From: Verrucomicrobiota bacterium
GTDB taxonomy: Bacteria > Verrucomicrobiota > Verrucomicrobiia > Chthoniobacterales > UBA10450
Length of the DNA stretch: 38,781 nt
Reading direction: 5' to 3'
NCBI GenBank assembly: GCA_003220075.1
Contig: QHRJ01000044.1
Location: forward strand, 1 to 38,781
Of this stretch, positions 1 through 38,781 are shown piece after piece. The position numbers and the translations under genes are program-made. Every line of letters begins with the position of its first letter. Within the stretch, counting starts at the first letter, position 1. The notes under the pieces are model-generated. The model worked only from the letters and a program-made list of their open reading frames with translations. It was not told the origin of the DNA and searched no databases.

Positions 1-717
1 TCCGGTGGGATGAAATTGAACGAATTCCATGTCGATTAATTCCGCCCCTGCTTCGTAGCCCAGCGCAAGACCATCGCCGGTCGATTCCCAACTGTTGCTT
101 GTGATTTTGTAAGCACGGCCAATCCCGCCGGTCGCGAGCACGATCGCTTTTGCGCAAAAAATTTTAAATCGCCCACGCTCGCGTTCATAAGCGAAAGCAC
201 CAATCACACGATCGCCATCTTTGAGGAGCGAGAGAGCGGTATGTTCCATATAAACCTCGATCCCTTGGTGCACCCCATGGTCTTGCAACGTCCGAATCAT
301 CTCGAGGCCGGTCCGATCGCCGACGTGCGCGAGTCGCGGATATTTATGACCACCAAAATTCCGCTGTAGAATCCGACCATCTTTTGTTCGATCGAAGACC
401 GCGCCCCAAGCTTCGAGCTCGCGCACGCGATCGGGCGCTTCCTTGGCGTGCAACTCGGCCATGCGCCATTGATTGACATATTGGCCACCGCGCATGGTAT
501 CGGCGAAATGTACTTTCCAATTGTCGCGATCGTCGACGTTGCCAAGCGCGGCCGCAATGCCGCCTTCGGCCATGACAGTGTGCGCTTTGCCGAGAAGCGA
601 TTTGCAAATCAGTCCGACTGAAACTCCCGTCGCTGACGCTTCGATGGCCGCGCGCAAGCCAGCACCGCCAGCGCCGATCACCAGGACATCATGCTGGAAA
701 GTTTCGTAATCGGCCAT
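1..717 (-). CDS. sdhA: Succinate dehydrogenase/fumarate reductase flavoprotein subunit, N-terminal part (runs off the left edge)
   Basis: Manual reverse translation: MADYETFQHDVLVIGAGGAGLRAAIEASATGVSVGLICKSLLGKAHTVMAEGGIAAALG...HVGDRTGLEMIRTLQDHG...ELIDMEFVQFHPTG; FAD-binding GAGGAG and HTVMAEGG motifs. Absent from the ORF track because no stop lies inside the window. Confidence 0.9.
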   Translation of the reverse strand, partial: MADYETFQHDVLVIGAGGAGLRAAIEASATGVSVGLICKSLLGKAHTVMAEGGIAAALGNVDDRDNWKVHFADTMRGGQYVNQWRMAELHAKEAPDRVRELEAWGAVFDRTKDGRILQRNFGGHKYPRLAHVGDRTGLEMIRTLQDHGVHQGIEVYMEHTALSLLKDGDRVIGAFAYERERGRFKIFCAKAIVLATGGIGRAYKITSNSWESTGDGLALGYEAGAELIDMEFVQFHPTG

Positions 718-1008
718 GCGTCGAAGGAGCGTTAAAGCATCGAACTTCTAAATGCCAACCTTAATCTGCTCAAGCATTGACGCGGTGGAACATGGAAGAC
801 GGGCCTCGCATCGACCTGTCTTCCGCACGATAAAGGCTGGCAGCGTGTGTGGCGCAATGGAGATCCGTGTTCGTACAAATTAGGACAGTACCTAAATTAT
901 TCTCGACCTAACCGATCAACTCAAGCAAGACAGCTGCAGGCGCGTTCATCATCGAAGATGAATTTGCCGCGCAAAGAAAATCGTAATTGAAAAATGGAGG
1001 AGGCAAAG

Positions 1009-1590
1009 ATGAACGGAACTATCGATATCACAGGCACGGTTGCCGATACGCTCGGGCGCAATTGGTGGCTGTTGGCCTTGCGCGGTTTGGCTGCGGTGGT
1101 CTTCGGGGTGCTGGCGTTTGTCTGGCCCGGCGCCACTTTGATCACACTGGTCTGGCTATTCGGCGCATTCGCGCTGGTGAACGGAGTTCTATCCTTAGCA
1201 GTCGCGGCCAAAGCTCCAAAAGGCTACCCTCGGTTCGGCAGCCTAATTCTTGGTGGATTGCTTGGCATCCTCGCCGGACTGCTCGCTTTCATCATGCCCG
1301 GCATCACTGCCATCGGGCTACTCATTTTGATCGCCTGCTGGGCAATGGTGACCGGGATTTTGGAGATCGTCGCCGCGATCAAATTGCGCAAGCTAATCAA
1401 CAATGAATGGTTGCTTGTGTTGGCCGGGATTGCTTCGGTTGCTTTTGGAGTTGTGCTATTGCTTCAACCGGCTGCCGGCGCCTTGGTCTTGATTTGGTGG
1501 GTCGGAGCGTACGCACTCCTTTTCGGAATTCTGTTGGTCGTCCTCGCTTTCCGAATGCGGAGACTGGGTAAGAGGTTTGTCAGTGCCTAA
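1009..1590 (+). CDS. HdeD-like multi-TM membrane protein
   Basis: About 193 aa hydrophobic protein with repeated WWLLALRGLAAVVFGVLAFVWPG / LLGILAGLLAFIMPG segments typical of the HdeD/DUF308 family; GGAGG just upstream of ATG 1009. Confidence 0.8.
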   Translation: MNGTIDITGTVADTLGRNWWLLALRGLAAVVFGVLAFVWPGATLITLVWLFGAFALVNGVLSLAVAAKAPKGYPRFGSLILGGLLGILAGLLAFIMPGITAIGLLILIACWAMVTGILEIVAAIKLRKLINNEWLLVLAGIASVAFGVVLLLQPAAGALVLIWWVGAYALLFGILLVVLAFRMRRLGKRFVSA

Positions 1591-2387
1591 ATGAGACGGA
1601 AGTCGTGCCAGATCCCCATCGAGCACAGGCGAACATAAAGATCGGAGAAGCCGACCCAGAACAGACTCATCCATGCCCAAAGCATGTGGCGGCGGTTGAG
1701 ACAAGTGACGCAGCGATAAGCCTGGTAGCAAGCCGGCGCGCGTGAAAGCTGGTCGCGAAATCCACCAATCAAATGCCGGAGCGAATGGCAGCCAAAGGTA
1801 TAACCGCCAAGTAAAACGACGTTAATAGCCAAAACGATTGTACCGAGGCCAACACCAAAGGAAGTTTTACCGGCCGGATCGATAAACCAGAGCGCCTTCC
1901 AAACGTCGATCGTCAGAATGATGATGAAGACGAGCGCGAGATAAAGAAAGTAGCGATGGACGTTCTGCATGATAAGCGGAAAGGAACGTTCGCCTAAATA
2001 AGTCTTGCGTGGCTCGCCTACGGTACAGGCCGGTGGGTCGGCCCAGAAGGCTTTGTAGTAGGCGCCCCTATAATAATAGCAGGTGAGCCGAAACCCACCC
2101 GGCGCCCACAAAATCAAGAGCGCGGGCGAGAATAAAAGCCAGCCCGGCCACCACCTCGGTTTTGGCCCAAACCAGCTATGGGGCGAATCGCCAAAGATTT
2201 CCGGCGAATAAAATGGCGAGATGTAGTTGCCAAAAAAATAATGAGCTCCTTGGAATGCCGCCCAGATCGAATAAACAATGAATGCGCCTAGGCCAAGAAA
2301 CACCAGCAACGGCTGCGTCCACCAGACATCGGCGCGCATCGTTTCGCCAAAGGCGCGTCGCGGCAATTCGGTGGAAACAGTGGACAT
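1587..2387 (-). CDS. Succinate dehydrogenase membrane anchor of the large (~270 aa) type seen in actinobacterial Sdh1 operons
   Basis: Multi-TM protein MSTVSTELPRRAFGETMRADVWWTQPLLVFLGLGAFIVYSIWAAFQG...FGCHSLRHLIGG; lies upstream of an sdhA on the same strand. Start chosen at the internal Met (2387). Confidence 0.7.
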   Translation of the reverse strand: MSTVSTELPRRAFGETMRADVWWTQPLLVFLGLGAFIVYSIWAAFQGAHYFFGNYISPFYSPEIFGDSPHSWFGPKPRWWPGWLLFSPALLILWAPGGFRLTCYYYRGAYYKAFWADPPACTVGEPRKTYLGERSFPLIMQNVHRYFLYLALVFIIILTIDVWKALWFIDPAGKTSFGVGLGTIVLAINVVLLGGYTFGCHSLRHLIGGFRDQLSRAPACYQAYRCVTCLNRRHMLWAWMSLFWVGFSDLYVRLCSMGIWHDFRLI

Positions 2388-2472
2388 GACCTGGGGATTA
2401 TGACATGAGCCGCAACGCAGGCAATGGAACACACTGCAAGCCGGTGCGCACAGCCCCGAATGCCTCCGTTTA

Positions 2473-2588
2473 CAGCGGAGTAGAACTCCGCTGGGCGCAC
2501 AGACTAGGAAGTCTGTGTTCCCCGCGCCAATGCAGGCAACGGAACACAGGCCGTCAGCCTGTGCGCCCAGCGGACATTTTGTCCGCTG
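2473..2588. repeat. REPIN-like inverted pair of double-hairpin REP units (plus a degraded third unit near 2410-2454)
   Basis: Unit (-) 2473-2521 and unit (+) 2541-2588 share GGAACACAG...CTGTGCGCCCAGCGGA...TCCGCTG, with two hairpins each. Confidence 0.8.
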
Positions 2589-2643
2589 CCTCTGCGCGAT
2601 CTTGATTGAACGCTAAATTAAAAAAGACAACTGTATTGCCTTC

Positions 2644-3339
2644 GTGACTGCCTTCTCCGCGTTTTATCGCTCCTCCATCGGCAAGAAAATGATCGTCGCG
2701 CTCACCGGCGTGATTCTGATGTTGTTCGTCATTGGACACCTGCTGGGCAACCTGCAAATTTTTCTTGGGCCGCGCTGGGTTAACGATTACGCGCAACATC
2801 TGCGCGACCTCGGCCCGCTCCTTTGGGCGGTGCGGATTACGTTGCTGATTGCAGTTTTTCTCCACATTTATTTTACGGTCAGTCTCGCGCTCGATAACCG
2901 GCGTGCCCGCCCGCAACGCTACCAAAAACGGGATTACATCAAGGCAAGTTACGCTTCTCGCCACATGGTGGTGAGCGGATTGGTCGTCCTCGCTTTCATC
3001 GTTTTTCATCTCCTTCATTTTACCGGCCGGAAATTCAACGCCCGTTTTCCAATGTTGAAAAATGATCCGCTCAATCATTACGACGTTTATTCGATGATGG
3101 TTTACGGATTCCAAGACGTTTACGTCTCGGCCTTTTACATTATCGGTTTGTTTTTGCTTACCCTTCATCTCACCCACGGCGCCTCGAGTTTTTTCCAATC
3201 CCTCGGCCTGAATGATAAGAAGTTGACGCCGCAACTGGCATTTGCTGCGCGCGTTTTCGCGTGGCTCCTTTTCGTTGGTTACGCCGCCATCCCGGTCGCG
3301 GTTCTGCTTGGTTTTATCCAACCGGCACAGCAATTATGA
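2644..3339 (+). CDS. sdhC: Succinate dehydrogenase cytochrome b subunit
   Basis: 231 aa, 5-TM pattern, [36 protein letters not shown] start; its stop overlaps the sdhA start. Confidence 0.9.
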
Positions 3340-5264
3340 TCGGAAAACTCGATGGTAAAATTCCGCCCGGTCCGCTCGAGCAAAAATGGCGAAACCACAA
3401 GAACAATTCGCGTCTGGTTAGCCCAAATAATCGTCGCAAATTTGAGATCATTGTGGTCGGCTCGGGACTGGCCGGGGGATCGGCTGCGGCCACCCTCGGC
3501 GAACTTGGTTATCGGGTGAAGTGTTTTTGTTATCAGGATTCGCCGCGTCGCGCCCATTCCGTTGCTGCCCAGGGCGGAATCAACGCCGCCAAAAATTATC
3601 AAAACGACGGCGATAGCGTTTTCCGGTTGTTTTACGACACGATCAAGGGCGGCGATTTCCGTTCGCGCGAGGCGAACGTTTACCGGCTGGCTGAGGTCAG
3701 CAATCTCATCATCGATCAATGCACCGAACAGGGCGTCCCGTTCGCACGCGAGTATGGCGGGCTCCTCGCCAATCGGTCCTTCGGCGGCGCCCAAGTTTCA
3801 CGGACCTTCTACGCGCGCGGCCAAACCGGCCAACAGCTTTTGCTCGGCGCTTATCAGGCGCTGTGCCGCCAAATTGCGCTCGGCACGGTGAAAATGTTTC
3901 CGCAAACCGAGATGCTCGACCTTGTTTTGGTTGACGGTCATGCCAAGGGGATCATCACCCGCAATCTGTGCACCGGCGAAATCAATGCTTTCGCCGGCGA
4001 CGCCGTAGTTCTCGCGACCGGCGGTTACGGCAATGTTTTTTTCCTTTCGACCAACGCGCGCGGTTGCAATGTCACCGCCACCTATCGCGCTTACAAACGT
4101 GGCGCGCTCTTCGGTAATCCCTGCTTCACCCAAATTCATCCCACCTGCATTCCAGTAACCGGTCAGCACCAATCAAAACTGACGCTGATGTCTGAATCGC
4201 TGCGTAACGATGGACGGGTTTGGGTGCCGAAGCGGGCGGAAGATTGTTCCAAACCCCCAAACGATATTCCGGATGCGGATCGCGATTATTATCTCGAGCG
4301 AAAATATCCAAGCTTCGGAAATCTCGCGCCCCGCGACATCGCTTCACGCGCGGCCAAGGAAGTGTGCGACGAGGGGCGTGGTGTTGGGCCGAGTGGCCGC
4401 GGAGTTTACCTCGATTTTGCCGACGCCATTTCGCGCCTAGGCGAGGATACCATTCGCGAGCGCTACGGAAATCTCTTTGATATCTACCAAAAAATTTCGG
4501 CAGAAGACGCCTACAAAACACCAATGCGGATTTATCCGGCAGTGCATTACACCATGGGCGGGTTGTGGGTTGATTACAATTTAATGAGCAACATCCCCGG
4601 TCTGCATGTTATCGGGGAAGCGAACTTTTCCGATCACGGCGCGAACCGGCTCGGAGCGAGCGCGCTCATGCAAGGTTTGGCCGATGGTTATTTTGTTTTG
4701 CCCTATACGTTGCCAAATTATCTCGCCGGACAAATCGGCAAACGGCCTTCCACTGATCATGCGGAATTCAAGCGGGTCGAATCCGAAGTTCGAGAGCGCG
4801 TGAGAAAATTGCTGGAGGTGAATGGCGATCGCACTCTCACTTTATTTCATCGTGAACTGGGTCTGTTGCTTTGGGACAAATGCGGCATGACGCGGAATGC
4901 GGCCGGTTTGCGCGAAGCGCTCGGGAAGATTCCGGAGTTGCGCGACGAATTTTGGAAAAAGGTGCGAGTCCCCGGCGAAGGCGAAAGCTACAACCAATCG
5001 CTCGAACGCGCCGGACGAATCGCTGATTTTCTCGAATTCGCCGAATTGCTGTGCATCGACGCCCTTGAGCGGGACGAATCATGCGGCGGTCATTTCCGCG
5101 AAGAACATCAGACGCCGGACGGCGAGGCCCAGCGTGACGATGAAAATTTCGCTGCCGTTTTCGCGTGGGAATTTCAGGGAAACGGAAAAGTCGAGCGTCC
5201 GAAATTGCATCGTGAACCGCTGCACTTTGAGGCGGTGCATTTGAGTCAACGGAGTTACAAATGA
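3336..5264 (+). CDS. sdhA: Succinate dehydrogenase/fumarate reductase flavoprotein subunit
   Basis: [52 protein letters not shown]...[54 protein letters not shown] overlap with sdhC (ATG 3336). Confidence 0.95.
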
Positions 5265-5281
5265 ACAAACTCTCCTGCTCC

Positions 5282-5392
5282 GTCATTCCGAGCGAAAATG
5301 CCAATCCGGCTCGGACCGAGGAATCCCCGCATGAAACCTTAATGGTAACACAGCAAGATTCTTCGAGTCCGCTTCGCTTCGCTCAGAATGAC
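5282..5392. repeat. Interspersed inverted repeat of the GTCATTCCGAGCG family between sdhA and sdhB
   Basis: Left GTCATTCCGAGCG (5282-5294) and right CGCTCAGAATGAC (5380-5392) form terminal inverted arms. Confidence 0.75.
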
Positions 5393-5412
5393 GACCGCCG
5401 TTGATCGCGACC

Positions 5413-6168
5413 ATGAATTTCAAGCTTAAGATCTGGCGACAAGCGGACCCCAAATCAAAGGGCAAATTCGCCACTTATGAAGCGCGCAATATTTCTCCGG
5501 ACACCTCGTTCCTGGAAATGCTCGATATGGTTAACGATGAACTGACCGAGCGCGGCGAAGCACCGATTGCATTCGATTCCGATTGTCGCGAAGGAATTTG
5601 CGGTACCTGTGCGTTAACGATTAATGGACAAGCGCACGGCCCAAAACATCCCGCCGCCGTCTGCCAGCTTTACATGCGGTCTTTCGATGATGGTAAGACA
5701 ATCACGGTCGAGCCATTTCGAGCGAAACCATTTCCGCTGGTGCGCGATTTGGTGATCGATCGGAGCGCGCTTGATCGCATCGTGCAGGCTGGTGGTTTCA
5801 TCGCAGCGCGCGCCGGTTCCGCGCCGGAAGCGAATTCAATTCCGGTCCCAAAACATAACGCGGATCTGGCGATGGAAGCGGCCGCGTGCATCGGCTGCGG
5901 AGCCTGCGCCGCAGCTTGTCCGAACGCTTCGGCCATGCTTTTCACCGCCGCAAAAGTTTCGCATCTCGCCTTTTTGCCGCAGGGCGCGCCGGAACGGACC
6001 TCACGGGTGACGAAAATGGTGCGTCAAATGGACGCAGAAGGTTTCGGCAATTGCACGAACACCTACGAATGCGAAGCCGTTTGCCCAGCGGAAATCAGCG
6101 CCAGTTTCATCGCCAAACTCAATCGCGAATACGCGCGCGCCATTTTGCAGCGAAGCGTGGGTGAATAA
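5413..6168 (+). CDS. sdhB: Succinate dehydrogenase iron-sulfur subunit
   Basis: CREGICGTCALTINGQAHGP (2Fe-2S), CIGCGACAAACPNAS and CEAVCPAEIS (Fe-S ligands). Confidence 0.95.
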   Translation: MNFKLKIWRQADPKSKGKFATYEARNISPDTSFLEMLDMVNDELTERGEAPIAFDSDCREGICGTCALTINGQAHGPKHPAAVCQLYMRSFDDGKTITVEPFRAKPFPLVRDLVIDRSALDRIVQAGGFIAARAGSAPEANSIPVPKHNADLAMEAAACIGCGACAAACPNASAMLFTAAKVSHLAFLPQGAPERTSRVTKMVRQMDAEGFGNCTNTYECEAVCPAEISASFIAKLNREYARAILQRSVGE

Positions 6169-6202
6169 GAATAGATTTCGTGCGTTGCGGCAAGTTCATT
6201 CC

Positions 6203-6366
6203 GGGGAGCACACGCGTCCCGCGTGTTGGCGAGCGCGTCCTCGCGATCGCGAACTTACCTGTGCCTTAGATCGCTCGAAGTAACTAAATTCAACGAAAAG
6301 TCCGTTTCGGCGAGACGCCGAAAGTCCGAGCCGGACTGGCGTAGCATGTGAGACGCGTGCGCTACC
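6203..6366. repeat. REPIN-like inverted pair of GGGxAGC-type palindromic units
   Basis: 5' GGGGAGCACACGCGTCCCGCGTGT (ACACGCG-TCC-CGCGTGT); 3' unit read in reverse GGGTAGCGCACGCGTCTC..., with hairpins TTTCGGCG-TCT-CGCCGAAA and AGTCCG-GCT-CGGACT. Confidence 0.6.
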
Positions 6367-6371
6367 CAGAA

Positions 6372-7211
6372 TCAGATTGTCTCGCAAACGTACGACCACA
6401 ATTGAGAATCGAGCGCGAATTTTGCGCGCTTCGCAACCAAATCGCCATCTGCATTAGGCCGCAACACTGCAAAAATTGTTGACCCTGATCCCGACATTAA
6501 CGCAGCGCCGACTTCCGGTTGTTCGAGTAACCACGACTTCATCTGTGCAAGAAAAACAAACTTCTCAAAGACCGAACGTTCTAGATCATTCACAAAAGTG
6601 ATGTCACGGAATTTTTGTGGCTGATAGATCGCGTCCGCTATTTCTCGCGCAGCGTGCCAACGTGAATAGGCCCATGAACTCGGGACGCCAAATTCGGGCT
6701 TCAGCAGCAACAAAGATAATGGTGCCGGCAAAGCCGCCGCCGTAACAATCTCCCCTCGCCCACTGCAACTCGCAGCAGTTTCATTCGCGAAAAACGAAAC
6801 GTCAGAACCCAATTGCGCCGCCAGGGTGCTTAGCCGTTCTCTCGAAAGCCTGGCATCGAAGAAGCGATTGAGTCCGCGCAAAGCCGCGGCCGCGTCGCTA
6901 CTACCGCCGCCCAGCCCAGCGCCCTGTGGAATTTCTTTGCGAAGCGTAAGCCGAACCTTCGGCTCGCGATTTGTCTCAGAAAAAAACAGGCATGCAGCGC
7001 GGACCACCAAATTGTCATCGCCGGCAAGGCCAGGCTCATCACAATGAAATTCGAATGCATTCGCGGATTCGATCTCGAGCGAATCGCAGAGCGTGATTGG
7101 GGCCATCAAGGTTTCGATTTCGTGAAAGCCATCCTCGCGCTGGCGCAACACGCGCAGAAAAAGGTTCACCTTCGCGTGGGCCAGTTCTTCCATACCTTGC
7201 ATTCTGTTCAC
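6372..7211 (-). CDS. ispE: 4-diphosphocytidyl-2-C-methyl-D-erythritol kinase
   Basis: AHAKVNLFLRVLRQREDGFHEIETLMAPI and GHMP motif PQGAGLGGGSSDAAAALRGLNRFF. Confidence 0.92.
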   Translation of the reverse strand: MNRMQGMEELAHAKVNLFLRVLRQREDGFHEIETLMAPITLCDSLEIESANAFEFHCDEPGLAGDDNLVVRAACLFFSETNREPKVRLTLRKEIPQGAGLGGGSSDAAAALRGLNRFFDARLSRERLSTLAAQLGSDVSFFANETAASCSGRGEIVTAAALPAPLSLLLLKPEFGVPSSWAYSRWHAAREIADAIYQPQKFRDITFVNDLERSVFEKFVFLAQMKSWLLEQPEVGAALMSGSGSTIFAVLRPNADGDLVAKRAKFALDSQLWSYVCETI

Positions 7212-7232
7212 AAGTTAGCCGAGATTGACGAG

Positions 7233-7952
7233 ATGAAACCTTCCGCTAGCGACCGCCTGATCATCGCGCTCGATGTCGGCACCCGCGCGGAAGCGATTTC
7301 CCTCGCCCTAACCCTGGCGCCTTTCGCCGGGTGGATGAAAATTGGATTACAACTTTTTGCAGCTGAGGGACCTGATCTCGTGCGTGCCATTCGTGAAACG
7401 GGCGCCCGCGTTTTTCTCGACCTCAAACTGCACGATATACCAAACACAATCGCACGAGCGGTCGAGTCGGTCGTGAGGTTGGACGTGCAAATGTTGACCC
7501 TGCATCTGAGCGGCGGTGGCGAGATGGTACGCGCGGCTGTGGCGGCTGCGCCAGAGGATTTGTTACTTCTGGGTATAACCGTGCTGACGAGCGCAAACAG
7601 CGAAACATTGCGCGAAATCGGAATGGTGGAAGACGTTTCACAGCAGGTCGTTCGATTGGCAGAAATCGGGGCGGACTGCGGCATCGGCGGCGTTGTGGCC
7701 GGCGCACAGGAAATCGGCGCATTGCGCAAAGCAGTTGGCGAAAGCTTGAAACTGGTCATACCCGGAATTCGCCCGCGCGGGAGCGAGGAGCATGATCAGA
7801 AACGCATCATGACGCCTGCGGAGGCCGTCGCTGCCGGCGCGGACTATCTTGTGATTGGGCGACCCATCACCGCTGCGCCCGATCCGACCATTGCGGCGAG
7901 GAAAATTCTTGAGGAAATCGAAAGCTGTGTTTTCCGAACTGATTGTCATTGA
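7233..7952 (+). CDS. pyrF: Orotidine-5'-phosphate decarboxylase
   Basis: LIIALDVGTRAEA...MKIGLQLFAAEGPDLVRAIRETGARVFLDLKLHDIPNTIARAV...VIPGIRP...DYLVIGRPITAAPDP. Confidence 0.95.
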   Translation: MKPSASDRLIIALDVGTRAEAISLALTLAPFAGWMKIGLQLFAAEGPDLVRAIRETGARVFLDLKLHDIPNTIARAVESVVRLDVQMLTLHLSGGGEMVRAAVAAAPEDLLLLGITVLTSANSETLREIGMVEDVSQQVVRLAEIGADCGIGGVVAGAQEIGALRKAVGESLKLVIPGIRPRGSEEHDQKRIMTPAEAVAAGADYLVIGRPITAAPDPTIAARKILEEIESCVFRTDCH

Positions 7953-8586
7953 CGATCCGACGCCCCGTCCGGGACCGCTCAACATGGCGATCGACGAAGT
8001 CCTCCTCGGCACGGCACGATCTGCGATTTTGCGATTTTATCGCTGGTACGCGCCATCGGTTTCCTTCGGTTACTTCGTAAGATTTGCCGAGGCATGCGAG
8101 ATTGCGAGGAATCGCGCAACCGTTCGCCGCTGGACGGGCGGCGGCATTGTGCCGCATGGCGAGGATCTAACGTATTCGATCATGATCGGATCAAGGGATG
8201 ATGCTTTCGCATCAGCATCGAAAATAATTTATCAGCGCGTGCATTTTGCTCTCGGTAGCGCGCTGCGCGAAATTGGAATCGTTTCTGCCCTTGTCCAGAC
8301 GGAAGCGACGAAAGTTTCTGACGCTTGTTTTGCCAATCCGGTTGTGTCGGACGTAATGGAAAACGGCCGTAAAATTGCGGGAGCAGCTCAACGCAAAACA
8401 CGCGGCGGTCTGCTTCATCAGGGAAGCATCCAGCGTGAAAATTTGGATGATCGATTCCGAAACGCATTCGCGAGATTGTTGGGCAACCGGATTATCGCCG
8501 GCAGTATTGGGACAGATGTTTTGCGCGCGGCAGAAGAGCTCGCGGCAACAAAATATGCAACCGTCGATTGGCTGCAGCGGCGGTAG
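7927..8586 (+). CDS. Lipoate-protein ligase A family protein
   Basis: GPLNMAIDEVLL...RFYRWYAPSVSFGYF...VRRWTGGGIVPHGEDLTYS...NGRKIAGAAQRKTRGGLLHQGSI; probable GTG start 7927 overlapping the pyrF end. Confidence 0.8.
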   Translation: MFSELIVIDDPTPRPGPLNMAIDEVLLGTARSAILRFYRWYAPSVSFGYFVRFAEACEIARNRATVRRWTGGGIVPHGEDLTYSIMIGSRDDAFASASKIIYQRVHFALGSALREIGIVSALVQTEATKVSDACFANPVVSDVMENGRKIAGAAQRKTRGGLLHQGSIQRENLDDRFRNAFARLLGNRIIAGSIGTDVLRAAEELAATKYATVDWLQRR

Positions 8587-8704
8587 ACATTGCATTTGGA
8601 GGGACAATCTCCGTATCGTCACCGGGCAGCGCCCGTCCATCCAACCAAAATTCGCAGAAATACGCTTGGAGCTTTGACATTAAAAACCGGTCTTCTATTC
8701 TGAA

Positions 8705-9736
8705 ATGGTGGAAGTTTCCCTGCGCTCGACCGCGGCACCGCTAAAAATTAGTCCGTTGACGCGAGTGGCGTCCGTGGTGCAGCCGCAATTGGACGAAGTT
8801 TCGGCTCGCATTGCCCGGCAGACTGACGCTTTCGATCCCGCGATCGAAGGTTACATCAGCTATGCACTGGAGAGCGGCGGCAAACGGATGCGGCCGCTGG
8901 TCGCTCTTCTGGCCGGCGCCGCGACGAGTGCGGTTACAAAAGCTCACATCGACCTGGCAGTAATTGTGGAGCTGATTCATCTTGCCACCCTGGTCCACGA
9001 CGACGTTATGGATGAAGCCGAGCGTCGTCGCAGCCAGCCAACCTTGAACGCGCGCTGGGGCAATGCTCTGAGTGTGCTCCTGGGCGATTCGCTCTTCGCG
9101 CACGCACTCGATCTTTCGACAAAATTCGATGACCCCGGGATTAGTCGTGCGATCGCACGGGCTACACGCGACGTCTGCACCGGAGAAATCATTCAAACGC
9201 AGCGACAGTTCGACCTGCACCTGGCGGTGGAGGAATATTTTCGGATCATTGAACTAAAAACCGCCACTCTCTTTGCGGTTGCGGCCGAACTTGGCGCGAA
9301 ATTGAATAATGCTCCTGCGCCGCAAGTCGAAGCGCTGGCAAACTTCGGACGACATCTCGGCGCCGCCTATCAGATTTACGATGACTGCATCGATCTGGCG
9401 GGGCGTGAGAGTGCGACAGGCAAAACGCTCGGCACGGATTTGCGCAAGGGCAAGATGACGCTCCCAATGCTGCGGTTATTGCATCATGCTTCCGCGATCG
9501 AGAAGGAGCGCTACTGCCAGCTTATTCTCGAAGGCGATTACGCTTCGGTCAGTCTTTTGTTAAAAACGACAGCGGCAGCTGCGATGGACGAGGCGCTCGC
9601 CAGCGGCATCGCGCGTTCGCAACAGGCCCGGGCGCAACTTGAAGACCTGCCCGAATCGCGCGCGCTGGAATCGCTCCATCTCTTCGCAGACGCCATTATG
9701 CTGATGCTACAATCGCTTCGCGTGCAAGCGGCCTAA
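8705..9736 (+). CDS. Polyprenyl diphosphate synthase
   Basis: GGKRMRPLVALL, LVHDDVMDEAERRRSQPTLNARWGN (first Asp-rich motif), YQIYDDCIDLAG (second Asp-rich motif), GKTLGTDLRKGKMTLPML. Confidence 0.92.
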   Translation: MVEVSLRSTAAPLKISPLTRVASVVQPQLDEVSARIARQTDAFDPAIEGYISYALESGGKRMRPLVALLAGAATSAVTKAHIDLAVIVELIHLATLVHDDVMDEAERRRSQPTLNARWGNALSVLLGDSLFAHALDLSTKFDDPGISRAIARATRDVCTGEIIQTQRQFDLHLAVEEYFRIIELKTATLFAVAAELGAKLNNAPAPQVEALANFGRHLGAAYQIYDDCIDLAGRESATGKTLGTDLRKGKMTLPMLRLLHHASAIEKERYCQLILEGDYASVSLLLKTTAAAAMDEALASGIARSQQARAQLEDLPESRALESLHLFADAIMLMLQSLRVQAA

Positions 9737-9748
9737 CCAGCGGGCGCG

Positions 9749-10444
9749 ATGGCGGCGATCAAGATTCGCGAGCTGCCGGAGGAGGATCGTCCGCGTGAGA
9801 AACTATTGAAGCGCGGAGCCGACGCCCTAACAAATCGCGAACTGATCGCGATTTTGTTGCGCACTGGCGTGCGCGGTAAGAATGCTGTGGAGGTCGGTGG
9901 TGAGATTTTGGAAAAATACAAAACGTTAAGTGACCTTACGCGAACGTCGGCGAGCGAGCTGAGAAAGATTCGTGGCATTGGTCCCGCCAAAGCAGTGCAA
10001 CTGGCGGCTGCATTCAAGCTCGGAGAACGAATGGCAAAGGAAAAAATCTCGCGCGAAAAGATCGATTCGCCCGAGTTGGTAAATGAATTTTTCGGCGCGG
10101 AAATGCGAGCGCTGCAAAAGGAATCGCTGCGCGTCCTACTGCTCGATACCCGATATCGATTGCTTGAGACGCAACAGATTTCGCTCGGAAGCGTGAACGA
10201 AAGCATCGCTCATCCACGCGAAATATTTCGGCCCGCCCTCCTCGTGGCGGCTTACGCCATCATTGTAGTGCACAACCATCCATCGGGCGATCCTACTCCA
10301 AGCAGTGCCGACCACAGCCTGACCCGCCGACTAGCTGAAGCCGCTGAGCTATTGCAAATCAAACTACTTGATCACGTCATCGTCGGTTCGCCAGGAGATG
10401 GCCACGCCGCTTACTTCAGTTTCAAGGAAGCTGGTGTACTTTAA
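9749..10444 (+). CDS. radC: RadC family (JAB/MPN domain) protein
   Basis: REKLLKRGADALTNRELIAILLRTG, HhH region, VVHNHPSGDPTPSSADHSLTRRL metal-binding motif. Confidence 0.93.
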   Translation: MAAIKIRELPEEDRPREKLLKRGADALTNRELIAILLRTGVRGKNAVEVGGEILEKYKTLSDLTRTSASELRKIRGIGPAKAVQLAAAFKLGERMAKEKISREKIDSPELVNEFFGAEMRALQKESLRVLLLDTRYRLLETQQISLGSVNESIAHPREIFRPALLVAAYAIIVVHNHPSGDPTPSSADHSLTRRLAEAAELLQIKLLDHVIVGSPGDGHAAYFSFKEAGVL

Positions 10445-11236
10445 ATGATTCACCCGACCGCCATCATCGGTTGCGGCGCGAGGATTGCCGCGAACGTTGA
10501 GATCGGTCCGCACAGCGTAATTGGTGGCGCCGTTACTATCGCCGACGATTGCGTGATCGGCGCTAATGTCGTGATTGAAGGGGAAGTATCCATTGGTCGG
10601 GGCAATCGAATCGGGCACGGCGCAATGATTGGAGGTGAGCCGCAAGACCTTAGTTTTTCGCCGACCACGCTCAGTCGGGTGGAAATCGGCGAACGCAACA
10701 TCATTCGCGAGCAATGTACCATTCATCGTGGAACAACCGCCGACAGCGCAACCAAGATCGGTGATGAGAATTTCCTTATGGTCAACGCGCATGTCGGACA
10801 CAACTGCGTTATCGGCAACAATGTGATTATCGCGAACGATGTGCTGCTGGGCGGCTATGTGACGGTGGACGATCAGGCTTTTCTCGGTGGCGGCAGCGTT
10901 TTCCACCAAAATATGCGCGTTGGTAGGTTGATCATCGCGCAAGGCAGCTCCGCCTTTAGCAAAGACATTCCACCTTTCGTTATTGCGGCTGAGCGCAACT
11001 ATGTTTTTGGATTAAATGCGATCGGACTTCGCCGTGCCGGGCTTTCCCGGGAGGAGCGAGATGAGATCAAACGCGCATTCAAGTTGATATATCTTAGCGG
11101 GCTCAATACGCGGCAAGCGCTGGAGAAATCCCGGGAGAGCGAATGGACGAAAGCAGCTCATGAATTTTTGCGTTTTGTGAGCGACGCGATTACGAAGCGA
11201 GGAATTTGTCCGCTTAAACGTGGCGCAGCGCTGTAG
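10445..11236 (+). CDS. lpxA: Acyl-ACP--UDP-N-acetylglucosamine O-acyltransferase
   Basis: Left-handed beta-helix hexapeptides; IHPTAIIGCGARIAANVEIGPHSVIGG, GGEPQDLSF, NVIIANDVLLGGYVTVDDQAFLGGGSVFHQNMRVG. Confidence 0.93.
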   Translation: MIHPTAIIGCGARIAANVEIGPHSVIGGAVTIADDCVIGANVVIEGEVSIGRGNRIGHGAMIGGEPQDLSFSPTTLSRVEIGERNIIREQCTIHRGTTADSATKIGDENFLMVNAHVGHNCVIGNNVIIANDVLLGGYVTVDDQAFLGGGSVFHQNMRVGRLIIAQGSSAFSKDIPPFVIAAERNYVFGLNAIGLRRAGLSREERDEIKRAFKLIYLSGLNTRQALEKSRESEWTKAAHEFLRFVSDAITKRGICPLKRGAAL

Positions 11237-11291
11237 CGGCGCCCGTGTCGGGCGCGAACGCCGGGAATCAGTTGCGCCCGACACATGCCGC
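11232..11291. repeat. Long imperfect inverted repeat between convergent lpxA and pgeF, possibly a bidirectional terminator
   Basis: Left TGTAGCGGCGCCCGTGTCGGGCGC and right GCGCCCGACACATGCCGCCTCTACA are near-complementary. Confidence 0.65.
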
Positions 11292-11293
11292 CT

Positions 11294-11953
11294 CTACAAC
11301 CCCAGTAACGCGAGCATGCGTCCGGTGCGACCTTTTTCGGCTCGATACGAATAATAGCGCTCGAGATCGCAGGCAGTGCAGGTGCCGCCGTCGAAAATCT
11401 CCTCAACTCCCGCGTTGCGGCATTGCCGGACGATCTCTGCGGCGAAATCAATCTCGTAGTGCGGGGGTCGAATACAGGGGCTCAATTGCACAATAAGATC
11501 GCCAGATTCAATTCCAAACTCTTGCTGCATCGATTCGATCGCGCACCTAACGACTCCTAAGGCCGTCCCTTTCTTGCCGGAATGAACCAAACCAATTGCC
11601 CGGGTACTTCGGTCGACCAGGTAAACCGCGCAGCAATCAGCTACGTAAACCCCAAGACAGGCCTCGCGCTGATTGGTAACCAATCCATCGCAACCTTCGA
11701 AACAGTGATCAGTGGCAGGGACAGAATTGACGCGTGCGATCTTGTCTCCATGAATCTGGCGCACGGTAATAAATTTTCGATCACCCAAACCAAGACTCTG
11801 CCGCGCCTGCCGATGTACCTGGTCGAGGTTCTCCAGAACGATCGCTTTGCCATGCGACAACTCGATTCCCGGAACGCGCCCGACGAATCCGTGATGACAG
11901 GCGAAACGCTCCAGCGCCGGAAATGTTTCGATCGGTAGAACGCTACTTTGCAA
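11294..11953 (-). CDS. pgeF: Cu-oxidase_4/YfiH (laccase-domain, peptidoglycan-editing) family protein
   Basis: VRQIHGDKIARV...CDGLVTNQREACLGVYVADCCAVYLVDRSTRAIGLVHSGKKGTALGVV...LSPCIRPPHYEID; probable TTG start 11953 overlapping the tolC end. Confidence 0.82.
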   Translation of the reverse strand: MQSSVLPIETFPALERFACHHGFVGRVPGIELSHGKAIVLENLDQVHRQARQSLGLGDRKFITVRQIHGDKIARVNSVPATDHCFEGCDGLVTNQREACLGVYVADCCAVYLVDRSTRAIGLVHSGKKGTALGVVRCAIESMQQEFGIESGDLIVQLSPCIRPPHYEIDFAAEIVRQCRNAGVEEIFDGGTCTACDLERYYSYRAEKGRTGRMLALLGL

Positions 11954-13478
11954 GCGAGCTCTCGACCTTGGTCCCGGTCCGCGTAACCTTCGCTGGTGCG
12001 CAATCACCATTGAGCGGAAGCGGTGTCGGCTTCGGCGCTGGCGTAGGCTTTGCAGCAGTGCGCAATTTACTACGCGTTCCTGGCTCATCGACACAGGCCG
12101 AATACTTAACTTCCGTGGCCGTGGCCCGATCAAATTCCGCAACCGCGGCATTATAGGTGTATAGAGCTTGTAACCGGTTGGATTGCGCGGTCGTTAACTG
12201 GGTGCGCGCGTCGAGGACTTCCAGCTGGGTGCCGGCTCCTGCATCGAGCCGCGCCGTAGCGAGGCGCAGCGCTTCGGCTGCCTGCTCCACGCTTTTTTCG
12301 GTGGCTTTAACAAGTTCCCGACCCTGGAGGATATTGGCGAATGCCTGTTGCACTTCAAGCTCCACCTGGCGCACGTCGTCATCCAATGTAGCCTTCGATT
12401 CCTCTAGAATCGCGCGGGCCTGTTTGACCCGACCGTAGGTCGCACCCCAATCCCAGATCGCCCAAGTGCCGGTGGCGCCGAAAATATAACCGCTCCGTGC
12501 TGCGCGGATATTGTCGGTTAGCGGTGAGCTTCGGAACTCCTCACCAGCGCTCGCATTTATCTGGGGAAAATATCCCGATCGAGCGACGCCAACCTGGGAG
12601 TTATTCGAAAGCACCACCGCCTTCTGTTGTTTTAGAAACGGCCGATTTTCTTTCGCGAGGGCAATTGCCTGCGTAATTGCCATTTCCCGCGGGATGTAAA
12701 GCAATTCCCCCACCGCTTCGAGCGGCGCCTGATCTCCGCGCTTGGGATTAAAATCTAGGCCGAGCGTTTTCGCAAGCTGAAGCTGAGAAATACGATAATT
12801 ATTCTGCGCGGTAATAAGCTGCGGGAGCTGGTTTGAAAGGGCGACCTGAGCTTGAAGGACGTTGAAGCGCGGCACCGTGCCCGCTTCAAAGCGGTTCTGC
12901 TGATCCTGTAATTGACTCTGCAAGAGACGAACCGATTCCTCCTGCACTCCAATCAAAGCTCGATCGAGCAGAACCAGATAAAATTGCTGACGCACAGTTG
13001 CCACGATCAGATCGATCGCATTGCGAAATGAGTAGTAGCTACTGTCGCGTTGAAAACTGGCGGAACTGATTTGTCCCGGAACACGGCCCCCGGAAAAGAT
13101 CACCTGGTTAACGGCGATTTCCAAACTGTAGGTGCGTTCGGCGCCAACCGAGGAGAAGACCTCGCTTGTAATGCTGGTTTGGGGTCCGGTGTTAACGTGC
13201 GAGAGATGAGGATCCAAATCCTGGAACATGGCTGTCGCATTCACCTGGGGCAAAGCTGCCGCACGCATTTCGATGAAGAGTCCTTTCGTCCGTTCGATTT
13301 CCTGTCGCGCGATCAGAATGCTGGGATTCTGCTGCAGAGCGGTCAAAATCGCCTCTTCCAGCGTGAATCGCGGTGCCGCGCTCGTGCGTTTCTCGACCAC
13401 GGTCTCACCGGCATTCGCTCGCAACGCCAAAAACGCAATCGCACTCAGGACGATGCGGTTGATACGATTCATTCGCAT
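11943..13478 (-). CDS. TolC family outer-membrane efflux protein
   Basis: Signal peptide then FTLEEAILTALQQNPSILIARQEIE, coiled-coil repeats, ALRLATARLDAGAGTQLEVLDARTQLTTAQSNRLQALYTYNAAVAEFDRATG-like region. Confidence 0.9.
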   Translation of the reverse strand: MRMNRINRIVLSAIAFLALRANAGETVVEKRTSAAPRFTLEEAILTALQQNPSILIARQEIERTKGLFIEMRAAALPQVNATAMFQDLDPHLSHVNTGPQTSITSEVFSSVGAERTYSLEIAVNQVIFSGGRVPGQISSASFQRDSSYYSFRNAIDLIVATVRQQFYLVLLDRALIGVQEESVRLLQSQLQDQQNRFEAGTVPRFNVLQAQVALSNQLPQLITAQNNYRISQLQLAKTLGLDFNPKRGDQAPLEAVGELLYIPREMAITQAIALAKENRPFLKQQKAVVLSNNSQVGVARSGYFPQINASAGEEFRSSPLTDNIRAARSGYIFGATGTWAIWDWGATYGRVKQARAILEESKATLDDDVRQVELEVQQAFANILQGRELVKATEKSVEQAAEALRLATARLDAGAGTQLEVLDARTQLTTAQSNRLQALYTYNAAVAEFDRATATEVKYSACVDEPGTRSKLRTAAKPTPAPKPTPLPLNGDCAPAKVTRTGTKVESSLAK

Positions 13479-13530
13479 GATTTGGAAAGGCCGAAGCGTG
13501 GAGTTTATCCGGGGCCCGGATTATTTCCAG

Positions 13531-14073
13531 CTAACACTCCCAGCGGTTGTTGGAAGAATGTTTTGCCTGGCAGAAGTCATAAATTTTCGTGTAAATTTGC
13601 AACCACGCCTTGTTTTCCGACGGCGTGAGATGCGCCATCAACTTCATCAGATTGGCCATCATCTCCTCGCGAATACGCCGAACCAGCGCTGAACCTTTCG
13701 AGGTGATGCAGACCATCACTTTTCGCCGATCCTGCGCCCCGGACGCGCGCGTCACGTAGCCGAGATTCTCCAGCCGCGCCACCAATCCGCTCGCCGCTGC
13801 CGTCGTGTGTCCCATCTTTTGGGCGATCGCAGACATTGTTAGCACCTCTTTTTGATCGAGCGCGGCGAGGAGGAAATATTGGGAGAAGGAAACGTTACCC
13901 GGAGCGAGTTCTTTGCAGAGATGCAGGAGAAAACAACGCTGCATTTCCATTATAATATGGGAAAGCCGTTCCGCATCGGCTCGAAATTGTGCCGTAGTCG
14001 GCTCGGCCAGCGTTGCTTCCAATTTCACCGCGGTAAAACTAGGGGGTGAGATGAACGTGTCAACGGCGAGCAT
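13531..14073 (-). CDS. MarR family transcriptional regulator
   Basis: Winged-helix pattern LTMSAIAQKMGHTTAAASGLVARLENLGYVTRASGAQDRRKVMVCITSKGSALV. Confidence 0.88.
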   Translation of the reverse strand: MLAVDTFISPPSFTAVKLEATLAEPTTAQFRADAERLSHIIMEMQRCFLLHLCKELAPGNVSFSQYFLLAALDQKEVLTMSAIAQKMGHTTAAASGLVARLENLGYVTRASGAQDRRKVMVCITSKGSALVRRIREEMMANLMKLMAHLTPSENKAWLQIYTKIYDFCQAKHSSNNRWEC

Positions 14074-14079
14074 GGTAAT

Positions 14080-15273
14080 TTAATCGATTAACAAGACTTC
14101 GACCTCGCTGCCAGCGCTTAGCCTCGCTCCGGGTCTCACTCGCAACAGGGCGTTGGCGCGGGCCAGTCCAAAGATGGCATGCGATTCCTGGCGGCCAATC
14201 ACCGTAAAGGCTCCATCCGCCAACTCGCCTCGAAAATAATGCGGTCGTGTTTCGTCGCCGGCGATTTCATGAGTAAGGCGAGCGTTTGCCCGAGGCAAAC
14301 TCAGATCGATTGCCCCCATCATTTGCAAGAGGGCGGGACGCACGAAAACCAGGAAAGTCACGAAAGCTGAAACCGGATTCCCGGGAAGCCCGAAAATCAA
14401 GCATTGGTCGCGTTTGCCCAACAAAAAAGGTTTGCCCGGTTTCACGGCTACGCGCCAAAGGTCAATCTTCGCGCCGATCTCGCGCAATGCTTCGCGCACC
14501 AGATCATGTTCACCGACCGAGACGCCCCCACTGATGATCACGGCGTCCTGGTGCACAGCATCTCGTAAGGTCGTGCAAAGCGTGTCGAAGTTGTCGGGAC
14601 AATGCCGTGGCATCGCAACCTCCACGCCTGTTTTTGCTGCAAGTGACGCGAGCATTAGTCCGTTGCTGTCAAAAATTTCGCCTGGTTGTGGCTGTTGCCC
14701 TGGCGCCGCCAGTTCGTCACCAGTTGTTACAATGGCCACCCGCGCCCGCGCGCCTACGCGAACCGATTTGATCCCTTGTGAAGCAAGCAACCCAAGGGTC
14801 GCCGATCGCAATCGATCGCCTCGCTTTGAAATTCGTTGCCCGATCGCGAGATCGGCGCCGGCTTTGCGCACAAAATCGCCCACCGAAATTTTTTCTGCCT
14901 GGATGAGAACATAATCGCCTTCGCGTTGCGTTTCTTCCTGCATCACGACGGCATCGCCCCCGATTGGCATCGGTGCACCGGTAAAAATGCGAACCGCTTC
15001 GCCCTCCAACAGAGATAGATCTTTCGAAATACCAGCTGGTTGTTCGCCGACGATTTTCAGCCGCGCATTTTTTCCTGCCGATTTTGCGACAACCGCATAA
15101 CCATCCATTGCCGAGTTGTCGAAAGGCGGCAGCGGGATTATCGCGAAAAGCTCGGTGGCAGCGAAACGATCAAGGACGTCGCCTAACGAGACTTCAGTTG
15201 CTGGCAATGGTGAAACTGCCGATAGAATTTTCTCGCGCGCCTCCTCCTCGCTAATCACGAGAAGACCATTCAA
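14080..15273 (-). CDS. moeA: Molybdopterin molybdotransferase
   Basis: PPFDNSAMDGYAVV, IFTGAPMPIGGDAVVMQEET, SNGLMLASL, VIISGGVSVGEHDLVREAL, VKPGKPFLLG, FGLPGNPVSAFVTF. Confidence 0.95.
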   Translation of the reverse strand: MNGLLVISEEEAREKILSAVSPLPATEVSLGDVLDRFAATELFAIIPLPPFDNSAMDGYAVVAKSAGKNARLKIVGEQPAGISKDLSLLEGEAVRIFTGAPMPIGGDAVVMQEETQREGDYVLIQAEKISVGDFVRKAGADLAIGQRISKRGDRLRSATLGLLASQGIKSVRVGARARVAIVTTGDELAAPGQQPQPGEIFDSNGLMLASLAAKTGVEVAMPRHCPDNFDTLCTTLRDAVHQDAVIISGGVSVGEHDLVREALREIGAKIDLWRVAVKPGKPFLLGKRDQCLIFGLPGNPVSAFVTFLVFVRPALLQMMGAIDLSLPRANARLTHEIAGDETRPHYFRGELADGAFTVIGRQESHAIFGLARANALLRVRPGARLSAGSEVEVLLID

Positions 15274-15310
15274 TCAGCAATTGGCATTCAGCAATTGGCA
15301 TTCAGCGATT
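15274..15310. repeat. 14-bp tandem repeat TCAGCAATTGGCAT (about 2.6 units)
   Basis: TCAGCAATTGGCAT TCAGCAATTGGCAT TCAGCGATT read directly between moeA and tRNA-Ser. Confidence 0.8.
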
Positions 15311-15339
15311 CTCCGCCATATTCTCGCGCGATCGATTTT

Positions 15340-15427
15340 GGTGAGGTGGCTGAGTGGTCGAAAGCAGCGCTTTGCTAAAGCGCCGTACCCCAAAAGGGTA
15401 CCGAGGGTTCGAATCCCTCCCTCACCG
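15340..15427 (+). tRNA. tRNA-Ser(GCT)
   Basis: GGTGAGG...CCTCACC acceptor stem, anticodon loop TTGCTAA (GCT at 15374-15376), long variable arm GTACCCCAAAAGGGTAC, T-arm GAGGGTTCGAATCCCTC. Confidence 0.97.
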
Positions 15428-15469
15428 TTTACAACGTTTCTCACAAGGAAAACGCTCAAGGTAAAGGAG

Positions 15470-15661
15470 ATGAAGCGTTTTTTCGCCGGCGGACTTTTAT
15501 TAGCGTCGGCTCTGCCCGCTGGAGCCGAGGACATCAAGGTTGTCGGCGAGAAAGAATACAAAGGAGTTACCATTAGTCGCGCCGAACCCGATGGCTTGGT
15601 AATCGTTGCCCCTTACTGAATTATCAAAATTCCATTTGAGGAATCGCCCAGAAATGCATGA
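15470..15661 (+). pseudogene. Small secreted protein interrupted by an in-frame TGA
   Basis: RBS AAGGAG then MKRFFAGGLLLASALPAGAEDIKVVGEKEYKGVTISRAEPDGLVIVAPY-TGA-IIKIPFEESPRNA-TGA; the family-like KIPFEE tail continues in frame after TGA 15617-15619. Confidence 0.6.
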
Positions 15662-16114
15662 AGAAGCGCTTACTCCGGCGCTCTTTCCGGGCGCTTTTAC
15701 AAAGAACGGTTTGGACCTGCATTGACAGAAAAACGCGCAAAAACGATCAGGAATGGCATCCCTGATTTGAAGCGTTCTCGACGCGCTGCCGGAATCTCAC
15801 CGTGCCCATTTTGCAGGCAAAGCGGTAAAACATCGTTTCGATAAACACCAGAGCCCGACTAATCTACGCATTAAGTCGGAATTCTTAACAATGTCAGAAC
15901 TGCGCAACAGGCTTGTTCTTACGCTTTTAGAACAAGATATGTTTTGCCGCTGCACAGGAACGTCGGTAACATTTACAGATTTCTCAGCGGCCATTAATTC
16001 ACACAATTTTATAACAGCCACGCAGAGAGAAGATTATACATTTCTTGCGAATGATGGCACGGCTTCTGCTTGTGTGCTAGTATTCCTTATAACAATAGAA
16101 AACATAGAAACATT

Positions 16115-16678
16115 ATGAAATTACATAAAATTCTCCTGGCGATCATCGCGGCGGTGACCAGCGTTGGACTTCTCTCCTCTGCTCAAGCGACACCGATTAC
16201 CGGGATGTTGAATATCGGGGGCACTGCCACATTCGATACCACCTCATTGACAACAGCCCATAGCGCTACTTTCAGTGACGAATTAGTGTTGGGCGGAAAT
16301 ACTGGAACCTTTGCCGGTTTCGCTATTGGCACTCCTGTAGTGATGGCTGACTACACCTTCGATCCCTCAACAATAACCGACGGATTATGGAGTGTGAATG
16401 GATTCACCTTCAATCTTCTTTCTTCAACGGTGGTATCGCGCAGCGCGACCTTTCTCTCGATCAGTGGAACGGGAATCATAACGGGCCCGGCAGGATTTGA
16501 TGCCACGGCGGGGGTGTGGGCCTTTACGTCGCAGAACGCGGGTGGCCATCCCCATTCAACCTTCTCGTTCTCTGCGAATACTGTAGCCGCCGCTCCTGAC
16601 AGTGGCATGACCCTGGTTCTGCTCGGCACAGGGCTAATGGGACTTGCAGCGTTTCGCGCGAAGTTCGGGAAAGTTTAA
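16115..16678 (+). CDS. Secreted protein with VPDSG-CTERM-like C-terminal sorting signal
   Basis: N-terminal signal peptide; C-terminus APDSGMTLVLLGTGLMGLAAFRAKFGKV = PDSG motif, hydrophobic helix, basic end. Confidence 0.8.
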   Translation: MKLHKILLAIIAAVTSVGLLSSAQATPITGMLNIGGTATFDTTSLTTAHSATFSDELVLGGNTGTFAGFAIGTPVVMADYTFDPSTITDGLWSVNGFTFNLLSSTVVSRSATFLSISGTGIITGPAGFDATAGVWAFTSQNAGGHPHSTFSFSANTVAAAPDSGMTLVLLGTGLMGLAAFRAKFGKV

Positions 16679-16697
16679 ACAACCTTTCGAATATCAA

Positions 16698-16739
16698 GAC
16701 CCGGGCAGGGCCGAAAGCCCTGCTCGGGTTTGTCTTTTG
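16698..16739 (+). terminator. Rho-independent terminator
   Basis: ACCCGGGCAGGGC-CGAAA-GCCCTGCTCGGGTTTGTCTTTT immediately after the stop at 16678. Confidence 0.85.
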
Positions 16740-17044
16740 CCTCGAATTTGCCGGCGAATCTCAGCCCTTGGGCAGGTTGGTAGCGGACGCCCGTCGCCCT
16801 TGTGCGCGCCTATGCAGCGCCTACCGTGGCGCGTAAACCGCACTGCAATAGCCCCACGTCCAATCGGGAGCGGTGAGCTTGTTAGCGACGGTTTCCTAGT
16901 ATTTCATGGGCGCCATGATGCCACAATCAGCTAATCCCGTACAACAGAGCACAACGGACCAGACGTCGAGCCATACTGGACTGGAGAGAGTCAACGGCCC
17001 CTTCCGCGCGCGCGTGGAGCGCGTGGAAAGAGTCGAGCGGGAAG

Positions 17045-19162
17045 TTAGCGTTGGCCCGTCGCGATCGCTGTTTGGATTGCAGCTTCCAATCTTTCCGCGT
17101 TCACCGGCTTAACCAAATGTTCGGAGAAACCAGCCGCGAGACTTTTCTCTATATCAGCCATAGTACCGAAGCCGCTGATTGCGATGCCGCAAATGGACGA
17201 ATTGCCTCGTAGTCGCGTCATCAATTCCAACCCGCTAGCGTCAGGTAAACCGACATCGCTGATCAGGAGATCGAACTGATCGTTTTGAGCCGTTTCGAGC
17301 GCCGAGCGCATATCGTGGCGCACGGCCACGGCGTGTCCGCGTGCGGTAAGCAATCGCTTCAAGGCTTCGCACGTGTCGGCGTGATCGTCGACTAACAAAA
17401 TCCGGCACACAGGTCGCGATGTTTGTAAATCGGACTTGGATAATGCTTGAGTCTGCGAATGAAAGGCAACGGTTTCCATCGTTACAGAAAAGGTCGAGCC
17501 GCAGTCGACGCCCTCGCTTTTTGCAACAAGAGTCGCGTTATGTGCTTGCGCGACCGATTTTGAAATTGCGAGCCCCAACCCGAGGCCGCCGAACCGCTGC
17601 TGCAAAGAACCACCCGCTTGTTCAAACGGATCAAAAATTCGGTCAATCGGATCCGATGTAATCCCGACGCCGTTGTCTTGCACGGTAATCGTTAATTGGT
17701 GCGGCGACTCGTTAGCCGAGGAGATCATCACCTCGCCCTCTTCTCGACTGAACTTGATCGCATTCTTCAGCAGATTCCAAATCATTTGCTGAAACCGGGC
17801 TTCATCGGCTCTGACATAATGATCGACTGCGCGTAACGCAACGTTAACGCGAATGCGCTTTGCACCCGCTTCGGAGCGGCATATTTCGACCACATTCAAG
17901 ACGGCTTTGTGAGCATCAAGCGTCGCAAATTTTAGATCTAATTTGCCTTTGCTGATTCGCGTGACATCGAGCAGATCGTCGATCAAACGCGTTTCCACCT
18001 CGATGTTGCGCCGAATCATTTCCAAGACTGACTTCTCTCCTTCATTCCGCGCCCGTTGGTTGGACAACGTCTCCAGACCCGCCACGACCGGGGTCAACGG
18101 TGTGCGCAGCTCGTGCGAAAGCATCGCGAGAAAATTGTCTTTGGTCCGATTTGCTGATTCCACTAAGGATTTTTCTTTCGTCAAAGCTTCCTCCGCGCGG
18201 CGGCGCTCCGCCATCTCCGCGGCGAGCGCCAGCGCCGTGATCGCTAACACTGCTGTGGCTGTCTGCAAAATGAGGAGTGATTGATTCTCCGTTTCCATCA
18301 CGAACGGTCCGAAGTTGTGCAAAGTCCCCCAGATCGCGATCGCCGACAGGATAAATATGCCGGTCGCGGTCTCTCGCTGTGACATGCGAAATGCCAGCCA
18401 GATCACAACGGGTCCGCAGATAAACGCGATAGGATAATTCTTCGCGCTAATGGAAAACCAACCTCCGAAGACCGCTTCGCCCAACAGAATCAGCAAGAGG
18501 AGAAGTAATCCTACTTCTAAATCCTTCTTGCCACTCCAACGCCATCGCGGCCTTATCCCCCAGAGAATTACAACCGGCGCGAAGATGAGATCGCCAGCCG
18601 CGTCTCCCAGCCACCACGTCATCCAAATTGCGCCGTACCTGGGCCAGTCTGCGAAACCCGCTAGTGCCAGACTCGTCACCCCGATGGTGGGACTTACTAC
18701 CGTGCTCGCGACTGCGGCGAAAGCGAACTTGAAAACATTCTTTGAACGCTCAAAGACATCGATCCCGTCGGCAAAGCGGTTCACCAGCCATGCCCCGCAC
18801 AGCGCTTCCAGAGTATTCCCGGCCCCTATGGCCAGTGAGGTTCCAAAGTTACCGGCTGTGGTCACATTCACCAAGAAGGCACCGACGAAAATCGCTGGCC
18901 AGGTTCTGTAGCCGAGCACTAACAACGCACCCAGCGCTAACCCCGCCGGAGGCCAAACGGGGGACGCGCTCGCATGCAGGAACGCCAGCTTCAATCCCAG
19001 CTTGCCCGCCAAAAAATAGATCAGGATGAGGCCGGTGAAAGCCGTTACTCCGGAGAAACCTCGACGAGGCATTAGGCTGCGCTTCCCGCGCACAGGGGTA
19101 TTTCTACGGTGCGCGTTTCGCCTGTGCAACACGGTCTCACGTTTAAGTTGTCTTTCGCTCAA
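17045..19162 (-). CDS. MASE1-like membrane sensor hybrid histidine kinase with C-terminal receiver domain
   Basis: N-terminal multi-TM MASE1-like region; FLAMLSHELRTPLTPV (HisKA), NLLKNAIKFS...VQDNGVGI...FGGLGLGLAISK (HATPase), RILLVDDHADTCEAL...DLLISDVGLPDASGLELM (REC). Confidence 0.9.
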   Translation of the reverse strand: MSERQLKRETVLHRRNAHRRNTPVRGKRSLMPRRGFSGVTAFTGLILIYFLAGKLGLKLAFLHASASPVWPPAGLALGALLVLGYRTWPAIFVGAFLVNVTTAGNFGTSLAIGAGNTLEALCGAWLVNRFADGIDVFERSKNVFKFAFAAVASTVVSPTIGVTSLALAGFADWPRYGAIWMTWWLGDAAGDLIFAPVVILWGIRPRWRWSGKKDLEVGLLLLLLILLGEAVFGGWFSISAKNYPIAFICGPVVIWLAFRMSQRETATGIFILSAIAIWGTLHNFGPFVMETENQSLLILQTATAVLAITALALAAEMAERRRAEEALTKEKSLVESANRTKDNFLAMLSHELRTPLTPVVAGLETLSNQRARNEGEKSVLEMIRRNIEVETRLIDDLLDVTRISKGKLDLKFATLDAHKAVLNVVEICRSEAGAKRIRVNVALRAVDHYVRADEARFQQMIWNLLKNAIKFSREEGEVMISSANESPHQLTITVQDNGVGITSDPIDRIFDPFEQAGGSLQQRFGGLGLGLAISKSVAQAHNATLVAKSEGVDCGSTFSVTMETVAFHSQTQALSKSDLQTSRPVCRILLVDDHADTCEALKRLLTARGHAVAVRHDMRSALETAQNDQFDLLISDVGLPDASGLELMTRLRGNSSICGIAISGFGTMADIEKSLAAGFSEHLVKPVNAERLEAAIQTAIATGQR

Positions 19163-19307
19163 GACTATAAAAAGTCAGCATTGACTGTTCCTTGGGCCCA
19201 TCAGCGGCCAGGTTCTCGCCAACAACGAGCCAGCGACGCCTAAGGCATATCCGTAAGTCGCGACAACGATGCGCGCGATGTCGACCTTGCGGTTGCGGCG
19301 ACCGCTA

Positions 19308-21620
19308 TTAGGGCAAACGATAAACCTCGACCAGAGCGACTCCGGTGCCGCCATTCTTCCCGCTCACAATCGCGGTGTAGTTACCGGTTGGAAGGGTCAC
19401 AAGAATTGCGGAGTCGAGATCGTTCGGAGGCTTAAACCCCCCGGTATTCTCGATGGCTGTCTGTTGTGTATCCTTCCAATTGTCGTTCAACCTTATTAGC
19501 GTTCCGTTACTGTCATACAATCCCAGGCGCGGGTCCGCCAGTGGGCTCGCGATACCGAATTGGGCCAGCGATGGGCCGAGAGCACGCACGATAAGATTAA
19601 CAGAGCCGTTTGCTCCGCTGACAATGAAGCCGCCGATCATGACATTGGCACCGGTTTGCACAAAACCACGTGTGGAGATATTGCTTAGCTGAGCATTTCC
19701 GACAGCATCCAGATCATAAAGCTCGATGAGTCCAACTCCGCTTGTGCCGTTCTTTCCCGATTCGATCACCGTGTAAGAACCCGGTTGCAAGGTCAGCAGA
19801 ATCGCTGACTCATGATCGTCCGGCGGAGCCATACCGGTGGCTCCAATCGCCGTTTCCTGCGGAATCTTCCAATCGTCATTAGCAATGACGACACCGGTGC
19901 CATCGTGCAATTCTAGAACGGGATCTTGCAAAGCGTTTGGCACACCGAAGCTGGTCAGGGTCGGCCCCAGTCCACGAATCAGCACCTTCTTCGCATCAGA
20001 TCCAGTAATGATAAAGCCGCCGATGCCGACCTTAGCGCCGGTCTGGACCAGAAGTCGGGTGGAAATGTTCACCAAAGTGGCGTTGGCTGGCGTTTGTTGA
20101 ATACTCAGAGTGAAGTCCTGCGTCGCGTTCGGGGAAACTCCATTGCGCGCCGTGATGGTAAAGCTGTAGCTGAGATCGCTATCGGCGTCGGGTGTGCCAC
20201 TTAGGGTGGCAGTGCCATCGGTGTTATCGACGAAAGACAGCCAACTCGGCTGCGCTCCAGTCAAGGTGAACGACGGCGTCGGTGTGCCAGTGGCGGTGAT
20301 AGTAAAAGTGCCTGTCGTTCCAACCTTGAACGAACCCGTTGCGGCGCTGGTAATGGCGGGCGCTTGCGGCACGGGCGGCGCATTTTGCACCGTAATGGTG
20401 AACGTTTGCATTGCATCCGGCAGAGTGCCGTTGGAGGCGCTGATATCGATCGGGTAATCACCTTCGGAGCCGGCCGCGGCGGTTCCGCTGACAGTGGCTG
20501 TCCCATCGCCATTAGGAACAAAAGTAATTCCCGCGGGCAACGTGCCGGTAAAGCTCACGGTCGCACTCGGGACAGGCGGACTGGTTTTTACCGTGAAAGT
20601 GCCAAATGTGCCGACGATAAACGTCGCATTATTCACGCTAGTAATAGCCGGTGGAGGATTGACCACGAACAAGGTAAAGGATTGCACGGCGTCAGGCGCA
20701 ACGCCGTTTGTTGCCGTGACCGTAAATGCGTAGCTGGGGTTGCTCCCCGGGTCAGGTGTTCCCACCAACGTTGCGGTCCCGTCGGTATTATCAATGAAGG
20801 AGAGCCAGCTTGGCTGGGTGCCTGTTAAGCTCAGCGTCGCTGTGGGAACTCCGGTCGTATGGACGGTGAAAATGCCTTCTGTGCCGGCGGTAAAAGTCGT
20901 GCTTGCAGAGCTGATAATGGCCGGCGCCTGCGGAACGGGCGGAGCATCCTGGACCCTGAGGGTAAACAGTTGCACCGCATTGGGTAGAGTGCCGTTCGCG
21001 GCCGTGATTGTGAGGAAGTAAACCCCTTCCGAACCGGCCACTGGTGTGCCGCTCAACGTCGCCGTCCCATTCGCCAGCGGGGTAAAGGTCACCCCGCCCG
21101 GCAAGGTGCCCGTGAAACTCAAGGTCGCTTTCGGCACCGAATTCCTAGTCGTAATTGTAAAGGTTTTGGCTGTTCCCACGACAAAAGTAGCGTTGTTCAC
21201 GCTCGTGATGCGAGGCGGTCGTGTGATAGTGAGGGTGAAATTCTGTGTCCCTGCCGGGGGGACCCCGTTGGAGGCTGTGAATGTGAGGGCATAATCTCCC
21301 ACTAGCCCCAGACCGCCTCCGGGTCTGCCGGAGAGAGTCGCGGTCCCATCGCCATTGTCGACAAACTTAACTCCGCCAGGAAGCTTCCCACTCGATGTGA
21401 TTTTCGCGACCGGAACCCCGGAGGTGGTAATAGTAAAGGTATCCTGAATCCCTTGCGGAAAAATCACGCTGGTGGCGCTGGTAAAGGTCGGGGCAGTGTC
21501 AGCAGCCAATCGAGGAGGGGCTGCTAGAGCTATGAAAATGCCGGATATCAGGATGGCCCATGTTCGGGCCGTCCAGGTAAGGATTTTATTGGATGGGACT
21601 TGGTAAGAATGGTTTAGCAT
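19308..21620 (-). CDS. Large secreted protein: putative-Ig repeats plus two C-terminal LGPSL/SGKNG modules
   Basis: Signal-like N-terminus; ~90-97 aa repeats with DGTATLSGTP; C-terminal repeats ISTRxxVQTGxxVxIGGFI...LGPxLxxFG...DxWKxxQxxAI...SAIxxTLxxGxYTxIxSGKNGxxGVxLxExYxL. Confidence 0.88.
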   Translation of the reverse strand: MLNHSYQVPSNKILTWTARTWAILISGIFIALAAPPRLAADTAPTFTSATSVIFPQGIQDTFTITTSGVPVAKITSSGKLPGGVKFVDNGDGTATLSGRPGGGLGLVGDYALTFTASNGVPPAGTQNFTLTITRPPRITSVNNATFVVGTAKTFTITTRNSVPKATLSFTGTLPGGVTFTPLANGTATLSGTPVAGSEGVYFLTITAANGTLPNAVQLFTLRVQDAPPVPQAPAIISSASTTFTAGTEGIFTVHTTGVPTATLSLTGTQPSWLSFIDNTDGTATLVGTPDPGSNPSYAFTVTATNGVAPDAVQSFTLFVVNPPPAITSVNNATFIVGTFGTFTVKTSPPVPSATVSFTGTLPAGITFVPNGDGTATVSGTAAAGSEGDYPIDISASNGTLPDAMQTFTITVQNAPPVPQAPAITSAATGSFKVGTTGTFTITATGTPTPSFTLTGAQPSWLSFVDNTDGTATLSGTPDADSDLSYSFTITARNGVSPNATQDFTLSIQQTPANATLVNISTRLLVQTGAKVGIGGFIITGSDAKKVLIRGLGPTLTSFGVPNALQDPVLELHDGTGVVIANDDWKIPQETAIGATGMAPPDDHESAILLTLQPGSYTVIESGKNGTSGVGLIELYDLDAVGNAQLSNISTRGFVQTGANVMIGGFIVSGANGSVNLIVRALGPSLAQFGIASPLADPRLGLYDSNGTLIRLNDNWKDTQQTAIENTGGFKPPNDLDSAILVTLPTGNYTAIVSGKNGGTGVALVEVYRLP
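20085..21209 (-). repeat. A-B-A'-B' alternating Ig-like domain super-repeat (~188 aa unit duplicated)
   Basis: A: ITSVNNATFxVGTxxTFT...ANGTLPxAxQxFTxxVQxAPPVPQAPA; B: ...TGxQPSWLSFxDNTDGTATLxGTPDxxSxxSYxFTxTAxNGVxPxAxQxFTL. Confidence 0.85.
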
Positions 21621-21974
21621 AGATAGGGATTCAGGGTCGGCGATATAGCCGGTCCTATGCCAAATCGAGCCAGTACACGACTAATGCTTACGTGATCGGA
21701 AAACACTTGGACAACATTGAGCCGGGCCAGGGGCAGAGTTTAGTCCCAAGGCCGCCAAGCGTGGCAACGCGAGGTTGACCGTGCCAATTTCCCTTTGCAA
21801 ACCGGGTTCTTAAAGCGAAAAAACATGACGCTTTGGGCAGCAAATCCCATCCGACCGTCGACTGCGGCACTCCAGCTTCAGGCCGGACCAGCATTGGTTC
21901 TACATCAGTGATTCGTGATCAGTGATTGGGTCGCTTTGCTCCCCGCAGGCTTATCATCGCCCACCCGAACCTTG

Positions 21975-22040
21975 TCATTCCGAGCGAAGTCGAGGAATCT
22001 CTAACTAGTATATAAGATCTGTCTACTCGCTCGACATGAC
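21975..22040. repeat. GTCATTCCGAGCG-family inverted repeat overlapping the aldehyde dehydrogenase start codon
   Basis: Left GTCATTCCGAGCGAAGTCGAG (from 21975); right CTACTCGCTCGACATGAC (ending 22040), whose reverse complement is GTCATGTCGAGCGAGTAG. Confidence 0.75.
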
Positions 22041-23493
22041 AAAAACTGCTGAGAAAATTCAAAACTTCATCGACGGCCAATTCGTTGACCCCGTCGGCGG
22101 CAAATATCTCGACAACATCGAGCCAGCAACCGGGAAAGCATATTCGCAAATCGCTGACAGCGATGCGCGTGATGTCGACCTCGCCGTCGCCGCGGCGGAA
22201 AAAGCGTTTGTAGGGTGGTCGCAGACGTCCGCAACGGACCGGTCGCGTATTCTTCTGCGCATTGCGGATTTGATCGAGCGCGACCTTGAGAAACTCGCTC
22301 GCGCAGAATCGATCGACACCGGTAAACCACTGTCGCTTGCGCGCACGCTCGACATTCCGCGGGCCGCCAGCAATTTTCGTTTTTTCGCGACCGCAATTCT
22401 CCACACCGAATCGGAAGCACACATCACCGATAACGTCGCCTTCAACTACACCCTGCGTCAGCCGCGCGGCATCGCGGGATTAATTTCGCCCTGGAATCTG
22501 CCGCTCTATTTGTTGAGCTGGAAAATCGCGCCTGCTATCGCGGTCGGGAATACCGCCATCGCGAAACCGAGCGAGCTAACACCGATGACGGCGTTTTTGC
22601 TTTGTGAACTTTGCTGTGAAGCTGGTCTGCCGAACGGCGTGCTCAACGTCGTGCATGGCACCGGACTGAATGTTGGCGCGCCAATAACCGCACATCCCAA
22701 GATCGGCACCATTTCGTTCACGGGTGGGACTGTGACAGGACGCAAAGTAGCCGAAGCATGTGCGCCATTATTCAAGAAAGTTTCACTCGAGCTCGGTGGA
22801 AAAAATCCGAACATCATCTTCGCCGACGCCGATCTGGACGCCGCCATCGCCGGTAGCGTGCGCTCTTCCTTTGCAAACCAGGGCCAGGTTTGTCTCTGCG
22901 GTTCGCGCGTCTTCGTTGAACGATCGGCCTACGAGGATTTCGTCAATCGCTTTCTTGATAAGGCGTCAAAACTAAAAGGTGGCGACCCACTCGACGAAAA
23001 GACAGAGCAAGGCGCGATCGTAAGCAAGACGCAACTCGATAAGGTGAAGTTCTACGTCGATCTTGCGCAGCAAGAAGGAGGCAAAATCGCGCTCGGTGGC
23101 AAAGCGCCGGAACCGATCACTGATCGTTGTTGCGAGGGTTACTTTTTCAAACCAACGGTTATCACCGATTTACCTGTCTCCTGTCGCACCAACCGTGAAG
23201 AAATCTTCGGCCCTGTTGTTACGATCACGCCGTTCGACAACGAAGAAGAAGTGATCGGTTACGCTAACGACACGGAGTACGGCTTAGCGTCAAGCGTGTG
23301 GACGCAAAACCTAAGTCGGGCCCATCGCGTCGCGGAAAAAATCCACACCGGGACGGTCTGGGTAAACTGCTGGCTGGTGCGCGACTTGCGAGTTCCTTTC
23401 GGCGGCATGAAACAAAGCGGCGTTGGTCGGGAGGGCGGCGAAGAAGCGTTGCGATTCTTCACCGAGGCGAAGAACGTGTGCATCGCGAAGTGA
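22036..23493 (+). CDS. Aldehyde dehydrogenase, ALDH8A1/2-aminomuconic semialdehyde dehydrogenase-like
   Basis: LARTLDIPRAASNFRFFA, GLISPWNLPLYLLSWKIAPAIAVGNTAIAKPSELTP, VSLELGGKNPNIIF, SSFANQGQVCLCGSRVFV (catalytic Cys), VWVNCWLVRDLRVPFGGMKQSGVGREGG. Confidence 0.88.
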   Translation: MTKTAEKIQNFIDGQFVDPVGGKYLDNIEPATGKAYSQIADSDARDVDLAVAAAEKAFVGWSQTSATDRSRILLRIADLIERDLEKLARAESIDTGKPLSLARTLDIPRAASNFRFFATAILHTESEAHITDNVAFNYTLRQPRGIAGLISPWNLPLYLLSWKIAPAIAVGNTAIAKPSELTPMTAFLLCELCCEAGLPNGVLNVVHGTGLNVGAPITAHPKIGTISFTGGTVTGRKVAEACAPLFKKVSLELGGKNPNIIFADADLDAAIAGSVRSSFANQGQVCLCGSRVFVERSAYEDFVNRFLDKASKLKGGDPLDEKTEQGAIVSKTQLDKVKFYVDLAQQEGGKIALGGKAPEPITDRCCEGYFFKPTVITDLPVSCRTNREEIFGPVVTITPFDNEEEVIGYANDTEYGLASSVWTQNLSRAHRVAEKIHTGTVWVNCWLVRDLRVPFGGMKQSGVGREGGEEALRFFTEAKNVCIAK

Positions 23494-23540
23494 TTCTTGC
23501 TCGAGCGCTGGTCTTGATTTGCAGGAATAGGGTCTCCAGT

Positions 23541-23641
23541 AAGACAGGCCGTTTGCCTGTCCGGCGGTCATAGGCCGCCGCTACAGAAAACTCAACAGGC
23601 CGAACGCCTGATTGCCGGACAGGCCCAGAGGTCCGTCTTCC
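23541..23641. repeat. REPIN-like inverted pair of palindromic units
   Basis: Unit 1 AAGACAGGC-CGTTT-GCCTGTC + CGGCGG-TCATAGG-CCGCCG; unit 2 inverted: GGAAGACGGACCTCTGGGCCTGTCCGGCAATCAGGC-GTTCG-GCCTG. Confidence 0.7.
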
Positions 23642-23654
23642 TTTTCTTGCGACG

Positions 23655-24559
23655 CTACCCGGGATTTTCGCTTCCCAAATGCAGCCTGACAAACTCAATT
23701 GCGGTTCGGATAATCTCCCTGGACCTCTCGTCGTCGTTTTGGTTGTCGAAACCGTGAACACCCTGCGGATGATTGACGAGGGTCAGGGCGGTGTTTTTGG
23801 ACAATGCTTCGGACACAAAGCGATCGATCGAATCAAGCATCGTTGGAACTTCATCGTGCCCGGCGCGGGCAATGAACATTGGAGGGATTTTGCTCGCATC
23901 GGTTTGCAGGTAAGTGATCGGAGAAAAAGATTTGATCGTTTCCGGCTTCTCTGTCTTACGGTAGTCCGATTGCTGGATGTCCATAAAGGCGTAGAAGCCA
24001 ACTAGACAACGAACAAACGGCATCTCACCCCGCATTCCCAACGTCAACAGCGGACCACCCGCGGAATAAGCGATTAAGCAAACGCGATCTTTATCGACGT
24101 GATATTTGTCGCCATTCGCGCGCACATATTTAACAGCATCGAGGACGTCCGCGGCCGCCTTCTCCAGGGATACATTTGGATACTCCAGTCGATGGTAAAG
24201 GTTACGAATCCCGATGCGGCGATTAGGCGTCCCCACGAGGTATAGACGCCCCAATCTTTCGGTGTGTAGTCGGTCTTGGCTCCACCATGAAGAAAAATTA
24301 CCGCGGGACGCTTCTCGTTTTCAGACAGGTCAGATGGAACATAAATGTCCATCAAAACATTCGGATCATCGCTTTTGGCGTACTTCAAATTTTGAACGAC
24401 CTTCACCTTGTCCATTCCCGGCACCTTAAGCACGACCGGCATCATCACTTTATTCGCCATCGCACGGACGTCGTCCGGCAGGTTGTTTTGCGCGGCGGAA
24501 GTGGAAACTATCACACCCAGAACGGCGAGAAGGATTGGCAGAAAAAACTGCGGTTTCAT
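23655..24559 (-). pseudogene. Secreted alpha/beta-hydrolase (esterase/lipase-like), frameshifted
   Basis: N-terminal part ...VIFLHGGAKTDYTPKDWGVYTSWGRLIAASGFVTFTID (24074-24577 frame) and C-terminal part HRLEYPNVSLEKAAADVLDAVKYVRAN...CLIAYSAGGPLLTLG...HGFDNQNDD (23655-24254 frame) are adjacent in different frames; joint near 24188-24194. Confidence 0.82.
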
Positions 24560-24643
24560 GGAGTCTCGTGATTGCAACTTCCTACCTTACCCTTGCATCT
24601 CGGATGTGCGAAAATTCTCTTGACCTTGCGAGGCCGCACCTGA

Positions 24644-24675
24644 CACCGTGCCCGTCATCCGAATGGCAAAGCGGT
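24644..24675 (+). promoter_or_regulatory. Bulged-hairpin motif CACCGTGCCC-N11-GGCAAAGCGGT upstream of a secreted protein
   Basis: Same words recur at 15798-15826 with N8 spacing; ACCG/CGGT and TGCC/GGCA pair around a conserved AAG bulge. Confidence 0.4.
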
Positions 24676-24740
24676 CTGGCGCGTTTGATGCAGGTTATCA
24701 GCTAAAATGACTTTTCCCTTCGGTTAACGAAAGAAAACCC

Positions 24741-25220
24741 ATGAAGAAAAATACCACTATAATGATGTTCCTGTTTGCGGCGCTGGCGCTTTTTACCGTC
24801 CAGGCTAATGCGGCGAAACAGATCAACGATATGTCGGATATTAATTTGACAGTTTTCGTGCCGTGCGCTGCGGGCGGAGCTGGAGAGATTGTGGACCTAA
24901 GCGGGCCCTTGCACACGTTGATCACGTTTACGATCAACGGCAACAACGTTAGTGGAAAGGCTCATTTTCAGCCGCAGGGGATCGTGGGTAGCGGCGAAAC
25001 CACCGGTGATAAGTATCAGGCGACTGGTGTGACCAAGGCTTCCAGCTTTAAGGCGTCTTTCCAAAATGGACAGGCACAACAAACGTTCGTCAATAACTTC
25101 AGGATTATCGGCCAGGGTCCAGGCAACAACTTTCTCGTGCATGAGGTCGCACACATTACCTTTAACGCCAATGGAATCGTGACCGTCTTCCATGATAGTT
25201 TCACCATCGATTGTAAGTAA
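24741..25220 (+). CDS. Small secreted protein of unknown function
   Basis: Signal peptide MKKNTTIMMFLFAALALFTVQANA; 159 aa; no family recognised. Confidence 0.7.
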   Translation: MKKNTTIMMFLFAALALFTVQANAAKQINDMSDINLTVFVPCAAGGAGEIVDLSGPLHTLITFTINGNNVSGKAHFQPQGIVGSGETTGDKYQATGVTKASSFKASFQNGQAQQTFVNNFRIIGQGPGNNFLVHEVAHITFNANGIVTVFHDSFTIDCK

Positions 25221-25274
25221 GCGTTTTCCTCGGGTTAACAAGATAGTAAGAGCGAAAGAGATTACGACCGGCGC

Positions 25275-25296
25275 GCTGCTCCTTCTGAGGAGCAGC
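25275..25296. terminator. Hairpin between convergent genes, probable terminator
   Basis: GCTGCTCC-TTCTGA-GGAGCAGC; no strong U-tract. Confidence 0.4.
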
Positions 25297-25337
25297 GGTT
25301 CTGGCGTTTAGCGATCGGTGCTATTCCTTCAGACCAA

Positions 25338-26249
25338 TTACTTGTTCACAAAACGCCGCTCGTGATCGAGCAGCCATTTCTTTCGCCACAGGCCGCCGCC
25401 GTAGCCGCAGAGCGAACCATCCGCTCGAATGACGCGATGACACGGGATAATGATACAGATCATGTTCTCGCCATTGGCCCGCCCGACCGCGCGACGCATC
25501 TCAACATCGCCAAGTTTCTTCGCCATCCACGAATAAGATCGCGTTTCGCCGGTTGGAATTGAACGCAACAGTTCCCAGGCACGAAGTTGAAAGGGCGAAC
25601 CAGCCGGCGCCAGTGGAACATCGAACTCGAGATTTTTCCCGGCAAAATAATCGGCCAGTTGTGAGCGAACCACATCAAGATGTTTATGCTCACCGGGAAC
25701 CACATTGGTCCGCAGTCGGTTCCGCAAGATCGACAGCTCGCGTTCCATGGCACGTCGATCAACAAACTCGAGCAAACGAAGTCCTTCGTCGTCCGCAATC
25801 GCCAGCATCGCGCCGAGCGGCGTTTCGATACGCTCGGCAAACAAACCGCCCTGCGCCTTCGCGGCCGTCGGCGGTTCGCCAAAAATTCGCGTGAAGGCAT
25901 CACGAAAGCCGCTTTCTGATTCAAAACCACTTCCGTTTCGCACTTCAGCCACGCGCTCACCTTTGCGCACTTCGCGCAGGGCTAGGCCCATCCGGCGAGC
26001 ACGGTGATAGGCTTGGAAGGTCATCCCATAATGACGCTTGAATTGTCGGCGTGCGGTTGATGGATCGATCGACATGGCCGCGAGTTCTTTATCCGTCAGG
26101 CGACCACCGGGGGCCCGATCCACTTCCGCGCGTAAATGCGCAATTAGTTTCGGCGGCGACTGATCAGGATCCATCGGGTGACAACGCAGACAGGGTCGAT
26201 AACCGCTATGCAACGCTTCACTCGGCGTCGCAAAAAAGTCTACGTTCAC
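25338..26249 (-). CDS. ada: Ada-type protein: truncated Ada Zn-binding domain, AraC HTH, O6-methylguanine-DNA methyltransferase
   Basis: PCLRCHP, AraC-type HTH STARRQFKRHYGMTFQAYHRARRMGLALREVRKGERVAEV...GFESESGFRDAF, MGMT active site IIPCHRVI. Same-frame codons up to 26291 encode IFCRPTCPAKKPER upstream of the GTG start. Confidence 0.85.
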   Translation of the reverse strand: MNVDFFATPSEALHSGYRPCLRCHPMDPDQSPPKLIAHLRAEVDRAPGGRLTDKELAAMSIDPSTARRQFKRHYGMTFQAYHRARRMGLALREVRKGERVAEVRNGSGFESESGFRDAFTRIFGEPPTAAKAQGGLFAERIETPLGAMLAIADDEGLRLLEFVDRRAMERELSILRNRLRTNVVPGEHKHLDVVRSQLADYFAGKNLEFDVPLAPAGSPFQLRAWELLRSIPTGETRSYSWMAKKLGDVEMRRAVGRANGENMICIIIPCHRVIRADGSLCGYGGGLWRKKWLLDHERRFVNK

Positions 26250-26742
26250 GCGCTCCGGTTTTTTTGCAGGACACGTCGGTCGGCAGAAAATTCAAGGTGT
26301 AACAACCGTGAGTTACGCTGCGTGCATCCACGAAAGCAATCTCGGGTTTCTGCAAGAGCTTTTCAATGATTGCTTCCGGTGCGCTCCCATTCACGACTTC
26401 GGCATCGATCATATCGTAATTTGAATTATAAGCTCGCATGACGCGTCCCTTGCGAAAGTCTGCCGGATATTCATCCGTGGCACGATATCGCTCGCATGGT
26501 TCAGCATGCACGAAGATCGGTCCGCTTTCGGAATATGGGTGACCGGCTGGAATGGCCGCGTAAGGAAAGAGAATCATACGCTCACCGGATTGGGCGTAGC
26601 GCAGACAGTGGCGACACGGAAAACCACCCGGCGAATCCGCGACAACCATTGCATGGTCCGGTGCGCCACTCGCAGCTGCACGGCGTGCCGTCGCTGCGAC
26701 CTCGGTCGCAAGAGGAACTATACCAAAGTTTGAATTCTTCAT
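26218..26742 (-). CDS. DUF1203-like protein with an extended or fused C-terminus
   Basis: FPCRHCLRYAQSGERMILFPYAAIPAGHPYSESGPIFVHAEPCERY...GRVMRAYNSNYDMIDAEVV...VDARSVTHGCYTLNF; tail LPTDVSCKKTGARERRLFCDAE is ada DNA read out of frame. Confidence 0.78.
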   Translation of the reverse strand: MKNSNFGIVPLATEVAATARRAAASGAPDHAMVVADSPGGFPCRHCLRYAQSGERMILFPYAAIPAGHPYSESGPIFVHAEPCERYRATDEYPADFRKGRVMRAYNSNYDMIDAEVVNGSAPEAIIEKLLQKPEIAFVDARSVTHGCYTLNFLPTDVSCKKTGARERRLFCDAE

Positions 26743-26778
26743 GACAAAACCATAAGCCGTCAATGCTGCCTCGCATCG

Positions 26779-26825
26779 ACGGAATTCAGGCACCGAATTC
26801 CATTGTAGCGGTCTATGACCGCCGA
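26779..26825. repeat. Single REP-like double hairpin
   Basis: GGAATTC-AGGCACC-GAATTCC followed by TGTAGCGGTC-TAT-GACCGCCG, matching the reverse of CGGCGGTCATAGGCCGCCGCTACA at 23562-23585. Confidence 0.6.
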
Positions 26826-26914
26826 CCCTCGCAAAGTTTGACACTCGGAATTTGATTTTTGATTTAGAAGAAATCTGTCTTGATCCGCGTAATCCGCGGT
26901 TAAGAGTTTCAACA

Positions 26915-28075
26915 ATGAGCGGAATACGAGTATTGGCTGGAACACGGAAGGGCGCCTTCATCCTGACATCGGACGGGAAGCGCAAAAATTGGAAAGTGGA
27001 CGGGCCACACTTTGCTGGCTGGGAAATTTACCACATGAAAGGATCGCCGGTTGATCCGGACCGGATTTACGCGTCACAAACCAGCGCCTGGTTCGGACAA
27101 ATCATCCAGCGTTCCGATGACGGCGGCAAAAGCTGGAACACCCCGGGCGGCGGCCCGGCTACAAACCCGCAGGGAATGCCGACGGGTGAGAGCAACAAAT
27201 TCGCTTACGACGGCGTGCCAGGCACGCATCAGTGGTACGACGGCACGCAGCATCCGTGGGAATTCAAGCGCGTCTGGCACCTTGAGCCATCGTTAGACGA
27301 CCCCAATCACGTTTACGCGGGTGTGGAAGATGCGGCCTTATTTCAGTCGAAGGACGGTGGCGGGACGTGGCAGGAGCTATCGGGACTGCGCAAACACGAT
27401 ACCGGCCCGAAGTGGCAGCCCGGTGCAGGCGGCATGTGTTTGCACACGATTCTTCTGGATCAAAAGAATTCGGGACGAATATCCGTCGCGATCTCTGCTG
27501 CAGGCGCCTTTCGTAGTGATGACGGCGGCAAGACGTGGAAGCCCATCAATCGCGGTTTGCATTCGCAATATATTCCCGATCCAATGGCAGAGGTCGGGCA
27601 CTGCGTTCATCGCATCGCGATGCATCCGTCGCGACCAAACACGTTGTTCATGCAAAAACACTGGGACGTGATGCGAAGTGACGACGCCGGCGATTCCTGG
27701 CGCGAGGTGAGCGGCAATTTGCCGAGCGATTTCGGATTTCCGATTAACGTGCATGCGCACGAGCCCGAAACGGTTTATGTCGTCCCGATCAAGAGCGACT
27801 CCGAACATTTCCCGCCCGACGGCAAATTGCGCGTCTATCGCAGCCGTACCGGCGGTAACGAATGGGAAGAACTCACTAAAGGTCTGCCGCAGCGCGATTG
27901 CTACGTAAACGTGTTGCGCGACGCCATGTCGGTTGATGCCCTCGATCCCTGCGGCGTCTACTTCGGAACAACTGGAGGTCAGGTCTACGCATCGGCCGAC
28001 GGCGGCGATTCGTGGAATCCAATCGTGCGCGATCTTCCGGCTGTTTTGTCGGTCGAAGTGCAAACGCTACGGTAA
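26915..28075 (+). CDS. BNR/VPS10-type beta-propeller (sialidase-like fold) protein
   Basis: Repeated Asp-box-like S/DDGGx[61 protein letters not shown]. Confidence 0.85.
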
Positions 28076-28112
28076 AGAAATTCCAAATCCCAAGCACCAA
28101 ATCCCAGACTTC

Positions 28113-28409
28113 ATGATTCGCGTTGTTCTCCCTCATCATCTCCGCACGCTCGCGCACGTTGGTGATGAAATACACGTCGATCTCAATGGTTCAGCGACGG
28201 TGCGCGCAATAATCGACGCGATTGAAGAAAAATATCCAATGCTGCGCGGCACCATCCGCGATCACGAAACCCAAAAGCGCCGGCCACTGGTGAGATTTTT
28301 TGCGTGCGGCGAAGACATCTCCCATGAACCGCCCAATACCCCCCTGCCCGATCCGATTGCAAAAGGCACCGAGCCGTTTTTCATCATGGGCGCGATCGCG
28401 GGCGGATAA
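28113..28409 (+). CDS. MoaD/ThiS-like beta-grasp protein ending in Gly-Gly
   Basis: ~98 aa, [70 protein letters not shown]...[11 protein letters not shown]. Confidence 0.8.
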
Positions 28410-28420
28410 GCGGGCGAGTG

Positions 28421-28905
28421 ATGACAACCAAACTGACAAATTTCGTAGCACTATTTCTCCTCGCTGTCGTAACCGACGTTTTCTGGGGAAACATGGTTTA
28501 CGCTGACACGGTCGATCGAAACTTTTTCGCCAGCGGAATTCATTCACATCGGCAAAACGATTATTGCAAACGTGGCGTGACCGATGAGGATCCTTATGCC
28601 GGCCTGTATTCTTTTTATGCTTCTTATGCTTCTATCAGCCTGGCTTTATCCGGAGAAGAAGTCGCCGGGATTTTTTCTCAGCGTGGGCGGCGTGTCTTCT
28701 CATCATCATTGCGCTGTTGATTACTCTTCTGGTTGAAGTCCCGATCGATAATCAAATTAAGATGTGGACTGCCGAAACCATACCGTCAGATTGGGGAGCA
28801 ATACGCGGGCGCTGGCAATGTTTCCACACCGCCCGAACCTTCGTGTCTCTGGCGAGCTTCGGTAGCTTGGCCATTGCGATCATATTTCCGAAATCGAAAA
28901 ACTAA
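28421..28905 (+). pseudogene. DUF1772-like small membrane protein with two frameshifts and one nonsense codon
   Basis: Three frames joined give MTTKLTNFVALFLLAVVTDVFWG-TWFTLTRSIETFSPAEFIHIGKTIIANVA-(TGA)-PMRILMPACILFMLLMLLSAWLYPEKKSPGFFLSVGGVS-LIIIALLITLLVEVPIDNQIKMWTAETIPSDWGAIRGRWQCFHTARTFVSLASFGSLAIAIIFPKSKN. Confidence 0.85.
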
Positions 28906-28923
28906 ACTAAGGAAGGACAAGAA

Positions 28924-29349
28924 ATGAAGTTCATGATTCTGGTTAAAGCGGACAAGAATTCAGAAGCCGGGCGTATGCCGGGCGAGAAGCTTCTCACGGA
29001 GATGGGAAAGTACAACGAAGAGTTGGCCAAAGCCGGGATCATGCTCGCGGCTGAGGGACTTCACCCGACCTCAAAGGGTGCACGTATCAAGTTCTCTGGC
29101 GGCGAGCATACGGTGACAAATGGGCCGTTCCCCGAATCGAAAGATCTGATCGCAGGCTTCTGGATCTGGCAGGTGAAGTCGAAAGATGAAGCGATTGAGT
29201 GGGTCAAGCGCGCACCGTTCGGCGATGGCGTCGAAATCGAAATTCGCCAGGTGCATGAGGCGGAGGATTTCGGCGAAGCGTTTACTCCCGAACTCAGAGA
29301 GCAGGAAGAACGGGTGTCCGCGCAAATGGCCGCAAACACAAGTCGCTAG
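28924..29349 (+). CDS. YciI/DGPF family protein
   Basis: MKFMILVKADKNSEAG...GLHPTSKGARIKFSGGEHTVTNGPFPESKDLIAGFWIWQVKSKDEAIEWVKRAP; strong RBS AGGAAGGA. Confidence 0.9.
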   Translation: MKFMILVKADKNSEAGRMPGEKLLTEMGKYNEELAKAGIMLAAEGLHPTSKGARIKFSGGEHTVTNGPFPESKDLIAGFWIWQVKSKDEAIEWVKRAPFGDGVEIEIRQVHEAEDFGEAFTPELREQEERVSAQMAANTSR

Positions 29350-29360
29350 GAGAATTCATC

Positions 29361-29666
29361 ATGTGTCGAAACATCAAAACACTTCATAACTTCGGACCGC
29401 CGGCGACAGAGGAAGAGATCCGGGCATCTTCCCTTCAGTTCGTCCGAAAACTGAGCGGATTTACCAAACCCTCGATAGCAAATGAGGACGCTTTCAACCG
29501 TGCGGTCGAGAAGGTGACATTGGCCGCGCAAGCGTTGCTCGATTCATTGGTGACCAATGCGGCACCACGCAATCGAGAAACAGAGGCGGTCAAAGCCCGC
29601 GCACGATCAGCAAAACGTTTTGGCGCTGCTCCGGTTGCCATGATAGCCGGCCACAACCACAACTAA
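29361..29666 (+). CDS. DUF2277 family protein
   Basis: MCRNIKTLHNFGPPATEEEIRASSLQFVRKLSGFTKPS...F, characteristic N-terminus. Confidence 0.85.
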   Translation: MCRNIKTLHNFGPPATEEEIRASSLQFVRKLSGFTKPSIANEDAFNRAVEKVTLAAQALLDSLVTNAAPRNRETEAVKARARSAKRFGAAPVAMIAGHNHN

Positions 29667-29670
29667 GAAA

Positions 29671-30084
29671 ATGTCCGCGCCTTTTACTGGCGGATGCGCC
29701 TGCGGCGCGATTCGCTACGAAGTCACCGCCAAGCCGATTACGATGTTCAACTGCCACTGTCGCGATTGCCAGCGCACAACCGGGGGTGCGTTTACGCCTG
29801 TTGTCTATGTGCCGGCGAAGGCATTCAAAATCAGGAAGGGTTCACCGCGCTACTATTCCACGCCGAGTGAGATGGTTGGTCATAACAAGCGCGGGTTTTG
29901 CCCCGAGTGCGGTTCACGGCTTTTCGGTGGGGAGACTGAACGCGGCCAAGGCATTACCGCTTCCAGCTTGGACGATCCCAGCTTGTTCAAACCGAAAGTG
30001 AATATGTGGATTTCCGACGCGCAGCCTTGGGACCACATGGATCCGAACTTGCCGAAGTTTGAGAAGTATCCGCCACAACGGTGA
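29671..30084 (+). CDS. GFA/CENP-V zinc-binding family protein
   Basis: TGGCACGAIRYEVTAKPITMFNCHCRDCQRTTGGAFTPVVYV...GFCPECGSRLF. Confidence 0.92.
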   Translation: MSAPFTGGCACGAIRYEVTAKPITMFNCHCRDCQRTTGGAFTPVVYVPAKAFKIRKGSPRYYSTPSEMVGHNKRGFCPECGSRLFGGETERGQGITASSLDDPSLFKPKVNMWISDAQPWDHMDPNLPKFEKYPPQR

Positions 30085-30506
30085 GCAAATCCTTCGAAAG
30101 CTCGCGCGCCCCCGAACCGGTCGGCGCATTTCCACATGCCAAGCGTGTCGGCAACTTGCTTTTCCTTTCCGGAATCGGACCGCGCGTGCGCGGCAGCAAA
30201 GAAATTCCCGGGGTCACACTGGACGCCGCCGGCAACATTCAAAGTTACGACATCGAAAAACAATGCCGGGCTGTCTTTGAAAACGTGCGGCTCGTTCTCG
30301 AAGATGCGGGCGCGAGTTGGAACGACATTGTCGATGTCACCGTCTTCCTCACCAACATGAAGAAGGATTTCCCAATCTACAATCGGCTCTATGCCGAACA
30401 TTTCGCTGGCGACGGCAAACCAAATCCAACCCGCACCACGATTGAAATTACGGCGCTGCCGACGCCAATCGCGATCGAGTTGAAAGTGATCGCCGCGGTA
30501 GCGTGA
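30081..30506 (+). CDS. RidA family protein, 2-aminomuconate deaminase-like
   Basis: GAFPHAKRVGNLLFLSGIGPR...IEKQCRAVFENVRLVLEDAGASWNDIVDVTVFLTNMKKDFPIYNRLYAEHF...PTRTTIEITALPTPIAIELKVIA. Confidence 0.85.
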   Translation: MSKSFESSRAPEPVGAFPHAKRVGNLLFLSGIGPRVRGSKEIPGVTLDAAGNIQSYDIEKQCRAVFENVRLVLEDAGASWNDIVDVTVFLTNMKKDFPIYNRLYAEHFAGDGKPNPTRTTIEITALPTPIAIELKVIAAVA

Positions 30507-30510
30507 CTTC

Positions 30511-30636
30511 GGGGAGCGCAGGATGGCAGCCTGCTGCTCTCCGCAGCTTGCCGAGACGTCCGTTGCTCTGGGTTCGCTGCGCGAAAATGTTGGCGGCAAA
30601 CTGCCGGCAACTGCAGGCTAGCAGCCTGCGCTCCCC
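30511..30636. repeat. REPIN: two REP units in inverted orientation
   Basis: Perfect outer arms GGGGAGCGCAGG (30511-30522) and CCTGCGCTCCCC (30625-30636), each followed by a GCAGG...CCTGC palindrome. Confidence 0.85.
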
Positions 30637-30686
30637 AGAGTAAAATGTGCTCATTGCTTGGCGCCATACTGTGAAGGTGGCCAAGG

Positions 30687-31187
30687 TTGCTTCTAATGAG
30701 CAGCATGCCGTTTCACATCATCGCAACCGATCACACCGGCATTACGGTTTCGAATCTCGAGCGCTCTCTCGCTTTCTGGCGCGATGTTCTGGGGTTCGAG
30801 CTTTCGCATTGCGCACATCATACCGGTGAGCTCGCCAGCGAAGTCACGGGGGTTGCGGGAGCTGAAATTGCACTCGCCGTGCTGAAAGGCTACGGACACA
30901 AAATCGAGTTGCTTGAATATCTCGCACCCAAAGACCGAAAACGGATCGATGTCAGGCCGTGCGACGTTGGATCGGTGCACGTCGCGTTCACGGTCGAGAA
31001 TCTTGACGATGTCTTGAATGCAATCGCCTCCTCCGGCTGGCGCACCGCCGGTAAACCGCAAACTCTCTGTTCGGGTCCGAACGCGGGAAAACGTGTGATC
31101 TATGTTCGTGATCCCGACGGAATCACTATCGAATTCATGCAGCCGCCAGACTCTAAAAATGAGGTCGGCATAGCCGAGTTGACTTAA
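30687..31187 (+). CDS. VOC/glyoxalase family protein
   Basis: TDHTGITVSNLERSLAFWRDVLGFEL...VHVAFTVENLDDVLNAI...VIYVRDPDGITIEFMQP. Confidence 0.9.
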   Translation: MLLMSSMPFHIIATDHTGITVSNLERSLAFWRDVLGFELSHCAHHTGELASEVTGVAGAEIALAVLKGYGHKIELLEYLAPKDRKRIDVRPCDVGSVHVAFTVENLDDVLNAIASSGWRTAGKPQTLCSGPNAGKRVIYVRDPDGITIEFMQPPDSKNEVGIAELT

Positions 31188-31215
31188 CATCGCCCGACGA
31201 ACCCGTTTCGACCAG

Positions 31216-31231
31216 GCTCAGGGCCCTGAGC
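31216..31231. repeat. 16-bp perfect palindrome GCTCAGGGCCCTGAGC
   Basis: Read directly, followed by CTTGCGCAAG; resembles widespread CTCAGGGCCCTGAGCTTG-type intergenic repeats. Confidence 0.6.
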
Positions 31232-31288
31232 TTGCGCAAGGGCCGATCTACCTTTGACGTGGACGTGTGCTGGATGGAGCATCGGACA

Positions 31289-32554
31289 ATGACTTTTTCC
31301 TGCGACGAAGAATTTGCGCAGCAACTCGATGCTGAGGACCCGCTGCGCTCTTTCCGTGACCGTTTTCATTTACCTCTCGGGAACAACGGTGAGCCGTTGA
31401 TCTATTTCGCGGGCAATTCGCTCGGCTTAATGCCGAAGTCCGCAAGAACAATCGTGGAACAGGAATTGGATGACTGGGCAAAACTGGGTGTCGACGCACA
31501 TCTCGCCGGGAAAACGCCGTGGTACTCGTACCACGAAACTCTAGGTGAACCGATTGCTCGCGTTGTCGGTGCGCAGCCAAACGAAGTAATCTGCATGAAC
31601 AGCCTCACGGTGAACTTGCACCTGATGATGGCCACTTTCTATCGCCCCACCAAATCACGTTTCAAGATTCTGATGGAGGAGCCGGCGTTTCCTTCCGACA
31701 CATATGCGATCAAAACGCAGATAACTCATCATGGACTTAGTGCAAAGGAGGCGCTGATCCTAGTGCGGCCGCGCAGTGGCGAGTTTACCGTGCGAACCGA
31801 AGAGATTCTCGATCTAATTGAGAGGCACGCCGATGAGCTCGCGGTCGTATTAATCGGCGGGGTAAATTTTTTCACCGGTCAGTGGTTCGATATTCCAACC
31901 ATTACGGCCGCGGCGCAGAAGCGTGGCATTACAGCTGGTGTTGATCTTGCCCACGCCATCGGCAACGTGCCGCTAATGTTGCACGATTGGAATGTCGATT
32001 TCGCGGTCTGGTGTTCCTACAAATATCTCAACGCCGGTCCCGGTGCGGTCGCAGGTGCCTTTGTGCATGAGCGACATGCCACCAACATCAACTTGCCGCG
32101 TCTGGCTGGTTGGTTCGGCAACGATCCGAATACACGTTTTCGCTTGCACCTCGAGCCGGAATTCATCCCAGTTGCCTCAGCCGATGGATGGCAAATCAGT
32201 AATCCACCTATTCTGTCGATGGCGCCCCTGCGCGCTTCGCTTGCCATCTTCGAGCAAGCTGGCGGAATGGAATCGCTTCGAAAAAGATCGATTAAGCTGA
32301 CGAGCTATCTCCAATTCTTGTTAGAAGATCGAGGCGCAGGAAAACGTTTTAACATAATTACCCCCCGAGAAGCTAACGAACGCGGTTGTCAGTTATCGAT
32401 CCAGGCGCAGGAACATCCCAAAGAACTATTCGAGAAACTCGAAGCCGCCGGCGTGAAATGCGATTTCCGCGAACCGAACGTGATTCGGGCCGCGCCGACA
32501 CCGCTTTATAATACCTTTCATGAAGTGTGGCGTTTCGCCAACATTCTGCGCTGA
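31289..32554 (+). CDS. kynU: Kynureninase
   Basis: LIYFAGNSLGLMPKSARTIVEQELDDWAKLGVDAHL, MNSLTVNLHLMMATFYRPT, GVDLAHAIGNVPLMLHDWNVDFAVWCSYKYLNAGPGAVAGAFVHERH (PLP Lys), HEVWRF. Start could also be 31274. Confidence 0.95.
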   Translation: MTFSCDEEFAQQLDAEDPLRSFRDRFHLPLGNNGEPLIYFAGNSLGLMPKSARTIVEQELDDWAKLGVDAHLAGKTPWYSYHETLGEPIARVVGAQPNEVICMNSLTVNLHLMMATFYRPTKSRFKILMEEPAFPSDTYAIKTQITHHGLSAKEALILVRPRSGEFTVRTEEILDLIERHADELAVVLIGGVNFFTGQWFDIPTITAAAQKRGITAGVDLAHAIGNVPLMLHDWNVDFAVWCSYKYLNAGPGAVAGAFVHERHATNINLPRLAGWFGNDPNTRFRLHLEPEFIPVASADGWQISNPPILSMAPLRASLAIFEQAGGMESLRKRSIKLTSYLQFLLEDRGAGKRFNIITPREANERGCQLSIQAQEHPKELFEKLEAAGVKCDFREPNVIRAAPTPLYNTFHEVWRFANILR

Positions 32555-32731
32555 CGATTAAAACACTTCAGCAGGGCTATGGACGAAAGACGATAGCCTG
32601 GTCAACTCCAAGACTGTGGCGCGATCCGTTAATGAAGGTGGCTGCTCGCAGCGCTGATGTTGCGAGAAGGCCGCCGAAGGTCTGAAAACATTGCTCGTTG
32701 AGCCGTGCCTATATAGCTGGCATGATTCGAA

Positions 32732-33715
32732 ATGACGCGAGCGGCACGATTCTCCTATTTTTTCCTCGTCGCGGTAATCGTGCTGGCGGCGGCCACCCAT
32801 CTAGCGACTCCACTCATAACAGTTCTCTTTTCCTATTTTGCGTTGCGCAAACTTTATTTCGGCAAACGGAAGTGGCTGTCCCTCATCCTATTCTTCGTTG
32901 TCGTCGCGGCCACGCTTTATGGCCTGGGGTTTCTTATCCGGCAGGCCTTCATTGCCTTTCCCAAGATAGCATCGGAATCGATCCCGCCGTTTATTGCGTA
33001 TGCGCAAAGTCACGGGATCGAACTCCCGTTTTCAGACCTGGATAGCTTAATCGCGGCCATCCTTGACGTCGTGAAAAATGAATTCTTATTTGTTGGCAAT
33101 TTCGCGCGCGCAGCCAGCACGCAACTTGTCTTCGTTTTAATAGGAATCGCAGTCGCGGTTAGCTTGTTTTTGAATCCAGGAATCGAGAAATTTTCCAATA
33201 AGCCGAAAAGTCGGAACCTTTTTACCGCGATGACAGATGAGATCAAAATCCGTTTCCAATTATTTTACCAAAGTTTTGAAACAGTCATGGGCGCTCAAAT
33301 CCGGATTTCGGCGATAAACACGCTCTTGACGGCGATATTTGTGCTCGTTGTCTCCCTTAAGTACGGGACTTTCGTGGTCGGTTTGACCTTTCTCTGCGGA
33401 CTGTTGCCCATCGTGGGAAACCTGATCAGCAACGCGATCATCGTCGGCATCGCCGTTACCATGTCGCCGCGGCTGGCTATTGTTGCTCTCATCTTCCTGG
33501 TTGCAGTTCATAAGCTGGAATATTTCCTGAACAGCAAAATCATCGGCGATCGGATCAAAAATCCCGTCTGGCTCACTTTGCTCGCGCTGATCGTTGGCGA
33601 GCGATTCATGGGGATACCGGGAATGATCCTGGCACCAGTCGTTCTGAACTACATCAAAGTTGAAGCGTCTCAGTTGCCACCGCCTGATGCCGTTCCCGTA
33701 AACGAGCGCGACTAA
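32732..33715 (+). CDS. AI-2E family transporter-like membrane protein
   Basis: Multi-TM; LTFLCGLLPIVGNLISNAIIVGIAVTMSPRLAIVALIFLVAVHKLEYFLNSKIIGDRIKNPVWLTLLALIVGERFMGIPGMILAPVVLNYIK. Confidence 0.9.
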   Translation: MTRAARFSYFFLVAVIVLAAATHLATPLITVLFSYFALRKLYFGKRKWLSLILFFVVVAATLYGLGFLIRQAFIAFPKIASESIPPFIAYAQSHGIELPFSDLDSLIAAILDVVKNEFLFVGNFARAASTQLVFVLIGIAVAVSLFLNPGIEKFSNKPKSRNLFTAMTDEIKIRFQLFYQSFETVMGAQIRISAINTLLTAIFVLVVSLKYGTFVVGLTFLCGLLPIVGNLISNAIIVGIAVTMSPRLAIVALIFLVAVHKLEYFLNSKIIGDRIKNPVWLTLLALIVGERFMGIPGMILAPVVLNYIKVEASQLPPPDAVPVNERD

Positions 33716-33815
33716 TGTGCGGACTCCTCTTGTGCATTCGGACCTCCTTGTAAGGCGATTTCCACAAGCTCAACGTCATTGGTACCGCGCCAGCGCCGCA
33801 GCATGAAAAATCAGA

Positions 33816-35435
33816 TTAGTAGGGTTTGAAGGCCATCGACTCTTCCGGTTCGAACTGCCAGAACGATCGCCCTGCGTAATAATGGATGAGTCGCTTGTTC
33901 TCGATCGGTCCCATGTCCCGCGCCCAGATGACGGGAGCGGCATCAATATCCGCCGGATTATAAATCCATTCGTCATGTGCAGTGTCCGCCTCGCGATAGC
34001 GAACAAAGATCACATGGCGGCCAGGTCGGCTTGCCAGTAATGCCTGTTCCGCGCTTCCCTTGTTCGCGTTCTTTGTCTGGACCTGACCTCTGGTCCGGTG
34101 CGTCGCAATTGCCCGAGCTTCTGATGCAACCATCGCTATCAGCACCGAAACCGCCATCGCACGCACCAAAAAATGTCCTAAGTCACGCCCATTATGCGTC
34201 CATTGCCGGAGGTATCGCATCGACTGCGCGGCGAGTATCAACAGCGCGGCCGCAAATGGTGCTGCATAATGCGGATACCACCACACCTCAATCACAGATG
34301 CGGCCCCGATCACTACCATCAGAATTGCAAGAAATCGCATTCTCCGAGAATGCCATAGAAGAGGCGCGAATGCCGCGACCGGCGGCAGCCAGATCAGGTT
34401 GCCGTAATAATGTCGGAGCAGAGCGAGCCAGTCCAGCGGGCGATCTACCAACAGACGCAAGCTCCGCGCGCGGTCGTAGGTTTCGCGATTCCGAGATTCA
34501 AGATCGAAGTGCCGAAGAGTTCGCGGGGCGGTGGAAATCGGCATGAACGAAAAGGGCGGCACGATCTCATATTGCTCGTAATACTCCCGGTAGGGCAGGC
34601 GCAGGGGATGCCCGGTGACGCGGTAATTGTCATAAGCAAACCAGGAGGCGCCCGCTACGCCGATGAGCGCGATCGGTAACCAGACGTGCGCAGAGCGATC
34701 TGCCATGCCCAGCGTAATGAGTGCCGGAATGAGAAGCACCGATCCCTCGAACGGCCGCGCCAGGACGACGATCACGGCTCCCACTGCAAAGAGCCACGCG
34801 TAGCGCCATCGCTTCGCTCGAATGATGCGAATCCATGCGCCGATAACCAACGCACCCCCTATGGCGGTTACAGCACCTCCCCAGTAGCTATTCATCCAGT
34901 AGCTGAAAAGACACAGGTCCAGCCCAATGAAAGCCCCGAAAAGCGCCCACCCTGGCGGCAGCCACCCTTGGAGCGCCCAGCAAAGAGTCGCCGCCAGCAA
35001 ACCCGCGCTCAGCCAGACTCCAAACCAGGGATGCCCGAAAATCACCTGCCCCACCGCCATCGCGAGTCCCTGCGCAGGCGGGAACCGGGAGGCGTAGGTA
35101 GGCTGCTGAAGGATGTAAGTACTTTCAAAGAACTGCCAAAGCGGGTGCAGCGAATTGGTTAAGCGACCATACGCGAAAGTACCGGCCTGAAGAAGGTAAC
35201 TAAACTCATCGTAAATGGATGGCTTAGGGATCGGCCAGACTGGAAGAAGTGCCGCCCGCACCACCAGAACTAGCACGCCCAATCCGACCCAACTTAACGT
35301 TCGGCGGCGCGCCAGGCAGGAAAGACCGCGTTCAAACTTTCGCGGCAAGTCGTGCAACCGAGCGGGCATGATTTTCGCAATGGCTGCGAAAATTCCGACC
35401 AGTACGATGCAATAGATCAGTTCGTGGCTATTCAT
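33816..35435 (-). CDS. GT39/ArnT-like integral membrane glycosyltransferase-type protein
   Basis: ~539 aa polytopic; PKPSIYDEFSYLLQAGTFAYGRLTNSLHPLWQFFESTYILQQPTYASRFPPAQGLAMAVGQ. Confidence 0.7.
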   Translation of the reverse strand: MNSHELIYCIVLVGIFAAIAKIMPARLHDLPRKFERGLSCLARRRTLSWVGLGVLVLVVRAALLPVWPIPKPSIYDEFSYLLQAGTFAYGRLTNSLHPLWQFFESTYILQQPTYASRFPPAQGLAMAVGQVIFGHPWFGVWLSAGLLAATLCWALQGWLPPGWALFGAFIGLDLCLFSYWMNSYWGGAVTAIGGALVIGAWIRIIRAKRWRYAWLFAVGAVIVVLARPFEGSVLLIPALITLGMADRSAHVWLPIALIGVAGASWFAYDNYRVTGHPLRLPYREYYEQYEIVPPFSFMPISTAPRTLRHFDLESRNRETYDRARSLRLLVDRPLDWLALLRHYYGNLIWLPPVAAFAPLLWHSRRMRFLAILMVVIGAASVIEVWWYPHYAAPFAAALLILAAQSMRYLRQWTHNGRDLGHFLVRAMAVSVLIAMVASEARAIATHRTRGQVQTKNANKGSAEQALLASRPGRHVIFVRYREADTAHDEWIYNPADIDAAPVIWARDMGPIENKRLIHYYAGRSFWQFEPEESMAFKPY

Positions 35436-35570
35436 GTCACGAAAATGTTCTAGTCATGATGAGCGATGCTGATTGACGACCAGCTTTCGCGCGCTGAATG
35501 GGCACGCGTCGCGATTCGCAAATGATTTTAATGATTGGATACCGTAATCTAATCTTTCTGAAGAGAACAA

Positions 35571-36749
35571 ATGGAGTTCGAAACCCAGACTGCGGCGATT
35601 GAAACATCAGTGGTTATTCCCTGCCTCAATGAGGAGGATACTTTGGGAAGTTGCATTGAGAAAGCTTGGCAAGCTTTGCGAGAACACAATATCGCCGGCG
35701 AAATAATTGTGGCAGACAATGGCAGTACCGATTCATCCCGAACTATCGCGGAGAATCAGGGGGCGCGCATAGTAATGGTGAAAGAGCCGGGCTATGGCAG
35801 CGCATTGATGGGAGGAATTGCGGCTGCAAAGGGTCGATTCGTCATCATAGGGGATGCCGATGCCAGCTACGATTTCCTTGAGATCCCGAAGATCGTTAAA
35901 AAATTGCGAGAAGGGTTCGACCTGGTTCAGGGGTGCAGACTTCCGGCCGGGGGTGGTTCCATTCAACCGGGTGCGATGCCATTCTTGCATCGCTGGATTG
36001 GCAACCCGCTTTTTTCTTTTCTCGTCCGACGATGGTTCAATGCCCCAATTAACGACGTCTACTGTGGGTTGCGCGGTTTTAGCAAAGCCATGTACCAACG
36101 CCTCGATCAGCGTTGCACTGGGATGGAATTCGCCACCGAGATGATCATCAAAGCCAGTCTACACGGCGAAAAAATCGTAGAGGTTCCGATTACTCTGTAT
36201 CCCGATGGGCGTCGATCGCACACGCCCCATTTAAAAACGTTTCGAGACGGATGGCGCACGTTCCGTTACTTTCTTATGTGCAGTCCCCGCTGGCTCTTTT
36301 TGGTTCCCAGTGGCGTTTTCATCGCCTTTGGCCTGCTTGGTTATCTTGTAGCCATGCCGGGGCTGAGCATCGGGCGTAGCACCTTCGACGCTCACACGCT
36401 CTTGTTCGCCAGTCTGGCTATTTTGTGCGGGTATCAGTGCATTCTCTTCGCCATCTTCGCGAAGACATTTGCCGTCACCGAGGGATTCCTGCCGCCAGAC
36501 CGGCATTTAGAACGCTTCTTCGAGGTAGTGAATCTGGAAAAGGGACTCGTCGTAGCGGCACTGGCGCTGCTCGCCGGTGGCGGTCTGCTGCTAGCTGCCA
36601 TCCGACAATGGTGGCTGACTGGTTTCGGCCATTTGGATTACGCATATACCATGCGATTCGTCGTGCCTGGAGCGACCCTCGTCGCCTTGGGGTTTCAAAC
36701 CGTTTTCTCCAGCTTTTTCGTCAGCATTCTTGGGATGCGCCGAAAATAA
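35571..36749 (+). CDS. GT2 family glycosyltransferase (polyprenol-phosphate sugar synthase-like)
   Basis: TSVVIPCLNEEDTLGSCIEKA...EIIVADNGSTDSSRTIAENQGARIVMV...GDADASYDF...DVYCGLRGFSK; C-terminal TM segments. Confidence 0.9.
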   Translation: MEFETQTAAIETSVVIPCLNEEDTLGSCIEKAWQALREHNIAGEIIVADNGSTDSSRTIAENQGARIVMVKEPGYGSALMGGIAAAKGRFVIIGDADASYDFLEIPKIVKKLREGFDLVQGCRLPAGGGSIQPGAMPFLHRWIGNPLFSFLVRRWFNAPINDVYCGLRGFSKAMYQRLDQRCTGMEFATEMIIKASLHGEKIVEVPITLYPDGRRSHTPHLKTFRDGWRTFRYFLMCSPRWLFLVPSGVFIAFGLLGYLVAMPGLSIGRSTFDAHTLLFASLAILCGYQCILFAIFAKTFAVTEGFLPPDRHLERFFEVVNLEKGLVVAALALLAGGGLLLAAIRQWWLTGFGHLDYAYTMRFVVPGATLVALGFQTVFSSFFVSILGMRRK

Positions 36750-36827
36750 CTGTACTTCGGACAAGGCGAAGTTGCACCAGCGCGATCTCAGACAATTCCC
36801 GTTTCCGCTCTGCCAACGAAATAAATT

Positions 36828-37397
36828 TTAGGGTCCGTCAAAATCGCTGAAGTCGTTAAAATTTCGGAAAAATTTTCCCTCTTCTTCGAGAACGTTAACG
36901 AGGTTTAGTTTGCCTGTCTCGACGAGCTTCTTCGTTAGCGATTGAAGCGAAAAATCCGATCCGGAAAGCGCCGCGATAAAATCGATCCCGGCGCCTTTCG
37001 GATAAATCGCAGCCAGAGGTTCGGCGCGATCGCCGATCATGGGAAGAACGCCGCAGCCTAGGTCAATTAGATTGCAGAGCGAACGCAAATAATTCTCGCT
37101 CATCAACGGCATATCGACGGCGAGAGCGAGCAAATGATCGGTTCGAATTCGTGGCAGCGTTGCAGAGAGACCACTTAATGGACCGCGCGACGGCGGTTCA
37201 TCGGAAACGAATTGCACGCCCGCTGGCCGCCACGCCGGATCAGTTCGGGCCGAAACAAAAATTTCTTCTGGTTCTAATTTCCACAAGAGATCGAGGTGAA
37301 TTTGCCAGAGCGGTTTGTCGCGAAAAATTAAAGTCGCCTTGTCCTGCCCCATCCGGCGCGATTCACCCCCGACGAGCAGAACCGCACTGATGTTCAT
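36828..37397 (-). CDS. mobA: Molybdenum cofactor guanylyltransferase
   Basis: ISAVLLVGGESRRMGQDKATLIFRDKPLWQ...DEPPSRGPLSGLSATL...LALAVDMPLM. Confidence 0.88.
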   Translation of the reverse strand: MNISAVLLVGGESRRMGQDKATLIFRDKPLWQIHLDLLWKLEPEEIFVSARTDPAWRPAGVQFVSDEPPSRGPLSGLSATLPRIRTDHLLALAVDMPLMSENYLRSLCNLIDLGCGVLPMIGDRAEPLAAIYPKGAGIDFIAALSGSDFSLQSLTKKLVETGKLNLVNVLEEEGKFFRNFNDFSDFDGP

Positions 37398-37885
37398 TCA
37401 ACCGTGCCGACCCGAATGGGTCCGGTCGAGCGCAACATGCCGTCGGTCAAAATCCGCGCACGCAAACCTCCGCGACCCTTGAGAAATTTTTCAGCGCTGG
37501 GCGCAATCGCGCGATCCATCCAGTAACATAGCCGGCACTCTTGCACCCCGTGAAAACGAACACCCTGGATTTCAAACTCGCGTTCGATCAGCGCATTAAG
37601 ATCGGCCTCTCGAGTAATGATATTCCGTCGTAGCGATGCGGGAGAGCAGTCCGACAACTTAAGAACAGCGCAAAGCTCATCAAAGACTTCCAGTGCAAAA
37701 AATGTGATCCGCCCTTTGTAATCTTCCTTGTAATCGAAGAAACGATCACCCCGAATACCGTGGCCGGCGACACATTCAATCGCCGAAACTTCCACCGCTG
37801 CATAATCATCGGGGGGCCGGTTATGATGCCCGAAAAAATTGTGTCCTGGCGAAATGTAAAGATGACAGATTTCCACCGATGGCAT
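37394..37885 (-). CDS. MOSC domain protein
   Basis: GHGIRGDRFFDYKEDYKGRITFFALEVFDEL...SPASLRRNIITREADLNALIEREFEIQGVRFHGVQECRLCYWMDRAIAPSAEKFLKGRGGLRARILTDG; 4-bp overlap with mobA. Confidence 0.85.
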   Translation of the reverse strand: MPSVEICHLYISPGHNFFGHHNRPPDDYAAVEVSAIECVAGHGIRGDRFFDYKEDYKGRITFFALEVFDELCAVLKLSDCSPASLRRNIITREADLNALIEREFEIQGVRFHGVQECRLCYWMDRAIAPSAEKFLKGRGGLRARILTDGMLRSTGPIRVGTVE

Positions 37886-38728
37886 GGTAACATTGCCAGC
37901 AATTCGGTGAAAGTAGAGGGCGTCGCATCCAGCCAGGTCATCCGGCGAAAGCAAGATGGCACACTGGAGTATCAACGTGACGATCTCACTATTGAAGAAC
38001 CGCTCGAGATTCGCATCGGCCGCAAGACCGTTGCGACTACAATGCGGACGCCCGGAAACGACGAAGAACTCGCCGCCGGTTTTCTCCTTTCGGAAAGAAT
38101 CGTTCGAGCTTCTGACAAGATTGATAAATTCTCACGTTCGTCTGGCGCGCGTAATCGCGAAAACATCATAACCGTTACTCTGGCCGAAGGTGTAAAAGCT
38201 AAACTCAACTCAGCGCAGCGCTTCGGCACGATTTCATCGAGTTGCGGCATCTGCGGGAAAGAGAGCATCGCCGCGATCCGGCAGAATTTCCCACCGATTG
38301 AATCGGCAAAAAGCATCCGCATTCGTCTCGAAACATTGCTCTCACTTCCAGCGCGTCTCCGCCAGAACCAAGGCGACTTCGCCCGCACTGGCGGAATTCA
38401 CGCGGCTGGTATCTTTGCGCTCGACGGCAAACCACGCCGGGTTAGAGAAGACATCGGTCGACATAATGCCGTCGATAAAGTTATTGGCCGGGCTTTTCTT
38501 GATCGCGAACTGCCTCTGGCTTCGTGTATACTTCTCGTTAGCGGGCGCGCGTCCTTCGAGATCATGCAAAAGGCACTCTCCGCCGGAATTCCAATTGTCG
38601 CCTCGGTCTCAGCTCCTTCGACGCTGGCGATGGAATTCGCGCGCGAATGCAATCAGACGTTGGTTGGTTTTCTCAGACCGCCGTCGTTCAACATCTACTC
38701 GCATACCGAACGCATCATTTTGGTTTGA
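37862..38728 (+). CDS. fdhD: Formate dehydrogenase accessory sulfurtransferase FdhD
   Basis: EEPLEIRIGRKTVATTMRTPGNDEELAAGFLLSERIV...SSCGICGKESI (sulfurtransferase Cys pair), GGIHAAGIFALDGKPRRVREDIGRHNAVDKVIG, SGRASFEIMQKALSAGIPIVASVSAPSTLA. Confidence 0.95.
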   Translation: MTDFHRWHGNIASNSVKVEGVASSQVIRRKQDGTLEYQRDDLTIEEPLEIRIGRKTVATTMRTPGNDEELAAGFLLSERIVRASDKIDKFSRSSGARNRENIITVTLAEGVKAKLNSAQRFGTISSSCGICGKESIAAIRQNFPPIESAKSIRIRLETLLSLPARLRQNQGDFARTGGIHAAGIFALDGKPRRVREDIGRHNAVDKVIGRAFLDRELPLASCILLVSGRASFEIMQKALSAGIPIVASVSAPSTLAMEFARECNQTLVGFLRPPSFNIYSHTERIILV

Positions 38729-38781
38729 TTCGTCCGTAGGGTGGTCTCTGACAGCCGAATCTGCGACGGCGTCTGGCACAG

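Follow-up and report, generated by a model that had tools for sequence, protein, structure and literature searches.

The window (the whole 38,781-nucleotide stretch of DNA analyzed here) carries three units of one repeat clustered at 2426–2588, between sdhC and a divergent conserved gene. The features of this region are as follows.

1587..2387, minus strand: divergent neighbor gene for a conserved hydrophobic protein
2426..2472, plus strand: REP unit B′, degraded left half of REPIN 1, with 7 mismatches to the conserved arms
2473..2521, minus strand: REP unit A, intact right half of REPIN 1, 49 nt (covariance model, 66.8 bits; fold z = −4.5)
2522..2540, no strand: junction between two tandem REPIN copies (from sequence)
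2541..2588, plus strand: REP unit B, left half of REPIN 2, its partner lost, 48 nt (covariance model, 67.8 bits; fold z = −5.4)
2589..2643, plus strand: leader of sdhC, outside the REPIN array (from cross-congener comparison)
2644..3339, plus strand: sdhC, succinate dehydrogenase cytochrome b558 family, downstream neighbor (TIGR02046, 202.8 bits, cut-off 96)

The divergent gene has no match in Pfam or NCBIfam, and an Rfam scan of the window returns tRNA only, with no match for the hairpins.

Each unit comprises GGAA, a first hairpin (CACAG-tip-CTGTG), CGCC and a second hairpin (CAGCGG-tip-CCGCTG), written in full as GGAACACAG-tip-CTGTGCGCC-CAGCGG-tip-CCGCTG and spanning 48 or 49 nt. Hairpin 1 combines a GG/CC clamp with an unpaired AA/CG bulge, in which A3·G25 is unpaired in 39/39 units and A4·C24 in most, a minority having an A4-T24 pair (alignment A1). 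Its tips are 3-bp stems (GCC/GGC, ACT/AGT and others), and a few types dominate: ACT/AGT, GCC/GGC, GCA/TGC and GCT/AGC. Unit A reads GGAACACAG-ACTTCCTAGT-CTGTGCGCC-CAGCGG-AGTTCTACT-CCGCTG, with tips ACT-TCCT-AGT in hairpin 1 and AGT-TCT-ACT in hairpin 2. Unit B reads GGAACACAG-GCCGTCAGC-CTGTGCGCC-CAGCGG-ACATTTTGT-CCGCTG; its hairpin 1 tip, GCC-GTC-AGC, contains one C·A mismatch and its hairpin 2 tip is ACA-TTT-TGT. Both units match the covariance model described below at E ∼1e-12 each when scored in the window, and both are much more stable than their shuffles. The double-hairpin units that the initial annotation placed in the sdh upstream region are thus present and intact. Its 2-bp GC stem for the GCCGTCAGC unit is wrong, since the tips are 3-bp stems of which the third pair is mismatched there, and its claim that the tips are complementary on both arms agrees with strong compensation between copies but not with this mismatch in unit B.

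A covariance model built from 39 ungapped units (alignment A1) finds at least 135 copies at E ≤ 0.01 in the genome of the window (G000, a 2.79-Mb MAG), 118 of them at E ≤ 1e-5; the E-values are rough, coming from a short calibration, and the copy number is a lower bound because 150 of 1462 candidates were scored. The proposal of a multi-copy REPIN-type element is therefore borne out: of the two outcomes that the initial annotation named as refuting it, a lack of more copies and stem mutations left uncompensated between copies, clearly neither is seen. The exact hairpin 1 pattern has 33 matches in this genome and 0 for a reversed-pattern control, so the recurrence is not due to chance. The copies group into 78 clusters, dispersed and mostly intergenic, the majority not within a long open frame. 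Adjacent pairs in G000 (n = 57) are overwhelmingly “+−” (52, with 4 “−+” and 1 “++”), as are those in G088, a genome of another genus (33/33). The normal form is a REPIN, two inverted units with hairpin 1 outermost, and the spacer between the halves is 5–42 nt in most G000 pairs.

The inverted pairing put forward in the initial annotation consequently describes the family but not the two intact window units, which face apart in a tail-out (−+) arrangement and therefore do not constitute one REPIN. Two other loci in G000, C13 and C265, each consist of a full tandem duplication of the REPIN, and the window array is most plausibly an eroded version of the same, a truncated tandem array of the form B-A-B. 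The degraded third unit that had also been noted, with a duplicated flank, begins at 2426: hairpin 1 of B′ is still recognizable (GGAACACACTGCAAGCCGGTGCGC), hairpin 2 is gone, and the unit is better preserved at the orthologous site of the sister species G004 (GGAACACAGGTTATCAGCCTGCGCGCTCAGCGGACA...). Positions 2526–2540 of the junction resemble the flank preceding 2426, and the flanks before 2426 and 2541 are identical at 13/17 positions outside GGAACACA; the second flank copy was, however, not found at the orthologous site in G004, where the flank differs, or in G009.

A second, diverged REPIN-like inverted pair lies at 23538–23645 of the window (GGAAGACGGACC..CTGTCCGG and GTAAGACAGGCC..CTGTCCGG), in the gap where an aldehyde-dehydrogenase-like gene and a hydrolase-like gene (both identified by eye) run toward each other; its covariance-model matches are weak, at 19.4 and 14.5 bits. 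Its GGAAGAC pattern has 1 exact match elsewhere, so we claim no second family.

As in the REPINs described previously (PMC3116915), the main unit is an inverted REP doublet, with tandem clusters, singlets as decay products and an association with RAYTs; compensatory changes between copies were noted there too. Here, in contrast, each half is a double hairpin of ∼48 nt, the start is GGAA rather than GTAG/GTGG, and the halves of a REPIN never carry identical inner tips. The E. coli GTAG REPs and BIMEs Y, Z1 and Z2 (PMC8266576, PMC3733652) likewise have a tetranucleotide 5′ of an imperfect palindrome, a conserved AA mismatch bulge and inverted pairs of unlike halves, heterodimers being noted there as unexplained. 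The imperfect palindrome with its AA mismatch bulge is present in our family, but the bulge partner is CG, not GC, and lies at the stem base. The units also differ in having two hairpins each and many compensated tip types, and in beginning with GGAA; no GTAG occurs upstream, and position −1 shows only a mild preference for C. No target-site duplication, as DDE-type MITEs would leave, was seen in the occupied/unoccupied comparisons, which are few and diverged, and no excision product was observed.

The halves of a REPIN are less alike than random pairing would make them. Across 45 REPINs in G000, the half-to-half likeness is 110 for hairpin 1 tips (155 ± 10.6 under random pairing) and 78 for hairpin 2 tips (124 ± 12), an unlikeness matched by 0/5000 random pairings. 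Across 33 REPINs in G088, the inner hairpin gives 59 against 104 ± 10 (0/5000), and the outer hairpin 113 against 121, which is not significant. Identical inner tips occur in 0/78 REPINs from the two genomes (expectation for G000 by itself, 7.9), and in both genomes the half-to-half combinations are varied. In silico, homotypic REPINs have a DNA fold of −70 kcal/mol, compared with −38 kcal/mol for natural ones. The likeliest reason for unlike inner tips is avoidance of a long central palindrome or stable cruciform, which the fold energies fit without proving why; shared descent of both halves could contribute. Avoidance of long palindromes has been suggested for heterodimers (PMC3733652), and the never-matching inner tips offer a clean, replicated instance of the heterodimer preference called unexplained there.

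The compared genomes are draft assemblies, mostly MAGs. At E ≤ 1e-5, the covariance model finds 106 copies in G004, 100 in G007, 82 in G009, 68 in G002, 28 in G003, 27 in G010, 24 in G008, 4 in G001, 1 in G005 and 0 in G006, all of the window's genus. At the same threshold, G088 (genus g6) has at least 150 copies and three tested congeners of it (G015, G027 and G033) have 0 each. Exact matches are concentrated in the window's genus. In a scan of named genomes, 60/65 match stretches fall in Verrucomicrobia MAGs (AV114, AV12, AV26, AV101, AV28 and AV80); the remaining 5 are single matches in unrelated bacteria, with ∼7 expected by chance (18 fixed bases in 257 Gb). A soil origin of the host is suggested by sample names of the type “14_0919_09_20cm”.

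Occupied and empty sites, which the initial annotation proposed to compare, are found in relatives. G004 has the same B-A-B array at the sdh locus as G000; G009 keeps the outer units and has lost the central one, with unrelated DNA between, and unit B is orthologous in both. The more distant congeners G005, G010 and G006 are without the array. The carA-carB spacer is likewise occupied in G000 and unoccupied in G009 (L218), L237 and L239, whereas a further candidate for an empty site, L029 compared with G007, was chosen by length and proved on alignment to hold a half-unit relic. The array lies outside a ∼55-nt block before sdhC (GATTGAACGC..AAATAAAAA..GTATT..CGTGAC) that is kept in most congeners whether the insert is present or absent; nothing therefore ties the REPIN to sdh regulation, and it probably has no regulatory role there. 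Two other sites differ between species. The REPIN at L075 (C269 of G000) is inverted relative to that at the same site in G004 (L158), as if flipped by recombination between the halves. The site at L008 (C77 of G000) carries REPINs whose tips and spacer vary by species (L159, L191), which we read as local turnover or re-insertion.

Among copies, 98% of stem cells are paired (in units selected with the tips left free), and two-sided compensatory changes occur at 10/19 stem pairs. Doubly changed stem cells number 90, compared with 29 expected from shuffles (0/500 shuffles reach this value), and pairing falls to 28%–42% in slid-structure controls. Between paralogous copies, 56% of stem differences are compensated, and 37%–43% are so between paralogs that differ at just one or two stem pairs. 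Orthologous units at the same site behave differently: the 35 stem-pair differences among them comprise 33 one-sided changes, 2 uncompensated double changes and 0 compensated ones. This comparison covers 23 units from a list picked by hand, and leaves out C77 and C269, where relatives carry a different or inverted REPIN; adding C77 would add compensated differences, read as turnover. The contrast suggests that structure is under selection in the mobile phase, and pairing seems to be needed for spreading rather than for residence. The earlier conclusion of selection for structure thus stands between paralogs and fails at the sdh locus itself. This separates two questions that are usually merged, in that the structural constraint falls on the mobile pool and not on resident copies.

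Very probably, the array is what is left, in place and decaying, of a non-autonomous mobile element: a double-hairpin REPIN family with a putative GGAA tag that belongs to a Verrucomicrobiota genus, probably of soil, and is spread by a RAYT. In this model, the RAYT, a Y1 HUH transposase, would recognize and cleave single-stranded folded units through the putative GGAA tag, the AA/CG internal bulge and the stem, and would thereby spread REPINs. Because it would require the folded hairpin and no particular tip sequence, tips could diversify yet stay complementary in the replicating pool, and an inserted copy, freed from the pairing constraint, would decay.

An alternative is that the element is old and symmetric, with tip classes that correspond to a small number of fixed subfamilies; the covariation would then record several ancestral double changes and not a continuing constraint. 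The dominance of few tip types fits such a history, which we nonetheless regard as unlikely: rarer, independent double changes are found in the lower stem (CAGCGC..GCGCTG, AAGCGG..CCGCTT and CAACGG..CCGTTG), the combinations of halves are varied, and ancestral double changes would still require pairing to have been kept. Compensation might also arise without selection. Quasi-palindrome correction, in which template switching within a hairpin at replication copies a mutation from one arm to the other, is a general mechanism at imperfect palindromes and yields complementary tip changes; it should affect resident copies too, yet none of their 35 differences is compensated, and the AA/CG bulge of hairpin 1 stays unpaired in most copies, which makes this account improbable. 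Least probable is a host-functional RNA, with the hairpins acting as terminator, mRNA stabilizer or riboregulator of sdh or its neighbor and the compensation reflecting selection on the transcript: although the RNA folds are stable, the array is retained at an orthologous site in three species and REPs can influence transcripts in other bacteria (PMC3733652), the orthologous copies drift one-sidedly and uncompensated, G000 has a broken left half and G009 no central unit, the array is missing from three congeners at a greater distance though most congeners share the sdhC leader block, and the same element, which has no Rfam match, occurs in unrelated contexts, genes included.

The initial annotation had suggested looking for a RAYT gene. 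G000 has ten Y1_Tnp matches above the Pfam cut-off, one of which, at C318:3926–4483, is flanked by two family REPINs (3759–3890 and 4500–4631). The resulting 873-bp REPIN-RAYT-REPIN module lies wholly in frame within a 539-aa mqnA reading frame (L102). The RAYT has the motifs MPNHVH and CRDYIARNP, matches PF01797 (Y1_Tnp) with 34.5 bits (cut-off 23) and NF047646 (REP_Tyr_transpos) with 76.6 bits (E = 1.7e-21, just under the cut-off of 80), and finds no match in the PDB by phmmer. RAYTs of 91% identity, flanked by the same REPIN family, occupy the same mqnA site in G002 and G004 (L103, L104); in G004 the second REPIN is eroded, and beyond the RAYT the reading frame is no longer joined to the remainder of mqnA. 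The loop is uninserted in G009, and short REP-like relics mark the site in G008, G003 and G010. The RAYT is under purifying selection, with dN/dS of 0.07–0.11, similar to mqnA itself.

In G088, a related RAYT lies in frame in carB between two family REPINs (53–71 bits) and groups with the mqnA RAYTs at modest support (93/69). This is a second, phylogenetically separate RAYT-REPIN association, in a genome with many copies whose sampled congeners have none, so that RAYT and REPIN load co-occur in two genera. By association, the mqnA-type RAYT is likely the cognate transposase, which would be carried as a REPIN-RAYT-REPIN module in mqnA, or in carB in the other genus, and would stay open and conserved along with its host gene. 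Counting against this, G007 and G009, with 100 and 82 copies, did not yield an mqnA-type RAYT; mqnA of G007 is cut by a contig end.

Nesting in housekeeping genes extends beyond these two cases. One CarB loop, 21 aa in its uninserted form, holds in-frame RAYTs in no fewer than 14 species whose sequences were read directly: G000, G003, G005, G007, G008, G009 and G010 in the window's genus, and G013, G019, G028, G031, G033, G034 and G088 in other genera of the family. A 1380-aa frame suggests a CarB insertion in G045, of another family, as well. The in-frame loci are the following.

carB: L105–L110, L113, L123, L223, L225, L228, L229, L233, L241, L244
recG (six species): L116–L118, L120, L124, L125
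metH: L119
clpB: L130
alaS: L111

CarB, RecG, MetH and ClpB were identified as hosts by model, and AlaS by eye. The NCBIfam REP_Tyr_transpos match separates the two parts of the host protein in CarB, RecG and MetH; in ClpB it follows the first part, and the locus ends there. Host CarB sequences diverge by a few percent, whereas divergence among the RAYTs at the CarB site runs from 0.3 to >1 change per column. The groupings of these RAYTs cross genus boundaries: that of G009 joins G013 (97/91), and that of G007 joins one from G005 within a larger group that includes G033, G019 and G034. On the starred branches of the RAYT tree, carB and recG each need a minimum of two label changes. Different RAYTs seem to have repeatedly invaded the fixed CarB and RecG sites or taken each other's place there.

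What is unexpected in these results is that entire RAYTs are nested in frame. In the literature searched, which covered few subscription journals, we found no report of such nesting; REPs, not whole RAYTs, are reported within genes (PMC3733652), and a large RAYT survey excluded unexpectedly long fused proteins (PMC6006769). TIRtrons (TIRYTs), known in Acidobacteria and with moderately abundant TIR families (PMC3733652), similarly place a RAYT-like gene between inverted repeats built of double palindromes, which are also found as dimers at other genomic positions; their TIR consensus GGGGWSAS is, however, absent from our unit consensus, and here the whole module is in frame within a host gene. 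Protein genes of Opitutus terrae (intragenic REPs) and Rickettsia (palindromic elements; PMC3733652) are known to contain in-frame palindromic repeats, whose position is in some cases shared between related species, but these are repeats only, whereas here a complete transposase gene with REPINs lies inside essential enzymes. TnpAREP subclass 2.4 (PMC6006769) shares the NH[IFV]H motif, the YIxxNP tyrosine motif (YIxNNP there) and a tolerance of REPs in frame; there the REPs lie inside the tnpAREP gene, and here tnpAREP lies inside housekeeping genes. Inteins too are in-frame passengers that carry a DNA-processing domain and occupy a conserved position in an essential enzyme, but the passenger here is flanked by REPINs or related repeats.

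There is, in our estimate, an about even chance that REPIN-RAYT modules in this Verrucomicrobiota order are in-frame passengers in permissive loops of CarB, RecG, MqnA, MetH, ClpB and AlaS, translated with the host protein, moving whole between sites and replacing one another at the same site. Residence in an essential gene would then both protect and express the transposase, which for MqnA and CarB may be translated as part of the host protein, an intein-like HUH lifestyle without known protein splicing. Such a scheme supplies a RAYT-linked model for in-frame palindromic inserts such as the Opitutus intragenic REPs and, by analogy, the Rickettsia palindromic elements. The units themselves have 4.88 six-frame open frames each, compared with 3.80 in pairing-preserving shuffles, a stop avoidance that is suggestive only because the units share ancestry.

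Repeats without a RAYT also occur in CarB. A lone hairpin 1 palindrome of GGAACACAG type is in frame at the CarB site (RNTDCKSV) of G015 (L231), a genome with no full family copies. A second in-frame repeat insertion is found at another fixed CarB position, before PILIDRFLEDAMEVDVDC, in L123, L105, L107, L108 and L109; it is absent in G010 and G005, and its repeat type varies by species.
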